Origin: Acidisarcina sp.
GTDB lineage: Bacteria; Acidobacteriota; Terriglobia; Terriglobales; Acidobacteriaceae
DNA length: 64,000 nt
Assembly: GCA_035539175.1 (NCBI GenBank)
Contig: DATLIY010000007.1
Span: forward strand, 372,001-436,000
Direction of reading: 5' to 3'
The notes under the pieces are model-generated. The model did not search any database. It was not told the DNA's origin and worked only from the letters and a program-made list of their open reading frames with translations. The translations under genes were made by a program, and so were the position numbers. Within the stretch, counting starts at the first letter, position 1. Each line of letters begins with the position of its first letter. Positions 1 to 64,000 of this stretch are shown one piece after another.

Positions 1-432
1 AAACGGAGCGCTGGTTCCCTTGCTGTCAGCAAAGACGTACACCCCAAGATAGCTGGTGTTTGCCAGTGCAACGACCTCATCGCGAATCCCGGCAATCTGT
101 GCGGAAATCGACTGCAGATTCGAGGCGTTCATGGTCCCATTGTTCGCCGAGGTGGCGAGGGAGATGGCCTGGGTCAACTGAGAGACGACCGAGCCCAATG
201 CAGTATCCGTCACCTGGAGCATGCCATGGACGGAACTTGCCGTTTGGGTGAAGGTGTCATCCCGGGATATCTGATTGCTCAGCAGCACATTCTGCCCGGA
301 AGCTACTGGATCATCGGACAGCGTGTTGACGCGCTTTCCACTGGCCAGCTCCTGCGTCAACTGCTGCTGTGATGCCACTGTCTGGTCCAATGCCCCTACA
401 AGATTTGAAACATAAAGCGGATTCACGCGCAT
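1..432 (-). CDS. flgL: Flagellar hook-filament junction protein FlgL (HAP3), N-terminal part
   Basis: The gene starts with ATG at 432 and is still open at the left edge, so only the first 144 residues are seen. The N-terminus has the flagellin-like helical D0/D1 pattern (MRVNPLYVSNL, then QQLTQELASGKRVNTLSDDP), typical of FlgL, which joins hook to filament with FlgK. A purine-rich ribosome site (GGGAGAG) lies about 10 bases upstream. It follows flgK on the same strand after a 72-base gap that contains a strong sigma-54 type promoter, so it need not depend on flgK transcription. I am confident of the family; the C-terminus cannot be judged. Confidence 0.9.
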   Translation of the reverse strand, partial: MRVNPLYVSNLVGALDQTVASQQQLTQELASGKRVNTLSDDPVASGQNVLLSNQISRDDTFTQTASSVHGMLQVTDTALGSVVSQLTQAISLATSANNGTMNASNLQSISAQIAGIRDEVVALANTSYLGVYVFADSKGTSAPF

Positions 433-469
433 CGCTGCTTCTCTCCCTGTCTTGCTGCCTGCGTTCTCG

Positions 470-485
470 TGCACATCTTGTGCCA
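470..485 (-). promoter_or_regulatory. Sigma-54 type promoter before flgL
   Basis: Read on the minus strand the site is TGGCAC, five bases, GTGCA. This gives the invariant GG and GC separated by ten bases, with a perfect -24 hexamer and four of five matches at -12. The expected start point, around 458-460, leaves a short leader that carries the flgL ribosome site. Confidence 0.75.
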
Positions 486-504
486 GCCCTCTGTAGAGGC
501 GGGC

Positions 505-1905
505 CTAGCTTACCGTGCTCTGCTCTCCAAGGTTCAGCGCCGAGGCCATCACCGAGTTCAGGATGGAAAATACCTTCGACGCCGCCTGAAAGGATCGCTC
601 CAGATTGCTCATGGCAGCGGCCTCCTCGTTCAAGTCCACCGTCGACAGCGCATTCCGCTGGTTCTGGAGTTGCGTCAGCGATGCCTGCTGCGCAGTGTTC
701 TGCGTGCTGCTAGCAGCTACGTTGCTGCCAAAGACAGTCACAAAGGAGGAGTAGAAGCTGGTCGCCGTCTGCCCGGGCGCGATCGTTGAATTCATCGGAT
801 CGGCCATATTGATGGCATTCGAATTATCCGTAGCTGCCCCACTCGACGTTGCCGCAGCTATACCGCTCGGATCGGTCAAAACCACCGACATATTCAGCGC
901 GGCTCCGGTTACAGCCGCCGGCGGGGCGAAGATATTGCCCCCCGCGGCTCCTGTCGCATCATAGCCGCCGCTGTTCATCGAATTGATCTTGGTTGCGATG
1001 CCATAGGCGAGCTGATCCAGCGAGCTTTGCAAATTTGGAATATCCAGGTCCCTCACCGCGAGCATGCCGCCGAGTTGACCGCCCCCTGCAACAAGCTGCG
1101 AGGTAATATCCGTCGTGCCAGAGTAGAAATGGGTCACGCCGCCGGAGGAGGAGGCCGTCAACGGGACCGCTACATCCTTGGCCACCAGCACCGCGCCTGA
1201 GGTAGTGGTCACCGTCAGGCCATTGCCCTCGGTGGGTATCGTATGGATGCCGATCAACTGCGACAATTGCAGCAGATCCTGCTGTCTCTGATCCTCCAGC
1301 ACTCCCGCATCGGTGGAAGGAGAGCCCGACTCGATCTGCCGGTTCAGGGAAGCGATCGACTGACTGAGCGAGTTCACCTGGCTAAGCAGAGAGCTGGCCT
1401 GATTGTCGAGCGAGGATCGTTGCTGACCCAGGCTGGCAGCCGCGTTCTGAATCGACTGCGCCAGCGTATTGGCTGCACTCAGCACCTGCTGGCGCAGCGA
1501 CGTGTCGCTTGGACCGCTCTCGAGCTGCGCCATGGAATTGTAAAAGCCGCTGATCGCCGAAGCGATTCCGCTCGAGGATGCGCTCGACCCACTCTGGCTG
1601 AAGATTCCCTCGACGTTATTCAGAGCGGCAAGCCGCGCACTGCCTGCTGCCGTCACCTGTGTCTGCTGTTGCAGGCGCTGCTCCAGCACGCGGTCACGCT
1701 GCGAAACAGAGCCGGTGAACGAGACTCCCATGCCATAGCTGAGCCCGCTCAGATGCACGGGATCGTTCTCCTGCCAGATTGCAGCTTCGCGGGTATAGCC
1801 CGGCGTGTTCGCGTTGGAGGTATTGTTGGCTACAACATTGAGCGCCGATTGATCCGCCGCCAAGGCTCCGGTCGCGATATTCCAGGCTGTATTCAACGTT
1901 CCCAT
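505..1905 (-). CDS. flgK: Flagellar hook-associated protein FlgK (HAP1)
   Basis: A 466-residue protein with the rod/hook-family N-terminal motif (residues about 5-38, including ALNVVANNTSNANTPGY) and the matching C-terminal helix (LERSFQAASKVFSILNSVM, near residue 435). It assembles outside the cell at the hook tip as the first hook-filament junction protein after export through the flagellar secretion system. Length is in the normal to short range for FlgK. It is the last gene of a flgM-flgN-flgK unit. The 164 bases between flgN and flgK hold part of a degenerate repeat and no clear promoter. Confidence 0.93.
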   Translation of the reverse strand: MGTLNTAWNIATGALAADQSALNVVANNTSNANTPGYTREAAIWQENDPVHLSGLSYGMGVSFTGSVSQRDRVLEQRLQQQTQVTAAGSARLAALNNVEGIFSQSGSSASSSGIASAISGFYNSMAQLESGPSDTSLRQQVLSAANTLAQSIQNAAASLGQQRSSLDNQASSLLSQVNSLSQSIASLNRQIESGSPSTDAGVLEDQRQQDLLQLSQLIGIHTIPTEGNGLTVTTTSGAVLVAKDVAVPLTASSSGGVTHFYSGTTDITSQLVAGGGQLGGMLAVRDLDIPNLQSSLDQLAYGIATKINSMNSGGYDATGAAGGNIFAPPAAVTGAALNMSVVLTDPSGIAAATSSGAATDNSNAINMADPMNSTIAPGQTATSFYSSFVTVFGSNVAASSTQNTAQQASLTQLQNQRNALSTVDLNEEAAAMSNLERSFQAASKVFSILNSVMASALNLGEQSTVS

Positions 1906-2008
1906 CGATCACCCTTTCGACGTGTTGATCCCGGAATACTGGTTCCGGAAATGCAGTGGTATGGACCTGGCCGTTCCAGGACGGCTAGCGAACCTGATTG
2001 GCAAGAAG

Positions 2009-2093
2009 CAAAACTTTCGGAGTCGCGAACACTTTCAGAGCGGCAAAACTTTCAGAGCTGCAAAACTTTTCAGAGCTGCGAACATGCGGGCCG
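2009..2093 (-). repeat. Degenerate 17-18 bp tandem repeat at the flgN end
   Basis: On the plus strand, units of the form CAAAACTTTCAGAGCTG follow one another at about 2009-2025, 2026-2043, 2044-2060 and 2061-2078. The third and fourth differ by one extra T. Weaker relics continue to about 2093. The array covers the last codons and stop of the flgN-like gene and part of the flgN-flgK gap. Confidence 0.75.
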
Positions 2094-2426
2094 CGAATAT
2101 TCCTCGGCGCTGCGCTCGGTAATCCGTCGCAGCAATTGAAGATTGCGCCGCGTCTGCTCCAGGAGGCATTTGAGGATACGATGTGACTCGCGCGCACTCG
2201 TCGCTTCCATTGTCGTTACTCGTCCGGTCATGCGCTCACAGCCCCGGGCCAGTGATTCGAGACGATCCGCGTCCAACTGCGTCAACGCCTCGATAGTGGC
2301 ACGCAAGGTCGAATCCAGCTCCGGCCGCGGCTCCTCGGAGAGAGTGCCGAGATCCTTAAGCTCCCCCCTCTGCTCCATTCGTGTGAATGCTGCTGGTGCG
2401 GATGATGCTCGCGTGAATGCTGCCAT
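2070..2426 (-). CDS. FlgN-like flagellar export chaperone (candidate)
   Basis: A 118-residue, highly charged and largely helical protein with ATG at 2426 preceded by GGGAG at a good distance. There is no strong motif. Assignment rests on size, a predicted helical hairpin (residues about 45-110) and position between flgM and flgK, where FlgN, the cytosolic chaperone for FlgK and FlgL, is usually found. A second ATG, 16 codons in, could also be the start. The last codons lie inside a tandem repeat, so the C-terminus may be evolutionarily unstable. It could instead be an unrelated small flagellar protein. Confidence 0.5.
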   Translation of the reverse strand: MAAFTRASSAPAAFTRMEQRGELKDLGTLSEEPRPELDSTLRATIEALTQLDADRLESLARGCERMTGRVTTMEATSARESHRILKCLLEQTRRNLQLLRRITERSAEEYSRPACSQL

Positions 2427-2478
2427 CGTTTCACTCCCTCTTCAGACGCACTGTAGCGTTGCCGTAACCTGCACGTAC

Positions 2479-2772
2479 CTATCGCTGCAGCATGGAATCG
2501 ATCAGGCTGGCGGCTACCTCGGAGTTGCTCACCTTGTACGTTCCCGCAGCCAGGGCCTGCTGAATGGCGGTCACCTTCTCCATTCGCACATCCGAAGCTG
2601 CTGCCGCTTGTGTTGCCAGGCTGGCGGCGGAACTTACGTGTGCTTCATCTGCCGCAAGACCAACCTTTTCGCGAGACAACGTGGAGACCTTGGCGCCCTT
2701 CCGCCCTGCCGGAGAAACCGCCTCATTACCGAGAATGTGTTGCAGACTTTGGAATCGATCGTTAATGTTCAT
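2479..2772 (-). CDS. flgM: Anti-sigma-28 factor FlgM
   Basis: A 97-residue protein whose C-terminal half carries the FlgM signature (R-x-EKV-x-x-IQQAL-x-x-G-x-Y-x-V, then VAASLIDSML, residues about 63-96). FlgM holds FliA inactive in the cytoplasm until the hook is complete and is then exported. The ribosome site GGAGAG precedes the ATG. A sigma-28 type promoter lies 22-49 bases upstream, which would give the usual FliA autoregulatory loop. FliA is encoded at 11-12 kb. Confidence 0.88.
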   Translation of the reverse strand: MNINDRFQSLQHILGNEAVSPAGRKGAKVSTLSREKVGLAADEAHVSSAASLATQAAAASDVRMEKVTAIQQALAAGTYKVSNSEVAASLIDSMLQR

Positions 2773-2793
2773 CCGTCTCTCCTACCCCCCACA

Positions 2794-2821
2794 ATATCGG
2801 CAGATTGGAGGAGTAACTTGA
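2794..2821 (-). promoter_or_regulatory. Sigma-28 (FliA) type promoter before flgM
   Basis: On the minus strand TCAAGTTA (compare TAAAGTTT) is followed after 12 bases by GCCGATAT, a 7 of 8 match to GCCGATAA and identical to the sigma-D -10 of Bacillus. The predicted start point falls about 15 bases before the flgM ATG. Confidence 0.7.
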
Positions 2822-2849
2822 ACGATTTCCGGCTAAACCGCTAAAAGAA

Positions 2850-3191
2850 TCAGACGCCCCGAAGCGAAACTCCCGCGGCTGCCGGTGCAGCATGTTTTGT
2901 GGGCTTAACGTCAAGCCTGTCAAGGATCTGGCGAGCAATGCCCAGGCCGCCATGCTGGGAGAGCGCGCACGCCAGCGACTCCGAGGCGAACCCCGTGAGG
3001 GCGTTGCCGCTGCCTCCATCGGCGCCGGCATCCTGCGCCTTTTCGGCAAAGAGGGAATCCTCCTGCAACGGCTTCATCAACTCGCTCATCATGCTGGCTT
3101 CAAACTGATGAGCCGCGGACGCCAGCCGGGAGTGTTCTGCCCTTCCTGCCTCGGGCGCGCCGATTTTTGCTGCAACCGACCAATCCATCAC
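2850..3191 (-). CDS. flgJ: Rod-binding protein, FlgJ N-terminal domain only
   Basis: A 113-residue protein with the rod-assembly domain of FlgJ (AAHQFEASMMSELMKPL at about residues 26-42, then a C-terminal GGLGIARQILDRL helix). It caps the growing rod in the periplasm. The muramidase domain found in enterobacterial FlgJ is absent, as in many non-gamma lineages. The start overlaps the flgI stop (GTGA), with an in-frame ATG one codon later. It ends the flgF-flgG-flgA-flgH-flgI-flgJ run. Confidence 0.85.
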   Translation of the reverse strand: MMDWSVAAKIGAPEAGRAEHSRLASAAHQFEASMMSELMKPLQEDSLFAEKAQDAGADGGSGNALTGFASESLACALSQHGGLGIARQILDRLDVKPTKHAAPAAAGVSLRGV

Positions 3192-4372
3192 AATACCTCC
3201 AGTTCCGCTTCCAGTGCGCCAGCTTCCTTCATCGCCTGCAGGATGGAGATGACGTCGCGGGCCGAGGCCCCTATCTGCTGCAGACTTTGCACCAGATCGT
3301 CCACCGTGGCACCCTGCTTCAGCTCTATCCGGTTGACCGGCTTGTCCTGCGCCTGCACCGTCGTCTGTTGCACCACCTGGGTCGTGCCTCCCGAGAACGG
3401 GTTTGGCTGCGACACCTCAAAATCACTGGTCACGTTGACCGCGAGGCCGCCGTGAAGGATCGATACCGGCTGCAGCCGTACATCTCCGCCGATCACCACC
3501 GTGCCGGTTCTCTCGTTGACAACGACCTTGGCGCGCGGATACACCTGCACATTCACGGCCTCCACTCTCGCCAGCACTTCGGGGATATCTTCCGTGGAGG
3601 CAATGGCCAGATCGATTCTGCGGCTATCAACGGCATGCGCCAGGGGGCGGGCCAGCTCCCGGTTGATGGCGCCGGCCATGCTCTCCGCAGTGCGGAAATC
3701 CGCATCGTTCAGCAGCAGCGAAAGGCCATGGAGCTGCTTCAGATCGAGCGGTACGGGACGCTCCACGATTCCACCGGAGGGCACACGTCCGGTTGTGGGA
3801 TGGTTCAATTGCCGGGAATTTCCGTTCGCACCCGCCGAGTATCCGCCGATCACAAGCGGTCCCTGGGCCTCGGCATAGATCTGCCCATCGGGACCATAGA
3901 GCGGCGTCATCAGCAGCAGCCCTCCTTCAAGCGTGCGCGCGTCCCCTGCCGAAGAGACGGTGATATCCAGCTTGCTCCCCGGACGGCTGAAGGGCGGCAG
4001 CGTTGCGGCAACAAAAACCGCTGCCATATTCTGCACGCGCATGGAAGACGAACTGGAGGATTGCGGCAGCGTCACTCCCATCCTCTGCAAGGTTGAGATC
4101 AGTGTCTGCATGGGAAAGTAGGTTTGCGAGCTGTCCCCGGTGCCCCGCAAGCCAACCACGATTCCATAGCCGATCAACTGGTTATCGCGGATTCCCTCGA
4201 TAGTCGCTACGTCCTTCACGCGTGCCAGCTTCACTCGCACCTCAGCGGCGCGAACTTCCGCGGACGGCGTCACGGCGAGCAGGAGCGCAACGAGCGACAG
4301 CAATGCAATCGCCCGCCGGCGTGGCGGGATTCCCCGAACCGGAATAGAAAAAACTGCGTTTGAGAAAGTCAC
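3188..4372 (-). CDS. flgI: Flagellar P-ring protein FlgI
   Basis: A 394-residue precursor with a GTG start, an RRR-containing signal peptide (cleavage likely after about residue 42) and the FlgI family core (VKLARVKDVATIEGIRDNQLIGYGIVVGL, broken here as VKLARVKDVATIEG then NQLIGYGIVVGL). FlgI forms the P ring around the rod at the peptidoglycan. It starts 10 bases after flgH and its stop overlaps flgJ. Length is normal. Confidence 0.96.
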   Translation of the reverse strand: MTFSNAVFSIPVRGIPPRRRAIALLSLVALLLAVTPSAEVRAAEVRVKLARVKDVATIEGIRDNQLIGYGIVVGLRGTGDSSQTYFPMQTLISTLQRMGVTLPQSSSSSSMRVQNMAAVFVAATLPPFSRPGSKLDITVSSAGDARTLEGGLLLMTPLYGPDGQIYAEAQGPLVIGGYSAGANGNSRQLNHPTTGRVPSGGIVERPVPLDLKQLHGLSLLLNDADFRTAESMAGAINRELARPLAHAVDSRRIDLAIASTEDIPEVLARVEAVNVQVYPRAKVVVNERTGTVVIGGDVRLQPVSILHGGLAVNVTSDFEVSQPNPFSGGTTQVVQQTTVQAQDKPVNRIELKQGATVDDLVQSLQQIGASARDVISILQAMKEAGALEAELEVL

Positions 4373-4382
4373 AACCTGTCCT

Positions 4383-5093
4383 CTAGAAGATCAGTAACCG
4401 CTGAAAAAGCCTGACGATCACGTTTGGGCGGTAGGTGTAGTCGTTGATGATGCCCTTGCCGACGACCTCAAGTTCCAGATCGGTGATGGCCGTCGAGAGC
4501 ACCTGGTTATTCGGGCTGATGTCCTCGGGCCGTATCAGCCCGCGCATACGGATCAACTGCGTCTGTTGGTTGAAGGTCGCCTGGCGAACCGCCTGGACCA
4601 CCAGCATTCCATTCGGCAGCACATCCATCACTTCGCCCCCGAGAGTCGTGCTCAGGCTGGAGTTGGTGACGCTCTGCCCTTGCGCATTGAGCGCAGATGC
4701 CGAGTTCTGATTGATCAGGTTCTGCAGGGCATTCGAAGACGACACCTTGCCGAGTAATCCCGAGATCGACGAGCTCGCACTCGATCCGCGGGAGTTCTTC
4801 ACGGCTCCATCGGTGGATGCGGCCAGATTTTCCGAGACAATAATCGAAACAACATCATGGAGGTGAACCGCCTTCATATCGCTCGAGAGGCGCGTCATAC
4901 GGCCATTCGGGCACCAGATCGAGCCGGGCGTTCTCACCTCCGCCGCACTCTCGGCACGTACCCTTTCAATGTATGCGGTCAATGCAACGTCGGGGGGCGT
5001 CGGCTTCGTACTGGGCCGCAGAATGTTGTGTCCGGCAATTGCCATCGGCTGTACGAAAAATAAAACCGTCACAGTTACAAGAAAAGCTCTCAT
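4383..5093 (-). CDS. flgH: Flagellar L-ring protein FlgH
   Basis: A 236-residue protein with the FlgH core (GSIWCPNG near residue 57, VHLHDVVSIIVSE near 75-88, and a C-terminal IRPEDIS-NNQVLSTAITDLELEV block). It forms the outer-membrane ring of the basal body. The start overlaps the flgA stop as ATGA. Oddly, the signal peptide ends in AIAGHN and there is no lipobox cysteine, whereas classical FlgH is a lipoprotein, so ring anchoring may differ here. Confidence 0.93.
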   Translation of the reverse strand: MRAFLVTVTVLFFVQPMAIAGHNILRPSTKPTPPDVALTAYIERVRAESAAEVRTPGSIWCPNGRMTRLSSDMKAVHLHDVVSIIVSENLAASTDGAVKNSRGSSASSSISGLLGKVSSSNALQNLINQNSASALNAQGQSVTNSSLSTTLGGEVMDVLPNGMLVVQAVRQATFNQQTQLIRMRGLIRPEDISPNNQVLSTAITDLELEVVGKGIINDYTYRPNVIVRLFQRLLIF

Positions 5094-5614
5094 GGCAAAA
5101 CCTCATTCGTCTTTGCAAAGGGTTCGATCCCAGGGATGAGTCCGGCCTGGCCTGGTCCCAGCACAGCGGCCGTCAGCACGCTGCCTCCCCCCACCAGACG
5201 CACCTTGATTCGCGTGCCCTTGGCGCCGGATTCGAGTGCAATCGCCTGCAGCGCCAGATGTACCACTGAGGTCTCCTCGACTAACGCAATGGTTTCGCCC
5301 GCATGGATCTCGACTGGTTCTCTTTTTGCCACCGCTACTGTGGCATTTCCCTGTCCTGCTTTCGCTGCGCCTGCCGTCGGCGGGGCCAGGGCGACCAGCC
5401 TGCCCGGCCCACCGGGATGGGCACAATCCTTCAGCAGCCCCCAACTCTTCCCCAGCGCGGGATCTTCAATGGAACGCACCACGCTGCTATCTCCACGCTG
5501 CATGCCCGCCGCCGGCTGGCACGCGGCCTGCGAAGACCGCGGAGCCACGACGAGCAGGCACAGAACCGGAAGCAGCGCGAGAGCCGGCGTCGAAGAGGGA
5601 TTGGACTCAGGCAT
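5090..5614 (-). CDS. flgA: Flagella basal-body P-ring formation protein FlgA
   Basis: A 174-residue secreted protein with a signal peptide (ALALLPVLCLLVVAPRSSQA) and a C-terminal SAF/FlgA domain (REPVEIHAGETIALVEET, later VLGPGQAGLIPGIEPF). FlgA is the periplasmic chaperone for FlgI assembly. It lies 3 bases after flgG and overlaps flgH by 4 bases, inside the ring-and-rod operon. It is shorter than typical FlgA, with little of the N-terminal domain. Confidence 0.82.
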   Translation of the reverse strand: MPESNPSSTPALALLPVLCLLVVAPRSSQAACQPAAGMQRGDSSVVRSIEDPALGKSWGLLKDCAHPGGPGRLVALAPPTAGAAKAGQGNATVAVAKREPVEIHAGETIALVEETSVVHLALQAIALESGAKGTRIKVRLVGGGSVLTAAVLGPGQAGLIPGIEPFAKTNEVLP

Positions 5615-5617
5615 CCA

Positions 5618-6406
5618 TTACCTCGCCATATTGTTGACTTGGCTATACATGTCGTCGGCCGCGCGGATCACCTTTGAATTGCTCTCATAGGCGCGCTGCG
5701 CCAGCACCATCTGCACGAATTCACTCACGACATCAACATTCGAATTTTCCAGATATCCCTGCTGCAGCGTTCCCAGCCCCTCGATGCCTCCTGGGTTTGC
5801 CAGCACAGGGTCTCCAGAAGAGAGCGTTGCCTGCAGCAGATTCGATCCAATGCTGTTCAGGCCCCCTGGGTTCACAAAGGTCGCGAGCTGAATCTGGCCG
5901 AGCTGCTGCGGATTTGTCTGCCCGGGAATGGTGGCATTCACCACTCCGTACTGCGTAATGGTTACGGCAGTCGCGTTCTGAGGAATGGTGATGTTCGGCT
6001 GCACCGGATCTCCATCGGAGGTCACCAGCGTTCCCTGGTTGTTCAGATGAAAGGCACCGGCGCGGGTATACGCGAGCGTGCCGTCTGGACGGAGAACCTG
6101 GAAGAATCCATGCCCGGTAATCGCGATGTCCAGGGGATTGCTGGTATTGTTCAGCTCACCCTGCGTCATGATGACCTCGGTCGCCGACGATCTGGTCCCG
6201 AGGCCAACCTGCAATCCGGCAGAGACGGTCTGCTGGCTCTGCGCGGCACCCGGCGTTACCAGGTTTTGATAAATCATGTCTTGAAACTGCAAACGGCGCT
6301 GGCGGAAGCCGGCAGTGGAAGAGTTGGCGAGATTGTTGGCGATCGTATCCAGGTTCATCTGCTGGGCGCTCATCCCGCTCGCCGCTGTATATAGGGCTCG
6401 AATCAT
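5618..6406 (-). CDS. flgG: Distal rod protein FlgG
   Basis: A 262-residue protein, the standard FlgG length, opening with MIRALYTAASGMSAQQMNLD and the NNLANSSTAGFRQRR motif. The C-terminal rod helix is YLENSNVDVVSEFVQMVLAQ followed by RAYESNSKVI. It builds the distal rod. It is preceded by flgF (33-base gap) and followed by flgA. Confidence 0.96.
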   Translation of the reverse strand: MIRALYTAASGMSAQQMNLDTIANNLANSSTAGFRQRRLQFQDMIYQNLVTPGAAQSQQTVSAGLQVGLGTRSSATEVIMTQGELNNTSNPLDIAITGHGFFQVLRPDGTLAYTRAGAFHLNNQGTLVTSDGDPVQPNITIPQNATAVTITQYGVVNATIPGQTNPQQLGQIQLATFVNPGGLNSIGSNLLQATLSSGDPVLANPGGIEGLGTLQQGYLENSNVDVVSEFVQMVLAQRAYESNSKVIRAADDMYSQVNNMAR

Positions 6407-6439
6407 CTTCGTTTCTCCTCGTAGCTTGATGTACTTTGT

Positions 6440-7174
6440 CTAGACGCGCGGCAGATCTTCACTCGCCGTCTTGTCGAAATCCGTATGAAAGATGGAGAGC
6501 GCCTTCTGCATCATCTCCGCCTGCCGCTGCACAAGAATCATCTGCAGGCTGCCCTGAATCACATCCTGATTCGAAGACTCCAGCGCCCCCTGATGCAGAC
6601 TCGCCTTCGACAAAACAGGCTTCGCACTCTGAGCCGCCACGTAGCGATTCGTGCCCTCCGGCGTCAGATCCGTCACATTGGCGAAGGAATAGACGCCGAT
6701 CTGCCCGGCTACCCCGCCGGCGACAGAGACAGCGCCATCGGAGCCGATGCTGATCTCTCCGGGAGGCAGCAGCAGAGGCTTGCCCTGCGCGGACATCACC
6801 GCCTCTCCCGCCAAGGTCGTCAGGGTTCCATTGGTGGCGCGAAGGAAGGCCCCATCGCGCGTATATCGAATTCCTGTCTTGGTTTGGATCGCAAAGAATC
6901 CCTGCCCTTCGATCGCCAGATCGAGCGCATTCCCGGTATTGGTGAGCGCACCCTGCGACAGGCTCAACTGGTTGCCGCCGAGAACGCCAAAGTCGTTCAC
7001 CGTCCGGTTCAATTGCGATTCGAGAGCATGCGGGCCCATCACCGCGCCGCGAAAATATTCCCGCTCGGCGCGGAAGCCGGTGGTATTGGCGTTTGAAAGA
7101 TTACTGGCTGCGGAGTCAAGCGCCTCACTGCGCGCCAAGAGACCCGAATACGCTGCGTAGTAGCCACTGTCCAA
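6440..7174 (-). CDS. flgF: Flagellar rod protein FlgF
   Basis: A 244-residue rod-family protein with the N-terminal motif NLSNANTTGFRAER and the C-terminal helix LESSNQDVIQGSLQMILVQR. Its order before flgG marks it as FlgF, the proximal rod protein. The start is TTG with GAGGAG about 9 bases upstream. A sigma-54 type promoter lies 27-42 bases before the start, so this gene probably opens the flgF-to-flgJ operon. Confidence 0.88.
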   Translation of the reverse strand: MDSGYYAAYSGLLARSEALDSAASNLSNANTTGFRAEREYFRGAVMGPHALESQLNRTVNDFGVLGGNQLSLSQGALTNTGNALDLAIEGQGFFAIQTKTGIRYTRDGAFLRATNGTLTTLAGEAVMSAQGKPLLLPPGEISIGSDGAVSVAGGVAGQIGVYSFANVTDLTPEGTNRYVAAQSAKPVLSKASLHQGALESSNQDVIQGSLQMILVQRQAEMMQKALSIFHTDFDKTASEDLPRV

Positions 7175-7200
7175 GGCTGAATCTCCTCGCCGTTGAGAGT

Positions 7201-7216
7201 TGCATTTCAGGGACCA
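7201..7216 (-). promoter_or_regulatory. Sigma-54 type promoter before flgF
   Basis: On the minus strand TGGTCC, five bases, ATGCA. The GG and GC are ten bases apart, with four of six matches at -24 and four of five at -12. The expected start point is about 15 bases before the flgF start codon. Confidence 0.55.
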
Positions 7217-7321
7217 AGCGGCGAGGAGAGGAAATTAGAAAGTGCTTAGAGCGTGAGGTTGGAGCGTGCGATGAGAGCGTTGCGCCGCGGAGCAGCTTGC
7301 GGCTGCGGACGATCGTTTGGC

Positions 7322-7804
7322 CTATTCCAGCGCCGAGTCACCCAGGATGCTCACCCAGAAGCGCCTGCCCTGAAAAGCAAAGCTCCGCTCCAGATGCAGA
7401 GGTGCCCGATGCGTGTAGATGTGATAGCTGGTTCCGCTGACGATTGTAGGCACGGAGAGCATGCAGGCTGACGCCAGCGCTGGAGTCTTTCCCTTCCATG
7501 CACCCACGAGCATGTTGCACACCTCTCCGAGTGCATCGTTCACCGTGCCGTCGATTTCGCTAAACTCCATTCCCGTCAGAAGTTCCGCCATGCCCAGCGC
7601 CACCGCCTCCTCCATGCGCAGGACAAACGTTCCACTCAACACTCCCGCCATTCCGACGACAGCGGTCATGATCTCACCGGTCAGCGAAGCCGGTTCCGAA
7701 CTCGATTCCACCGGCTCGCACGCAACGTTCATCATCACGCGAAAAACCTCTTCGACCGCCTCGTCCAGCGCCAGCAACTGCACGTTCTCCTTCACCTCAG
7801 GCAT
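7322..7804 (-). CDS. cheX: CheX-like CheY-P phosphatase
   Basis: A 160-residue protein. ATG at 7804 is chosen because TTTGGAGAGCGG precedes it; an upstream TTG would add 13 residues without a ribosome site. The CheC/CheX active-site pattern E-x-x-N is seen in DALGEVCNMLVGAWKG (about residues 90-105). CheX-type enzymes remove phosphate from CheY, resetting the flagellar switch. It follows cheY by 62 bases and probably shares its FliA promoter. Confidence 0.8.
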   Translation of the reverse strand: MPEVKENVQLLALDEAVEEVFRVMMNVACEPVESSSEPASLTGEIMTAVVGMAGVLSGTFVLRMEEAVALGMAELLTGMEFSEIDGTVNDALGEVCNMLVGAWKGKTPALASACMLSVPTIVSGTSYHIYTHRAPLHLERSFAFQGRRFWVSILGDSALE

Positions 7805-7866
7805 CCGCTCTCCAAACTTTTCTTTTTTGCACTCGTGCTTCAACGCACTCTAAGGTGCATGGAAGG

Positions 7867-8250
7867 TTATGCCGATTCCAGCAAAGGCAGCACGCGGTCC
7901 TTGACCTGCTCCGCGGTGAATGGTTTGCGAATATACCCCTGCGCTCCGGCCAGCAGCGCCTGCCGTACATGCTCCTCGCTGCTCTCGGTCGTAATCATCA
8001 CCACCGGCGCGCCGGGAGCGAGATCCTGTTCGCGCAGCAGACGAACAAACTCCAGCCCATCCATCTTGGGCATGTTGATGTCAGAGAGGATCAGATCCAC
8101 CCGATGATTCCGCAGAACCTCCAGCCCTTCCGTTCCGCAAGAGGCCTCCAGCACGGTCGTCAGCGCAAGACCCGCCTGGCGAAGACCGCGCTCCACAATC
8201 TTCCGCATGACCGAAGAATCGTCGACGATCAGGGCACAAATATCACTCAT
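7867..8250 (-). CDS. cheY: CheY-like single-domain response regulator
   Basis: A 127-residue receiver domain with the acidic pair (VDDSS), phospho-acceptor Asp (LILSDINMPKMDG), the switch Thr (MITTESS) and the Lys of the KPFT motif, so it should be phosphorylated normally. It is the likely switch ligand for FliM, encoded upstream. Its operon partner is a CheX-like phosphatase and it has a near-consensus sigma-28 promoter. No CheA, CheW or MCP gene is in the window. Confidence 0.9.
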   Translation of the reverse strand: MSDICALIVDDSSVMRKIVERGLRQAGLALTTVLEASCGTEGLEVLRNHRVDLILSDINMPKMDGLEFVRLLREQDLAPGAPVVMITTESSEEHVRQALLAGAQGYIRKPFTAEQVKDRVLPLLESA

Positions 8251-8276
8251 TCCTTAACCTCGTACTCCATTTCCCT

Positions 8277-8303
8277 TTATCGGCGTTCCGGCGCATCTCT
8301 CTA
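8277..8303 (-). promoter_or_regulatory. Sigma-28 (FliA) type promoter before cheY
   Basis: On the minus strand TAGA, exactly 15 bases, then GCCGATAA, which is a perfect -10. The -35 matches TAAA at three of four. The start point would be about 20 bases before the cheY ATG. Confidence 0.78.
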
Positions 8304-8311
8304 GTGGCTGC

Positions 8312-9214
8312 TCAGTGAGTGGAACCAATGGAGCAGACCACATCTTCGATCTCCTCGCGCCGCACGGGTAAGGCTGCGCCCCGCGCTCCATGCCACATCC
8401 GCATCCAATAACAATCGTGCATGCGCACCAGCCGGGCCTCAAAGGGCTTTGACCGCTCCACCAGGCGCGTCAAAGCATGAACCATGGCATTCGCATCGAC
8501 AGCTTCGATCAGGGTAGCCTTGGGGAAAGGGCCTTCCGCAAGCAGGCGAGAGTGTCCGCGCAAAAATTCGGAGGTGCTAACCAGTCCCGCCTCGACGCGC
8601 AATCCCGTGATGCGCTCGATGGCAAAGGTCACGCAGCGATCGATGCGATCCTCAAAGCCCACATGCAGCAGCCTTCCAGCCCGCACACGAATCGGCAGAA
8701 TCCCGAAGGCCTCCACTAGAAGCCGGGGGACGACCGCTCCCATCTCCTGGTCAGGAAGTTCTTCCACGGAGAAGACCGGGCAATTCCATTGCAGGCTCAG
8801 CGCGCGGGTCACCAGTCGCTCCTCGATATGGGCATCGCGGATCAGCCAGCTTCCCAGGCGTCCATGGCCAGCTGCCTTTTGCGCCTGCAAGGCAGCCTTC
8901 AGCTGGGCCTGGGTGATCCAGCCCTCGGCCAGCATCAGGAGTCCCAGCGGAACCCGGTGACGATGCTCGACCGGCGCGGCCTGCTGGCCATCCATCTCAT
9001 GCCGGACGGCTACAGTGATGCGCTGCCGTGTACACTCCTCGCTGCAGCTCCAGCCGCCAGCAAAGACGGGCACCTGGCGGCGGCGCCACAAATGCAGCCA
9101 ACTGGTCGAACAAGAGGGATTCGCGCAAACAGGAAACAGCGAAGAGACACGGTCGGCCACGTCGCTATACTTTTTGGCTTTCTCCCACCGTCCGGCTTTT
9201 TCTAAAAGAGGCAT
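8312..9214 (-). CDS. Zinc-finger plus MshEN-type domain protein, unknown role
   Basis: A 300-residue protein; ATG at 9214 overlaps the 3' end of the fliY-like gene by 13 bases. Longer in-frame extension upstream is only the shadow of that gene. Residues 30-61 hold four cysteines (C30, C35, C57, C61) around a W-RRR-xPxF core, a likely zinc site. Residues about 87-148 match the MshEN/GspE N-terminal fold (GLLMLAEGWITQAQL then GSWLIRDAHIEERLV), a domain that in some ATPases binds cyclic-di-GMP. There is no ATPase domain. Its place beside the C-ring genes suggests a link to motor control. That role is inference. Confidence 0.65.
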   Translation of the reverse strand: MPLLEKAGRWEKAKKYSDVADRVSSLFPVCANPSCSTSWLHLWRRRQVPVFAGGWSCSEECTRQRITVAVRHEMDGQQAAPVEHRHRVPLGLLMLAEGWITQAQLKAALQAQKAAGHGRLGSWLIRDAHIEERLVTRALSLQWNCPVFSVEELPDQEMGAVVPRLLVEAFGILPIRVRAGRLLHVGFEDRIDRCVTFAIERITGLRVEAGLVSTSEFLRGHSRLLAEGPFPKATLIEAVDANAMVHALTRLVERSKPFEARLVRMHDCYWMRMWHGARGAALPVRREEIEDVVCSIGSTH

Positions 9215-9999
9215 CGAATACTCTCCAGACGCTTCTGCGGCTCGGAAACCTCCGTGATCCGCAATCCAAAGTTGCCATTCACCAGCACCACCTCTCCACG
9301 GGCCACGATCTTGTCGCCTACGATCAGGTCCACCGGATCGGCCACGTGGCGATCCAGTTGCACAACATCGCCCGGCCCCAGCTCCATCACCGCGCTCAGC
9401 GGCATCTCGCGGGATCCGAAGCGCAGCGAAGCTTCGAGCTCCACATCGAGCAGCAGATCCATGCGACCTCCTGCGGCCCGCTCTCCCCCGCTCCGCTGCG
9501 ATGGCCGGGGTGCGCCATCTCCCGCTGCGCTGGCCTGCTTTTCGCGGCTCCGCGAAGGCGGCTGGCTTGGCGCGGCCTCGAGTGGCAAGAGCCGAGTGGC
9601 GTCGACCAGTAATAACGGAACCGGCTGCTCGCCCACTGTGAGCAGGAACGGCACGCCCTCCGCCGAGCCAGTGTCCGGCTCCTCGGTCGCGCGCGCCATC
9701 AGTTCCCTGCCCAGTCGGCTGGAGTATTGATCGGCCACCGCTGTTGCGATCCGTTCGAAGAGCTCCGGCCACAGGGTCAGCACCGCATCGGCACCAAGCC
9801 TGGGCAGCGATTCGAGTGCCTGCTTCTCCAACTTGACGAGAAAGCGGCCCTCCATCGCGCCGCTTACCGCTGCGCCAAAGACGACGAAAGTTGCCCCTGG
9901 AGGCACCGCGGCCTGCGGTGCCAGTACGACCTTGGCTTCCAGGGCCTGGGAAAGGATGGGAGCGGCAAGCTCGGACCAGCTATCGAGAAAGGGTGTCAT
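9202..9999 (-). CDS. FliN/FliY-family flagellar switch protein
   Basis: A 265-residue protein whose last 85 residues form a SpoA (surface presentation) domain (MDLLLDVELEASLRFG, later LGPGDVVQLDRHVADPVDL). The N-terminal 130 residues are unlike short FliN and have a loose resemblance in length to the CheC part of FliY, but I see no CheC active-site motif. Adjacent to fliM, it is probably a C-ring component. A second, short SpoA protein (FliN) is encoded at 17.7 kb. Confidence 0.8.
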   Translation of the reverse strand: MTPFLDSWSELAAPILSQALEAKVVLAPQAAVPPGATFVVFGAAVSGAMEGRFLVKLEKQALESLPRLGADAVLTLWPELFERIATAVADQYSSRLGRELMARATEEPDTGSAEGVPFLLTVGEQPVPLLLVDATRLLPLEAAPSQPPSRSREKQASAAGDGAPRPSQRSGGERAAGGRMDLLLDVELEASLRFGSREMPLSAVMELGPGDVVQLDRHVADPVDLIVGDKIVARGEVVLVNGNFGLRITEVSEPQKRLESIRCLF

Positions 10000-10074
10000 T
10001 GGATCCTCTCCGCGCAGGTATCGCGCGATTGTTTTGCTTCCATTCGTTCCGGCGCTTCATGGTATTTGGGCGCT

Positions 10075-11046
10075 TCATGGAAGCGGCCTCAGCAGAGGTT
10101 CTGCGAGAAGAGCTGTCAGGTGCGCTCCCCGATGCTCCTCGTGGCTCACGGGATGCGCTTCAAAGAGTGGGACCCCTGCCACCCGCAGCTCCCCGGGTCG
10201 ATTGGAAGGCAGCCGAAACTGGACGATCCTGCCCGGCTCCAGGTTGTCGAGGTCGCGGGCGGAGATCCGCACCGGCGGAAGCTGCAGCGCAGCGCCGAAG
10301 CGGATCATGGCACATCGTTCGCGAATCCGTTGGCGGGTCTCGGCGGAGTGTCTCCTCTGTTTGCCCCAATCGCCAATCAGGCGTCGCAGAATCGTATTCG
10401 AGACCACTGCTGGAAATGCGAGATTGAGCAGTCCGCTCGACTCCGGCATGCGGATTTCAAAGCTCAGACAAAGAGTCTTCTCCGTCACCGGCATAATGCG
10501 GGCAATCTGCGTCTGCATCTGACGCTTCTCAAAATTGAAGCTCAGACCTACCGGCTGCCATGCAGAACTCAATTCGCGGCAGATGACCTCAACCACGCTG
10601 CCGAGAATGGATTCCTCGATATCGGTCAGCTCCCGTATGGCTCCCGGCCTGCCTTCGCCGCCCAGCAGCAGATCGATCATCGGAGGCGCAAGGGCCAGAT
10701 CGAGTTGCAGCACCGAGAGCGCTCCCAGCGGCTCCAGGCGCACAGAGCCAACATAGGCCACCTCGGGAATCCGCATCAGAAATTCATTGAAGGGCAACTG
10801 CTCAGCCGAAACCAGGTTCACCTGAAAGCTGCTGCGCAGCCACACCCCGAGATTGTGCGTGAGGTTGCGCGCGAACATGTCGTTGAGCATGCTGATGGCG
10901 CGCATCTGCTCGTTGCTGATCTGCCCTGCGCGGGAGAAGTTGTATCCCTGAAGCTTCGAACCTGCATCCACCCTGGCGGCTGTCTTGCGGAGGTTTGCCG
11001 CCTGGAAGAGCGCGTCGATTTCGTCCTGCTTGAGTACTTTTTCCAT
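10075..11046 (-). CDS. fliM: Flagellar motor switch protein FliM
   Basis: A 323-residue protein with the N-terminal CheY-binding motif (LKQDEIDALFQ, residues 5-15), the central FliM domain (VYS-type core with LPFNEFLMRIPE near residues 118-130) and a C-terminal SpoA domain (residues about 235-300). It forms the middle of the C ring. The ribosome site AGGAAGG precedes the ATG. It lies between fliA and the fliY-like gene. Confidence 0.95.
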   Translation of the reverse strand: MEKVLKQDEIDALFQAANLRKTAARVDAGSKLQGYNFSRAGQISNEQMRAISMLNDMFARNLTHNLGVWLRSSFQVNLVSAEQLPFNEFLMRIPEVAYVGSVRLEPLGALSVLQLDLALAPPMIDLLLGGEGRPGAIRELTDIEESILGSVVEVICRELSSAWQPVGLSFNFEKRQMQTQIARIMPVTEKTLCLSFEIRMPESSGLLNLAFPAVVSNTILRRLIGDWGKQRRHSAETRQRIRERCAMIRFGAALQLPPVRISARDLDNLEPGRIVQFRLPSNRPGELRVAGVPLFEAHPVSHEEHRGAHLTALLAEPLLRPLP

Positions 11047-11065
11047 GGAACCTTCCTATGCTCTT

Positions 11066-12019
11066 CTACCGCGCTCTGGCTGCGGTGCGGCCGCTCTTCT
11101 TCGCCTGACCCATAGATTGCCTGGCAGTGGCCGAGGCCAGATCGGCAAGCATCGCCCGCAGATGAAGCACCGCCGAGGCGTGAATCTGCGAGACCCGCGA
11201 TTCGACCACTCCCAGCGTCAGGCCAATCTCCTTCATCGTCATCTCCTCGTAGTAATAGAGAGTCATCACCAGCCGCTCCCGCTCCGGCAGCTCGCCAATG
11301 GAGTCGGCAAGCCTCTGCTGCATCTCGCCCCGCAGGCAGCGGAAGAGCGGATCCTCCTCCGGCTTCGACGGAATATACGCGAGCTCTTCTTCGCCTGAAT
11401 CCTCGGAGCGCTCCACGTGCAGGGTGCCGATCTCAAGTCCCTTCAGCTCCCCGAGCAATTGCTGATACTCTCCCAGCTCCATATGCATCTCGCCGGCGAC
11501 ATCCTGCTCCGTGGGAGCCTTGCCCAATTGCATCGTCAGCGAACGGATGGCCTCCTCCACCGCCCTGCCCTTGCGGCGAAGATCGCGCGGACCCCAATCT
11601 AGTGTGCGCAGGCTGTCGAGGATCGCGCCGCGAATGCGGAACTGAGCATAGCTGCGAAACTGCACCTTCTTGGCCGGATCGAATTTGTTGAGAGCATCCA
11701 ACAGTCCAACCATGCCGGCGCTGACCAGATCCTCCAACTCCACATGCTGCGGCAGCCGCTCGTGAATGCGCCGCGCCAGAAAGCGGACGATCGGCAGATG
11801 CTCGACCAGCAGCCAGTCCTCCTGCGTGGCGGCCTCTTCGGCTTCCTTACCTGCCCCGCCGCTGTAGACCTGGGCACAGGCAGCCTCCGACGCCCTCTCG
11901 GGAGTTGTGGGGTTTGCCGAGGAACGCAACGCTGGCGGCAAGACTCCTGCAGGAGAAGCCCCCATCGCCGCTTCGACGCCCTCAGCATAGTTCCCGTGCT
12001 TCATGTTCATGTACGTCAT
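11066..12019 (-). CDS. fliA: Flagellar sigma factor FliA (sigma-28)
   Basis: A 317-residue sigma-70 family protein. Region 2 is clear (LEDLVSAGMVGLLDALNKFD then FRSYAQFRIRGAILDSLR), as is region 4 (MTLYYYEEMTMKEIGLTLGV then SRVSQIHASAVLHLR). An extra, low-complexity 75 residues precede region 2; the true start may be one of the internal Met codons at positions 4 or 6. It should direct the flgM and cheY promoters found in this window. It sits 34 bases after flhA; the usual flhF and flhG neighbours are absent. Confidence 0.95.
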   Translation of the reverse strand: MTYMNMKHGNYAEGVEAAMGASPAGVLPPALRSSANPTTPERASEAACAQVYSGGAGKEAEEAATQEDWLLVEHLPIVRFLARRIHERLPQHVELEDLVSAGMVGLLDALNKFDPAKKVQFRSYAQFRIRGAILDSLRTLDWGPRDLRRKGRAVEEAIRSLTMQLGKAPTEQDVAGEMHMELGEYQQLLGELKGLEIGTLHVERSEDSGEEELAYIPSKPEEDPLFRCLRGEMQQRLADSIGELPERERLVMTLYYYEEMTMKEIGLTLGVVESRVSQIHASAVLHLRAMLADLASATARQSMGQAKKSGRTAARAR

Positions 12020-12052
12020 ACCTCTCCCTCCTCCGCTACCCGCCGCAATCGG

Positions 12053-14200
12053 CTATCGAATCGTGCCCACCGCTCGCAGCCTGGTCTCCGGCGGAATCTC
12101 CGCGGGAGACACCACCGTCACTCGCGGCACCAGCGGCTCCAGCCAGCGGCGCAGGTAATAGCGCGCCGGACTCGGACAAAGAAGCACGGGAAGTGCCGAG
12201 GAAGACTGGGAACCGATTAGACCCTTCAAAGAATCGACCACCCGCTTCAGCAGCGGTGTACTTCTGCCGAGTCCATCGGTAAGCTGACGCGCGCCGGCAT
12301 CGGCTCCGAAGTAGCTCAGCAGCTCCTCCTCGATTGCCGGGTCGAAGAGCAGGACCGGCAGCGATCCATCCGCATCGAGCAGCGGGCGAACCAGTCGGCG
12401 GCTGAGAGCCTGCCGGCAACACTCCACCAGGTAGGGCAGACTCTTATTCGCCGGTGCCACATCGACGAGGGTTTCCAGAATGGTGCCGAAGTCGCGAATC
12501 GATACCTGCTCACGCAACAGTTGCTGCAGCACCTTCTGCACCTCGCCCAGCGTCATCACCTTGGGCACCAGCTCCTCGGCCAGCTTGGGGTGCGATTCGC
12601 TCATCGAATCCATCAGGCGCTTGACCTCGGGCCGCCCCAGCAGCTCATGGGCATGCTGGCGAATCAGCTCCGCGAGATGCGTGCTCATCACGGTGATGGG
12701 ATCCACCACCGAGTAGCCTGCCGCAATTGCCTGATCTTCCAACGCCGGAGCAATCCACAGCGCCGGAACTCCAAAGGCAGGCTCACGTGTCTCCCGCCCC
12801 GGCAGCGGCAGGCGATGCGGATCTCCCGAGACGGCCAGCAACGCATTGCCTTCCGTCTGCCAGCGGCCCATCTCGATTCCATGCAGGGAGCAGACATACT
12901 CCCGTGGCTTGAGCCGTAGATTGTCGGAGATGTGCACCGGAGGAATCAGGAAGCCGAGCTCCGTGGCAAGATGGCGGCGCAGCGTACGCACCCGTCCCAG
13001 AAGCTGACCTCCCTGCTTTTCATCCACCAGCGGAATCAGTTGGAAGCCGATCTCCAGGCTCAGATCCTCCATACGCAGCAGCGAAGCCATGTTGTCGCTC
13101 TGCACCGGATCGGCCTTCTTCGGCTCGGCCTCCTGCACCGCGGCAGCGGCCAGCGAGCGCCTGGCAATCGATCGGCCCAGCAGCGCCAGCCCGATCGACA
13201 CCAGAAGGAACGCCAGCTTGGGCAGTCCGGGAATCAAACACATTGCGGCCAGAACTCCGCTGGCAATGTAGAGAGTGTTCGAACGCGAGAACAACTGCGT
13301 GCCCAGTTCTCCACCCAGGCTTCCGGAGGAGGAGGCGCGCGTCAGCACAATGCCTCCTGCGACCGACACCAGCAACGAAGGAATCATCGTCACCAGTCCA
13401 TCGCCGACCGTCAGGATCGTGTAGGTCCGGACTGCCTCCGCAAGATCCACGCCCTGCTGCAATACCCCGATCAGCAGCCCGGCAATAATGTTGATCGCGG
13501 TGATCAGAATCGTGGCCAGGGCATCCCGCTGATTGAAGCGGGCAGCTCCGTCCATCGCGCCGTAAAACTCCGCTTCATGGGCGATCTCCCCGCGCCGCTT
13601 GCGGGCCGTGGCCTCATCGATCAGGCCGGCGTTCATATCCGCATCGATCGCCATCTGCTTACCCGGCAGCGCATCGAGAGTAAAGCGAGCGGTGACCTCG
13701 GCAGTTCGCACCGCGCCATGGCTGATTACCAGAAACTGAATCGCGATCAACGCCAGGAACAGTACGAACCCGACCACATAGTTGCCGCCAACGACAAACT
13801 GTCCGAAGGCCTCGATCACATGACCGGCCGCCGCCGTGCCCTCGCTTCCATGCAACAGAATGCGGCGGCTGGAGGCGATGTTCAGCGACAGGCGAAAGAG
13901 CGTCAGCAGGAGCAGCAGCGTCGGGAAAACCGAAAAATCTACCGCCCGGCGAACCTGCACGGCGGAGAGAAACACCAGAACCGCAGCGGCCAGCGAAAGA
14001 GCCAGCAAGAGATCCAGCAGAATCGCCGGCATGGGGACCAGCATGACGAAGACAACGCTGATCGCCCCAACCGGCAACATCAGGTCGCGGGCCAGCTTCA
14101 TCAGGCGCGCACCCCATCCGCCTTTTCCTCCAGGAGCGGTTCCAGATCCCTGTGCTGCTGGCCGCATCCTCGTCGGAGCCGCCATAGCATTTGTACTCAT
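12053..14200 (-). CDS. flhA: Flagellar export gate protein FlhA
   Basis: A 715-residue membrane protein: about eight transmembrane helices in residues 30-330, the FHIPEP-type loop (residues about 145-190), then the large cytosolic domain that binds export chaperones. The start at 14200 overlaps the flhB stop as ATGA and has GAGGGACG upstream; an ATG six codons earlier is less likely. FlhA forms the nonameric ring of the export gate with FlhB and FliPQR. Confidence 0.96.
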   Translation of the reverse strand: MSTNAMAAPTRMRPAAQGSGTAPGGKGGWGARLMKLARDLMLPVGAISVVFVMLVPMPAILLDLLLALSLAAAVLVFLSAVQVRRAVDFSVFPTLLLLLTLFRLSLNIASSRRILLHGSEGTAAAGHVIEAFGQFVVGGNYVVGFVLFLALIAIQFLVISHGAVRTAEVTARFTLDALPGKQMAIDADMNAGLIDEATARKRRGEIAHEAEFYGAMDGAARFNQRDALATILITAINIIAGLLIGVLQQGVDLAEAVRTYTILTVGDGLVTMIPSLLVSVAGGIVLTRASSSGSLGGELGTQLFSRSNTLYIASGVLAAMCLIPGLPKLAFLLVSIGLALLGRSIARRSLAAAAVQEAEPKKADPVQSDNMASLLRMEDLSLEIGFQLIPLVDEKQGGQLLGRVRTLRRHLATELGFLIPPVHISDNLRLKPREYVCSLHGIEMGRWQTEGNALLAVSGDPHRLPLPGRETREPAFGVPALWIAPALEDQAIAAGYSVVDPITVMSTHLAELIRQHAHELLGRPEVKRLMDSMSESHPKLAEELVPKVMTLGEVQKVLQQLLREQVSIRDFGTILETLVDVAPANKSLPYLVECCRQALSRRLVRPLLDADGSLPVLLFDPAIEEELLSYFGADAGARQLTDGLGRSTPLLKRVVDSLKGLIGSQSSSALPVLLCPSPARYYLRRWLEPLVPRVTVVSPAEIPPETRLRAVGTIR

Positions 14201-15546
14201 CGCTCGTCCCTCTTCCACTGATTGCCATCAGGCTGCGTTTCTGTATCTGTCCCGGTGTCATTTGTCCCGGTTTTATCTGTCCCGGTTGCATGTGCCCCGG
14301 TTGTATGTGTCCCGGCCGTGTCTATTTCGGTAGCATCGATTTCGGTTGCGCTGCCGGAAGAGGTCTCGGTTCCGCGTTTCTCCTGGGTGGAGATTCCATC
14401 CGTGGACCGGGTTCCCGAACCGCTGGGCGACGCAGCCGGAGCCGCGCGCTGCGCCTTTGTCTGTGCCGCAGCCTCAGCAGCACGTTGCCGCTTCATCCTC
14501 TCCTCCACTTCCTGCCGATAGAGGAATGCAAGGATTCCCGCGACCGCTGCATACAGATCGAACGGAATCGGCTGGCCGGGCTCGACCGAACGATAGAGCG
14601 ACCTGGCCAGTGGGGGATTCTCCACGATCGGCACACCCGCCCACCTCGCCTCGCTCTTCATCTGCTCCGCGATCAGGTCGCGTCCTTTTGCCAGAACCCG
14701 GGGAGCCTCCATGGTGTCGAAGTCAAAGCTGAGAGCAACCGCAAAGTGCGTGGGATTTGTAATCACAACGGTTGCATTACTAACGTCTTCCCGCAGCTTG
14801 CGGTGACGCATCTGCCGCTGCAGGCCACGAATGCGGCTGCGGATCTGAGGATTGCCCTCCGACTCCTTGTACTCGTCGCGCATGTCCTGCTTGCTCATCT
14901 TCAGGCGCTGCTCCCAGCTGCGCCACTCGATCGCGAAGTCGACTGCCGCCCATGCAAAAATGATCCATGCAGCATCCATCAGCAGGCTGTAGACATCACC
15001 AAACATGGTCTGCAGCCGTACCAGGCTGAGCGCTGCCATCGCGTCCTGATGCCGGATCTTTTGATAGGCAAGCACGCTCAGCGCCAGCGCGGGGATCAGC
15101 GATTTTCCCAGCCGGGCCGTTGCCCGCAGAGAGAAGATATTTTTCAGGTTGGATACCGGATTCAGCCGGTCAAACTTAGGTTGCAGCGCTTCGCCATGAA
15201 AGCTGAGCCCGCCCCCCTGGGCGATTCCTGCCACCAGCGTCGCGCTTGTAACTGCGGCAAACAAGAGCAGCAAAGGAGAGAGAAGCTCGAGCGCCACCGA
15301 GCGAAGCTGGAGTACCGCGGCAACGCCCTGGTCGCGGTCCCAGCCTGCCTTCAGGCCCAGCAGCAGGAACTGCTGATAACTACTCGTCCATGTCTCCACC
15401 CAGCGCGGCGCGACCGACCCCAGCAGTAGAACGCCAGCCAGCATTCCGCAGCCCGATAGCAGCTCGCGGCTCCGTGGCAGGTCGCCTTTCTCGCGAGCTT
15501 TCTGTTTCTTTCTTGGAGATGCCTGCTCGGTGCGGTCCGAACTCAT
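14197..15546 (-). CDS. flhB: Flagellar export switch protein FlhB
   Basis: A 449-residue protein, about 70-90 longer than usual. Residues about 30-215 hold four membrane segments. The self-cleavage motif NPTH lies in VVITNPTHFAVAL, which switches export from hook to filament substrates. The extra C-terminal tail is Ala/Thr/Gly-rich and ends in seven exact pentapeptide units encoded by a 15-base tandem repeat. It sits between fliR (6-base gap) and flhA (4-base overlap). Confidence 0.95.
   Translation of the reverse strand: MSSDRTEQASPRKKQKAREKGDLPRSRELLSGCGMLAGVLLLGSVAPRWVETWTSSYQQFLLLGLKAGWDRDQGVAAVLQLRSVALELLSPLLLLFAAVTSATLVAGIAQGGGLSFHGEALQPKFDRLNPVSNLKNIFSLRATARLGKSLIPALALSVLAYQKIRHQDAMAALSLVRLQTMFGDVYSLLMDAAWIIFAWAAVDFAIEWRSWEQRLKMSKQDMRDEYKESEGNPQIRSRIRGLQRQMRHRKLREDVSNATVVITNPTHFAVALSFDFDTMEAPRVLAKGRDLIAEQMKSEARWAGVPIVENPPLARSLYRSVEPGQPIPFDLYAAVAGILAFLYRQEVEERMKRQRAAEAAAQTKAQRAAPAASPSGSGTRSTDGISTQEKRGTETSSGSATEIDATEIDTAGTHTTGAHATGTDKTGTNDTGTDTETQPDGNQWKRDER
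14241..14345 (-). repeat. Seven 15-bp tandem units in the 3' end of flhB
   Basis: Seven consecutive 15-base units fill 105 bases exactly. On the plus strand five end in CCCGG and two in TTCGG. They encode pentapeptides of the type TGTDK, TGTND, TGAHA, AGTHT and TEIDA at the FlhB C-terminus. The period keeps the reading frame, so copy number could vary without breaking the gene. Confidence 0.85.
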
Positions 15547-15552
15547 GCGATC

Positions 15553-16341
15553 CTAGCTCCTCACCACGCAATGCCGGACCAGCATCTCCGCCGAGTCCAG
15601 CAACGCGGAAAAGCGCGTTTCGATGAAGCGCGGCCACAGCGCCAGAGATCCGATCAGTACGACATAGCCAACCATCGTCTTCGCCGGAACGGTAAGCGCA
15701 AGCGCCGGCAATTGCGGCGAAAGTCTTCCCAGTAACGAGATCGCGAACTCCACCAGAAGCGTCGCCGCAAGTACCGGAGCCGCCAGTTGCAAAGCTGCAA
15801 GAAAGACCCCGCCCGCCATCCCGGCCAATGCGGTACCGGTGCGCGCATCCAGAAACACCGCTCCCATCGGAGCCTCGGCAAAGCTCCGCATAACGGAGGC
15901 GAGCAGCGTCCGATGCAGTCCCGAGGCCAGCACCACCATGCTTCCGAACAAGCTCAACATCTGCCCTATCAAGGGCGTCTGCACTTGCGAATTCGGATCG
16001 AGAAGGTTGACCAGCGAGAAGCTGAACTGCACCCCGATTACCTGTCCAGCAAATATCAGCAACTCATTCAGCAACGCCAGGGAGAGTCCGTAAAGCAGGC
16101 CGACACCCAGCTCGCCGAGCACCGGCAGAATGCCCAGTTCGGCATGCGTCATCGGAAGCGCGGCGACGACTGGTGCCAGCAGAATGGAGATAAAGAACGC
16201 AAAGAGCGCCTTCACCCGCGCAGGGATTGCCTGCGAGGAGAAGACCGGCGCAAAGACCATCAGGCCGCTGATGCGCATCAGCACCAGCACCATCGCCGAA
16301 AGAAATCGGCTCCAGTCCGGATGGGTCATCATCTCCTGCAT
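15553..16341 (-). CDS. fliR: Flagellar export gate protein FliR
   Basis: A 262-residue integral membrane protein with six hydrophobic segments and the FliR motifs (LMVFAPVFSSQAIPARVKALFA near residues 28-49, seen as FSSQAIPARVKA). It is part of the FliPQR channel in the inner membrane. The start has GGAAGAG upstream. It lies between fliQ (55-base gap) and flhB. Confidence 0.95.
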   Translation of the reverse strand: MQEMMTHPDWSRFLSAMVLVLMRISGLMVFAPVFSSQAIPARVKALFAFFISILLAPVVAALPMTHAELGILPVLGELGVGLLYGLSLALLNELLIFAGQVIGVQFSFSLVNLLDPNSQVQTPLIGQMLSLFGSMVVLASGLHRTLLASVMRSFAEAPMGAVFLDARTGTALAGMAGGVFLAALQLAAPVLAATLLVEFAISLLGRLSPQLPALALTVPAKTMVGYVVLIGSLALWPRFIETRFSALLDSAEMLVRHCVVRS

Positions 16342-16396
16342 CGCGCTCTTCCCTTCCTTCCCTGTCTTTCCTGCCTGCCACGACTACCCGACAGGA

Positions 16397-16666
16397 CTAG
16401 CCCAGGTAGCGGTGAAAATCTCCAAACAACGAAAGCGTGTAGACGATCAGCCGCTTGAGAAACCACGGCATCCCCACCAGCAGCAGTCCGACCACGATCA
16501 ACATGCGAGGCACCGCCGTCAGGGTCTGCTCTTGCAATGAGGTCAGGGTCTGCACCAGGCTGAGAAGAAAACTGATCGCGCTCGCCGCAAGCAGCACCGG
16601 CCCGCTCACAATCAGCGCCTCCTTCAACAACTGCCGCATCAGTTCGGCTACCTGATCGGGACTCAC
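16397..16666 (-). CDS. fliQ: Flagellar export gate protein FliQ
   Basis: An 89-residue protein with two transmembrane helices and the FliQ signature (LLAASAISFLLSLVQTLTSLQ followed by EQTLTAVPRM). The start is GTG with a weak ribosome site. It packs around FliP and FliR in the export channel. Normal length. Confidence 0.95.
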   Translation of the reverse strand: MSPDQVAELMRQLLKEALIVSGPVLLAASAISFLLSLVQTLTSLQEQTLTAVPRMLIVVGLLLVGMPWFLKRLIVYTLSLFGDFHRYLG

Positions 16667-16715
16667 ATGCGCTCGCTTTCTGTTCTCTGCTGCATCCGCG
16701 TCTTTTCTCCGTCCC

Positions 16716-17420
16716 CTAAAAGCTCTTCAGCAACGAACCCGCCAGCAGATTCCAGCCATCCACCATCACGAAGAGCAGAATCTTCAGCGGAGTCGAGATC
16801 ACCACCGGAGGCAGTTGGAACATGCCGATGGCGGTCGTGATCGACGCCACCACAAGATCGATCAGCAGGAAGGGCAGAAAAAGTACCGCGCCAATCTGGA
16901 AGCCGGCCTTCAGTTCGGAGAGCATGTAGGCGGGAATCACCACCTGCATGGGAAGATCCTCCGCCCTGGCCGGGCGCGCCGTCTGCGATGCTGCGGTAAA
17001 GAGAGCAAGATCCTTCTCTCGCGCGTATCGCAGCATGAAGTGCTTCGGCGGCTCGCTGCCTCGATCGATTGCCTGCCAGCCCGTAATCTGCCCTTGCCGG
17101 TAGGGTTCAATCGCCTGCTGGTTCACCGCGACAACCACCGGCTGCATCAGGAACCAGGTCATCATCAGCCCCAGGCCCATCAGCGTCTGATTGCTCGGCG
17201 CGGTCTGCGTCCCCAGCGCCTGCCGCAAAAAGTGGAAGACGATCAGCAGACGCACCATCGGCGTCATCGAGAGCAGAATCGACGGCAGCAGCGTAATCAT
17301 CGTGAGCCCGAAGATGATCGTCCATGGGACCGAGCTGTTTGACGTCATACGGCCATCGAGCAAAGGCAGACTCTGCAGCGGGACCGGAGCAGCCGCAAAC
17401 GCGAGGAGCGGAAGGTTCAC
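16716..17420 (-). CDS. fliP: Flagellar export gate protein FliP
   Basis: A 234-residue protein. The GTG at 17420 overlaps the fliO stop (GTGA) and has GGGAGG upstream; another GTG one codon earlier is possible. Four membrane segments and FliP motifs are seen (TMITLLPSILLSMTPMVRLL, broken here as LPSILLSMTPMVRLLIVFHF, and the PFLLIDLVVASI block near residue 180). It forms the pentameric core of the export channel. Confidence 0.96.
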   Translation of the reverse strand: MNLPLLAFAAAPVPLQSLPLLDGRMTSNSSVPWTIIFGLTMITLLPSILLSMTPMVRLLIVFHFLRQALGTQTAPSNQTLMGLGLMMTWFLMQPVVVAVNQQAIEPYRQGQITGWQAIDRGSEPPKHFMLRYAREKDLALFTAASQTARPARAEDLPMQVVIPAYMLSELKAGFQIGAVLFLPFLLIDLVVASITTAIGMFQLPPVVISTPLKILLFVMVDGWNLLAGSLLKSF

Positions 17421-17725
17421 CACTTCCTCCCGGCTACCCTGCGCACCGCACGAACGCGCCGGCTTCCTCGATCCAGCGGCAGCACCGCGGTGATGGTGTC
17501 CGCTCCGCTCGCTACCAGAAAACGCTGCGCACCACAGCGAACGACAGTCAGGCTCTTCTTCGGCCCGAAGGCCAGCCGCTCTTCCACGTGAAGCTCCCGC
17601 GGGCGATGAAGGGCCGCCGGCTTTATCTTCGAAAACAGCCAGCCCAGCGTCTCGCTAAGCCGCGACAGCAGGCCAGCCCGCTTCTGCGGCAGAGAGACCA
17701 TTCGGATTGCATCCGCAAACGACAT
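17417..17725 (-). CDS. fliO: FliO-like protein without a membrane helix
   Basis: A 102-residue protein, ATG at 17725. The C-terminal half matches the FliO cytosolic domain (LHVEERLAFGPKKSLTVVRC then RFLVASGADTITAVLPL). FliO normally begins with one transmembrane helix that helps FliP insertion and assembly; here only an amphipathic stretch (LLSRLSETLGWLFSKI) precedes the domain, and further upstream sequence belongs to fliN. The gene order fliN-fliO-fliP supports the call. Either this FliO is membrane-peripheral or a helix is missed. Confidence 0.7.
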   Translation of the reverse strand: MSFADAIRMVSLPQKRAGLLSRLSETLGWLFSKIKPAALHRPRELHVEERLAFGPKKSLTVVRCGAQRFLVASGADTITAVLPLDRGSRRVRAVRRVAGRKW

Positions 17726-17739
17726 TCTTTTCTTGCTCC

Positions 17740-18108
17740 TCAAACCAGCCGAGTCACCCGGACGGCGATCTTCTGGTCCACGACTTCGAACTCTGTCCAC
17801 ACCAGTTGCACCTGCCCGCAGCTCAGCGGCAGATCTTCCATGCTTCCCCACTCGCTGACCAGCACCCGCCCCGGTTCCAGCGCGAGCAGGTCCGATACGC
17901 GAAAGGAGGGCAGAGGGACGCACACATCCAGCTGCGTTGGCAGAACCGCTAATGCAGATTGCAAATTCTGTGCTGCTTCGGCGCGTGTCTTTGCCGCGGA
18001 CTGCTCTTCGTCCTCTTCTTTTTCGAGCACCAGCAGAGCGGCATTGGAGTCGTCCCCGGCAACCTGGTCAGGCTTCTCCTCGGCACTCTGCATTTCCGTG
18101 GAACTCAT
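17740..18108 (-). CDS. fliN: Flagellar switch protein FliN
   Basis: A 122-residue protein: an acidic N-terminal half and a C-terminal SpoA domain (VCVPLPSFRVSDLLALEPGR). ATG at 18108 follows GAGGAGAAG. It is the first gene after the flgE terminator and opens the fliN-to-fliY-like block. FliN forms the lower C ring and binds FliH. The domain is somewhat divergent, and with the SpoA protein at 9.2-10.0 kb the genome has two FliN-type proteins. Confidence 0.82.
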   Translation of the reverse strand: MSSTEMQSAEEKPDQVAGDDSNAALLVLEKEEDEEQSAAKTRAEAAQNLQSALAVLPTQLDVCVPLPSFRVSDLLALEPGRVLVSEWGSMEDLPLSCGQVQLVWTEFEVVDQKIAVRVTRLV

Positions 18109-18191
18109 GGCTTCTCCTCGTGTGTTTGCAGAGAAGAAGTGCAGGTAGATGACCGGAATCGGGACAAGAAGATTAGGAGGCTCTCAGGAAG

Positions 18192-18227
18192 GAAAAAGAA
18201 AGCGGGATGCAGTGGCACATCCCGCTT
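18192..18227 (-). terminator. Rho-independent terminator after flgE
   Basis: A perfect 10-bp stem (AAGCGGGATG with CATCCCGCTT, arms 18200-18209 and 18218-18227) and an 8-base loop, followed on the minus strand by TCTTTTTCC. It separates the flgB-to-flgE operon from the fliN operon. Confidence 0.85.
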
Positions 18228-18309
18228 GCGTGCAGTTTTGCTCCTCTTTAGCCAGCGAATCCCATGGATCGCCTGGGCTAAAGAATCAGGATCCTGTCAA
18301 TTTCTGGAA

Positions 18310-19602
18310 CTAGCGGATCATGTTGATCGTCTGCTGCGTCACCGTGTCGAAGGTTGTAATCGCCTTGGAGTTCGCCTCGAAGGCGCGCTGGGCGATGATC
18401 AGGTTGGAGAACTCGGTTGAGATATCGACATTGGAGGCTTCAAGCGCGCCCCCCTGTATGGTGCCTCGCCCCGCCGCTCCCGCGACTCCCACGCTGGGTT
18501 GACCAGAGGCACTGGTGGCAGCAAAGCTGTTCTCGCCTATACGGCTCAGCCCCTGCTCATTGGCAACCGAGGCCACCGCAAGCTGACCGATCACCGATTG
18601 CTGGCCGTTATCGAAGGTAGCCGAAAGCACGCCCTTCGAGTCGATGGAAAAGCTCTGGTACTGACCGCTCATGTAGCCATCCTGCGTGGTCTTTGCCACT
18701 CCGGAGGCGGCAGCAACCTGGGTGATCGTTCCCACGCTATTGCTATCGAAGAGCTGCCAATTGAAGGAGAGAGGCGCCGCACTATCAGCTAGCGGCACGC
18801 TGCTGATCGAGACCGGGGGATAGGTCGTCACGCCGCCTGCGGTGACGGGCGCGATCTGTGTTCCGGCGCTGTCGCTCACCGTTTTAAGTGCACCTTGACT
18901 GTCGAAGGTCAACGAGCCGGATGCAATCGTTGTCGCAGCAGCAGGAGGCAGATCCGCAGCCGGCAGCGAAACCTGATAGCCCCACTGGTTCGCAGCAGCG
19001 GCAGACTTGGTGAAGGTCACGGTGGCCAGGTGGCTCACGCCCAGCGAATCGTACAGCGTGATCTGTCCCGGAACCTGCGTTCCTGCGGCTGCGGATGCAT
19101 CCAGATTCGCAGTCATCGACATCAGGCTCGTCGCCTTGGGCTGCTCCACCTGTCCCACGGGAATGTTGATCGCCCTCAGCGGCGCGTTCGTATTGACGAC
19201 GCCGCCTGCAGCCGGATAGCCCATCACTCTCTGCCCCGCCTGCGTGATCAGGTTGCCCGAGGAGTCCAGCTGGAAGTTGCCGGCGCGCGTATATTCGGGC
19301 CCGCCATTTCCCTGAACCACGAAGAACCCATTCCCATTCAATGCGACATCCGTGGCCTTGCCGGTGCTATTCGTGCTGCCCGAAGTAAAGTTGCTGCTGA
19401 TCGAAGCTATCTGCGTTCCGGCGCCCTGCTGCAGTGGATCCCCCGAACCGGCGCTTCCGATCTGCTGATAGAAGAGATCGCTGAAGCTGGCGCTCTGCGC
19501 CTTGTAGGCGGTGGTGTTCATGTTGGAAAGATTGTTGGCAATGGTGTTCAGGGCAGTCGAATCCGCCTCGAGACCAGTCAGTGGAATGGAAAACGATGGC
19601 AT
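18310..19602 (-). CDS. flgE: Flagellar hook protein FlgE
   Basis: A 430-residue protein with the rod/hook N-terminus (STALNTIANNLSNMNTTAYK, residues about 15-34), a TRAGNF motif, the variable central domain, and the C-terminal helix ASNVDISTEFSNLIIAQRAF. It builds the hook, the universal joint outside the cell. It follows flgD by 33 bases and is followed by a terminator. Confidence 0.96.
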   Translation of the reverse strand: MPSFSIPLTGLEADSTALNTIANNLSNMNTTAYKAQSASFSDLFYQQIGSAGSGDPLQQGAGTQIASISSNFTSGSTNSTGKATDVALNGNGFFVVQGNGGPEYTRAGNFQLDSSGNLITQAGQRVMGYPAAGGVVNTNAPLRAINIPVGQVEQPKATSLMSMTANLDASAAAGTQVPGQITLYDSLGVSHLATVTFTKSAAAANQWGYQVSLPAADLPPAAATTIASGSLTFDSQGALKTVSDSAGTQIAPVTAGGVTTYPPVSISSVPLADSAAPLSFNWQLFDSNSVGTITQVAAASGVAKTTQDGYMSGQYQSFSIDSKGVLSATFDNGQQSVIGQLAVASVANEQGLSRIGENSFAATSASGQPSVGVAGAAGRGTIQGGALEASNVDISTEFSNLIIAQRAFEANSKAITTFDTVTQQTINMIR

Positions 19603-19635
19603 GAGAATCCTCCGTGGTTATCGGTTTGTATCGGC

Positions 19636-20034
19636 TCAGGACTGGCTCTTCGCCGTGGTCGCGAGCGGGGCCGTCGGAACTTCGCTGGCGCCTGCGTGGT
19701 TGCGGCTGAGAGCGTTCGCCACAGCGGCAGAACTGCCTGTCGTGGATGTGGTGTTGTTGCCGCCAAGAGCGGTGTTGATCTCGATGAGCTGTTGCAGGCT
19801 GTTCACCTGCACCAACTGATTGATGTACTGGTTGGGATCGGTGTTCGCAGTCGGATCCTGATGCCTCATCTCCGCCACCAGAAGCGTGAGAAAGTCGTTT
19901 GAGGTGATGTTCGCTGTATTGCTGGAGGTTGATGTGGAGGCGGATGCAGCATTTGCCTTCACGGTCTGCGCTGCCTGCGTTGCTGCGGTCAGCGGATGCG
20001 TGGTCTGAATGTTCTGTGTCTCTCCTACCTGCAT
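19636..20034 (-). CDS. flgD: Hook-cap scaffold protein FlgD, short form
   Basis: A 132-residue protein with the FlgD N-terminal motif (NDFLTLLVAEMRHQDPT then NQYINQLVQVNSLQQLIEIN, residues about 46-86). The C-terminal FlgD Ig-like and Tudor-like domains of longer homologues are missing; the last 45 residues are low-complexity. FlgD caps the growing hook and is essential for polymerising FlgE, encoded next. The 105 bases before it, after fliK, show no clear promoter. Confidence 0.88.
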   Translation of the reverse strand: MQVGETQNIQTTHPLTAATQAAQTVKANAASASTSTSSNTANITSNDFLTLLVAEMRHQDPTANTDPNQYINQLVQVNSLQQLIEINTALGGNNTTSTTGSSAAVANALSRNHAGASEVPTAPLATTAKSQS

Positions 20035-20139
20035 GCCCTGTATCTCTCCTCGGGGAAGAATCCCCTTTTGCCCTGTCGATCTTTTGTCTACTGCCTAACT
20101 GTCCACTCCGCCGCCTACGACATCTGTCCATCAAGCGAT

Positions 20140-21867
20140 CTAAGCAAGGATGTCGATGCGCGACGCCCCTCGACGCTCGCCGCCTGATACGCCCATACTC
20201 TCTGCAGCCAAAGCCTCTCGCCGCACAGGTGCCGCCTGCTCTGTCCGCGGCTGCCCCTGCCCGTTGCTCTGCGATGGGGCGTCTCCCCCTCCGGAGAAAC
20301 CCTGAGATTGAGAAGAATTCCCCGCCAACGAAAAGTGATCCACCTGGATATCCCGGCTCGAGAGATACTCCGCCATCGCCGGAAGCTGCGTCTGCAGCAC
20401 GTGATGCGCCTCGCTGGATGCCGTGGTGAACGATGCATTCACCTGCCCTCCTGCGAAATGCGTGTTGATCTCCATCCACCCATACGTGGGATCGTGCAAG
20501 CCGACCGCCACCTCCTGATGCGTGGCGTGCATCAGTTGCGGCTCCGGCATCCCGCCATCCATCGCCGTAAAAGGATCGCTGGCCATCGCCCGCGCAGAAG
20601 CCGATGCCGTCGCAGACGCTCCGGAAGGCATTGCAGCGGCGCCAGAATTTGCACCGGAACTTACACCAGGGCTCACACCAGGAGCGGCCTGTACAGTGGC
20701 CGCAGGATTCGCCGCGACATCCCTGGTTTCGCCGGCTACCGCGGCGGTAACCTCTGCAGCGCTTGCCTTTCTGCCCGCCTGCAAATGGCCGGGGAGTATC
20801 CCTTGCGCACCGGCCGCCTTCGCCACGGCGACTGCAGTCTTCGCCTGCAAAGCCGGTGCGGAACCTGTAGAGCTTGCAGCCTGCGCTGAGAGCGCTTGCG
20901 TCGGCTGCGCATCCTTCGTCGACTGGATGTCTTTCGGCTGAACTAAATCCGCAGCAGCCTTCATCGGCACTTGCGTACTTAACGATCCAACAGATCCCTG
21001 AAACGCAGCCGGAAAGCCGGGGACACTCTCGCCTGCGGATTGACTGCCCGCCTGCACCACAACCGCAGGCGATGGCTCGCCAAGAGAGGCCGCTCCGTAT
21101 TGCGAGGCGCCTGCCTGAGCGAGCGCGGGTTTGCCGGGCGCAACACCGGAAGTGAGCGCGCCGGGAGCCGCGCTTTTCGCGGATGTACCGGAGGCTATAC
21201 CAGGCGTAGCCGTCGGCAGAGTACCGGAAATGAGATCCGCTACAAGAGGAATGCCCAGCGAAGAGGAGGTGGAGGCATCCAGCGATGCGCGTTTCTTCTC
21301 CATATTCTTCGCGTCACTTTTTAAGTCATCCCTCGCGCCAGCCTTCGCAATATCTTTCTGACCATCTTTTAGGTCATTCTTTAAATCATTCTTTAAATCA
21401 TTCTCTAGATCATTTTTTGCATCGCTCTTTCCGGTCGAAGTCGTCGAAACCTCGCGCAGCTGGACACCGTCGAGACCGAAAGCCTGGATGCCGCGGCTTC
21501 CTTTCCCAGCAATCACACCGCCGGGAAGAACCGCTGCCTCCTGCTTCAAGCCATCCACCGAATACCCAGAAAGAGAGGATTCAGGAAGGGATGACCCGCT
21601 GCCTGGAGCAGTCGCCGACGATTGCTTGCCAGCGCCGCCCGCCAGCGCAGGAGCCGTCCCCGCTTCCGCAGCCACCTTCTCCGTAAGCACATCGGAAAAG
21701 CCGCGCTGCCCGTTCGAATCATCCGCATTTGCCGCGGAGCGGGCCGAGTCTGCCCGCACCACTCCTGTTGCCGATACTTTAGATGCCGCTGTTGTTGCCG
21801 CCATCGCAGGTACGATCGCTGGCATGGTCGCTGGTGCAGTCACTGCTTCCGGAAGGTTCGTCGCCAT
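20140..21867 (-). CDS. fliK: Flagellar hook-length control protein FliK
   Basis: A 575-residue, Ala/Ser-rich protein; ATG at 21867 (a GTG two codons earlier is also possible). The N-terminal 400 residues are low-complexity ruler-like sequence. The C-terminal Flg_hook domain is clear at about 440-510 (VGLHDPTYGWMEINTHFAGG then LPAMAEYLSSRDIQVDHFSL). FliK measures hook length and triggers the FlhB switch. It contains a 12-base tandem repeat coding KNDL units. Confidence 0.88.
   Translation of the reverse strand: MATNLPEAVTAPATMPAIVPAMAATTAASKVSATGVVRADSARSAANADDSNGQRGFSDVLTEKVAAEAGTAPALAGGAGKQSSATAPGSGSSLPESSLSGYSVDGLKQEAAVLPGGVIAGKGSRGIQAFGLDGVQLREVSTTSTGKSDAKNDLENDLKNDLKNDLKDGQKDIAKAGARDDLKSDAKNMEKKRASLDASTSSSLGIPLVADLISGTLPTATPGIASGTSAKSAAPGALTSGVAPGKPALAQAGASQYGAASLGEPSPAVVVQAGSQSAGESVPGFPAAFQGSVGSLSTQVPMKAAADLVQPKDIQSTKDAQPTQALSAQAASSTGSAPALQAKTAVAVAKAAGAQGILPGHLQAGRKASAAEVTAAVAGETRDVAANPAATVQAAPGVSPGVSSGANSGAAAMPSGASATASASARAMASDPFTAMDGGMPEPQLMHATHQEVAVGLHDPTYGWMEINTHFAGGQVNASFTTASSEAHHVLQTQLPAMAEYLSSRDIQVDHFSLAGNSSQSQGFSGGGDAPSQSNGQGQPRTEQAAPVRREALAAESMGVSGGERRGASRIDILA
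21371..21418 (-). repeat. Four 12-bp tandem units inside fliK
   Basis: Four units of the form AAATCATTCTTT (plus strand) at 21371-21382, 21383-21394, 21395-21406 and 21407-21418 encode repeated KNDL/ENDL tetrapeptides. The patch is AT-rich within a GC-rich gene. Confidence 0.8.
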
Positions 21868-21885
21868 TCTCACGGGGACGAAGGA

Positions 21886-21901
21886 TGCAGGTTGCTTGCC
21901 A
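21886..21901 (-). promoter_or_regulatory. Possible sigma-54 promoter before fliK
   Basis: On the minus strand TGGCAA, five bases, CTGCA: five of six at -24 and four of five at -12, with GG and GC ten bases apart. The predicted start point would lie only about 8 bases before the fliK ATG, which weakens the case unless translation starts further in. Confidence 0.4.
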
Positions 21902-21965
21902 GCTTCGGGCGGGGAAGATTAGCACAAATTTAGAAAGGGTCGTGCTGCTCCGGAAACATCTCTGG

Positions 21966-22409
21966 CTACTTGCGCGAGAACCTCTTGCGGCGCTTCCCCT
22001 GTTCGTACCAGTCATCCAGAGCACTCTGCTGACGGCGCGCCTCTTCCGCTCTCGCAGCAGCGCTCTCGACCTCGATCAGTTGCTCAACCTGGCGCTTTTC
22101 CTTGCGGCACTCCAGAAATCGCTGGCGCAACTCCTCCACTCTCTGGCGCTGCTGTTCCAGTTGCGGCTGCAGGCTGCGAATCCGCCACTCCGCAAGCTCC
22201 CGTGCGCTCTCCGCCAGCAGCCAGTCCTGTCCCGCATTGCCGGCAAGCGCATGGAACACCGCGCTGCGGCTGGCCCGGCACTCGTCCCTGCTTGCCTGGA
22301 TCGCCTGCTCCACCGCCCGCAGCCGCAGCATCTCTCGCTTCAACTCGCCACGGCAAATCTCTTCGCTCTGCTCGCGCAGCCGCAGAATTCGATGGAGGGA
22401 TTGCGACAT
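21966..22409 (-). CDS. fliJ: Flagellar export chaperone-like protein FliJ
   Basis: A 147-residue, almost wholly charged and helical coiled-coil protein starting MSQSLHRILRLREQSEE. It has no catalytic motif. Its place directly after fliI (48-base gap), its size and its coiled-coil nature identify it as FliJ, the stalk-like subunit that links the FliI ATPase ring to FlhA. Confidence 0.8.
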   Translation of the reverse strand: MSQSLHRILRLREQSEEICRGELKREMLRLRAVEQAIQASRDECRASRSAVFHALAGNAGQDWLLAESARELAEWRIRSLQPQLEQQRQRVEELRQRFLECRKEKRQVEQLIEVESAAARAEEARRQQSALDDWYEQGKRRKRFSRK

Positions 22410-22457
22410 TCCAGATCCTCTCTTTCTCCCGGCTCTCCCGCTCCTGAGCGGGCGGCG

Positions 22458-23768
22458 CTACAGCGCATGCGCCAGCGCACTCAACTGGCCAAGGACGTCA
22501 TCGAGTGACACTCTCTCCTGCGAGGACTGCTCCAGAAAACGGCGGATCAGCGGGCGCGCGCGCATGGCGCGATCCAGTTCCGGATCGCTGCCCGGCTTAT
22601 ATGCTCCAATGCGAACCAGATCTTCCGAGCGGGCAAAGACTGCCATCATCCGGCGCACCAGTGCCGCGTGCTCGCGATGTTCGCTACCCGCCACCGCGGG
22701 CATCAGCCGGCTGATGGAGTCCAGCAGCGCGACGGGAGGGTACAGCCCCTCCGATGCCAGCGCCCGCGAAAGTACTACGTGCCCGTCGAGCAGAGAGCGA
22801 ACCGCGTCCACAATCGGATCCTGCTGATCGTCGCCCTCCATCAGCACCGTATAGAAAGCCGTGATGCTGCCGCGCTCGAACTGCCCCGCCCGCTCCACCA
22901 GCTTGGCCAGCCGCGTGAACACTGAGGGCGTATAACCTTTTGCGGTTGCTGGCTCCCCGGCAGACAGACCGATTTCGCGAGCGGCCATGGCGAATCTCGT
23001 CAGCGAATCCAGCACCAGCAGCACATGCTTGCCGTCGGCGGCAAAGGCCTCCGCAATCGTCGTCGCCGCCATCGCGGCGCGCAGGCGCAACAACGGGGAT
23101 TCGTCCGAGGTAGAGACCAGAACCACGGAGCGCATGCGCCCCTCTTCCCCCAGATTGTCTTCCAGAAACTCGACAACCTCTCTGCCGCGCTCTCCCACCA
23201 GGCCAACTACCGTCACGTCAGCCTCGGTGTTACGCGTCATCATGCCGATCAGCGTGCTCTTACCCACGCCAGAGCCGCCAAAGATGCCGACGCGCTGACC
23301 CCGGCCAACGGTCAGCAAACCATCCAGCACACGGATGCCTGTGCCCAGCGCAGTCTTAATGGGAACCCGCTCCAGCGGCTTGCGCACCTGGCCCTCAATT
23401 GAGCGATGCGCCGACAGCCGCGGAGGACGGCCGCCATCGATCGGCTGGCCGAGCGCATTCAGCACCCGGCCCATCCACGCGTCGCCCACCTCTACCTGCG
23501 CAGTCGTACCCAAGCCTGTCACCGGATCGCCATACCGGATTCCATCCGAGCTCTCGAGCGGCATGGACAGCACATTGCTGCCGCGGAAGCCAATCACCTC
23601 CGCCAGATGCCTGCGCCCGGCGCCATCCAGAATCTCGCAGGTCTCCCCCACCGAACACAGAGGCCCCTCGGACTCAATCGTCTGTCCCACGGATTCGAGC
23701 ACCTGCCCCCGCCATCTCCAGGGCGTACGGCGCTGCAACCGCGCAAAATACCTCTCCAGCAATGCCAT
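22458..23768 (-). CDS. fliI: Flagellum-specific ATPase FliI
   Basis: A 436-residue ATPase with Walker A (GGSGVGKST, residues about 168-176) and the Walker B region (VLLVLDSLTRFAMAAREIGL), plus the FliI-type GEPATAKGYTPSVF loop. It is the cytoplasmic energiser of the export apparatus, regulated by FliH, encoded immediately upstream (12-base gap). Confidence 0.97.
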   Translation of the reverse strand: MALLERYFARLQRRTPWRWRGQVLESVGQTIESEGPLCSVGETCEILDGAGRRHLAEVIGFRGSNVLSMPLESSDGIRYGDPVTGLGTTAQVEVGDAWMGRVLNALGQPIDGGRPPRLSAHRSIEGQVRKPLERVPIKTALGTGIRVLDGLLTVGRGQRVGIFGGSGVGKSTLIGMMTRNTEADVTVVGLVGERGREVVEFLEDNLGEEGRMRSVVLVSTSDESPLLRLRAAMAATTIAEAFAADGKHVLLVLDSLTRFAMAAREIGLSAGEPATAKGYTPSVFTRLAKLVERAGQFERGSITAFYTVLMEGDDQQDPIVDAVRSLLDGHVVLSRALASEGLYPPVALLDSISRLMPAVAGSEHREHAALVRRMMAVFARSEDLVRIGAYKPGSDPELDRAMRARPLIRRFLEQSSQERVSLDDVLGQLSALAHAL

Positions 23769-23780
23769 CGAGCCGCCTCG

Positions 23781-24581
23781 TTACTCGCTCAGCCGGTCTG
23801 CGTGCAACCCAGAGGGATCCTGATTCTCCGCCGTCCGCGACGGCGGACGCTGATCCAGCAGATCGAAGAAGCCGCGCTCAATCTCGGCCAGTTGCGCCCG
23901 CACTCCCAGATCCACCGACCCAAGCCTCGTCTCCAGCACACACTCCTCCGGCCCGAATCCCTCTTCGCCCTTCACCTTGGGACGCAGTGGAAGATTCGGA
24001 ATCAGCCGCAGCATCTCCTCCCACATCGCCAGCTCGGCGGCAGGTACGCGCAGGCAGGCTTCGGTACTCTCCGAGAGTTGCCCCAGCGCCACCCGGACCG
24101 CACCCGAGAGCAAAAGCGGATCGATCTGCGACTCACGGTGAAGGATGCGCGTAGCAATTCCCAGCGCGAGCTGCACAACCTCGTGCTCCACCCGGGTAAA
24201 GTAGCTATCCCGCTCCTCGACAAAGCTCTTCAGTGCGAGCTGCATCTGTTCGCCAATGTGGATGACCGTCTGGTTGGCGTCCGCCGCAGCCGCCTCCCGC
24301 CCTCGCGTCAGAGCCTCCTCTTCCGTGGCGGCCACCAGGCTCTGCTGCGCATTCCGGACGTCTTCGAGCTCCATCTCCAGTTGCCGGACGCGCAGCCGCA
24401 GCCCATCGAGCTCTTCGCGGCTGGGCGGCGCTTCGAGAACGACGTCCGCCACCCGATCCTCGGCTCCCACTGGCTGAAAGGGCCGATACTCCATCCTGCG
24501 AATTTGAACCTGCACATCCTGCAACATTCCGCCCATCTCGTCTCTCTCCATCGTGGCTGCCGCACCGTCCTGCGAAACCAT
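23781..24581 (-). CDS. fliH: Flagellar assembly protein FliH
   Basis: A 266-residue protein with an acidic N-terminal part, a long coiled coil (residues about 70-130) and a C-terminal FliH/V-ATPase E-subunit-like domain (VVQLALGIATRILHRESQID at about 150-169). FliH restrains FliI and docks it to the C ring. It lies between fliG and fliI in the normal order. Confidence 0.88.
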   Translation of the reverse strand: MVSQDGAAATMERDEMGGMLQDVQVQIRRMEYRPFQPVGAEDRVADVVLEAPPSREELDGLRLRVRQLEMELEDVRNAQQSLVAATEEEALTRGREAAAADANQTVIHIGEQMQLALKSFVEERDSYFTRVEHEVVQLALGIATRILHRESQIDPLLLSGAVRVALGQLSESTEACLRVPAAELAMWEEMLRLIPNLPLRPKVKGEEGFGPEECVLETRLGSVDLGVRAQLAEIERGFFDLLDQRPPSRTAENQDPSGLHADRLSE

Positions 24582-24610
24582 CCGCTACACCGTTTCGCTA
24601 AACCCTGTCA

Positions 24611-25723
24611 CTAAACCAGCAGGTCATCGCCCTGTTCTACCTTCAGGATCACTTTGCCTTCCGCCTCAAGCTTGCGCGCCAGGTTGAGAATCTCCTGCTG
24701 CGCGGCAGCAACCTCCCGGCTGCGCACCGGCCCCAGAACCTCCATGTCCTCCTTCAGCATCTCCACGGCCCGCGACGACATCGACTTGAAGACATGGGCG
24801 CGCAGGTCATCCCGCGCTCCTCTGAGCGCCAGAACCAGCTGCTTCTTATCTACGCCCGAAGTGATCTCGCGGATACTCGCAGAAGGCACCGTCACCAGAT
24901 CCTCGAAGGTGAACATCAGCTTGCGAATGTTCAACGCCAGCTCAGGCTCGGTATCCTCCATATGATCGAGAATCTTCTTTGCCGATTCTGTCGTCAGACG
25001 ATTGAGCAGATCAGCAACCGCCTTGAAGCCCGAATACGATTTCCGAACTGTGTCGCCCACCGACTCCAGCCGCCGGTGCAGGATCAGAGCTACCTTCTGC
25101 GCCATCTCCGGTGAGAACTCGCGCATCTGCGCTAGCCGGCGGATGGCGTTGACCTTCTGCTCCTCGGTCAGGTTGTCCAGCACCTGAGAAGCACGCTTAG
25201 GATCGAGATGGGCCAGCACCAGTGCAATCGTCTGCGGATGCTCGCCCTCGAGAAACTTGCCGAGTTGTCCGGGGTCCACCTTCTGCAGCATGGCCAGGTT
25301 TCCATGGTTGGCCTCCTGCGCCCGCTTCACCAGCGCCAGCATATCCTCGGCCCGCTGCTTCCCAAAGGTGTCCGTCAACAGCTTCGCGGCGTAGTCGATG
25401 CCCCCATGCATCATGTATTGCTGCGTTTCGATCAGCTCATAAAACTCCTCCACCACCTGCATGGAGAGTTCCGCTGGGATATTCTTCAGATCCGAGATCT
25501 CCTCGGTCAGCAGTTGGACATCTGCCTCGCTTAGATTCTGGTAGATCAGCTTGGCCAGCTCATCTCCACAGGCCACAATCAGGATCGCCGCCTTGCGGAT
25601 CCCGCTTAGCCGGGGCGCAGCGGGCTTCCCCGGCAAGGGAGTGGTAAGGCTGGTTATCGTAGTCGCCGTCGTAGTTGCCGGCAGTTCTTTTTCCATTGGT
25701 TTTTCCTGCGTTGCCTGGCTCAT
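24611..25723 (-). CDS. fliG: Flagellar motor switch protein FliG
   Basis: A 370-residue protein. The ATG at 25723 overlaps the fliF stop (ATGA), so the five-codon longer form is unlikely. It has the middle-domain EHPQTIALVLAHLDP motif (about residue 160), the Gly linker and the C-terminal charged torque helix region (VLRGARDDLR-type sequence LALRGARDDLRAHVF). FliG contacts the stator. An unusual 40-residue Thr/Pro-rich extension precedes the conserved N-terminus. Confidence 0.96.
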   Translation of the reverse strand: MSQATQEKPMEKELPATTTATTITSLTTPLPGKPAAPRLSGIRKAAILIVACGDELAKLIYQNLSEADVQLLTEEISDLKNIPAELSMQVVEEFYELIETQQYMMHGGIDYAAKLLTDTFGKQRAEDMLALVKRAQEANHGNLAMLQKVDPGQLGKFLEGEHPQTIALVLAHLDPKRASQVLDNLTEEQKVNAIRRLAQMREFSPEMAQKVALILHRRLESVGDTVRKSYSGFKAVADLLNRLTTESAKKILDHMEDTEPELALNIRKLMFTFEDLVTVPSASIREITSGVDKKQLVLALRGARDDLRAHVFKSMSSRAVEMLKEDMEVLGPVRSREVAAAQQEILNLARKLEAEGKVILKVEQGDDLLV

Positions 25724-27345
25724 TCGGCGTGAATCCATCCCTGGAGCAGGCGGGAGGCCTGCGCCGGTTCGCTTTTCAAATGACTGGCGACCTGCTCATA
25801 AATGAGTTGTGCGCGCTGCTTCTGCTTCTCGGTAGCCGGATCCAGCGGAGGCAGCGCCATCTCCTCGCCTCCTTCTTCCAGAGCGGCCTCCGCCGCTGGA
25901 GCAGGAAGACTCGCGGGAATCTCTGGACGCTTCAGGCTGCGGGCTGCGGGACGAATCACGAAGATCAGCAGCGCGAGAAACGCCAGCAGCAGCGAACCAT
26001 ATTTCAGCAGCGGCTGAGCCCCGCCCGCGGTCTGCCAGATCCGCTCCATTGCCCCCGGAGGAGCCACCTGGTTGTCCTGGAAGGTAATGTTCTGCACTGA
26101 GACCTGATCGCCCCGCTGCAGATCGAAGCCGATGGCCGCCTGCGCAAGCTCCGCGATGTGGCGGATCTCGTCCGGGTTGCGGGCCTGCCACACCGCCGGA
26201 TGATTTCGTACTGCCGCGCTCACCATGCGGTCGTTGATCAGCACCGCTGCGGTAATACGCCGCACCTTGCCGCCGCCATCGATCGTGTGCCGCACTTTTT
26301 TGGAGACGCCATAGGTTCCGCTCTCCTGGCGCATGCTTTGCGGACTGGTGGATTGCTGCGGATACAGCGGCGGCTGCGTATTGGGCGCGTTGCTCGCCGT
26401 TCCAGGAACGCCGGAAACGGTCGCCTGCGGGCCCACGTTCTGCTCGGTCCGCTGCATCGAGAGAGTCGCCGAACTATTGGGGTCGTAGGTCTCATCCACC
26501 TCATCGGCGGAGGTATGGTCGTACTCGACATTGACCGAGGCCCGCACGTTCCCCGCTCCCGCAACCGGCTCGATCGTGTCAATCAACTTCTGCGTCAACG
26601 CCTGCTCGTGGGCTTCGTTCTGCGCGTCCGCGGTCCGTGGACCCAGCGGCAGATGCCCATCCGCATCCACCAGCACCACGTTGTCCGGGCGCAGATCGTC
26701 CACCGCACTGGCCACCAGGTTGCGGATCGAGTCCACCTCATCATTGTTCAGCGAACGCCGCTTGAGCTTGAGTACCACCGATGCCTTGGCAGCGCGCTGC
26801 TGCTCGCTGAACAGCGAGTCATGCGGCAGAACCAGGTGAACACGCGAGGATTGCACCGCATCCATGGTGTTGATGGTGTGCTCCAGCTCGCCTTCGAGTG
26901 CACGCTGATAGTTCACCTTCTCGTCGAACTCCGAGCCCACCCAGTTCGGCTTATCGAACAGCTCAAAGCCCATGCGGCCGCTCTTGGGACCGCCCTTCGC
27001 CGTGGTCTGCAGGCGCGCCTTATCCAGGTGATCGGCAGGCACGCGCAGCGTCGCTCCATCGGTGGAGACATCAAAAGGAATTCCCGCAGCGGTCAATTGC
27101 ACCGCCATCTCGCGCGCATCCTGGGGATCCAGCCCGGCATACAGCGTGCGCCAATCGGGTCGCGTTCCATACCATACGAGGCCGATCAGCGTGGCCAGCA
27201 CCACTGCGGCGACTCCAGCGAACGCAAGCCGCTGCTGGGGGGTGAAGCGCAAAAAGCGTTCCTGCAGCGATCCCACCCATTCGCGGGCTCGCTCCTCCAG
27301 CGCCTTTTCGCTCCGAACTGTCTCTAATTGCCGGTTCTCATCCAT
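25720..27345 (-). CDS. fliF: Flagellar MS-ring protein FliF
   Basis: A 541-residue protein with two transmembrane helices (AFAGVAAVVLATLIGLVWYG near residues 40-60; LLLAFLALLIFVIRPA near 450). Between them are the ring-building motifs (RTLYAGLDPQDA, NYQRALEGELEHTI). It forms the inner-membrane ring on which FliG and the export gate assemble. Normal length. Confidence 0.96.
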   Translation of the reverse strand: MDENRQLETVRSEKALEERAREWVGSLQERFLRFTPQQRLAFAGVAAVVLATLIGLVWYGTRPDWRTLYAGLDPQDAREMAVQLTAAGIPFDVSTDGATLRVPADHLDKARLQTTAKGGPKSGRMGFELFDKPNWVGSEFDEKVNYQRALEGELEHTINTMDAVQSSRVHLVLPHDSLFSEQQRAAKASVVLKLKRRSLNNDEVDSIRNLVASAVDDLRPDNVVLVDADGHLPLGPRTADAQNEAHEQALTQKLIDTIEPVAGAGNVRASVNVEYDHTSADEVDETYDPNSSATLSMQRTEQNVGPQATVSGVPGTASNAPNTQPPLYPQQSTSPQSMRQESGTYGVSKKVRHTIDGGGKVRRITAAVLINDRMVSAAVRNHPAVWQARNPDEIRHIAELAQAAIGFDLQRGDQVSVQNITFQDNQVAPPGAMERIWQTAGGAQPLLKYGSLLLAFLALLIFVIRPAARSLKRPEIPASLPAPAAEAALEEGGEEMALPPLDPATEKQKQRAQLIYEQVASHLKSEPAQASRLLQGWIHAE

Positions 27346-27391
27346 CGCCTGTTCGCTCGCCTGGCTCTTCCCTGCCGGAATCTACGACCTA

Positions 27392-27718
27392 TCAGAACTG
27401 CATTCCCATGACCTGCTGGTAGGCGGTCACGGCCTTATTGCGAACTGCGAGGGCAAGATCAAATGCCAGATCGGCCTTCTGCGTGGCAATCATCGCGGCA
27501 TGAATATCCACGCCATCGCCGCGCATCAGCGCCTGCGTCGTCTGTGCCGCGCTACTCTCCAGCTGCTGCACGTTGCTGATGGCATCCCGCAACAGCTTGC
27601 CAAACGGAGGCGCCTCGCCCGAGGCACCGGGCGTCAACGGAGAGACGGTGGACGCCGCTGCCGACGAACCCGCCTGCATCACACTCGACTGAATCGTCTG
27701 AAGAATTCCACTCTGCAT
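27392..27718 (-). CDS. fliE: MS-ring/rod adaptor FliE
   Basis: A 108-residue protein with the FliE C-terminal block (MRGDGVDIHAAMIATQKADL then FDLALAVRNKAVTAYQQVM). It joins the MS ring or export gate to the proximal rod. It lies between flgC (43-base gap) and fliF, the usual order. Confidence 0.92.
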   Translation of the reverse strand: MQSGILQTIQSSVMQAGSSAAASTVSPLTPGASGEAPPFGKLLRDAISNVQQLESSAAQTTQALMRGDGVDIHAAMIATQKADLAFDLALAVRNKAVTAYQQVMGMQF

Positions 27719-27761
27719 ACATCGTTCCTTTCGCTACCTGCGTGTTGTCTGCCTGTACCTG

Positions 27762-28301
27762 CTACTTCAGAATCTCTAGCGAGGCGGTAATCATCCCCTT
27801 GGTCGCCTGCACCGCCGAACTGTTCAATCCGTAGGCCCGCGTCGCGCCCATCAGATCTACCATCTCGGTCAATGGGTTGATATCGGGATACGCCACGTAT
27901 CCATCCTTGTCCGCATCCGGGTGCTGGGGATCGAACCGCCGCTGCGTGGCTACCGGATCGGAGATGACGGCGGATACATCGACTCCGCCCGGAACGCTCT
28001 GGCTCGCACTGGGCGCAATCGACAGCATCGGAACCGACATGGGATTCGACGACATCGAAAGCGTTGGCATGGAAATAGACGGCATGGGGCTCAAGCCCGG
28101 CGTCAGACTCTGTCCGCTCAATTCATTGGCAAAGCTGGCCGGTTGCGCGGCGGCAAACACCACATGCTGGCGCCGGTAAGGGCCGCCATCCGCGGTACGC
28201 GTCGTGTCGGCATTGGCCATATTGGAGGCAACCACCTCGGCGCGGATGCGCTCGGCCTTCATCGCCGAGCCACTCACTTCCATCAATCCAAACAAATTCA
28301 T
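27762..28301 (-). CDS. flgC: Proximal rod protein FlgC
   Basis: A 179-residue protein. ATG at 28301 is chosen because GGAGACC lies just upstream; an 11-codon extension lacks a ribosome site. The rod motif VVASNMANADTTRT and the FlgC-type YVAYPDINPLTEMVDLMGA then RAYGLNSSAVQ are seen. About 40 residues longer than classical FlgC, owing to a Ser/Met-rich insert in the middle. Confidence 0.93.
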   Translation of the reverse strand: MNLFGLMEVSGSAMKAERIRAEVVASNMANADTTRTADGGPYRRQHVVFAAAQPASFANELSGQSLTPGLSPMPSISMPTLSMSSNPMSVPMLSIAPSASQSVPGGVDVSAVISDPVATQRRFDPQHPDADKDGYVAYPDINPLTEMVDLMGATRAYGLNSSAVQATKGMITASLEILK

Positions 28302-28333
28302 CCCTGGTCTCCTTTCGTCTCCGCTGCGGAGCA

Positions 28334-28708
28334 CTACTTGTCGGACTGGATCGCGCTCTGCACCCGCGTGAACTCCCGCCGCAGCAGCTCTACCCCCGTA
28401 CGAAAGCGCAACTGCGCCTCCGCCATATTCAGGCCTTCGCGATCCATCGAGATGTTGTTGCCATCGGGACGCTCGAGCAGTCCATCCACGTTTCGCACCA
28501 CAGGCTCGCTGGCTGCCGTGCTTCCACCCTCGCGGGCGGCGAGTGCCTCCGACATCGAGCGCTGCATCTCCGACGCAAAGTCGATCCCCTTGGCGCGGTA
28601 GCGGGGAGTATCCACATTCGCCATGTTTTCCGCTGTCAGCTTCAGTTGCAGGCTGGAGAGGTCCAGGTACTTTCCGAGTTGGTCGCTAAGCGGAGTTGTG
28701 ATCTGCAT
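28334..28708 (-). CDS. flgB: Proximal rod protein FlgB
   Basis: A 124-residue protein with the rod motif LTAENMANVDTPRYRAKGID (residues 25-44) and a C-terminal TGVELLRREFTRVQSAI helix. It is the first gene of the large flgB-to-flgE operon. A sigma-54 type promoter 52-67 bases upstream and a sigma-54 activator gene immediately before it suggest direct control. Confidence 0.94.
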   Translation of the reverse strand: MQITTPLSDQLGKYLDLSSLQLKLTAENMANVDTPRYRAKGIDFASEMQRSMSEALAAREGGSTAASEPVVRNVDGLLERPDGNNISMDREGLNMAEAQLRFRTGVELLRREFTRVQSAIQSDK

Positions 28709-28759
28709 TTCTTCTCACCTCTTGCTGCTAGTTGATTGCCGGTTTCCGGAACAGAGTCA

Positions 28760-28775
28760 TGCAAGGGAGGTTCCG
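28760..28775 (-). promoter_or_regulatory. Sigma-54 type promoter before flgB
   Basis: On the minus strand CGGAAC, five bases, TTGCA: perfect -12, four of six at -24, with GG and GC ten bases apart. It lies in the 96-base gap between the activator gene and flgB and would drive the class II flagellar operon. Confidence 0.6.
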
Positions 28776-28804
28776 CATTGCGAGCGGCAAGTCTAAGGGA
28801 ACTC

Positions 28805-30082
28805 TTATGCTTGTCCTGCCGCCTCCGGCGCGAGTCCGAATTCGATGTCCTCCGGCAGAATCTCCGGGCGCTCCTCGGCGAGGATGGTGGCGCACTCCAG
28901 CACGTGTTCCAGCTCGCGCACGTTGCCCGGCCAGCGATGCGCCAGCAGCTTCTCGAGCGTCGCCGCACCCAGGCGTTTGGCCGGAGCATCCAGCGCCAGC
29001 CTTGCCAGAAAGTGCTCCACCAGCAGCGGCAGATCTTCCAGGTGATCCCGCAGCGCCGGCGTGCGCACCACGAAGACCGCGAGGCGATAATAGAGGTCGG
29101 AGCGGAACTCGCCCTTCTCCGCCAGCCTTGCCAACGGCTGATGGGTTGCCGCCACCACCCGCACGTCCACCCGCACCGGCTCGTTCTCGCCTACCCGCTG
29201 CAACTCGCCGCACTCCACAAAGCGAAGCAGCTTGGACTGCAACACCAGCGGCATCTCTCCGATCTCGTCCAGAAACAGCGTGCCTCCATGAGCCGCCTCA
29301 ATCCTGCCGGTGCGCCCCTGTACGGCTCCGGTAAAAGCGCCGCGCGTGTGGCCAAAGAGCTCAGCCTCCAACAGGGCTTCGGGGATAGCAGCGCAGTTCA
29401 AAGCGACAAACGGGCGGTTCGCCCGATCGCTCATGCGGTGCACCGCGCGAGCCACCAGCTCCTTGCCTGTACCTGTCGGCCCCTCAATCAGCACCGGCGT
29501 GCGGCGCGGCGCAACCAGACGAACCCGCCGGCCTACTTCGAGCATGCCGGGGTGACTTCCCACCAGCTCCGGCAACCGCTGGCTACCGCTGTTGCTCCGG
29601 GCCGGAGCAACCGTCTCCCCGGTTGGCAGGGAGCCGCTCCATACCACGGAAACTGCCCGGCCTACCGGCTGCGGGGGCGTGCGGCGTGTCTCCAGAGGCT
29701 CGATCACGGGCGCACTGTTCCAGATGGCTCCATCCGCATCCTGACCCCGGCGGATGGCATACAGAAGTTCATGACGCCGCGGGCTGCGCGTGGTTCCGTC
29801 CTCGCCCTCTTCCCCATTCACCGTGACCAGATCGACTTCCGGATGGTGACGGCGAAACTCGGCGACAAACTCCTCCATCTCCAGGTCAGGAAGCCAGGAG
29901 TCCAGAATCAGAGCCTCAGTGGGATTCGCATCCAGTTCGGCGAGCGCTTCCGCGCCTCCGCCTGCCTCGCGAACCTGCCAGCGCAGCCCGGTCAGAGTCT
30001 CGCTGACGCGACGCCGGAAAGAAACATCGGAGCTGGCGAGAACGGCGGTGCGAACGGCAGGTTTTGTCGAGAGTATGGTCAT
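28805..30082 (-). CDS. Sigma-54 dependent activator lacking a DNA-binding domain (FlgR-like)
   Basis: A 425-residue protein. Residues about 10-115 form a receiver-like domain with an Asp at 61 (LILDSWLPD), but the acidic pair is replaced by SSD and the switch Thr is not seen, so phosphorylation is doubtful. Residues about 172-400 are an AAA+ domain with Walker A GPTGTGKE (201-208), the sigma-54 contact loop GAFTGA (248-253) and Walker [11 protein letters not shown] (266-275). The protein stops about 17 residues after the last AAA+ segment, with no Fis-type helix-turn-helix. This resembles FlgR of epsilonproteobacteria, which works without DNA binding. It is adjacent to flgB. Confidence 0.88.
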
Positions 30083-30094
30083 GCTGCTTTTCTC

Positions 30095-30140
30095 CTGGTT
30101 CTACTTTTGCTGGTTCTACTTTTTGCTGGTTCTACTTTTG
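30095..30140 (-). repeat. 15-16 bp tandem repeat upstream of the sigma-54 activator
   Basis: Three units of CTGGTTCTACTTTTG (plus strand; the middle one has an extra T) at 30095-30109, 30110-30125 and 30126-30140. Decayed copies of the CTGGTT...TTTG theme continue to about 30205. It fills most of the 160-base gap between the response regulator gene and the activator gene, starting 12 bases before the activator ATG. Confidence 0.8.
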
Positions 30141-30242
30141 CTGCTCAGCTTTTGTACTTACGCTGGTTACATTTGCTGGTCTTGCTTGCTGATCGCGTTT
30201 GCTGGCCACGGCTGTTGCGTGGCGGCAAGCCATCCAAACTTC

Positions 30243-31013
30243 TCACGCTCCGGTCGCTGCCATGGCTAACTCAGCCACCCGCGCCGTGGAAGCCTGCTGC
30301 AGATGTGGAGTCACGGGTCGATCTGCCTGCCGGCCCGCTGGCGTATCTGCCGCGATGCAGTACCCTTGCCCCCGGACCGTCTGGATAAGAGAACCGTGCA
30401 GAGCATCCCCCAGCTTCTTCCGCAGGTAGTTGATGTAGACGTCAACGACGTTTGTGCCCACTGCGGGATCCATCTTCCATACCTCTTCGAGGAGCGCGGT
30501 TCGAGTAACGCAGCGGCCGCGATGCAGCAACAGGTACTCCAGCAAGGCAAACTCTTTGTTGGTCAGGAGAATCGCCTCCTGGTGCAGCGTGACCACGCGA
30601 TCCATACGGTTCAGCTCCAGCTCTCCGCAGCGCAGCGTCAGCCGCACCTCGCGACGCCGGCGCAACAGAGCCCGGCACCGGGCACGCAACTCCTGCAGCG
30701 AGAATGGCTTCAGCATGAAGTCGTCAGCGCCAAGGTCAAGGCAGCGAATTCTCGTCTCGATCTCCGGCCGTCCGGTCAGGATCAGAATCGGAAGCTCCGC
30801 ATTCTGAGCACGGATACTCTGCAGAACCTCTTCTCCATCCCTGCGCGGAAGATTGAGATCAAGGATGGTCAGATCCGGCAAGTCTTCCAGGAAAGCATCG
30901 ATGGCCGCCTGCCCATCCCCCACCCGCCGGACTTCATGTCCTTCCGCCTCCAGCCCACGGCTCAGGAAGAGCCCCAATGCCTTATCATCCTCAGCAATCA
31001 ACAGACGCATCAT
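30243..31013 (-). CDS. OmpR/PhoB-family response regulator
   Basis: A 256-residue regulator. Receiver: EDDKA acidic pair, phospho-acceptor Asp in LTILDLNLPRRDG, switch Thr in LTGRPE, Lys in LKPFS. Winged helix: NVVDVYINYLRKKLG then QTVRGQGYCI. A 30-residue tail follows the wing. It begins ATG-ATG and lies upstream of the sigma-54 activator on the same strand. No sensor kinase is in the window, so its signal is unknown; a role in starting flagellar expression is only suggested by position. The 291 bases up to lexA hold the lexA promoter and nothing else that I recognise. Confidence 0.9.
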   Translation of the reverse strand: MMRLLIAEDDKALGLFLSRGLEAEGHEVRRVGDGQAAIDAFLEDLPDLTILDLNLPRRDGEEVLQSIRAQNAELPILILTGRPEIETRIRCLDLGADDFMLKPFSLQELRARCRALLRRRREVRLTLRCGELELNRMDRVVTLHQEAILLTNKEFALLEYLLLHRGRCVTRTALLEEVWKMDPAVGTNVVDVYINYLRKKLGDALHGSLIQTVRGQGYCIAADTPAGRQADRPVTPHLQQASTARVAELAMAATGA

Positions 31014-31270
31014 TCAGACCCCATTACTTCCGCGTCGCTGGTAGGGTTACTACCGTTGCGCACCTCCACCTTCACTCACTCTTCGCCGGGACTCAAGAAA
31101 AGATGAGGGAAGAAAAAAGGTGCATTCCGCAGACGGGAAGCAAAGTGTAAGTCGTTCCAAAATGGGGCGTAGAGACGGAGAAGAAGGATCCCTTTCAGGG
31201 GTAAGCATGCAGAAAAGACACGAGTTTTCTTCCCGTATCGCCTCCTCGCGGTAACGTTACGAAAGACTTT

Positions 31271-31298
31271 TTGTGATTCGCTTTTTGTTCGCTATAAT
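31271..31298 (+). promoter_or_regulatory. lexA promoter with a direct-repeat operator candidate
   Basis: TTGTGA (31271-31276), 16 bases, TATAAT (31293-31298). The expected start point coincides with the lexA ATG at 31305, implying a leaderless message. Between the boxes ATTC-N7-GTTC (31276-31290) resembles the GTTC-N7-GTTC LexA operator known from alphaproteobacteria and would allow self-repression. Confidence 0.6.
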
Positions 31299-31304
31299 GC
31301 GGGG

Positions 31305-31907
31305 ATGGCTGTCACCAGAAGACAAAAAGAAGTGCTCGATTTCATCTCCGGATTTGTGCAGCGCAATGGTTACTCTCCCTCGTTTGAGGAGATTGCCCGC
31401 GCCTTGCAATTGAAGTCCCTGGCCACGGTTCACAAACACATCACCAACCTGCAGAACAAGGGATTGCTGCAGCGCTCGCATAACCGCAGCCGCTCGATCG
31501 ATGTGCTGCCGCCGCGAAGCAAATCCCGGGGAGCGGATCGACTGCCGTTGATGGGCCGCATCGCCGCCGGCCTGCCGGTGGAAGCAATCGAGAATGCCGA
31601 AACCATCTCCGTGGGGGATATCATCGGCAACCGTGACGTGTTTGCGCTGGAGGTCCGCGGCGACTCGATGCGCGACGAACACATCGTAGACGGCGACTTC
31701 GTTCTGGTAGAAAAGACAGCGACTGCTCGACAGGGGGAGATCGTTGTCGCTCTCGTCCGCGACTCCGAGGCGACGCTCAAGCGCTACTATGTGGAGGGCA
31801 ACGTGGTACGCCTGCAACCTTCGAACGCCGAGATGGAGCCTATCTACGTCCCCATCTCCCAGGTCGCCATTCAGGGACGGGTCCTCGGCATGCTCCGCAA
31901 GTATTAA
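31305..31907 (+). CDS. lexA: LexA repressor of the SOS response
   Basis: A 200-residue protein. The N-terminal winged helix starts VTRRQKEVLDFI; recognition helix SLATVHKHITNLQ. Self-cleavage site Ala88-Gly89 (IAAGLP), catalytic Ser121 (RGDSM) and Lys159 (ATLKRYY) are all present, so RecA-stimulated autoproteolysis should be intact. There is no good ribosome site, and the promoter spacing suggests leaderless translation. A bidirectional terminator separates it from trxA. Confidence 0.96.
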   Translation: MAVTRRQKEVLDFISGFVQRNGYSPSFEEIARALQLKSLATVHKHITNLQNKGLLQRSHNRSRSIDVLPPRSKSRGADRLPLMGRIAAGLPVEAIENAETISVGDIIGNRDVFALEVRGDSMRDEHIVDGDFVLVEKTATARQGEIVVALVRDSEATLKRYYVEGNVVRLQPSNAEMEPIYVPISQVAIQGRVLGMLRKY

Positions 31908-31939
31908 GAGGAATCAGACTCATCAACTATCCCGGCATG

Positions 31940-31970
31940 AAAAAAGCCCGGCGAGCCGCCGGGCTTTTTT
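31940..31970. terminator. Bidirectional terminator between lexA and trxA
   Basis: A perfect 8-bp GC stem (GCCCGGCG, loop AGC, CGCCGGGC; 31946-31964) flanked by six A and six T, so it works for both converging genes. Confidence 0.93.
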
Positions 31971-31990
31971 CATCGATCCTGCGAAATGTC

Positions 31991-32323
31991 TTACGCCAGA
32001 ACGCGGCTCAAACTCTTGTCAATCGTATCTTTCGGTACGAAACCAACGATCTGGTCCGCTACCTGTCCACCCTTGAAGAGAATCAGTGCGGGAATTCCGC
32101 GGACACCATAACGACCCGGTGTAGCTGGATTCTTATCCACGTCCATCTTCATGACTTTCAGCTTTCCGCTGTACTCGGATGCAATCGCATCCACCGTCGG
32201 TGCCAACGCGCGGCAAGGACCACACCAGGCTGCCCAGAAATCAACCAGAACCGGCTGATCCGATTTCAGGACCTCCTGATCAAATGTTGCATCGCTTACT
32301 TCAAAAATCCCCTGACCCGCCAT
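31991..32323 (-). CDS. trxA: Thioredoxin
   Basis: A 110-residue thioredoxin with the WCGPC active site (residues 33-37), the conserved cis-Pro segment ([14 protein letters not shown]) and no signal peptide, so cytoplasmic. It reduces protein disulfides such as those of ribonucleotide reductase and PAPS or peroxide enzymes. Convergent with lexA. Confidence 0.96.
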
Positions 32324-32588
32324 GTTCCTCCTTCAAACTCTCTGACCTGTAGTGTACCCGCTTCATTGAATAGATGCGGAAGGGCATGGAAAGTCGCAGC
32401 TCGTTGCGAAAGCACTACGCGGGCAAGACAAAGCGCCCGGACCTTTTCAGATCACGGGCGCTAGAGCAGCCCTCCCCCAGAACTGCCCACGTCGCGAAGG
32501 TAGCGCGCATTGCGCCTGCTGTAAACCAAACTTGAGTAATCCAAGGTAACCTGTATCGTTAACTGAACCAATAGCAAGCTCTCCGCCC
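32324..32588. other. 265-base gap between trxA and thrB
   Basis: No convincing gene. It contains one perfect 8-bp inverted repeat, AGCGCCCG at 32432-32439 with CGGGCGCT at 32455-32462 (15-base loop), without a T-run. It also must hold the trxA promoter (minus strand). Confidence 0.5.
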
Positions 32589-33524
32589 TCACAGATAGGC
32601 GACACCACTCACTTCAAGTTGACAGGAAAGCAGTTCCAAGCCATGGATGCCCTGGGTCGTCTCGCCCGCCAACGCCCTGGCCTCGGGCAAAGCCCGCTCC
32701 TCCACCAGCAGAAGAACGGCAGGTCCGGCGCCGCTGAGGGCTACACCGAGAATCCCCGAACGCCCCGCCAGTGGCGTCAGCAGAGGCAGCAAAGGGCAGA
32801 TCTCCTCACGGTAAGGCTGATGAATCCGATCCTGCATGGCAACGCGCAGCAACTCTCCTCTTCCATCGGCAAATGCCGTGGTGAGCAGCGTTGCGCGCTG
32901 CAGATTGGCGACTACGTCTTCGCGCGAATAGGTTTCTGGCAGCACAGCTCGCGCCGAGGTAGTCGCAAGTGGCTCATGCGGCAGCAGAAGCAGCGCTCCC
33001 CAGCCTGGCGGAGGCGGCAGCGTAGCCGCATACACCCGCTTCTCCTCGCGGGTCGCGGCCACAAATCCGCCCAGCCAGCAAGCTGCGGCGTTGTCGGGAT
33101 GTCCCTCCAGATCGCAGGCCTCGGCAAGAATCCGTTCCCCGCTCCAGCCAAGGTGGCCAAAATGCGCGGCCAGGGCAACCCCCGCCAGCCGAACCGCAGC
33201 CGACGAGCCGCAGCCCATCCCCAGAGGAATGCCGTTGTTCATCTCCAAGGCCAGCGGAATCGGCTCCCGCCCCTCGGCCAGAAGCGTATTGCGATATGTC
33301 TGGATCAGCAGGTTATTCCGCAACTCTCCGCAGATCTCAGGATTGCGCCCCGAGGCCTGCAATGAGAACTCCGAGGCGCGCGTTGCGGCGATCTCCAGAT
33401 AGAGCGAGAGCGCCAGGGCCGCAGCATCAAAGCACGGCCCAAGATTGGCAGAGGTGGCCGGCAACCGCAGCTTTAAGGTAGGGCTGTTAGGGTCCAGAAC
33501 GACAGGATTCACTTGCCCATCCAC
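32589..33524 (-). CDS. thrB: Homoserine kinase
   Basis: A 311-residue GHMP kinase with ATP-binding motif GIPLGMGCGSSAA (residues about 93-105), N-terminal LPATSANLGPCFDA and C-terminal GVALSGAGPAVLLL. It phosphorylates homoserine, the substrate step for threonine synthase. Its start overlaps the end of thrC by 16 bases, so the two are translated together. Confidence 0.95.
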   Translation of the reverse strand: MDGQVNPVVLDPNSPTLKLRLPATSANLGPCFDAAALALSLYLEIAATRASEFSLQASGRNPEICGELRNNLLIQTYRNTLLAEGREPIPLALEMNNGIPLGMGCGSSAAVRLAGVALAAHFGHLGWSGERILAEACDLEGHPDNAAACWLGGFVAATREEKRVYAATLPPPPGWGALLLLPHEPLATTSARAVLPETYSREDVVANLQRATLLTTAFADGRGELLRVAMQDRIHQPYREEICPLLPLLTPLAGRSGILGVALSGAGPAVLLLVEERALPEARALAGETTQGIHGLELLSCQLEVSGVAYL

Positions 33525-34882
33525 TCTTCCAGCGTGCTAAGAACGGCGTCCGCCGACGGATCGAGCGTCAGCGTACCGCGCTCAAACCTGGCAAGCTCCG
33601 GCTCCAGTCCCGCCGTCTCCTCCGGCTTCAGCAGCGTGCGGCGATGGAAGTCGATGGTGTAATCGGAATCCTTCAGCGTGTGCCCCGTCAGCAGCAGCAC
33701 GACGCTCTCCGACGAGTCGACCTTGCCCTGGCGAACCAGTTTTTTGAGGCCCGCAAGGGTCACTGCGGATGCGGGCTCGCAGCCGATACCTTCACGGCCG
33801 ATCTCGGCCTTGGCCAGCGCGATCTCCGCCTCGCTCACCTGCTCGCAGGATCCGCCCGTCTCCCGCAGAATGCGAACCGCCTTCCGCCACGAAGCGGGAT
33901 TCCCGATCCGGATTGCGGTTGCCCGGGTCTTCGCTTCCACCGGCTGCAGGCTGTTTCCGCCGTTCTGCTCCATGCTGAGGTAGAGAGGATTGGCGCCCTG
34001 TGCCTGGATTACAGAGATCCGCGGAATCCGGGTCGTCAATCCAAGCTGGCGCATTTCCAGAAATCCCTTGCCCAGCGCCGAGCAGTTGGCCAGGTTGCCG
34101 CCGGGAACGATCAGATGATCCGGAACATCCCAACCCAGCTCCTCGGCGATCTCAAATGCGGGAGTCTTCTGGCCCTCAAGCCGATAGGGATTCACCGAGT
34201 TCAACAGATATACCGGCGCCCGCTGGACCACCTCGGCCAACACCTTGACGCATCCGTCGAAATCCGTGCGTAGCTGGCAGGTGAGCGCGCCGTAATCCAT
34301 TGCCTGCGACAGCTTGCCCCAGGCAATCTTCCCTTCGGGAATCAGTACCAGGCAGTTCATCCCGGCGCGCGCGGCATAGGCAGCCATGGCAGCCGAGGTG
34401 TTCCCGGTAGAGGCGCAGGCTACCCACTTATAGCCGCGCTCGCGGGCTATCGAGAGGGCCGTCGTCATTCCCGTGTCCTTAAAGGACCCTGTCGGATTCA
34501 TGCCCTGATGCTTTGCTAGCAGGCGCTCCACTCCCGCACTCTTTCCGCAGCGCGGCATGGGGTAAAGCGGAGTGTTGCCTTCCCGCAGCGTCACGGCTGT
34601 GGCGGAATCCTGAAGGATCGGCAGGACTTCGCGAAAGCGCCACACGCCGCTCTGGTCCAGCGGCTCGGTCGAGTGGCGCCGCTCCTTCCATAGCCAGCGC
34701 AAGGCGCTTGCGTTCGGCGTCCAGGACTTGGGCTGGACAGTGCTTGCGCCCTGGCTCCATCCCGGATACTCCACCTCGTACAGCTCCCCACATTGGGGGC
34801 AGCGGAAATTACTTGGCATCTGGTCACGGGCAACAATGCTGGCGCAACCAATGCAACGCAGTTGATAGAGACTTTCAATCAT
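33509..34882 (-). CDS. thrC: Threonine synthase
   Basis: A 457-residue PLP enzyme. The ATG at 34882 (MIESLYQLRC) is chosen because it begins the conserved zinc-ribbon-like head (CIGC...CPQC, residues 10-29); longer in-frame sequence overlaps the upstream intergenic region. The PLP lysine is in NPTGSFKDTG. It converts phosphohomoserine to threonine. No clear ribosome site precedes this ATG. Transcribed with thrB and divergent from modA. Confidence 0.93.
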   Translation of the reverse strand: MIESLYQLRCIGCASIVARDQMPSNFRCPQCGELYEVEYPGWSQGASTVQPKSWTPNASALRWLWKERRHSTEPLDQSGVWRFREVLPILQDSATAVTLREGNTPLYPMPRCGKSAGVERLLAKHQGMNPTGSFKDTGMTTALSIARERGYKWVACASTGNTSAAMAAYAARAGMNCLVLIPEGKIAWGKLSQAMDYGALTCQLRTDFDGCVKVLAEVVQRAPVYLLNSVNPYRLEGQKTPAFEIAEELGWDVPDHLIVPGGNLANCSALGKGFLEMRQLGLTTRIPRISVIQAQGANPLYLSMEQNGGNSLQPVEAKTRATAIRIGNPASWRKAVRILRETGGSCEQVSEAEIALAKAEIGREGIGCEPASAVTLAGLKKLVRQGKVDSSESVVLLLTGHTLKDSDYTIDFHRRTLLKPEETAGLEPELARFERGTLTLDPSADAVLSTLEEWMGK

Positions 34883-35020
34883 GGATATGGCTAGCCTAGC
34901 AGCAATCTGCCGGATGATGAACGGAAATTGCCTCTGCCGCCCCCTGTCGTCTTCGAAGAAAGCCGTCATGCGGCTATGCTGGTAATCACCGCCGCAGAGA
35001 ACCTGCCAGGGAATAAGCGG

Positions 35021-35809
35021 ATGAAAGGAGCGGCCGCCGCAGTGACGTGGAAAGCTCTGAAGAGGATCGCGATCCTACTGGCCCTGTCATTGGCCACCGG
35101 GCTCCATGCCCAGCAGCCACTGCGGATTGCCGCCGCTGCCGATCTGCAGCCGGTGCTGCCTGCAGTGATCGCGGCGTACCAGCAGAGCACCGGAGCCCAT
35201 CTTGAAGCGTCGTACCAGTCCTCCTCCACCCTGGCCGCCCAGATTGAGAACGGAGCGCCCTTCGATCTCTTTCTCTCCGCCGACCTTGCCCTTCCCCGCA
35301 AGCTCATCGCGGACGGACTGGCGGACTCCGAAGCCCCAGTGCCCTACGCCCAGGGCACTCTTGTCCTCTGGACCCGAAAAGACTCCCGCTTCCCTCATCC
35401 GTCTCTGGATACCCTCCGGGATCCTCAGTTGAAGAGGCTGGCCATCGCCAATCCGCAACACGCTCCCTATGGAAGAGCCGCCATGGCCTCGCTCGCCAGC
35501 CTCCACCTTGCCGAAACCCTCCAACCCAAACTGGTAACCGCGGAAAATATCTCTCAGGCGGCACAGTTCGCGGACTCGGGAAACGCCGACGCCGGCCTGC
35601 TCTCGCTCACCTCCGCGCTCACCGGCCGCCTGCGAAGCTCGGGCAGCTATTTTGAGATGCCGGCAAGCTCCTATCCTCCCATCGTGCAAGGCGCCATCGT
35701 GGTTCGGCGGTCCAGCCAGCGCGATGCAGCCCATCGCTTTCTCAAGTACCTGCTCTCGCCTGCCGTTGGCAACCAACTGGCAGCCCGGGGGCTGAAGCCG
35801 GTGAGATAG
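35021..35809 (+). CDS. modA: Molybdate ABC transporter, periplasmic binding protein
   Basis: A 262-residue protein. ATG at 35021 gives a good signal peptide (LKRIAILLALSLATGLHAQQ). The mature part shows ModA motifs: LRIAAAADLQPVLP, SYQSSSTLAAQIENGAPFD and FLSADLALPRKL. It captures molybdate or tungstate in the periplasm. It is followed by modB after 4 bases. Confidence 0.92.
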   Translation: MKGAAAAVTWKALKRIAILLALSLATGLHAQQPLRIAAAADLQPVLPAVIAAYQQSTGAHLEASYQSSSTLAAQIENGAPFDLFLSADLALPRKLIADGLADSEAPVPYAQGTLVLWTRKDSRFPHPSLDTLRDPQLKRLAIANPQHAPYGRAAMASLASLHLAETLQPKLVTAENISQAAQFADSGNADAGLLSLTSALTGRLRSSGSYFEMPASSYPPIVQGAIVVRRSSQRDAAHRFLKYLLSPAVGNQLAARGLKPVR

Positions 35810-35813
35810 CTCC

Positions 35814-36476
35814 ATGGACCTCCAAGCCCTCTGGCTGACCTTCCGGCTCGCCTTTACCACGACCCTGATCCTGCTGGTCGTGGCCATTCCGCTGGCCGGC
35901 TGGCTGGTGCTGAGCCGTGCCCGATGGAAACCTCTGGTCGAAGCGCTCGCCGGATTGCCCCTGCTCCTGCCGCCCACCGTCCTAGGCTTCTACCTGCTGG
36001 TGCTGCTGGGGCCGCGCACCGCTCCTGGGCGCTACTATGAAGCCCTGACCGGCCATCAGCTCACCTTCTCCTTTGCTGGATTGGTGGTTGGATCCGTCCT
36101 CTACAGCCTCCCCTTCGCCCTGCAGCCGATGACCTCCGGCTTTGCGGCAATCGATCAGTCCGTGATCGACGCCGCGGTGCTGCTGGGAGCGGGCCCACTC
36201 CGCCTGCTACTGCATATCCTTCTTCCCCTCGCACGCCGCTCCGTCCTGGCTGCCGCGGTTCTGGCTTTTACGCACACCGTCGGCGAGTTTGGCGTTGTGC
36301 TGATGATTGGCGGCGACATTCCGGGCTCTACGCGTACCTTGTCGATTTCCATCTTCGACCAGGTGCAGGACTTCGCCTACGCGCAGGCGAATCGCACCGC
36401 GCTGGTGCTCCTGCTCTTCTCCTTTGTTGCCCTGCTGCTGCTCTATTGGCGGCGAAGCGGAGCGTCCAATGCCTGA
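35814..36476 (+). CDS. modB: Molybdate ABC transporter, permease
   Basis: A 220-residue permease with five to six membrane helices and the EAA-type loop (DAAVLLGAGPLRLLLHILLP). N-terminal LWLTFRLAFTTTLILLVVAI and PPTVLGFYLL are characteristic of ModB. Its stop overlaps the modC start by 8 bases. Confidence 0.94.
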   Translation: MDLQALWLTFRLAFTTTLILLVVAIPLAGWLVLSRARWKPLVEALAGLPLLLPPTVLGFYLLVLLGPRTAPGRYYEALTGHQLTFSFAGLVVGSVLYSLPFALQPMTSGFAAIDQSVIDAAVLLGAGPLRLLLHILLPLARRSVLAAAVLAFTHTVGEFGVVLMIGGDIPGSTRTLSISIFDQVQDFAYAQANRTALVLLLFSFVALLLLYWRRSGASNA

Positions 36477-37245
36477 CCGGGGAAGCGCTGCCCAGAACAG
36501 CAGAGAAAAGGTGAGCACCGAAACCCGGCCGTTCCTCACCGCGCAACTTCAGAGCCGCCTTGGCAGCTTCTCGCTCCGTGCCGAATTCAGCCTTTGGGCG
36601 CCCTGGACCGTACTCTTCGCTCCCTCCGGAGCTGGCAAGACCAGCGTTCTGCGCCTCCTCGCCGGCCTGACGCGGCCAGATCGCGGCTCAGTCCTCTTTC
36701 GCGGCAACACCCTGGTAAACACGGCCCAGGGCATCTTCCTGCCACCGGGACTGCGAAGCATCGGCTTCGTAACCCAGCAGTCCGCCCTCTTTCAGCACAT
36801 GAGCGTTGCAGAGAACGTGGCCTTCGGACTGCGAAAACTGCCCTTGGCCGAGCGCCAACGGCGGGTGGAAGCGATGCTCAGCCTGTTGCAGGCGGAATCA
36901 CTCGCCAACCGCAGACCCGCGCAACTCTCTGGCGGAGAGCAACAGCGCGTTGCCCTTGCCCGGGCTTTGGCGCCGGAGCCCCAAATGGTGCTGCTCGACG
37001 AGCCCTTCTCCGCCCTGGACGCCACGCTGAAGGAGCGCGTCCTGCCCCGGCTCGCCGCCTGGCTCGACGAGCGAAATATTCCGGCGTTCTATGTCTCTCA
37101 CGACCTGGCCGAAGCCTTCCAGACTGCGGCAGAGGTCATCGTGATGCATGAAGGGGTGGTTGTTGCGCAGGGGTCCGCCGACGAAGTGCTAGCCGAAGAG
37201 CGCAATCGGCTGCTCCGCAACCTTCACATACATCCGAAGGTATAG
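36469..37245 (+). CDS. modC: Molybdate ABC transporter, ATPase, short form
   Basis: A 258-residue ATPase with Walker A (APSGAGKTS), signature motif (LSGGEQQRVALARAL), Walker B (QMVLLDEPFSALD) and the switch His (YVSHDLAEAF). The C-terminal molybdate-binding (Mop/TOBE) domain of longer ModC proteins is absent. ATG at 36469 overlaps the end of modB. Confidence 0.94.
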   Translation: MPDRGSAAQNSREKVSTETRPFLTAQLQSRLGSFSLRAEFSLWAPWTVLFAPSGAGKTSVLRLLAGLTRPDRGSVLFRGNTLVNTAQGIFLPPGLRSIGFVTQQSALFQHMSVAENVAFGLRKLPLAERQRRVEAMLSLLQAESLANRRPAQLSGGEQQRVALARALAPEPQMVLLDEPFSALDATLKERVLPRLAAWLDERNIPAFYVSHDLAEAFQTAAEVIVMHEGVVVAQGSADEVLAEERNRLLRNLHIHPKV

Positions 37246-37261
37246 CAATAATTTGCAATAG

Positions 37262-37285
37262 GTTACATCGCGTTATTCATGTAAC
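37262..37285. terminator. Weak hairpin between modC and murB
   Basis: GTTACAT and ATGTAAC (7-bp stem, 10-base loop) in the 52-base gap of two converging genes; no T-run directly follows, so terminator function is uncertain. Confidence 0.35.
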
Positions 37286-37297
37286 ACTTAAGCTATT

Positions 37298-38323
37298 TTA
37301 ACTGACCAGCACAGGCTCCGGTTCCAGCCGGATTCCATACTGTGACTCCACGCTCGCCACGATCCGGTCGCGCAGATCGAGCACCTCCGCTGCGCTCGCA
37401 CCTCCTCGGTTGATCAGCGCCAGCGTATGCCGGCTGGAGATCCCCGCCCGCCCTAAGATATATCCCTTTGGAAACCCGGCATGCTCCAGCAGCCAGGCCG
37501 CTGGGATTTTGACATGGCCCGGCCCGGCGCCATAATGCGGAACCGGCACATCGCTCCGCTTCTCAATGGCCCTTAAAACCGCCTCTGCCACTACGGGATT
37601 CTTGAAGAAACTTCCCGCGCTAACGCAGTCTGGATCGCCATCAACCAGAAGCATCCCTTTGCCGCGCCGTATCTCCCGCACCGCCGAGGCAACTTCCGCG
37701 AGGCTCGGAGCCTCCCTCTTTTCCTGAAAGTATTGCTTGAGGTCTGGATAGGTAATTAATGGTTCTAAATGCTTTGTAAGTCTATAGTCAACCCGGCTGA
37801 CAATGTACCGCCCGCGCTCCGATCCGTTGAAGATGCTGCGACGGTAGGCAAATCCACAGGCGGATGCGGGGATATCCACAAAGGTCTCGGAGCGCAGGTC
37901 CAGCGCTCGAACCGACACAATGGTCTGCGAAACCTCCTGACCGTACGCTCCCACGTTCTGCACCGGAGTGCCGCCGACGCTGCCCGGAATTCCCGCCAGG
38001 CACTCCAACCCGGCATAGTCGGCAGCTACCGCTTGCGATACGAAGGAGTCCCAGTCCTCTCCAGCGGCGACGGTATAGACCCCCTCCCCCAGCGACTCCA
38101 CGCCCCGTAACCCTATATGCAGCACCAGACCGGGATAACCGGCGTCTGAAACAAGGAGGTTGCTGCCTCCGCCCAGAACGAAGAGCGGCACGCCGCGCCC
38201 TCGCGCAAAAGCTACGCCTTCCAGGATGTCTGCCTCTGTTGCGGCTTCTGCAAACCAACGGGCCGGCCCACCGATGCGAAAGGTAGTGTAGGGGGCAAGA
38301 GCTACGTGTTCTTTCAATTGCAT
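37298..38323 (-). CDS. murB: UDP-N-acetylenolpyruvoylglucosamine reductase MurB
   Basis: A 341-residue flavoenzyme. FAD-binding motif FVLGGGSNLLVSDAGYPG (about residues 49-66), GIPGSVGGTPVQNVGAYGQE, the catalytic Ser in SAGSFFKNP, and a C-terminal RHTLALINRGGA. It makes UDP-MurNAc for peptidoglycan in the cytoplasm. Monocistronic, convergent with modC and divergent from the bacilliredoxin gene. Confidence 0.97.
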   Translation of the reverse strand: MQLKEHVALAPYTTFRIGGPARWFAEAATEADILEGVAFARGRGVPLFVLGGGSNLLVSDAGYPGLVLHIGLRGVESLGEGVYTVAAGEDWDSFVSQAVAADYAGLECLAGIPGSVGGTPVQNVGAYGQEVSQTIVSVRALDLRSETFVDIPASACGFAYRRSIFNGSERGRYIVSRVDYRLTKHLEPLITYPDLKQYFQEKREAPSLAEVASAVREIRRGKGMLLVDGDPDCVSAGSFFKNPVVAEAVLRAIEKRSDVPVPHYGAGPGHVKIPAAWLLEHAGFPKGYILGRAGISSRHTLALINRGGASAAEVLDLRDRIVASVESQYGIRLEPEPVLVS

Positions 38324-38438
38324 TTTGTAGAAGGGTACACCTTGAATCGTTAGAAGCAGCCGTGCGTCTTACAATAAGGACAGTCGGTAGCTCTAGATAG
38401 TGAGAACGGTCGATGGCTTTCAGCCGGAGGAGAAGCAA

Positions 38439-38864
38439 ATGTACCCAGAGATCATGGTGATTCCGATGCGCGAGGAACTGACGCGCGCCGGAATTAAGGA
38501 AGCGCGCACGGCGCCGGATGTGGATAAGGCGCTGGCGCAAACAGGCACGACGATGGTCGTTGTCAATTCAATCTGTGGCTGCGCCGCAGGCAAGATGCGC
38601 CCCGGCGTCCGCCTCGCGCTGCAGAACACAGTCGTTCCGGATCAGTCGATTGCCGTCTTCGCAGGTCAGGATCGCGAAGCCACGGAACGCGCCCGCTCCT
38701 ATTTCGAAGGCAATCCGCCCACTTCCCCGGCGATCGCCATTCTTCGCGACGGAAAGCTTGTCTACCTGATGCAGCGTTCCGCGATTGAGGTCAGCACGGC
38801 GCAGGAGATCGCGCAGGAGCTGGCTCGGGCCTTCAACGAATTCTGTGCCCAGACCACGGCCTAG
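38439..38864 (+). CDS. Bacilliredoxin (BrxA/BrxB, YphP/YqiW family)
   Basis: A 141-residue protein. ATG at 38439 (MYPEIMVIPMREELTRAG) has GGAGGAGAAG upstream; a GTG 13 codons earlier is less likely. The Cys46-Gly-Cys48 active site in VNSICGCAAGKMRPG is the family hallmark. In Firmicutes these enzymes remove bacillithiol from proteins; in other phyla the thiol partner is less certain. Followed by a strong terminator. Confidence 0.92.
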   Translation: MYPEIMVIPMREELTRAGIKEARTAPDVDKALAQTGTTMVVVNSICGCAAGKMRPGVRLALQNTVVPDQSIAVFAGQDREATERARSYFEGNPPTSPAIAILRDGKLVYLMQRSAIEVSTAQEIAQELARAFNEFCAQTTA

Positions 38865-38933
38865 GCTCGCCGTTGGTCCGCTCGTCATTCGTTCAAGGAT
38901 TACTTCAATGATTGGCCGCAAAGGCCAGCTACA

Positions 38934-38963
38934 AAAATGCCCTCGCCGAAGCGAGGGCATTTT
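38934..38963. terminator. Bidirectional terminator between the bacilliredoxin gene and thiC
   Basis: A perfect 13-bp stem including A/T ends (AAAATGCCCTCGC, loop CGAA, GCGAGGGCATTTT). Confidence 0.93.
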
Positions 38964-38984
38964 CATCTTCTTTCGAACTTTCAT

Positions 38985-40559
<1,575 letters not shown>

Positions 40560-40806
40560 CTAGCCGGCAGCAGGATATTCGATGGCGCAACCGCCCAGGA
40601 TCAGGGATTTTTCATGGCCCCGCATCTTGCCGCCGCCGCATCTGTCCTGCAACTTTCGTGGCATCATGACCTGCCCTGGATGTTCGCATGCTCCTCCAGT
40701 CTGGGGATGGCATGCGAGGAGGAATATGGGAGACCCTGATTCGCCGGGGAAACGGCGCAAGCCTTTGATTTAGAGCAAGCCCGTCCCCGTCGTTGGGAGG
40801 TTTTCC

Positions 40807-40896
40807 ATGCATTTCTTTCTTTATGTCTTGGCTTTTCTCGTAGTGGTGGTTTGTCCCGCCGCCTATGCCGCATCCCATGAACCCAGAAATGAGTGA
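40807..40896 (+). CDS. Possible 29-residue membrane or secreted micro-ORF
   Basis: ATG at 40807 has GGGAGG six bases upstream. The peptide is hydrophobic for most of its length (FFLYVLAFLVVVVCPAAYAA) and ends in a short polar tail, like a lone signal peptide or small membrane protein. It lies between thiC (divergent) and ccmE. The 100 bases before it contain a small CGCCG/CGGCG hairpin but no riboswitch that I recognise. There is no homology evidence, and it could be spurious. Confidence 0.4.
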   Translation: MHFFLYVLAFLVVVVCPAAYAASHEPRNE

Positions 40897-40971
40897 TCCC
40901 ATTTGGCCCCTGAATTCTTGACCATAGGACACCAACTCCATAAGCTAGACTAGGGGTTGGTGAATCTCTCT

Positions 40972-41427
40972 ATGCAAAACAAAGCGCACGGCATTCGGAT
41001 CGCTGCCGCGATTGTCATCATTCTGGCCACCATCAGCTACCTGGCGGTCAGCGGCGTTCAAGCCAACAAGAGCTATTACGTTACCATCAAGGAACTTCAG
41101 GGGCTTGGCGACAAAGCGTACACCCGGCACCTGCGGGTAGCGGGAAGTGTGGCCCCGGGCTCAATCGAGCGCAACGGCACCAATGCCACCTTTGATCTGG
41201 TCGAAAACGACCAGCACATACGCGTTTCCTACAAGGGAACGGAGCCACCTCCGGATACGTTCAAGGACGACGCGCAAGCTTTGGCCGTAGGCACCTATGG
41301 CCGCGATGGCGTCTTCCACGCCACCCAACTGCAGGCCAAGTGCGCCTCGAAATACGCGCCCGCACCGGGAGCAAAACCCGGCGTGCAAACGACGGCTCCA
41401 GCGCCGACCGGCACCGCCTCCATGTAG
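40972..41427 (+). CDS. ccmE: Cytochrome c maturation heme chaperone CcmE, CxxxY type
   Basis: A 151-residue protein anchored by one N-terminal helix (IRIAAAIVIILATISYLAVS), with an OB-fold periplasmic domain. The heme-attachment site reads KCASKY: a Cys (124) stands where the usual His of HxxxY would be, with the Tyr (128) retained. This matches the CxxxY variant known from some deltaproteobacteria and archaea. ATG at 40972 is preferred over a TTG five codons upstream. First gene of the ccm cluster. Confidence 0.9.
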   Translation: MQNKAHGIRIAAAIVIILATISYLAVSGVQANKSYYVTIKELQGLGDKAYTRHLRVAGSVAPGSIERNGTNATFDLVENDQHIRVSYKGTEPPPDTFKDDAQALAVGTYGRDGVFHATQLQAKCASKYAPAPGAKPGVQTTAPAPTGTASM

Positions 41428-41494
41428 TTTTCCGCAGAACGCCGGACTGCCAACAGGTTTCGCAGTCTGGCGTTTTCTCCGTATACTCGCAGAA

Positions 41495-42175
41495 ATGCCT
41501 TCCATTGCTCGTCTGGAGAATGTCTCCAGACTCTTCGGTACCTTCGCGGCACTTCGGCAGGTCTCAACCGAATTTGAGGCTGGCCGCTGTTACGTACTTC
41601 TCGGCGAAAACGGAGCCGGTAAGTCGACCATGCTGCGCATCCTCGCCGGGCTGCTCCACCCCAGCTTCGGCAAGGTCCTCATCTTCTCCTCCTCAGGCGC
41701 AGGCTCAACCCCGCAGTTGCAGCGCGGCCGCATTGGCTACATGAGCCATGCGCCGATGCTCTACGACGAATTGTCGGCTACCGAGAATCTTGCCTACTTC
41801 GCGAACCTGTACCGCGATCAACCCTGTCTGGCTCCAGCCGATGCTTTGCGCTCCGTGGGGCTGGACCCCTCGCTGACACGCCCTGTCGGGCAGTACTCTC
41901 AGGGAATGCGGCAACGCACCTCCCTCGCCCGCGTGCTGATTTCACAGCCAGAGCTGCTGCTACTCGATGAGCCCTTTTCCAACATGGATGTAGGCAGCGC
42001 CCGGCAGATGATCTCCCTGCTGGCACAGTTTCGCAGCGGGCACCGGACGATCCTCCTCACCACGCATCAGCGCGAGTTGGCTGAACCGATTGCCGACTAC
42101 TTCCTGACCCTGCAGTCTGGCCGCCTCGTCTCCACGCAGGAAGGGCCTCGTCTGCTGGCGGAGGCGCACCGGTGA
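41495..42175 (+). CDS. ccmA: Heme exporter ATPase CcmA
   Basis: A 226-residue ABC ATPase. Walker A GENGAGKST, signature YSQGMRQRTSLARVL, Walker B LLLLDEPFSNMD. With CcmB and CcmC it drives release of heme-loaded CcmE. ATG at 41495 begins the conserved ABC fold; earlier in-frame sequence belongs to ccmE. The stop overlaps the next gene by 4 bases. Confidence 0.88.
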   Translation: MPSIARLENVSRLFGTFAALRQVSTEFEAGRCYVLLGENGAGKSTMLRILAGLLHPSFGKVLIFSSSGAGSTPQLQRGRIGYMSHAPMLYDELSATENLAYFANLYRDQPCLAPADALRSVGLDPSLTRPVGQYSQGMRQRTSLARVLISQPELLLLDEPFSNMDVGSARQMISLLAQFRSGHRTILLTTHQRELAEPIADYFLTLQSGRLVSTQEGPRLLAEAHR

Positions 42176-42654
42176 AGACCAACGCGGCACGCCTGCTGGA
42201 CTCACTCAACATCGCTTATGAAATGCGCGATTACGAGGTCGACCCCGAGGATCTCTCGGCCATCGCCGTCGCCAAAAAGGTCGGTCTCCCCGCCGAACAG
42301 GTCTTCAAGACGCTGCTGACCGCCTCCGGAACGGGCGAGCACTATTTCGCTGTGATTCCCGGCGATGCCGAACTCGACTTCAAAAAGCTGGCCAAGGCAG
42401 CCGGAACACGCAAGACCGAGATGGTTCCCCTCAAAGATGTGCAGCACCTTACGGGTTACATCCGGGGCGGCGTGACCGTCTTTGGCGCGAAAAAAGCCTT
42501 CCCTGTTTTTGTCGATGAGACGATAGAGATGTTCGACACAATCTCCGTTTCAGCAGGGGTGCGCGGCACGCAACTGCTGCTGGCTCCGGCCGATTATCTC
42601 CGCGCGGCTGAGGCCACCGTGGCAGCGCTTACGAAAGAAGGGCCCACCGCTTGA
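42172..42654 (+). CDS. ybaK: YbaK-type Cys-tRNA(Pro) deacylase
   Basis: A 160-residue protein of the YbaK/EbsC editing family: an N-terminal AARLLDSLNIAYEMRDYEVD, the substrate-binding Lys in QVFKTLL, and FGAKKAFPVFVDE near the C-terminus. It hydrolyses mischarged Cys-tRNA(Pro). GTG start overlapping the ccmA stop (GTGA), and its own stop overlaps the ccmB start. Its insertion between ccmA and ccmB is atypical. Confidence 0.88.
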   Translation: MKTNAARLLDSLNIAYEMRDYEVDPEDLSAIAVAKKVGLPAEQVFKTLLTASGTGEHYFAVIPGDAELDFKKLAKAAGTRKTEMVPLKDVQHLTGYIRGGVTVFGAKKAFPVFVDETIEMFDTISVSAGVRGTQLLLAPADYLRAAEATVAALTKEGPTA

Positions 42655-43322
42655 AGCAGCCGTACCTATGGACACATCTGGCGAAAGACCTGCGCATCGA
42701 GTGGAGGTCGAAGGATGCCATCAACTCGATGCTCTTCTTTGCCCTGCTGGTGGTCGTCCTTTTCAGCCTGGCCTTTGACCCCACCATCGCGGTTTCGCGA
42801 CAGATCGCAGGCGGTATTCTCTGCGTAGCCACGCTGTTTGCCTCGGTAACGGCGCTGAACCAGGCCTGGGCCCGCGAGCTTCGGCACCACGTTCTGGACG
42901 CGCAGCGCATGAGCCCGGCACCGGCATCGTCGCTCTTTCTGGCCAAGGTTATCGCCAATTTTTTCTTTGTCAGCGTAGTGCAAGTACTGCTTGCACCATT
43001 GTTCATTATGTTCTACAACCTGCATGCTTTAGGGCAAGGATGGCTGTTGGCCGTCGTGCTGCCGCTGGGAACCTGGGCGCTGGTGGTCAACGGGACTTTT
43101 TTTGCCGCACTCTCCATTCGCAGCCGCAACCGGGAACTCCTGCTGCCGCTGATCCTCTTTCCTATCTTTATTCCGGCGATGCTGGCGATGGTGCAGGCGT
43201 GCACCGCCATCCTTACGGGTGAGTCGGACCCGGATCTCTGGATGAAGATGCTGGCCGGATACGACGTGATCTTTACAACAATCTGCCTGCTGCTGTTTGA
43301 GACGATTCTGCACGCAGAGTAG
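42651..43322 (+). CDS. ccmB: Heme exporter permease CcmB
   Basis: A 223-residue protein with six hydrophobic segments and CcmB features: KDLRIEWRSKDAINSMLFFALLVVV at the start (seen as IEWRSKDAINSMLFFALLV) and LLPLILFPIFIPAMLAMVQA late. TTG start overlapping the upstream stop (TTGA). It forms the CcmAB transporter. A structured 153-base gap follows. Confidence 0.9.
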   Translation: MKQPYLWTHLAKDLRIEWRSKDAINSMLFFALLVVVLFSLAFDPTIAVSRQIAGGILCVATLFASVTALNQAWARELRHHVLDAQRMSPAPASSLFLAKVIANFFFVSVVQVLLAPLFIMFYNLHALGQGWLLAVVLPLGTWALVVNGTFFAALSIRSRNRELLLPLILFPIFIPAMLAMVQACTAILTGESDPDLWMKMLAGYDVIFTTICLLLFETILHAE

Positions 43323-43364
43323 AACCTAACTTGCCTCTGGAGTCTGCTCCCGAGGGACTGGACC

Positions 43365-43401
43365 GGCAGTCCATCCGTCTTCGGATGGATCGGATACTGC
43401 G
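43365..43401 (+). other. Structured element between ccmB and ccmC
   Basis: A perfect 8-bp stem (TCCATCCG, loop TCTT, CGGATGGA; 43370-43389) sits inside an outer GCAGT/ACTGC pair. There is no T-run, so it may be an mRNA processing or stability element rather than a terminator. Confidence 0.45.
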
Positions 43402-43475
43402 GGGGTGATTGAAATCACATGCGCCGCATGCACCAAGGGCGGTAAACTGAACTAGTTTTCAATGGGGAAAAGCGC

Positions 43476-44192
43476 ATGAAGCTACTACGCGGATTCTTGA
43501 TTCTGATGACGTTGGGATTGCTTGGATATGGCTTCTACCAGGCGATCTATGTCGCTCCCACGGAAGCGACGATGGGCGACATCCAGCGAATTTTCTATTA
43601 CCACGTGCCATCGGCAATGGTGTCGTTCCTTTTCTTCTTCGTCAGCTTCGTGAGTTCGATTGTCTATCTGGCGACCCGGCGGAATTCCCCGTCGCGCGCT
43701 CTGAGTGCGGACGCACTGGCGCTGGCCAGCGCGGAGGTGGGCGTGGTGTTCTGCACGGTGGTGCTGATCACCGGTCCGCTCTGGGCTCGTCCGGTATGGG
43801 GCATCTGGTGGACCTGGGATGCCCGCCTGACAACGACCCTTGTGCTGTGGCTGGTGTATGTCAGCTACCTGCTGCTGCGCCGCTTTGCTGCTGGACCGCA
43901 GATGCAGACGCTCGCCGCGGTATTGGCCATCTTCGGCTATGTGGACGTGCCGATCGTCTATATGTCGACGCGCTGGTGGCGTACGCAGCACCCGGCACCT
44001 GTGATGGGTGGAGGAGAAAACTCCGGCCTCGCGCCGAGCATGGCCACTGCCCTGTGGTGGAATGTTCTGGCATGGCTGGCATGGGGAGTCATCATCCTGG
44101 CTTTCCGCTATGCGGTGGAGCGGCGCAGGCAGCGCGTTGAACAGCATGCCGCCCTGCGTGCCCTCGATACCAACCTGGAAGTAACCCCTTAA
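43476..44192 (+). CDS. ccmC: Heme handling membrane protein CcmC
   Basis: A 238-residue membrane protein with six helices and the Trp-rich heme motif GIWWTWDARLT (residues about 109-119) on the periplasmic side. External His residues for heme ligation lie in YYHVPSAM (near residue 43) and in WWRTQHPAPV. CcmC loads heme onto CcmE. Its own start has only a weak ribosome site. The ccmD-like gene follows 10 bases later. Confidence 0.94.
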   Translation: MKLLRGFLILMTLGLLGYGFYQAIYVAPTEATMGDIQRIFYYHVPSAMVSFLFFFVSFVSSIVYLATRRNSPSRALSADALALASAEVGVVFCTVVLITGPLWARPVWGIWWTWDARLTTTLVLWLVYVSYLLLRRFAAGPQMQTLAAVLAIFGYVDVPIVYMSTRWWRTQHPAPVMGGGENSGLAPSMATALWWNVLAWLAWGVIILAFRYAVERRRQRVEQHAALRALDTNLEVTP

Positions 44193-44202
44193 GGAGGGTC
44201 CA

Positions 44203-44337
44203 TTGGCTCATCAGCATCTGGTGATCGCATATGTCATAACCTGGGTCATTCAGCTTGGATACCTCAGTTGGGTGGGGCTGAAGTGGGCCGCCGTGCGAAA
44301 AGACGAGAAGCGCACCCCCGCCTATCCAGAGAGGTGA
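44203..44337 (+). CDS. ccmD: CcmD-like small membrane protein
   Basis: A 44-residue ORF with a TTG start behind an ideal AAGGAGGG site. It has one helix (LVIAYVITWVIQLGYLSWVG) followed by a positive C-terminal tail (LKWAAVRKDEKR), the CcmD layout. CcmD stabilises the CcmABC-CcmE complex. Position directly after ccmC supports the call. It is easily missed because of size and start codon. Confidence 0.75.
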   Translation: MAHQHLVIAYVITWVIQLGYLSWVGLKWAAVRKDEKRTPAYPER

Positions 44338-44436
44338 CATAGTTAAGTAAGAAATATGCCAGTCTGGCATAGGCTTCGCCTTCGCGATTGCCCAGCGAGC
44401 GCAGCCGATACCCTGGGCACGTAAGGGTGATCTGAA

Positions 44437-45522
44437 ATGTTAGTCGTCATGAAGCCGCAGGCGACGCCGGAAGAGATTCAGGCGGTCTGCAATCACATTG
44501 AGCAACTGGGATTCCGCGCACATCCCCTCCCTGGAGCGCAGCGCACCGCGATTGGTATCACGGGCAACCAGGGTGAGGTCGATCGCGGAAATCTGGAAGA
44601 GCTCTCCGGGGTTGCCGAAGTCATCCGCGTCAGCAAACCCTATAAGCTGGTCAGCCGGGATTCGAAGGAAGAAGACACGGTCATTCACTTCCCCGGCACC
44701 AATGCCACCATCGGCGGACGCAACCTGGCGATTATCGCTGGCCCCTGCGGAATCGAAACGCGCGAGCAGGCCTTTGCCATAGCGGAAGCGGTGGCGAACG
44801 CAGGCGCGCAATTCTTCCGTGGCGGCGCCTTCAAGCCGCGCACCTCACCTTATGCCTTCCAGGGACTGGGCGAGGAGGCGCTGCAGATCATGGCCGAGAT
44901 TCGCGAGCGCTTCGGTCTTCGCATCGTCACCGAGGCTATCGATCATGAGACGCTTGCGCTGGTCGAGCAGTACGCGGATGTCATCCAGATCGGCGCCCGC
45001 AACATGCAGAATTTCTCCCTGCTGAAGAAGGCGGGGCGCTGCAGAAAGCCTGTCCTGCTGAAGCGCGGGATGTCGGCCACGCTCGAAGAACTCCTCATGG
45101 CGGCCGAGTACATCATGAGCGAGGGCAACTACCAGGTGATCCTCTGCGAGCGCGGCGTGCGCACCTTTGCCGACCACACCCGCAACACGCTGGACCTGAG
45201 CATTGTGCCCGCGGTGCAGCGGCTCAGCCATCTACCCATCATCGTCGATCCCAGCCATGGAACCGGGAAGCGCAACAAGGTGCTGCCCCTCTCCCGCGCG
45301 GCCATCGCGGTGGGCGCGGATGGCGTGATCGTCGAAGTCCATAACCAGCCCGAAAAAGCTCTCTCCGATGGGCCGCAATCCATCTATCCCGAGCAGCTCG
45401 TGGAGCTCATCAACGAGGTGGGGCAGATCGCTCCGGTGGTCCACCGCTCATTGACTCGCGGCATTCAAATAGAGAAGCTGGACGCTGTAGACAACGGAGC
45501 CATTCATCCTGCTGCAAGATAG
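44437..45522 (+). CDS. aroF: 3-deoxy-7-phosphoheptulonate (DAHP) synthase, type I beta
   Basis: A 361-residue enzyme: an N-terminal ferredoxin-like regulatory domain (residues about 1-75) and the barrel with [42 protein letters not shown] and the metal-binding IVDPSHGTG. It condenses PEP with erythrose-4-phosphate, the first step of the shikimate pathway. The N-terminal domain usually mediates feedback inhibition. The beta-propeller lipoprotein gene lies just downstream. Confidence 0.95.
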
Positions 45523-45604
45523 GGTCATCCACTCCACGACCAAAGGCGGCCGCTCTCGCCGCCTCATCGGTACGCTGCGCGCGTACCGCCTGATCCCGCT
45601 TTTT

Positions 45605-46738
45605 TTGATGTTGGGAATCGCCGGCTGCAGGCGTCATGATTTCCCGCAGTATCCCGCCAATTACCGCGAATACGCTTACGTCACCAACGGCGGCAGCGCT
45701 ACCGTCACCGTGCTGGATCTGGTGAATCTGCGCCAGGACCGCGTGCTTGCCGTGGGGGAGCAACCAACCGGCGTCGCAGCGAATCCCCGGCGCAACGAAG
45801 TGTATGTCGTGAATACGGGCAGCGGCACCGTCAGCGTGATCAATGCGATGAACAACAGCGTCGCCGCGACGATCCCGGTGCATCGCTCCCCCTATTTCAT
45901 CGATGTGGATGCCACAGGGGAACGCGCTTACGTCGCCAATGCGGGCTCGAATAACGTCTCGGTCATCGATCTAAGCGCACGAAAAGAAATCGCTGTCGTC
46001 GGCACCGGTGAGGCTCCCGGCGTCGCGCGCATCTCCCCCGATGGGGACTCGCTGGTGGTGAGCAACCGCGGCGGCAACAGCGTAACGGTGGTCGATGCCC
46101 ACAGCCTCAAGGTGCGGCGGGTCTTTGAAAATTGTCCCGGTGCGACCTCGATCGCGATTCTGCCGGATTCGTCCAAAGCCTTCGTGACCTGCTCCGCCGG
46201 TCATCAGGTGATGGCGATTGCGCTGGCTCGTGCGACCGGAAATTATGCGGGCAAGGGCGACCGCCTGCTCACGCTGCTCGATGTTGGCCGCAGCCCGGTT
46301 GACCTGGCGCTGAAGCCAGATGGCGGCGAGGTCTTTGCCTCGAACTTCGATAGCGACACAATCTCGGAGATTGCTACCTCCAACAATGAAGTGGGCGGAG
46401 CCTATACCGTCGGGGCTCATCCGGCGCGCGGCATTGTGAGCGCCGACAACGGAACCTTATGGATCAGCAATTTCAACGCAGATACCATCGGCGTCTACAG
46501 CGTGGATGAAGGCAAGCTGATCAATACGGTGCACGTAGGCGGAGGCCCGGATGCGCTCGCCTTCTCGGCGGCAGGCCACCTGCTGTTCGCGGTGAATGCG
46601 CGCTCCGGCGATGTATCGGTAGTTCGAACTCTCAGCTATACACCCAAGGGCGTGCCCATCATCGGCACTCTCTTCACCATGCTGCCCGCGGGGAATCATC
46701 CCAACGCCATCGCGGTGAAGGCCTTCAAAGTCAGCTAA
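45605..46738 (+). CDS. YVTN beta-propeller lipoprotein
   Basis: At least 377 residues with about seven YVTN-type blades (YVTNGGSATVTVLDLVNL, YVVNTGSGTVSVINAMNN, YVANAGSNNVSVIDLSAR), a surface or periplasmic fold. The TTG at 45605 leaves only seven residues before a lipobox-like G-I-A-G-C. The open frame continues back to 45491 and encodes RSRRL...RAYRLIPLFLMLGIAGC, a proper lipoprotein signal, but contains no ATG, GTG or TTG. A CTG start (45509, 45512 or 45575) is therefore suspected; GGAG lies 9 bases before the CTG at 45509. Function unknown. Confidence 0.8.
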   Translation: MMLGIAGCRRHDFPQYPANYREYAYVTNGGSATVTVLDLVNLRQDRVLAVGEQPTGVAANPRRNEVYVVNTGSGTVSVINAMNNSVAATIPVHRSPYFIDVDATGERAYVANAGSNNVSVIDLSARKEIAVVGTGEAPGVARISPDGDSLVVSNRGGNSVTVVDAHSLKVRRVFENCPGATSIAILPDSSKAFVTCSAGHQVMAIALARATGNYAGKGDRLLTLLDVGRSPVDLALKPDGGEVFASNFDSDTISEIATSNNEVGGAYTVGAHPARGIVSADNGTLWISNFNADTIGVYSVDEGKLINTVHVGGGPDALAFSAAGHLLFAVNARSGDVSVVRTLSYTPKGVPIIGTLFTMLPAGNHPNAIAVKAFKVS

Positions 46739-46757
46739 AAGCAACAGGTCAGCAAAG

Positions 46758-46810
46758 ACGGGTCTCGTTTAGCAAGTCGGCTTAACATCCGCCCGCTAAA
46801 TGGGACCCGT
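46758..46810. terminator. Bidirectional terminator between the propeller gene and the phosphatase gene
   Basis: Arms 46758-46773 and 46795-46810 (ACGGGTCTCGTTTAGC with GCTAAATGGGACCCGT) pair over 16 positions with two G-T type mismatches, 21-base loop, followed on the plus strand by TTTAT. The arm abuts the phosphatase stop codon. Confidence 0.75.
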
Positions 46811-48976
46811 TTATACCTGCCTTGCCAGAACCAGAGTGATGTCATCTGGCTGTTCCTGTGCGCCAATCCAGTCGCGCAGAGCCTGCATGACTTGTTCGCA
46901 GATGACGGGAAGCGGCAGGTAGCGGTTCCGGCGCACAATCTCGATCAGCCTGTCTTCGCCGAAGTCTCCAAAATCATTCTCGGGCTCGGTCACGCCGTCA
47001 CTGTATGCAACGAGAATGTCGCCGTGCTTCATCTGCACAGAGCCCTCTTCATACGTCATGCCGTCGATCAGGCCAACCACGGTGCCACCACGATCCAGCC
47101 GCACCACGGAGTCGTCGCGACGAAGAAGCAGCGGCGGCAGTTGCCCTCCATTGGAGTAGGTCAGCCGGCTGCTCTCGCTCTGGTAGTGCGCCAGGAACAA
47201 GGTCGCATATTTTTCCGGTTGCGTGCTGCGATAGAGGTGACGATTCAACAGGGCCAATATCTTTCCCGGCGACTCAAACCACTCCCCGCAATCGATCTCC
47301 TCCACACCTTTCGCCCCGTCCAGGCTGGAGGCTTGCGCAGCATGCAACGCGCGAACGCCCTCGTGTACCAGCTCCTCGCCAGCAAAGCGATACGCGCGCA
47401 CGGCGGAGTGCAGGGTGGCCATCAGCAACGCGGCGGAGATGCCCTTGCCGCTGATATCGCCCAGTGCCAGCCCGACTCCACTCTTGCCAAAGAGCAGAAA
47501 GTCGTAGTAATCGCCGCTGACGGTTCGCGCCGGACGGCAGATGCCGTGCAGTTCCAGGCTGGGCAGAGAGACATCATCGCGAGGAAATAGATTGGCCTGT
47601 ACCTCCTGCGCGATATCCAGTTCGTTCTGCAGGCGCTCCTTTTCGCGTTGTTCCTGCAGCAGCCCTTCCAGCGAGGAGGTCATGGAATTGAAGGAGCCGC
47701 TGAGAGCGGCGAGCTGATCCTTGCGCCGGACAGGGATTCGATGGCTGAAGTTGCCGCGATCCACCTCTCGCGTCGCCTCATAGAGATCATGTACGGACTG
47801 AGTAATCGTGCGATTCAGGCGCACGGCCATGATGAAGGCAACCAGCTCCAGCATGCCGAAGAAGATCGCCAGGCCAATCAGCAGCGTCTGGAAGATGCTT
47901 TGCCCCTTCAGGGATGTGATCACCAGTCTGCGATACAGCAGGGTCGGCTCGGAGTTCACCAGGATGCCGATAAAATGCGGCTGTCCGGTATGCCAATCGG
48001 TTGTGCTGAGAGGAGCGAAGAAATCGATCGCAATATCGTAGAAGTGCTCCGCCCGTGGAGGCTTGCCTCCGGTGACGCGGCCGGTAGCTGGACCGGTATC
48101 ACCCAGATCCTCACCGTTGAACTTGAAGCCGGAACGTTTGCCGCTACTCGCAGTCGCCCGGTCGCTGCCTGTGCCCTCCTCCCCCAGATCGAAGAAAGGC
48201 AGAACCGTCACCATGCCCAGACCGGTTGCGATCTGATCGGCGCTCTCTTTGCTGAGCGGCACGCTGGTAATCACAACCGTCTCGTGGCCGCCGGAGCTGA
48301 TCGAGTGGAATGCGCGAAGATAGAGGCTGCCCTTATCGACCACAATGCCGCTGAAGCCATTGGAGGCCCATGCCGGGGATTCCAGTGTTTGCGCCCCATT
48401 TGCGACCCCGTCCAGCGGGACTCGCTTGCCATCCCGGAAGGCGGCCATCTCCAGACCTGGCTCTATGTGGTCCCTGCCCTGGATATTCCTCTCCGGCAGA
48501 CTGACAGACCTGATCCCGGGATTGTCATCGAGCACGTGGCTCACATGAATGGCAAACGCCTGGTTCTCCGCCTCAAGATGCGCCAGCTCTCTATGCATCT
48601 CCGAGGTGACCGCGAAGATTGCAAACTCTCCGGAAAACACATACGCCGCTGCCAACGCAAGAATCGTAAAGAGCACGATAGGCGCAAGCGCCATCAGCAG
48701 GTAGGTAACGATCAGGCGGTTGCGGACCTTCCACAACATATTGCGGGAGAGCCCTCTCGCCCCCAGCCACAGGGAAATTATCGCCAGAGCGAAGAGCACC
48801 CAGCCGCGGAGGCCGCGTGAAAAACCTCCAATAATGCCGGGGAGAAACCCCGTAGCGCAAAGGACGAGGTAGACGATCAGGAGCCAGAACGCGGCGCGAT
48901 GGAGCCTTCCCTGAGGCGGCTGCCGGTCAAAGACACGGTAGATTCTTGCTTCTATCGAGCTGAAGACGCTGGCCAT
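46811..48976 (-). CDS. Membrane sensor PP2C phosphatase (RsbU/SpoIIE type) with HAMP
   Basis: A 721-residue protein. Three N-terminal helices (residues about 28-118), an extracytoplasmic sensor region (about 120-350), a further helix (about 355-380), a HAMP linker (RTITQSVHDLYEATREVDRG), a coiled segment ELDIAQEVQANLFPRD, and a SpoIIE/PP2C domain with metal-site Asp residues in SGDYYDFLLF and LALGDISGKGIS. Such enzymes dephosphorylate STAS anti-anti-sigma factors. A stand-alone STAS protein is encoded at 52.0 kb, though that one lacks the usual serine. Confidence 0.9.
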   Translation of the reverse strand: MASVFSSIEARIYRVFDRQPPQGRLHRAAFWLLIVYLVLCATGFLPGIIGGFSRGLRGWVLFALAIISLWLGARGLSRNMLWKVRNRLIVTYLLMALAPIVLFTILALAAAYVFSGEFAIFAVTSEMHRELAHLEAENQAFAIHVSHVLDDNPGIRSVSLPERNIQGRDHIEPGLEMAAFRDGKRVPLDGVANGAQTLESPAWASNGFSGIVVDKGSLYLRAFHSISSGGHETVVITSVPLSKESADQIATGLGMVTVLPFFDLGEEGTGSDRATASSGKRSGFKFNGEDLGDTGPATGRVTGGKPPRAEHFYDIAIDFFAPLSTTDWHTGQPHFIGILVNSEPTLLYRRLVITSLKGQSIFQTLLIGLAIFFGMLELVAFIMAVRLNRTITQSVHDLYEATREVDRGNFSHRIPVRRKDQLAALSGSFNSMTSSLEGLLQEQREKERLQNELDIAQEVQANLFPRDDVSLPSLELHGICRPARTVSGDYYDFLLFGKSGVGLALGDISGKGISAALLMATLHSAVRAYRFAGEELVHEGVRALHAAQASSLDGAKGVEEIDCGEWFESPGKILALLNRHLYRSTQPEKYATLFLAHYQSESSRLTYSNGGQLPPLLLRRDDSVVRLDRGGTVVGLIDGMTYEEGSVQMKHGDILVAYSDGVTEPENDFGDFGEDRLIEIVRRNRYLPLPVICEQVMQALRDWIGAQEQPDDITLVLARQV

Positions 48977-49134
48977 AGCTGGGCTGAGTTTAGCGCATTT
49001 AGAGGTTCAAGGGACGGGGCAACAGACGGTTCTGCCGCCCGATTCCTCTGGCACCGAAAGGACTGCAGGAGCACTGCTCCCGCCGTAGACGCAAGCCGGA
49101 AATCGCCCGGTACATGTCCCGTGAGAAGTGTGCT

Positions 49135-50127
49135 CTACGCTACTACTACGTTGCTCTGCTCTTCCAGTTGCGCCTGGGAGGCCAGCCTGCGCGCATAGCG
49201 GGATGCGGAGTAGTGCGCACCGCCCAGCAGCAGAAGACCGGAAACATAGGCCCACATCATGATGCCAACCGAGGTCTCAAAGGGACCATAGGCGGAACGG
49301 AGATCGAGATGCGGCAGCGCATAGATGTATGCGAACTTGCACGACTCCCAGATGAGGCCGGTGGTAATGGCGGTGGGAAGCACCGCAAGAGCGGGGATTT
49401 TGCGATTGGGCAGCAGCCAGTACGTAAAGAAAAACATGGCGATGCTGGCAAGAACGGTTGTGACCTCAAGCAGTGAGAGCGCCGCAAGGCGAAAGGGAAT
49501 ATTGTCCGTGTGGCCTAAGAAGAGGAGCGCCAGCAGGGATCGCTGGGTTGCGTTGAGTACGGCCACGGTAGTTGCCAGCGCGGCCATGAGCACGGCAAGC
49601 CCGAGAGAGATCACCTGGTTGGCCAGATACGAGCGGCTCTTGGCCACGCCCCAAACCTGGTTCAAGGCGACTTCCAGCGGGAGAAAGACTCCAGTACAGG
49701 AGATGAAGAGCGTAACCAAGGAGATAAGGGCGATATGGTGGTGTCCGCTGACCACCAGCCCCATGTTTTTGACCACAAACTCCTGGTCCGAGTGGGTGGT
49801 AGGCAGGAAAAAGCGGATCATATCGCCGATCACCCGCCACATTCCCTGCGAGTGAAAGACATATTGAGCAATCGTGTACATCATCACGATGAATGGGAAC
49901 AGCGAGAGCAAGGCGCAGGCGGCAACGCTGAAGGCATAGGTATGCACCTCGCTCTGTACGAGATACCGTACCAACGCGACAATCTGCCCCCACAGACCGG
50001 AGTCCGGAGATGGGGCCACTGGGGGATGTGCGGAGGGGAGAACCCGCTCCTCCGCATCGGAAGCGGGGCGAACGGATGACTTTTGCATTGCTGTCTTGAT
50101 GGTATCAGGCGATGGGAGCCGGTCCAA
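49135..50127 (-). CDS. YihY/virulence factor BrkB-family membrane protein
   Basis: A 330-residue protein with six membrane helices and the YihY core (FSVAACALLSLFPFIVMMYT, later PNRKIPALAVLPTAITTGLIWESCKFA, seen as PNRKIPALAVLPTA). The family was once annotated as ribonuclease BN, which is incorrect; its transport role is unproven. TTG start; an ATG 13 codons on is an alternative. The 299 bases up to the cold-shock gene contain its promoter region and the cold-shock leader, with no other gene seen. Confidence 0.88.
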   Translation of the reverse strand: MDRLPSPDTIKTAMQKSSVRPASDAEERVLPSAHPPVAPSPDSGLWGQIVALVRYLVQSEVHTYAFSVAACALLSLFPFIVMMYTIAQYVFHSQGMWRVIGDMIRFFLPTTHSDQEFVVKNMGLVVSGHHHIALISLVTLFISCTGVFLPLEVALNQVWGVAKSRSYLANQVISLGLAVLMAALATTVAVLNATQRSLLALLFLGHTDNIPFRLAALSLLEVTTVLASIAMFFFTYWLLPNRKIPALAVLPTAITTGLIWESCKFAYIYALPHLDLRSAYGPFETSVGIMMWAYVSGLLLLGGAHYSASRYARRLASQAQLEEQSNVVVA

Positions 50128-50426
50128 TGCCCTATTGGGGGTAGACGACGCTGCGCAGTGGACTTCGTAACCGTAACTGAATCATAACCTTCCCTCGTTT
50201 TTTGCTTGCATCCCGATTTATTTCCTGCCATAACAGGAGCACGTTTTTTAGCGGAAAGAAACGGTTTGTACATTTGAGAGGCCGCTTTTGATGTTCTGGT
50301 TTTTGCCCGCGAGAGTTTTCGGAATATACCTGAGCCGCCGGCGCGTTGATCTTCAACGATTCCGGCGGCTTGCCAGGTTTTTCAGGCTGCTTTCGAAGGC
50401 GTTTTGCGAGGGAGAGAGGAGTACCG

Positions 50427-50633
50427 GTGAAAGAGCAAGGTGTTGTGAAGTGGTTTAACGGGGCCAAGGGCTATGGGTTTATCCAGCGTTCGACAGGAGA
50501 GGATGTCTTTGTCCACTTCTCCGCGATCCAGGAAAATGGCTTCAAGACTCTGGAAGAAGGCGAAGGAGTCGAGTTTGAGTGCCTGCAGGGACCCAAGGGC
50601 TTGAATGCGGCGAATGTAACCCGCCACGCTTAA
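50427..50633 (+). CDS. Cold-shock domain protein
   Basis: A 68-residue OB-fold protein with the nucleic-acid motifs RNP1 (KGYGFIQ) and RNP2 (VFVHFSAI). GTG at 50427 follows AGGAG by six bases; upstream in-frame sequence is leader. Acts as an RNA chaperone. A long untranslated leader, common for such genes, is possible in the gap before it. Confidence 0.95.
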
Positions 50634-50658
50634 CGGTTCTTTATATCTGACACAAGGC

Positions 50659-50680
50659 CCCCGCGATCAGCCTCGCGGGG
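50659..50680. terminator. GC-rich hairpin after the cold-shock gene
   Basis: A perfect 8-bp stem (CCCCGCGA, loop TCAGCC, TCGCGGGG) in the gap between converging genes; no T-run follows on either strand, so terminator strength is uncertain. Confidence 0.4.
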
Positions 50681-50734
50681 AGTGCCTGCTCCCAAGACGC
50701 ATGACAGCGGATTCCCCGCTCCCTGGTCGGCGCT

Positions 50735-51907
50735 TCAGGAGAGATTTTTGTCTTCCGCAGGACGGCTCCCCTGAATCTGAGCGATAGCCCATCTCGCAGT
50801 TTCGGCCAGAACGGGGTCTTCGTCTGTAGCCCACTGCTGCAAACGGGGCAGGAACCGATGCAGCCGGCTGTTGCCCATTGCGATGGCGACGTTGCGCCGG
50901 AGTCCGCTGAACTTGGTGCGCCTCACAGGTGAGCCGTTGAAGGTGCGCTCGAAGTCTGCCTCATTCATCCCGCCCAACCAGTCCAGAGCCGGGTTGATGA
51001 GCTCGGGGCGTGGAGCGAGTTGATCGTCGATGGTTATGGGAGCCTTGCGGTTCCAGGGGCACACGTCCTGGCAGATGTCGCAACCGAAGACCTGGCGGCC
51101 AATATGCGGCCGCAGCTCCACTGGGATCTCGCCGCGTTTTTCGATGGTGAGGTAGGAGATGCACCGGCTGGCATCCATCTGGTAGGGCGTTGCCAGCGCA
51201 TTGGTCGGACATGCCTCCACGCAACGGCGGCAACTGCCGCAACGGTCCTCCGTCAACCGGGGATGCTCCGCCTGCGGCAGCTCGATCGAAGTGACAATGA
51301 CGGCCAGAAACAGCCAGGAGCCGAGTTTCTGGTTGATGAGGCAGGTATTCTTGCCGGTCCAGCCAACGCCCGCGTAACGGGCAAAGAGCCGCTCCACCAC
51401 CGGCCCGGTATCCACAAAGCAGCGCGATTCAAATGGCCCACACAGCGCTTGCATTCCCGCCTCGACGATCCGCAGACGCTTGAGCAGAACGCGGTGATAA
51501 TCGCTGGGGACAATGCTGCCGTCCGGCTCGCGGCGGCTGGTCCACGCATAGCGGGCAATCCATCCCAGATCCTTGCGCCCCTGCTGCCCCTCCGCCGCAT
51601 CGATGGAGCGCTGCGCGGCGGCATTGTAGTTCGTCACGCAGACGATCACGGAACGGGCCCAGGGAAATGCGTTGCGCAACGAGGATCGCAGAAGCTGGCC
51701 CTCTGGATTGCGCCGCTGCAGATACTCCATCTCTCCGGAAGCACCGCTGGCAATCCACTCTTCGCAGCGCGCAGCGTCTCTCTCGTGCTCCTCTGAGCCG
51801 ATGGCGGGAACGGCCGCGATGCCTGCGGCGCTGAATCCCGCTTCAATCGCAAGCGCTGCCAATTGCTGCGAAATGGAACCCTGCGAAATGGAACCTGGGG
51901 AGTGCAT
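50735..51907 (-). CDS. queG: Epoxyqueuosine reductase QueG
   Basis: A 390-residue protein (ATG at 51907; in-frame codons upstream appear non-coding). It has two [4Fe-4S] clusters (CGSCRRCVEACPTNAL and CDICQDVCPWN), the cobalamin-binding N-terminal domain and a C-terminal HEAT-like stretch. It carries out the last step of queuosine synthesis on tRNA. No other queuosine gene is nearby. Divergent from the STAS gene. Confidence 0.95.
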   Translation of the reverse strand: MHSPGSISQGSISQQLAALAIEAGFSAAGIAAVPAIGSEEHERDAARCEEWIASGASGEMEYLQRRNPEGQLLRSSLRNAFPWARSVIVCVTNYNAAAQRSIDAAEGQQGRKDLGWIARYAWTSRREPDGSIVPSDYHRVLLKRLRIVEAGMQALCGPFESRCFVDTGPVVERLFARYAGVGWTGKNTCLINQKLGSWLFLAVIVTSIELPQAEHPRLTEDRCGSCRRCVEACPTNALATPYQMDASRCISYLTIEKRGEIPVELRPHIGRQVFGCDICQDVCPWNRKAPITIDDQLAPRPELINPALDWLGGMNEADFERTFNGSPVRRTKFSGLRRNVAIAMGNSRLHRFLPRLQQWATDEDPVLAETARWAIAQIQGSRPAEDKNLS

Positions 51908-52033
51908 CTTTACGTACCAGTATCCAGTATGAGGTGACTCTTGAGAAACCCCGGGATGCAAAGAATGAGATGAGTCTGCAGCCCTACCTCCCACGTCTAA
52001 TCAACAGGCAGAAACTATAAGGAGACCTCAAGA

Positions 52034-52357
52034 ATGGCAATCCAATGCCCCATATCCAGCCTGCGGACGCCACGTGCGAGGGCAAGTATCCTGACATGCC
52101 CTCCGCGGCTGATCCGGGGAAACGAAACCGAACTGTTGGAGATGGTGCTGCCGTTGATTCAGACGTCGTGCATCCTTCTCGATATGTCGGGAGTGCAGGC
52201 GATCGACGCCGCAGGAGTTGGTACGCTGGCTGTATTGCGCCGCACAGCAAAAGAAGCCGGAACTACTTTATCGCTTATCAATCCCACGCGCCGCACGCGG
52301 GAGATTCTCCAACTGTTCGGGCTTGACTCCATCCTGCTCTGCAATGCCGCTGCATAA
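52034..52357 (+). CDS. STAS-domain protein (anti-anti-sigma-like) without the phospho-serine
   Basis: A 107-residue STAS domain with the family core LLDMSGVQAIDAAGVGTL. In SpoIIAA-type antagonists the equivalent is DSSG, with the second Ser phosphorylated by an anti-sigma kinase; here the positions are Ala59-Ala60. AAGGAGA precedes the ATG. It may act constitutively or bind a different partner. There is no kinase gene beside it. Confidence 0.82.
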   Translation: MAIQCPISSLRTPRARASILTCPPRLIRGNETELLEMVLPLIQTSCILLDMSGVQAIDAAGVGTLAVLRRTAKEAGTTLSLINPTRRTREILQLFGLDSILLCNAAA

Positions 52358-52506
52358 TCGACACATTTGAAGTAGTGTGTGTGCCTGGGCCGGGCTGATC
52401 CACCAGCAAACCGGCCCAGCTACCTAGGCTGTGGCGTGAATCGCGCCCTAGGAATTCTTCCTCTAGAATCCTCCCTTTAAAAGAAGTTCTCCCTCCCCCA
52501 AGCCTT

Positions 52507-52577
52507 GAGCACAGCGAAGGACCTGCTTGTCACCCCCACAGCGCCATTGTCATCCTGAGCCAAGCGAAGGACCTGCT
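52507..52577. repeat. Dispersed intergenic repeat, two copies
   Basis: GAGCACAGCGAAGGACCTGCT (52507-52527) and GAGCCAAGCGAAGGACCTGCT (52557-52577) match at 19 of 21 positions, 50 bases apart; the second is preceded by GTCATCCT. They lie in the 593-base gap before ppdK. This is the 'tcatcctgagc-aagcgaagga' type of element scattered in Acidobacteriota and other genomes. Minus-strand ORFs across it look spurious. Confidence 0.65.
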
Positions 52578-52950
52578 GCTGCCGCAAGCCACCAGAGCGT
52601 CGGCACACTCCGAGCGCTTCGGCCCGGAAACGGGCTAGAAACTTCAGGATCGCTACAAATTTCGCGGTGAGAGCGGATAAAAATCCATCCCACCCAAGAC
52701 ATGCAGGAGCAAGGACATGCCCATTGGACGCCCAAAGAAAAACAATTGAGAAATACGTATGTCTGTGACAGCCGACACATCTTGTTGTTATACCCAAGGC
52801 TAACAATCCGATGTTTTCTAGAAGTCTCCAGACCCGGCGGGCCGCGAGATTCCCAGTAGAGGCCAACGATCGAGATCTTCATTCAGAGATTGCCCAAAAG
52901 GCATGTTGTTCGACTTGACCAGAAAGCAGCAGTTGGAACGGAGGTTCCGA

Positions 52951-55695
52951 ATGAGCGTGATGACGGAAGAAAAAGTCGTGGCTGTAGCCAGCCCTTCGCA
53001 AGAGAAGACACAGTATGCGTTTTTCTTTGGCGGGGGGTCAGCAGAGGGCAACGGAAGAATGAAAGAAGCGCTGGGCGGCAAGGGCGCGGGACTGGCGGAG
53101 ATGACGAACGCCGGTTTGCCGGTACCTCCGGGATTCACCATCCAGACGGAAGCCTGCCGCGAATACATGAAGGGCGGGTTGAGCCCCGACGTCGATGAGC
53201 AAATGAACAAGTCCCTGGCGCGGCTGGAGAAGCTGCAGGGGCAGAAGCTGGGCGAAGGAGAAAATCCGCTTCTGGTTTCCGTACGCTCCGGCGCAAAGTT
53301 TTCCATGCCGGGCATGATGGATACAATTCTGAATCTCGGTCTCAACGACAAATCGGTCGAGTCGCTGGCCAAAAAGAGCAATAATCCCCGCTTCGCATAT
53401 GACTCCTATCGCCGCCTGATCCAGATGTTCGGCGACGTTGTGCTCGACATCAAAAAACAGGAGTTTGAAGAGATCTTTGACGGCATCAAGAAAAAGATGC
53501 ACGCCAAGCAGGACACCGAACTGACGGCTGATGCGCTGAAAGAGGTCATTGCCGAGTACAAGAAGCTGATCCGCAAGCATACGAAGAAAGACTTTCCGCA
53601 GGATCCATACGAACAACTGGTGATGGCGCGCGATGCGGTCTTCCGCTCCTGGAACAACGAGCGCGCCAAGACCTATCGCCGCATCAACCACATCGACGAC
53701 ATGCTGGGGACAGCCGTAAATATTCAGGCGATGGTCTTCGGCAATCTGGGCGACTCCAGTGGTACGGGCGTTGGCTTTACGCGGAATCCGGCGACGGGCG
53801 AGCGCGAGTTCTTCGGCGAATTCCTGATGAACGCGCAGGGTGAGGATGTGGTCTCCGGCGTACGCACGCCGATGCCGATCAGCGAGCTCCAGCGCCTGAT
53901 GCCGCATGTCTATGATCAGCTTCGCACGCTGACCTGGAAGATGGAAAAGCACTATCGCGATGTGCAGGACTTTGAGTTCACGATTCAGGACGGCCACCTC
54001 TACATGCTGCAGACGCGCAACGGAAAGCGCACGGGGCTGGCTGCGGTGCGAATCGCAATCGACATGGTGCGCGAGCAGCTAATCACCGAGGAGGAAGCCA
54101 TCTTCCGCGTCGAGCCGAACCAGCTCTATGACTTCCTGGTTCCGCGCCTGGATGAGAAGGGTGTTGTGGTGGACGTGCTTGCCACGGGACTGCCGGCATC
54201 GCCGGGCGCTGCCGTCGGCCAGATCGTATTTACCGCAGAAGATGCCGTGAAGTTTACACACAAAGGCCAGATGAGCTCGATCATCCTGGTGCGCGGCGAA
54301 ACCACGCCGGAAGACATCGCCGGTATGGAAGTGGCCGCCGGCATTCTGACCTCGAGAGGCGGCATGACGTCGCATGCCGCGGTGGTGACGCGCGGCATGG
54401 GCAAGTGCTGCGTTGCCGGAGCCGGCGATATCGACGTCAACGAAAAGAAGAAGGAGATGAGAGTCCGCGGCAAGTGCTTCAAGGAGGGGGATTGGATCTC
54501 TCTGGATGGCACTACGGGCCGCGTGATTAGCGGCCGATTGAAGACGCTGCCGGCATCGCCCGATGATCCGGACCTGGTCAAGTTCATGTCCTGGGTGGAC
54601 CCGCGGCGCAAACTGCGGATTCGAGCCAATGCCGACATTCCTCGCGATGCGCGCCAGGCAGTGATGTTTGGCGCCGAGGGCATCGGGCTCTGCCGCACGG
54701 AGCACATGTTCTTCGCCGAAGACCGCCTGCCGCACATGCAGGCGATGATCCTGGCAGACAACCAGAAAGATCGCATGGCCGCGTTGAAGAAGCTGCTGCC
54801 GATGCAGAGAGCCGATTTCCAGGGCCTGTTCCGGACGATGCACGGCCTACCGGTCACGGTTCGCCTGCTCGATCCTCCGCTGCATGAGTTCCTGCCCAAG
54901 CGCGAAGACCTGCTGGTCCAGATCGCCAAGCTGGAAGTCACCAAGCCACGCTCGCCCAAGCTGAAGGAGCTGCACCTGCTTCTGCGTCGCGTGGAAGAAC
55001 TGCACGAGACGAATCCCATGCTTGGTCTTCGTGGTTGCCGCCTGGGCATTACCTATCCGGAGATCACGGAGATGCAGGCACGGGCTCTCTTTGAGGCCGC
55101 GGTGTCGGTCAAGAAGACAGGCCAGGACGTGCATCCGGAGATCATGATTCCACTCATCAGCACAGTGGAAGAGATGAAGAACCAGGCCGCGATCATCCGT
55201 CGTGTTGCCGAGGAGGTCTTCGCCGATAAGGGCATCACGGTGGATTACATGGTAGGCACGATGATCGAGCTGCCGCGCGCTGCTCTGGTAGCCGATCAGA
55301 TCGCCAAGGAAGCCGAGTTCTTCAGCTTCGGGACGAACGACCTGACGCAGACGACCTTCGGCATCTCCCGCGACGACATCAACAAGTTCCTGCCGGCATA
55401 CATGCAGGCTGGAATCTTCAAGCAGGATCCGTTTGCCGTGCTCGATCAGGACGGCGTCGGCCAGCTTGTGCGTGGTGCCGTAACCAAGGGCCGCACATCC
55501 CGCCCGAACATCAAGGTGGGCATCTGCGGCGAGCATGGCGGCGAACCGGAGTCGGTCAAGTTCTGCCACAAGATCGGCCTGAACTATGTCTCCTGCTCTC
55601 CGTATCGCCTGCTGACGGCACGTCTGGCCGCAGCCCAGGCCGCGGTGGAGGAAGAGCGCGCTTTCAATCCGCATGCTTTGGGAGGAACCCGCTAA
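52951..55695 (+). CDS. ppdK: Pyruvate, phosphate dikinase
   Basis: A 914-residue enzyme. ATG at 52951 follows GGAGG; a longer form from 52903 lacks a ribosome site. The N-terminal ATP-grasp domain (GGKGAGLAEMTNAGLPVPPG), the swivelling phosphohistidine domain with His475 (GGMTSHAAVVTRG) and the C-terminal PEP-binding barrel (GIGLCRTEHMFF, FSFGTNDLTQTTFG) are intact. It interconverts pyruvate and PEP. Monocistronic with a strong terminator. Confidence 0.97.
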   Translation: MSVMTEEKVVAVASPSQEKTQYAFFFGGGSAEGNGRMKEALGGKGAGLAEMTNAGLPVPPGFTIQTEACREYMKGGLSPDVDEQMNKSLARLEKLQGQKLGEGENPLLVSVRSGAKFSMPGMMDTILNLGLNDKSVESLAKKSNNPRFAYDSYRRLIQMFGDVVLDIKKQEFEEIFDGIKKKMHAKQDTELTADALKEVIAEYKKLIRKHTKKDFPQDPYEQLVMARDAVFRSWNNERAKTYRRINHIDDMLGTAVNIQAMVFGNLGDSSGTGVGFTRNPATGEREFFGEFLMNAQGEDVVSGVRTPMPISELQRLMPHVYDQLRTLTWKMEKHYRDVQDFEFTIQDGHLYMLQTRNGKRTGLAAVRIAIDMVREQLITEEEAIFRVEPNQLYDFLVPRLDEKGVVVDVLATGLPASPGAAVGQIVFTAEDAVKFTHKGQMSSIILVRGETTPEDIAGMEVAAGILTSRGGMTSHAAVVTRGMGKCCVAGAGDIDVNEKKKEMRVRGKCFKEGDWISLDGTTGRVISGRLKTLPASPDDPDLVKFMSWVDPRRKLRIRANADIPRDARQAVMFGAEGIGLCRTEHMFFAEDRLPHMQAMILADNQKDRMAALKKLLPMQRADFQGLFRTMHGLPVTVRLLDPPLHEFLPKREDLLVQIAKLEVTKPRSPKLKELHLLLRRVEELHETNPMLGLRGCRLGITYPEITEMQARALFEAAVSVKKTGQDVHPEIMIPLISTVEEMKNQAAIIRRVAEEVFADKGITVDYMVGTMIELPRAALVADQIAKEAEFFSFGTNDLTQTTFGISRDDINKFLPAYMQAGIFKQDPFAVLDQDGVGQLVRGAVTKGRTSRPNIKVGICGEHGGEPESVKFCHKIGLNYVSCSPYRLLTARLAAAQAAVEEERAFNPHALGGTR

Positions 55696-55780
55696 ACCAG
55701 TGACTTCCGGGCGGACGGGGGAATTCGAATCTTCCGGCTGCCCGGAGACTAGGTTTTTTCCAACGAAACAATGCAACTAA

Positions 55781-55815
55781 GAAAAAGGGTCTGTCACGAT
55801 GACGGACTCTTTTTC
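55781..55815 (+). terminator. Terminator after ppdK
   Basis: GAAAAAGGGTCTGTCA and TGACGGACTCTTTTTC pair with two wobble-type mismatches around a CGA loop and end in a T-run. Confidence 0.88.
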
Positions 55816-55905
55816 TTTTGGTTCAGTGAGGAGGGTGCGCCGCGTTTCAGCCATTTATGAGTTGCTTTGCCTGCAAGTGCAAGGACAGACAAGCATTCTT
55901 TCCCA

Positions 55906-55935
55906 TTGACTTTCCATCTAGTAGCGGAGTAAATA
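55906..55935 (+). promoter_or_regulatory. Sigma-70-like promoter before the secreted Ala-rich gene
   Basis: TTGACT (55906-55911), 18 bases, TAAATA (55930-55935), giving a leader of about 90 bases to the ATG at 56034. The rest of the 338-base gap after ppdK contains the ppdK terminator and nothing else recognised. Confidence 0.5.
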
Positions 55936-56033
55936 ACTCTCTGCTAGCGAATAGGTGAATGCATCTGATACCGGAGACGCCGAGCCTCTTGCTGACGAAT
56001 GCGACCGCTTCACTAACCCACGGAGGAAGTTCG

Positions 56034-56552
56034 ATGAAGAAGTTCACCGCGATTCTGGGTCTTGCTACGATGTTTGGCGGCCTGACACTGTCCAATCCCG
56101 CTCTGGCATATCAAGCCGCAGCACCGGCTGCCCAGACAACTCCTGCAAATCCACCAATGACGAAGGCGGAGAAGAAGGCCGCCAGAGCCGAGAAGAGAGC
56201 CGAGAAGAAGGCTGCGGCTGAGAAGGGTGCTGCAGCGCCTGCGGCTGCTGCTCCAAGCACGCCTGCTGCTGCCCCAAGCACACCTGCTGCTGCCAAGCCT
56301 GCCCCCGCCCCTGCGGCTGCACCAGCGGCCACGGCTCCAAAGAGCGCTGCGAAGACTGCTGCTGCGAAACCGGTTGCGGCGACCGCTACTCCTGCTCAGA
56401 TTGCCGACGCGAAGGCCAAGGGAATGGTATGGGTCAATAAAAATACGAAGGTCTACCACAAGAGCGACGACCGCTTTTATGGCGCGACGAAGAACGGCGA
56501 ATTTATGACCGAAGCAGACGCGCAAAAGGCTGGAGCGCATCTGGCGAAGTAA
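56034..56552 (+). CDS. Secreted Ala/Lys/Pro-rich protein with a conserved C-terminal motif
   Basis: A 172-residue precursor; ATG at 56034 follows GGAGGAAG and gives a signal peptide (MKKFTAILGLATMFGG, cleavage near ALA-YQ). Then comes a charged EKKAARAEKRAEKKAA helix, an Ala/Pro linker with repeats of AAPSTPA, and a globular C-terminal piece of about 35 residues (MVWVNKNTKVYHKSDDRFYG then TKNGEFMTEADA). That ending recurs in acidobacterial secreted proteins of unknown role. The Lys/Ala helix could bind nucleic acid or the cell wall; function is not known. Confidence 0.8.
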   Translation: MKKFTAILGLATMFGGLTLSNPALAYQAAAPAAQTTPANPPMTKAEKKAARAEKRAEKKAAAEKGAAAPAAAAPSTPAAAPSTPAAAKPAPAPAAAPAATAPKSAAKTAAAKPVAATATPAQIADAKAKGMVWVNKNTKVYHKSDDRFYGATKNGEFMTEADAQKAGAHLAK

Positions 56553-56578
56553 ACCGCAGCAGGGCGAATTCGGAAGGA

Positions 56579-56609
56579 AGAAAAGACCTCCACTAAGGAG
56601 GTCTTTTCT
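56579..56609. terminator. Bidirectional terminator between the secreted gene and cobA
   Basis: A perfect 13-bp stem (AGAAAAGACCTCC, loop ACTAA, GGAGGTCTTTTCT) in the gap of two converging genes. Confidence 0.93.
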
Positions 56610-56617
56610 ATTGCGAG

Positions 56618-57409
56618 TCAGCTCTCCAACGAAGGGAGCGGCAGTGCGACGCCGCCGGACAATGCAGCGGCAAAGAGCAGATCCACCGAGGCGGGAAGCA
56701 CAGCGTTCGCCAAAGCAGAGCCGGCAAGAACCAGCACCGGCGTAGGCCCCGGCTCGATAGTGGAGAGTTCGTGCAACGTGGTCCGCTGTGCCTGCTGGTC
56801 TGGCTGCGCCGCGCGGCTGACGACGATGCAGGGCAGCGACTCCGGCAGCCCCTCCCGACGCCACTCGGAGGCCAGCGGCGCAAGGTCGCGCCCAGGCATA
56901 TAGACAACGCGCGTCGCGTCGTGCGTCGCGCGAGGTTGCGGCTCCGGCTCATTTGCATGGTGGCCGGAGGAGAAGAGAACAGAGGATGCGGAACGCCGAT
57001 CCGTTAACGAGCACTGAATGGAGGCCGCTGCAGCAAAGGCCGCGGTAATACCGGGAACAACTTCGCATGCCACGCCTGCTTCCCGCAGGGCATCCATCTC
57101 TTCCGCCGCGCGACCGAATACGAGAGGATCGCCGATCTTCAAGCGAACCACGCACTGCCCCTTGCGCGCCTGGTCGATCATCAGGAAGTTAATCTCTTCC
57201 TGCGTTACGCGCTTGCTGCCGCAGCGCTTGCCTACGTTGAGGATCCACGCCCGCCGATTGGCGACCGAGAGCACAGCGGCTGGCACCAGGTCATCGTGCA
57301 GAACCACGTCACAGGACGCGAGCAGACGCGAAGCCTTGACGGTCAGCAGTTCAGGATCGCCGGGACCGGCGCCGACAAGATAGACAGTTCCCTTCTTCGC
57401 AGCGCTCAT
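56618..57409 (-). CDS. cobA: Uroporphyrinogen-III C-methyltransferase (SUMT)
   Basis: A 263-residue methyltransferase. ATG at 57409 overlaps the met8 stop (ATGA). Motifs VYLVGAGPGDPELLTVKA, the DLV-type loop DDLVPAAVLSVA, RLKIGDPLVFGRA and VVPGITAA are all present. It makes precorrin-2, the precursor of siroheme, and feeds the Met8 enzyme encoded immediately upstream. Third gene of the nirA-met8-cobA operon. Confidence 0.94.
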   Translation of the reverse strand: MSAAKKGTVYLVGAGPGDPELLTVKASRLLASCDVVLHDDLVPAAVLSVANRRAWILNVGKRCGSKRVTQEEINFLMIDQARKGQCVVRLKIGDPLVFGRAAEEMDALREAGVACEVVPGITAAFAAAASIQCSLTDRRSASSVLFSSGHHANEPEPQPRATHDATRVVYMPGRDLAPLASEWRREGLPESLPCIVVSRAAQPDQQAQRTTLHELSTIEPGPTPVLVLAGSALANAVLPASVDLLFAAALSGGVALPLPSLES

Positions 57410-58038
57410 TCGGACACCGCCGATCGTCCAGCCGAGTTGAAGGCAAGCTGCCGCGTGGGGCATGCAGCCAGTTCGCAAACCGGGCGCTGCGCAAGCTGGT
57501 GGAGGAGCAACTTGCGTTCCTCGCCCGCGGGATAAGCGGCCAGAACCTCGCGGCGCAGTTGGCCGAGGCTCGCAAGCCAGGGACCAAGATCCTGCGGTAA
57601 CTGCTCGTCGATCTCCCGGCGCAGGCGCTGCGCCAGAGCGGGGCTTTCTCCCGCGGTTGAGATGGCGATCTGCAGATCGCCGCGCCGGACGACGGAGCCG
57701 AAATAAAAATCACAGTGCGGAGGATCGTCCACCGCATTGCACAGGATGCCGCGCTCGACCGCGCTGCGATATACCACCTGATTGACGGCGGCGGTGCTGG
57801 TAGCAGCGATGACCAGAAATGCTCCGTCCACATCGTGGACATCGAAGGCGCGGCGCAGCCAGACAATCCTGCCTGCGTTGGCAAGCTCCTGAATCTTGGG
57901 CAGCGCCTCGGGAGCAATCACCTGCACGGCGGCTTCCGCATCCAGCAGGCTGTGGATCTTACCCAGAGCGACCTCACCGGCGCCGATAACAACCGAGCGC
58001 CGTGCGGTCAACTTGAGAAAGACTGGAAGAAGACTCAT
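57406..58038 (-). CDS. Precorrin-2 dehydrogenase / siroheme ferrochelatase (Met8-type)
   Basis: A 210-residue protein with an NAD-binding Rossmann motif (VVIGAGEVALGKI, residues 16-28), the catalytic Asp in NAVDDPPHCDFYFGSVVRRG, and the C-terminal dimerisation helices. It oxidises precorrin-2 and inserts iron to give siroheme. It overlaps nirA and cobA by 4 bases at each side, so supply of cofactor and apo-enzyme is coupled. Confidence 0.92.
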   Translation of the reverse strand: MSLLPVFLKLTARRSVVIGAGEVALGKIHSLLDAEAAVQVIAPEALPKIQELANAGRIVWLRRAFDVHDVDGAFLVIAATSTAAVNQVVYRSAVERGILCNAVDDPPHCDFYFGSVVRRGDLQIAISTAGESPALAQRLRREIDEQLPQDLGPWLASLGQLRREVLAAYPAGEERKLLLHQLAQRPVCELAACPTRQLAFNSAGRSAVSE

Positions 58039-59732
58039 TCCGCGACTCCATGCGGCACGCGACCAGCGGGCACATCGCGCACCGCCGCTTCCACAACAGC
58101 GCCGGCGAGCTGGCCGCGCAAATCCTCATCGGCATGACGAGCAAAGTAGGAACGTAGACTCTCCTCCGGCAGACGCTCGCGCAGATACACACGCAGGAGT
58201 CGCTCAATGGCTTCCGGCACCTGATCTGCAGGGCAACGGTAGCCGACTGGGCGCGCAGTGCCGGAGTGCTGGCCCACGGCTCCTCCCAGGCAGAAGTAAT
58301 AGGCGTCGGTAAGCTTGCCCTCGTGCTTGATCTTCTTGCCCTCAAGCCCGATATCCGCGATCCAGTGCTGGCCGCATCCATTGGGGCAGCCGGTAACGTT
58401 CAGCTTGATCTGCTGATCGAAGCCGGGCAGCCGGTCTTCCAGTTCATCGACCAGCCAGCGGCTGAAGCCCTTGGTCTCGGTAACTGCGAGCTTGCAGAAC
58501 TGTGTACCGGTGCAGGCAATGGAGCCGCGGTAGAAGTTGCTCGCCTCCACACGCAGGCCAATCTGATTCAGTTCCCGCGCAAGCTCGTTGGTTCGCGCAT
58601 TGGGCACGTTGACAATGACGAAGTTCTGCATCACGGTGGCACGCAGTTCGCCGGAGCCGAAGCGCTCTGCCAGCTCGGCGGCCTGCTCAAGCTGTTCCCC
58701 GGTCATGCGGCCGCCAATCACGGAGGCCCCCACATAACTGAGCCCAGGCTGCTTCTGCGGGTGGATGCCGACATGGTCGCGGTAGATGTCCAGTGGAACC
58801 TGCTCCTCGACGGCGGGATCGAGGCGGAAGCCTATTTGCGATTCCAGCTCGGTAAGGAAGCTCTCCGGGGTCCATCCCTCTTTCAGGAAGAGATACTTCA
58901 GGCGAGCTCGGTCGCGGCTTTGGCGCAGCCCTTGCTGCTTGCGGAAGATCTCCGTAACACCGTGGATGACGGCAGTGGCCTGATCCTGCCGGACAAAGGC
59001 GTTCAACTTCACGGCAAGATGCGGCTCCTTCGAGAGCCCGCCGCCGACGCGAAGGCTGTAGCCCACCTCTGAGCCGCGACGCACCGCGGTGAGGCCAACG
59101 TCGTTAATCTCCGGATAGCAGCACCACGCCGGGCAGCCCGTAACGGATACCTTGAACTTGCGTGGCAGGTTGTAGAACTCGGGATTGGCGGTGAGCATGT
59201 GGGCAGCTTCCACCGCGAGCGGCGAGGCATCGATCAGCTCATCGGCTGCAATTCCGGCCAGAGGGCAACCGGTGACGTTGCGAACGACGTCTCCGCAGGC
59301 GCCCTTGGGTGAGAGCCCGACGGCGGTCAAAGCTTCAATCACGGCGGGCAGTGACTCGATCGTGAGCCAGTGCAACTGGATATTCTGGCGGACCGTGATG
59401 TCGGCAAGGTTGTTGGCGTACTTCCTGGTGAGCTGTCCGATGACGCTGAGCTGCGCCGAAGTCAGCAGCCCGTTGGGAATGCCGACACGCATCATGAAGT
59501 ACTCGGTGGCCTTGCCCTCTCCACCCACTCCGCCAACGGCACCCACGCCATCTCCCTGCGTGTAGATGCCCCACCACTTGAAGTAGACACTGGCCCACTC
59601 CGGCAGGACACTGGAGCGGCCATCGCGAGCGAAGGCGCGTATCTCCTCCAGGGCCTCCCAGGGGTTCTTGTCGCGCTTCAACCGCTCCATCCGCTGTGCT
59701 TTCGTCTCTTTTACCGGAACTTCCGTAGCCAT
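58035..59732 (-). CDS. nirA: Siroheme-dependent sulfite (or nitrite) reductase
   Basis: A 565-residue ferredoxin-type reductase with two ferrodoxin-like half repeats and siroheme domains. The cluster-binding cysteines are C407 and C413 (ACTGTQFCK) and C449 and C453 (GCPNGCGQH). It carries out the six-electron reduction of sulfite to sulfide or nitrite to ammonia. Sequence alone does not settle the substrate. The Cys-rich leader ORF upstream and the absence of nitrate genes favour sulfite. A terminator-like hairpin lies 21-57 bases before the ATG. Confidence 0.9.
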   Translation of the reverse strand: MATEVPVKETKAQRMERLKRDKNPWEALEEIRAFARDGRSSVLPEWASVYFKWWGIYTQGDGVGAVGGVGGEGKATEYFMMRVGIPNGLLTSAQLSVIGQLTRKYANNLADITVRQNIQLHWLTIESLPAVIEALTAVGLSPKGACGDVVRNVTGCPLAGIAADELIDASPLAVEAAHMLTANPEFYNLPRKFKVSVTGCPAWCCYPEINDVGLTAVRRGSEVGYSLRVGGGLSKEPHLAVKLNAFVRQDQATAVIHGVTEIFRKQQGLRQSRDRARLKYLFLKEGWTPESFLTELESQIGFRLDPAVEEQVPLDIYRDHVGIHPQKQPGLSYVGASVIGGRMTGEQLEQAAELAERFGSGELRATVMQNFVIVNVPNARTNELARELNQIGLRVEASNFYRGSIACTGTQFCKLAVTETKGFSRWLVDELEDRLPGFDQQIKLNVTGCPNGCGQHWIADIGLEGKKIKHEGKLTDAYYFCLGGAVGQHSGTARPVGYRCPADQVPEAIERLLRVYLRERLPEESLRSYFARHADEDLRGQLAGAVVEAAVRDVPAGRVPHGVAE

Positions 59733-59752
59733 ATTTACCCTCAGAAAATAGA

Positions 59753-59789
59753 AAGCCCGCGCTGTCAGCTTAAAGCTGTGCGCGGGCTT
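59753..59789 (-). terminator. Attenuator-like terminator in the nirA leader
   Basis: On the minus strand AAGCCCGCGC pairs with GCGCGGGCTT (arms 59780-59789 and 59753-59762), with a second inner CAGC/GCTG stem, followed by TCTATTTTCT. It lies between the Cys-rich upstream ORF and nirA, where it would stop transcription before the structural genes. Confidence 0.82.
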
Positions 59790-59825
59790 CGTTTTGGACT
59801 CTTGAAATCTATAGATGTAAGAGGT

Positions 59826-59903
59826 TTAACGAAGGGTACACCGGCTCAGCACGTGGGTACACGTGCAACAGAGAGTCACCGGCATCATTCGTAGAAAACC
59901 CAT
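59826..59903 (-). CDS. Cysteine-rich leader peptide of the nirA operon
   Basis: A 25-codon ORF: MGFLRMMPVTLCCTCTHVL then SRCTLR. Four of 25 codons are Cys (TGT TGC ACG TGT, then TGT). Its ATG at 59903 lies 7 bases after a -10 box, so it sits at the predicted transcription start and would be translated leaderless; no ribosome site exists. Internal ATGs at 59888 and 59885 are alternatives. It precedes a terminator hairpin and a reductase for sulfur assimilation. The likely role is cysteine sensing by ribosome stalling, like the polycysteine leaderless ORFs known in mycobacteria. Confidence 0.72.
   Translation of the reverse strand: MGFLRMMPVTLCCTCTHVLSRCTLR
59849..59866 (-). other. Hairpin over the Cys codons of the leader ORF
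   Basis: GCACGTG, loop TACC, CACGTGC: a perfect 7-bp stem formed by the TGC-ACG-TGT codons and those after them. A ribosome stalled on these codons would open it. Further on, CTTCGTT (59828-59834, end of the ORF) is complementary to AACGAAG (59787-59793) at the base of the terminator, a possible antiterminator. Confidence 0.65.
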
Positions 59904-59909
59904 GTCGAA

Positions 59910-59939
59910 AGTATAGGGATGTCGTCCCGCCACAGTCAA
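59910..59939 (-). promoter_or_regulatory. Promoter of the leader ORF and nirA operon
   Basis: On the minus strand TTGACT (59934-59939), 18 bases, TATACT (59910-59915). Six bases then separate the -10 from the leader ATG, so the message should begin at or next to the start codon. The remaining 146 bases to the upstream gene show nothing recognised. Confidence 0.75.
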
Positions 59940-60085
59940 GGAATGCTTATCCTGACGGCGCTCCGTCCGGGCGGGCTGCAAACGTAGTAAGCGGTTGAGA
60001 ACAATAGCAATGATTCCCTTCCCTAATTCCAATAATAATTCCTGGCGCATCAGTCCCGCGTGTTCGTTTCTGGTGGCAGGCGCAT

Positions 60086-61885
60086 TCAGGGCTTTGCCGT
60101 CGTGGCGGCAACGGGAGGCTGGGAGGGCTCGTCTACTTTCAGAATCTGATCGGCCTTGACGTCTTTCAGAACCTGCTTGATTCCACTGGGCCAGCGAATC
60201 TCGATCGATGGAACGACTGCATCGGAACCCAATCCAAAGTGCGCACGCTTGTCCTTTGAGGATTGATAACTGCCCGTAGTCGAGACAGTGACGTACTGGC
60301 TGCCATGCGGCGTGGTGACCTTGATCTCCGCGCCAATTGCATCGCGGTTGCTGGTGTGCCCCACAAGGTTCAGCAGAAGCCAATGATTCCTGGTCTGCGT
60401 GTCGTTGTGAATCACGTACGCCGGACCATCGTTGGTGCTGATAACGGCGTCGAGGCGGCCATCGTTGTCAATATCGCCGACGGCGAGACCACGGCTGACC
60501 CAGGCGTGCTGGAAGACGTCGCCGGAACCGGCAGAGACGTTGGTGAATCCCTTGCCGGTGTTGCGCGCCAGCATCATGGCCTCCGGATAGTGCAATTGGG
60601 GGAAGCTCATCTCGATGTTGTCCATCACGTGGGACTGGACAATCATCAGGTCTTTCCAGCCATCGTTGTCATAGTCCATAAAGCTGATTCCCCAGCCGGA
60701 GTGCAGCAGGGTCATGCTACCAATGCCGCTGGTATGGCTGGCGTAAGTGAAGCTGCCATCGCCGTTATTCAGGTAAAGGGCATACTTCTGATTCGCGAGA
60801 TCGGTGATGACGATGTCGGGCCAGCCGTCGTTGTTGTAGTCGGCAAAGTCCGCGCCCATGCCGGAGTAGGTGCGTCCATCGCCATCCACAGCAATCTCCG
60901 ATAGCAGGCCCACCTCCTCAAAGGTCCCGTTCCCCTTGTTGTGGTAGAGATGCTCCACCATGGCATCGTTTGCGATGAGGACATCTGGATGGCCGTCGCG
61001 ATCATAGTCCGCGATGGCGATACCGAGGCCTTTACCGGGCACGTCCAGCCCGATCTTTTTGGACACCTCGGTGAAGTGCCCATGGCCATCGTTGTGGAAA
61101 ACGAGCGGCGGCGCAGCTTCAAAAATGTCCGGATGGCAATAGCCGCGAAAGCCCTCCCGATGTTCGCCGCACCAGATGTCGTCGAAGTCCCACTTCATAT
61201 ATCGGGTAACGATCAGGTCCAGCAGGCCGTCGCCGTCGAGATCCGCCCAGGCCGCACTGGAGGACCAGATGCCAGGGCCGCCCGTGCCCGAGGCTTCGGT
61301 GATATCGGTGAATGTCCCGTTGCCGTTGTTGTGGTAGAGATGATTCGGGCCTACAGCGGAGGTAACGTAAAGATCCTCATACCCGTCGTTGTCATAGTCG
61401 CCTACGGCCACGCCCTGCCCGTAACCGGCACCCTGCAATCCGGCCTTCTCGGTTACATCCTCAAACGTGCCATCCTTCTTCTGGTGATACAGCCGATTCC
61501 AGTACTCGGGGCCGGTTTTTTGCGGTATGGAGCCCTTGGGAGTGGGGTCGGTGAGCGGGGCAACATTCACAAAATAAATGTCCAGCAACCCATCGTTGTC
61601 GTAATCGAACAGAGCAACGCCAGAACCCATCGTCTCAATCAGGTACTTCTTCGCAGTGTGGGTGGACATGTTGCGAAAGTGAACGCCGGACTTTGCAGTA
61701 ATGTCGGTGAAATCGCCATTCACTCCGTCAGCGGATGGAGCCGCCGCCGGGGCGGGAGTTGGCGCGCCCACCTGTGCTCGAAGGAGGAGGGATCCCAGAA
61801 TGCTGGTGGACGCAATCAACAGAAAGGCAGCGATCCGGCAGATTCGACTACGGTGACGAACAACGGACTCCAGGTTCACACTCAA
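60086..61885 (-). CDS. Secreted FG-GAP / ASPIC-UnbV (CRTAC1-like) protein
   Basis: A 599-residue protein with a TTG start (GTG two codons later is possible) and an N-terminal signal or anchor helix (IAAFLLIASTSILGSLLLRA). About seven FG-GAP calcium-type repeats follow (DYDNDGLLDIYFVN, DLDGDGLLDLIVTRY, DYDRDGHPDVLIAN), then the C-terminal ASPIC/UnbV domain (IGAEIKVTT, KRAHFGLGSDAVVPSIEIRW). It is an extracellular beta-propeller; the family is greatly expanded in Acidobacteriota and its function is largely unknown. Divergent from the TPR gene. Confidence 0.9.
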   Translation of the reverse strand: MSVNLESVVRHRSRICRIAAFLLIASTSILGSLLLRAQVGAPTPAPAAAPSADGVNGDFTDITAKSGVHFRNMSTHTAKKYLIETMGSGVALFDYDNDGLLDIYFVNVAPLTDPTPKGSIPQKTGPEYWNRLYHQKKDGTFEDVTEKAGLQGAGYGQGVAVGDYDNDGYEDLYVTSAVGPNHLYHNNGNGTFTDITEASGTGGPGIWSSSAAWADLDGDGLLDLIVTRYMKWDFDDIWCGEHREGFRGYCHPDIFEAAPPLVFHNDGHGHFTEVSKKIGLDVPGKGLGIAIADYDRDGHPDVLIANDAMVEHLYHNKGNGTFEEVGLLSEIAVDGDGRTYSGMGADFADYNNDGWPDIVITDLANQKYALYLNNGDGSFTYASHTSGIGSMTLLHSGWGISFMDYDNDGWKDLMIVQSHVMDNIEMSFPQLHYPEAMMLARNTGKGFTNVSAGSGDVFQHAWVSRGLAVGDIDNDGRLDAVISTNDGPAYVIHNDTQTRNHWLLLNLVGHTSNRDAIGAEIKVTTPHGSQYVTVSTTGSYQSSKDKRAHFGLGSDAVVPSIEIRWPSGIKQVLKDVKADQILKVDEPSQPPVAATTAKP

Positions 61886-61921
61886 AATAATGGGCTCAAC
61901 TCACGAGAATAATGGGCTCAA
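61886..61921. repeat. 14-bp direct repeat before the ASPIC/UnbV gene
   Basis: AATAATGGGCTCAA occurs exactly at 61886-61899 and 61908-61921, a 22-base period (about two helical turns), directly before the start codon on the minus strand. It could be a regulator site or a small duplication. The rest of the 197-base divergent gap shows nothing else I can name. Confidence 0.7.
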
Positions 61922-62082
61922 TGCAATAGGAAGATCATAGGGCGCAGCAAAAGAGCAACGGCATCCTGCCATAGGAGTTTAGGTGGGGCGGATGCCTTTA
62001 TCAACCCCATAAGGCTGGACGCGACGCGGTCACGGAGAATTCGAGAGCAGAGGCCCACCTCAAAAGATACAATCGCGATGTC

Positions 62083-63843
62083 ATGAACAGGCTCCTATGG
62101 ATCGCGCTGATGGCGGGAATAGCAGTGCCGGGCGCATCTGCGCAGAACGCTACTTCGAACCAGACTCCGGCCCTGCAATCCGCAGGCGTTGCCTTCCGCG
62201 CGGGAACAGCGGCAATACAACGGAATGACCTGGCCAAGGCGCACGCGGAGTTCGCGAAGGTTGTGCGTCTTGCGCCCAAAATCGCAGCAGGCCACAGCGC
62301 CCTTGGGGCCGTCCTGCTGGCGGAAGGTGATACAGCGGGCGCCATTGCCGAACTGGAGAAGGCCCACAAAATTGACCCCAAAGACACCGCCGCCACGATT
62401 AACCTGGCAACGGCCTATTGCAGGCAGAACTCCTACCCACAAGCGGTAGAGCTATTCCGCGGGCTGACAGCAGGAAACGTGACGCTCTCTCCGGACGAGT
62501 TGGCCATCTATGCGCGGGCTTTGGACGGCACCGGAGATGCTCCACAGGCAGAAAGCAAGCTGAGAGAGGCGGTTGCTGCGGCTCCCGACAGCGCCGTGCT
62601 GCACGACAACCTCGGCACTATCCTCGCGGAACAGAAGCGCTTTCCCGAAGCAGAGCGCGAATTCACCACAGCAATCACGCGCGACGAAAACTCGGCTGCT
62701 TTCCATGCGCATCTCGGATCGTTGTTTCTGGAGGAGGGGAGGCTCCAGGAAGCAGTCACGCAGCTAACCACCGCCGTTCATCTCAACCCTGACGACTTCG
62801 AAGCAAATCTGCAACTTGGCAAAGCACTGCAGTCTGCGGGCGACGATGATCCTGCCATCGCACGGCTACGTCACGCGGTGGAAGTGGACAAAAAATCGAT
62901 CGATGCAAAGTATTACCTCGCTCTCGCTCTTCAAAGTCATGGCGACATTCCGGAAGCGTTGCCCTTGCTGCAACAAGTCGTGGCCGCGCGACCGGAAGAC
63001 GCCGCCGCTCTGACAAACCTGGGGCTCGCGTTGGTTCAGTCGGGCAAGGCCAAGGAGGCGACTCCTATCTATCAGCGTGCGCTTCGCTTGAATCCGAAGG
63101 ACCCAGTCTTGCGCCAGAATATGGGGGTCGCAGCACTGCAGCAGAGCGATCTGGATGGAGCGATTCAACACTTCCAGGCGGGCCTGGCCATCACGCCCGA
63201 GAGTCCCCAGCTACACTACGACCTGGGACTGGCGTTGAAGCTCAAAGATAGGATTGCAGATGCGATCCCCGAGTTTGAGCTTGCTGCAAAGGAAGATCCC
63301 AGTCTTCCTGATCCGCCCTACACTCTGGGTATCCTCTACATGCAGATGGGCAAATTCGAAGACTCAGCGCGAGAACTGCAGAAAGCGCTCGCCTTACGGC
63401 CGGGGAACGGAGATGCATGGTCCATCCTGGGGAGCGTCTATAAGCAGATGGAGGAGCCGGCGAAGGCCATCGATGCTCTTCATCACGCCATCGCTCTCCT
63501 TCCGAGCCAGCCAAGCCCGCATATCACGCTCGCAGCGATTCTTGCCGAGCAGGGAGACAAGACAGCGGCAGCAGCAGAACGCAAGACAGCCGCGGATTTA
63601 AGCCGCGTAGCCGTCGCTCATCAACGGGCTTCCTTTGCACTGCAGAGTGGCAAGTTGCTCCGCCAGCGAGGGCAACTTGCGGAAGCATTTCAGCAGTTGC
63701 AAATGGCAGTCGCAGCCGATCCAAACAACGCAGCGGTGCATCGCGAGCTAGCAATGATTCTTCAGGCGCAGGGCAAGAGCGCTGACGCTGCTGTGGAGAG
63801 AAATAAGGCAGACACCCTGGATCCCGATGGCAAGACGCCATAA
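62083..63843 (+). CDS. Secreted tetratricopeptide-repeat protein
   Basis: A 586-residue protein with a signal peptide (LLWIALMAGIAVPGASAQN) followed by about 15 TPR units from residue 35 to 580 (AIAELEKAHKIDPKDTAATI, AVTQLTTAVHLNPDDFEANL, AIQHFQAGLAITPESPQLHY). The TPR solenoid suggests protein-protein binding in the periplasm. No catalytic domain is seen. It is often found beside ASPIC/UnbV proteins in this phylum, and here the two are divergent neighbours, which hints at a shared role. The 157 bases after it to the window end show no gene. Confidence 0.88.
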   Translation: MNRLLWIALMAGIAVPGASAQNATSNQTPALQSAGVAFRAGTAAIQRNDLAKAHAEFAKVVRLAPKIAAGHSALGAVLLAEGDTAGAIAELEKAHKIDPKDTAATINLATAYCRQNSYPQAVELFRGLTAGNVTLSPDELAIYARALDGTGDAPQAESKLREAVAAAPDSAVLHDNLGTILAEQKRFPEAEREFTTAITRDENSAAFHAHLGSLFLEEGRLQEAVTQLTTAVHLNPDDFEANLQLGKALQSAGDDDPAIARLRHAVEVDKKSIDAKYYLALALQSHGDIPEALPLLQQVVAARPEDAAALTNLGLALVQSGKAKEATPIYQRALRLNPKDPVLRQNMGVAALQQSDLDGAIQHFQAGLAITPESPQLHYDLGLALKLKDRIADAIPEFELAAKEDPSLPDPPYTLGILYMQMGKFEDSARELQKALALRPGNGDAWSILGSVYKQMEEPAKAIDALHHAIALLPSQPSPHITLAAILAEQGDKTAAAAERKTAADLSRVAVAHQRASFALQSGKLLRQRGQLAEAFQQLQMAVAADPNNAAVHRELAMILQAQGKSADAAVERNKADTLDPDGKTP

Positions 63844-64000
63844 AGAAACCCAGCCACGATGAGGGATTGCAGTGCGGTCGAAGCCCGCTCCGGCATGGCC
63901 CCTGTCGAAGATTGTAGGAGTCATTTGCGTCCCATATACTCATGGTGCTTGCAGATGGAGTTTTTGGTTTAGCCTTGGTAGTCGGGGAGTAGAGCCTTTG

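Follow-up and report, generated by a model that had tools for sequence, protein, structure and literature searches.

A candidate leaderless cysteine attenuator upstream of the nirA-siroheme operon in Acidobacteriaceae

The window analyzed here, a stretch of 64,000 nucleotides from Acidisarcina sp., carries on its minus strand a three-gene operon headed by a nirA-like gene and preceded by a short leader. The closest solved relative of the nirA-like product is M. tuberculosis NirA (1zj8, E 8e-89), which we take to be a sulfite reductase. The genes and the parts of the leader are as follows:

58035-59732, minus strand: nirA-like siroheme 4Fe-4S reductase, probably an assimilatory sulfite reductase (Pfam PF01077, PF03460)
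57406-58038, minus strand: siroheme synthase of the N-terminal type (precorrin-2 dehydrogenase), overlapping the end of nirA by 4 nt
56618-57478, minus strand: uroporphyrinogen-III C-methyltransferase, third gene of the nirA operon
59934-59939, minus strand: -35 hexamer TTGACT, read directly; TTGAC is conserved at -36 to -32 in 117 aligned leaders
59910-59915, minus strand: -10 hexamer TATACT, separated from the -35 by an 18-nt spacer and followed by 6 nt and then ATG
59826-59903, minus strand: predicted leaderless leader-peptide ORF of 25 codons with 4 Cys, conserved as a Cys-rich short ORF in relatives
59859-59870, minus strand: putative control codons TGT TGC ACG TGT (Cys Cys Thr Cys); leader Cys codons favor UGU compared with those of nirA genes
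59838-59885, minus strand: predicted 1:2 structure (protector or pause hairpin) of segment 1, around the Cys codons, and segment 2 (from folds and co-adaptation)
59819-59851, minus strand: segment 2, predicted 5′ strand of the antiterminator, made up of the ORF codons after the Cys run and a few nt beyond the stop (from the duplex and co-adaptation)
59774-59802, minus strand: segment 3, predicted 3′ strand of the antiterminator, which takes in the terminator's 5′ arm (from co-adaptation; 93% identity within the genus)
59742-59790, minus strand: predicted intrinsic terminator, with a stem-loop at 59790-59752 and a T-rich tail at 59751-59742 (-26.9 kcal/mol)

The leader ORF (59903-59826; product MGFLRMMPVTLCCTCTHVLSRCTLR) sits inside a longer open frame and has its ATG at 59903. 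Its Cys codons are TGT 59870, TGC 59867, TGT 59861, and TGT 59840, three of the four falling within four codons. A 7-bp hairpin, GCACGTG/CACGTGC, lies at 59866-59849, and the complementary stretches CTTCGTT and AACGAAG lie at 59834-59828 and 59793-59787. The terminator stem-loop is followed by CTATTTTCTG, and the nirA ATG at 59732 is preceded by an SD-like GAGGG at 59742-59738, outside the terminator stem. A first-pass annotation of this DNA had named five elements (a promoter, a leaderless 25-codon ORF with four Cys, a hairpin, the CTTCGTT/AACGAAG pair, and a terminator), and direct reading of the minus strand finds each of them where it had been placed. The 7-bp hairpin over the Cys codons is present as described there, but it is only the inner part of the larger 1:2 structure at 59885-59838.

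Folding of the leader is more stable than that of 200 out of 200 shuffles (z -4.6). Taken within the window alone, the promoter is at chance level (1 found in 3 kb, with 0.7 expected), such that its significance rests on relatives. The built-in terminator scan of the window does not list the hairpin of this nirA leader, probably on account of its asymmetric upper stem. Searching 59000-61000 on both strands against Rfam (E up to 1) returned no match to the leader itself, and NCBIfam returned none to the leader peptide. The lone Rfam match, RF02886 on the plus strand at 59236-59372, falls outside the leader and is at chance level (E 0.58; 15.1 bits versus a gathering score of 72).

Relatives were drawn from two sources. 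The first was a set of 300 Acidobacteriaceae genomes, 248 of which have a match; upstream DNA was used for 80 of these matches (the first 60 by score order, with some skipped, and the last 20 chosen further down the list). The second was named genomes, with 591 relatives, of which the best 80 were used; named relatives are Acidobacteriaceae (Terracidiphilus, Occallatibacter, Granulicella, and Edaphobacter). Cultured strains carrying the leader include Terracidiphilus gabretensis S55 (L100, also numbered L025), Granulicella rosea DSM 18704 (L143, also L081), and Edaphobacter modestus DSM 18101 (L120). Including the window, this amounts to 161 upstream stretches; five exact duplicates were removed and one of the remaining 156 was too short, so that 155 were scanned. 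A candidate ORF with at least two Cys is present in 150 of the 155 stretches and absent from 5, and the more stringent threshold of at least three Cys in five codons is reached in 127 of them (124 of 149 once six near copies are removed). When only the 149 stretches long enough for an upstream control are considered, a short ORF with at least three Cys in five codons lies within ~330 nt of the nirA-like gene in 122 cases, versus 2 of 149 control stretches situated 450 to 780 nt upstream and 13 of 745 dinucleotide shuffles. Without near copies, these counts become 119/143 versus 2/143, and with a search span of 700 nt, the Cys-rich ORF is recovered in 125 of 150 loci (near copies included). Near copies are also included in the 122/149 count and in the 117-leader ATG alignment and 128/128 terminator count described below; the pairing, stall-model, codon-usage, and -10-offset analyses drew on at most 117 leaders, those left after similarity thinning. 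Within the spans of the Cys-selected ORFs, Cys codons are divided among the three frames as 718/295/110, a comparison that is partly circular. The leader peptides are 17 to 33 aa long (5 to 95% range) and, in 117 leaders, contain 3 to 11 Cys; spacing is variable too, but a Cys run is kept.

Twenty-four of the 143 nonredundant loci fall below the Cys cutoff in the 330-nt stretch. Three of these (L020, which corresponds to L096; L068, which corresponds to L128; and L161) have a leader further upstream, at the head of the operon; L002 and several others possess a leader whose Cys are fewer or more dispersed; and L028, L062, L066, and L122 lack any candidate Cys ORF in the scanned upstream stretch. 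In L096, the genes run cysD-cysN-cysH-nirA (named from how their N-termini look), and a Cys leader accompanied by TTGACT is found ahead of cysD, at a distance of 3.77 kb upstream from nirA. The Cys leaders of L128 and L161 each precede a membrane protein-like ORF located before nirA. The leader moves with the head of the operon. Others among the fourteen loci inspected in this way, including L153 and L159 (from records labelled Methylomirabilota and Rokuibacteriota), showed no leader.

In L072, the region from -389 to about -50 before nirA contains a Cys ORF, MVCASPSRSCCRLSNIFDGCLF, that closely resembles the leader found before cysD in L202, and a short ORF between it and nirA looks, by eye, like a truncated CysD N-terminus; this looks like an operon rearrangement in which the leader was retained. 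L095 and L132 are Acidobacteriaceae-type nirA genes with upstream Cys ORFs in records labelled Opitutia and Verrucomicrobia, representing either misbinned contigs or transfer.

L002 comes from the other genome of the same genus. It has lost one Cys codon out of four (F-C-S-M-C) and kept the whole architecture, indicating that single Cys codons are not fixed. When the genus's two genomes are aligned, segment 3 is 93% identical, the remaining terminator and the start of nirA are each 81% identical, and the ORF is 78% identical; the promoter (64%) and the linker (61%) are less alike, and the stretch ahead of the promoter has 41 to 43% identity. The alignment of related nirA leaders that the first-pass annotation had proposed as a check comes out in its favor, with the ORF, Cys codons, +1 promoter, and terminator kept and the rest drifting. 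As to the loss of Cys codons or terminator in close relatives, which it had named as contrary evidence, the terminator is retained in 128/128 leaders and the Cys run in most loci (119/143), but one codon has gone in L002.

When 117 leaders are aligned on the ATG, which was picked blind to promoters, the upstream signals that emerge are TTGAC at -36 to -32 and TAnnnT at -12 to -7, as predicted for an AUG at +1, and no SD-like signal appears upstream of the leader ATG. A -10-like hexamer ends 5 to 8 nt upstream of the ATG in 81 of 108 leaders, compared with 5, 4, 8, and 9 of 108 at four other offsets; the combination with a TTGAC-like box is found in 51 of the 108, compared with 0 to 2 elsewhere. 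A -10 ending 6 nt upstream of the ATG, as in the window, places +1 at or beside the A of the ATG, and the upstream ORF would begin at the very 5′ end of the RNA. From this sequence geometry, the promoter is predicted to set the start point at the AUG. Leaderless genes account for 13.3% of genes on average in three Acidobacteria genomes, according to the available part of one study (PMC3160421). Chance as the origin of the leader is ruled out by the Cys ORF counts, the ATG-aligned promoter signal, and the terminator counts, to which we now turn.

A hairpin of -8 kcal/mol or lower with a T-rich tail lies between the ORF and the gene in 128 of 128 leaders (127 with at least three Cys in five codons, plus L002; 125 without near copies), whereas mononucleotide shuffles yield 35 of 128. 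The GC-rich terminator ahead of nirA that had been read in the window (59790-59752, -26.9 kcal/mol) therefore has equivalents in every leader examined for one. The presence of this hairpin bears on an alternative, that the leader works by translational attenuation as in mycobacteria: a stalled ribosome would expose a sequestered nirA ribosome-binding site, and the hairpin would be no working terminator. Mycobacteria do have the same gene behind the same kind of leaderless Cys ORF (PMC4633059, in the part available), and cysteine genes of M. smegmatis are placed under translation attenuation in the accessible part of another report (PMC13236596). Against this, the strong hairpin carries its T-rich tail in all 128 leaders, and in 128/128 its 3′ end is 17 nt or more ahead of the gene match (median, 48 nt), so that an SD held within the stem itself is not expected. 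In 102 of 117 leaders, an SD-like tetramer comes after the stem, moderately above the 59% in shuffles, and segment 2 is co-adapted to the terminator arm, as described below. We consider translational attenuation improbable and favor control by transcription termination.

The trp attenuator operates by a four-segment logic of alternative 1:2, 2:3, and 3:4 pairings. In the window, the putative antiterminator is an imperfect duplex of ~30 nt, pairing 59851-59819 with 59802-59774 and covering nearly the whole 5′ arm of the terminator. The pairing of CTTCGTT with AACGAAG, which the first-pass annotation took for the antiterminator, lies inside this duplex; however, its 7 bp fall well short of the full ~30 nt, and only four of its bases belong to the terminator stem. 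Across 117 leaders, the part of the ORF after the Cys run pairs with its own terminator 5′ arm at a mean of -21.5 kcal/mol, versus -17.6 kcal/mol with swapped partners (p = 6e-14) and -16.0 when shuffled.

The same comparison of own with swapped partners was applied to every pairing of segments in 114 leaders. The own partner is better than the swapped mean in 77/114 leaders for helix 1:2 (p = 1e-7), 90/114 for 2:3 (p = 1e-13), and 113/114 for 3:4 (p = 2e-20), leaving 37, 24, and 1 leaders, respectively, with no own-partner advantage. The control pairings 1:3, 2:4, and 1:4 display no co-adaptation (47, 53, and 58 of 114; p = 0.12, 0.53, and 0.98). These p values ignore relatedness, although note that the three control pairings, taken from the same sequences, share that relatedness. 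Judged by these pairing energies, the pattern is the pairing table of a classical attenuator. At the level of individual base pairs, the inner hairpin shows a double-sided change from C-G to U-A in L002, and RNAalifold, applied to two 27-row alignments, yields for A1 a terminator stem of 7 bp, for A2 a 1:2 stem of 4 bp, and little else.

One group of leaders (L035, L048, L050, L077, L114, L117, L129, and L148) has a second Cys stretch of the ...VRRxLCL... type following the main run and no advantage of own over swapped partners in 2:3, and similar leaders (L116, L120, and L130) do have that advantage. The helix arrangement may differ in this subgroup.

The co-adapted helices also bear on a second alternative. 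A Cys-rich peptide could act in trans, for example, as a metal- or thiol-binding microprotein, with the RNA features being those of an ordinary terminator. The conservation of Cys would fit such a role, and the TrpL leader peptide of S. meliloti has a reported trans function (PMC7298713, part of the source available). But beyond the Cys run, the length of the peptide and the number and spacing of its Cys all vary widely, and the stretches flanking the run belong to the co-adapted helices. We regard a trans-acting peptide as extremely improbable next to a leader that acts in cis.

Codon choice within the leaders is strongly skewed: of 295 leader Cys codons, 196 (66%) are UGU, as against 50 of 582 (9%) for nirA at the same named loci (p = 6e-72). 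In the window, nirA has 0 UGU and 11 UGC, and the leader uses UGU for three of its four Cys. Attenuators are known to be marked by rare control codons. The same bias could nevertheless mean slow decoding even with charged tRNA-Cys, in which case the signal would not be cysteine but a general slowing of ribosomes or redox or charged-tRNA stress, the Cys codons being just a slow spot, given that UGU is rare. For such a device, a rare codon for another amino acid would do equally well, whereas the codons that cluster are those of Cys and the target genes are those of sulfate reduction. A signal other than cysteine thus appears very improbable, and cysteine, sensed through its charged tRNA, is the signal we adopt below.

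How a ribosome on the leader would affect the terminator was modeled by folding the transcript as far as it extends before the terminator 3′ arm is made and taking the probability that the 5′ arm is occupied by upstream RNA. This probability averages 0.67 when the ribosome occupies the first Cys codon of the run, 0.47 when it occupies the last, 0.22 when it is at the stop codon, and 0.50 with no ribosome, and it is 0.48 when segment 2 is shuffled. The corresponding values for the window are 0.81, 0.69, 0.01, and 0.42, with 0.37 for shuffled segment 2. The difference between stall and stop is partly trivial, because a ribosome at the stop leaves less RNA free, but the shuffle control is not trivial. 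Once the 3′ arm is made, the terminator is favored in every ribosome state (means of 0.85 to 0.94; 0.85 when stalled, with 0.86 for the window). Because the terminator dominates at equilibrium even with a stalled ribosome, antitermination must be kinetic, i.e., decided during transcription. Without a ribosome, the model gives an intermediate state (0.50) and not an off state. The logic put forward in the first-pass annotation, by which a stall at Cys codons frees CTTCGTT and full translation covers it, agrees with both the pairing statistics and this folding of the nascent arm.

Sequence statistics establish the parts and how they are conserved, the geometry with AUG at +1, the mutually exclusive helices, the rare-codon bias, and the link to sulfate-reduction genes; from these, we infer translation, stalling, read-through, and cysteine response of the leader along the following lines. 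RNA polymerase would start at the A of the leader ATG, and a ribosome would load onto the 5′-terminal AUG and translate the 25-codon ORF. With ample Cys-tRNA, it would reach the stop codon and cover segment 2, such that the 3:4 terminator forms and transcription ends before nirA. When Cys-tRNA is scarce, the ribosome would stall at UGU UGC ACG UGU, masking segment 1 and leaving segment 2 free to pair with the emerging segment 3; this antiterminator would block the terminator, and nirA and the two siroheme genes would be transcribed. Were no ribosome to load, 1:2 would compete for segment 2, and termination should be favored. We consider it very probable that the nirA leader is a ribosome-mediated transcription attenuator that senses cysteine via charged tRNA-Cys; most likely, the nirA operon is switched on only under cysteine shortage.

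The reading of the first-pass annotation, a cysteine attenuator for nirA and its siroheme genes, is supported, and similar leaders also occur on cysD and on a receptor gene. In the same genome, cysD (L192, Pfam PF01507) is preceded by the Cys ORF MISTLPIRACRMNRSCCTCNSMGVCRRGCEHG (MASTLTLRLCRMNRSCCTCNSMRICRRGCEHG in the same-genus genome) and then by a terminator of -23 kcal/mol; its -10 is poor, making leaderlessness less sure there. Divergent from cysD is the gene for a 1,052-residue outer-membrane beta-barrel receptor (PF25183 plus CarboxypepD_reg), which we read as TonB-type. Two tandem Cys ORFs precede this gene: MRLSAPFTCCMCRTPRSCMWRHASMNRTMNL, with a terminator of -15.2, and then MSFTPKLSLCCCSCC, which stops directly after the Cys. 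The promoter geometry is weaker, with the ATG 11 nt after the -10. Among receptor loci, a Cys ORF lies within 700 nt in 8 of the 9 nearest (at least 61% identity), and among the other 21 there is one, which is doubtful; L360 and L361, which are among these remoter loci, have none in the 180 and 381 nt viewed before the open frame.

The tandem receptor Cys ORFs are kept in the same genus (L337:1840-4998, minus strand, and upstream; L341, reverse, -386 to -110; and L342), and the second of them ends CCCSCC-stop, so that Cys adjoins the stop, as in mycobacteria.

Scanning the genome itself for the motif TGTTGYNNNTGT gave 68 places, versus 52 in the control reading (40 + 28 versus 25 + 27); the motif alone is a weak marker. 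Only nirA and cysD, out of these 68 places, join a promoter score of at least 5 with a terminator of -20 or better. Other cysteine genes appear to lie largely outside this group: no Cys leader was found in any of the 20 cysK-type matches listed, cysE has a Cys ORF at 1 of 6 loci over the family cutoff (1.2 to 1.35 kb away and before another gene), and the 14 cysS loci include one weak candidate. Separately, in genome G004, which has no nirA match, a secreted-looking protein that matches DUF3034 is encoded downstream of a short Cys-rich ORF, a GC-rich hairpin, and a T tract (L249:147-314 and 407-1330, plus strand); it is possibly a further Cys-controlled member.

Nine upstream stretches from the sister family of the order (L209 to L216 and L225) include seven with a leader of at least three Cys, where L225 is counted after allowing for a match that starts inside the gene; L215 has a leader with two adjacent Cys, and L216 is too short. 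Elsewhere in the phylum, nine nirA-like loci of other classes comprise one with a clear leader (L224, whose operon by the look of it contains nirA, cysH, a gene of unknown function, and a uroporphyrinogen methyltransferase), one with a weak leader (L217), and seven with none. Neither of the two nirA paralogues L227 and L228 has a Cys leader.

We lean slightly toward a broader view, in which leaderless Cys attenuators would be a main level of control over sulfur assimilation in Terriglobia, and perhaps in Acidobacteriota more widely, responding to a single cue, charged tRNA-Cys, at separate operon heads: nirA-siroheme, cysD-cysN-cysH, and the TonB-type outer-membrane receptor with its two tandem Cys ORFs. 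If this is true, the receptor is predicted to take up a sulfur compound, and the nirA-type gene would be a sulfite, not a nitrite, reductase. Cys leaders also serve as functional labels, flagging probable sulfite reductases among nirA-type genes as well as anonymous TonB-type receptors that may belong to sulfur metabolism. More generally, the leader represents a complete and conserved candidate for a cysteine transcription attenuator without a 5′ UTR in a large soil phylum, one in which, according to the available part of a 2010 survey, almost no predicted attenuator had a known function (PMC2965389).

The first-pass annotation knew of no such leader described in this phylum, and no paper on Cys attenuators in Acidobacteria was found in the literature searched, in which subscription journals are thinly covered. 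Lopatovskaya 2010 (Mol Biol 44:128) is said to be an attenuator survey and may hold relevant cases, and mycobacterial leaderless Cys ORFs were reportedly tested by Canestrari 2020. Each element was known before; what is new, as far as our searches show, is how the elements are combined, the set of genes, the conservation, and the phylum.

Mycobacteria provide the closest parallel, as had been pointed out: the part of Shell 2015 available to us describes leaderless Cys-rich upstream ORFs, including one before nirA/Msmeg_4527, and states that cysteine-directed attenuation would be a first for bacteria (PMC4633059). The two groups share a leaderless Cys ORF, target genes of cysteine metabolism that include nirA, and several loci per genome, to judge from the same portion. 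In mycobacteria, however, the Cys run is near the stop codon with no conserved terminator, as far as the available part of PMC1262725 goes, and control is called translational in that of PMC13236596. The acidobacterial leaders, by contrast, have a median of 10 codons after the Cys run (10 in the window), which hold the antiterminator strand, and a terminator-like hairpin in every leader tested. Cys leader peptides had been predicted in 2005 for Mycobacterium, Propionibacterium acnes, and Bifidobacterium longum, with no terminators in the part of that paper available; rho-dependent termination was proposed, and its authors call the prediction weak (PMC1262725). These leaders resemble ours in being short ORFs that contain Cys-codon runs; they stand ahead of cys operons and of cbs.

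A nearer match in architecture is the uORFC-8-2 motif of Rhodobacterales cysS, from the accessible part of a 2021 survey, which is a predicted Cys-codon ORF with an intrinsic terminator (PMC8632094). There, too, the Cys codons lie in the first stem and the terminator comes next, but the gene is cysS, the phylum is another, and two tandem Cys codons with UGC favored stand in place of the 3 to 11 Cys, UGU bias, and nirA gene (in the window) of the acidobacterial leaders. The trpL leader of S. meliloti likewise combines a leaderless leader peptide with a terminator, its RNA starting at the ATG (PMC7298713, in part). The trp, his, and leu attenuators follow the same four-segment logic and differ in amino acid, genes, and phylum. 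Since mycobacteria and Acidobacteria carry such leaders on the same gene with an apparently different output (translation in the former, termination in the latter), convergence versus common origin becomes a testable question.
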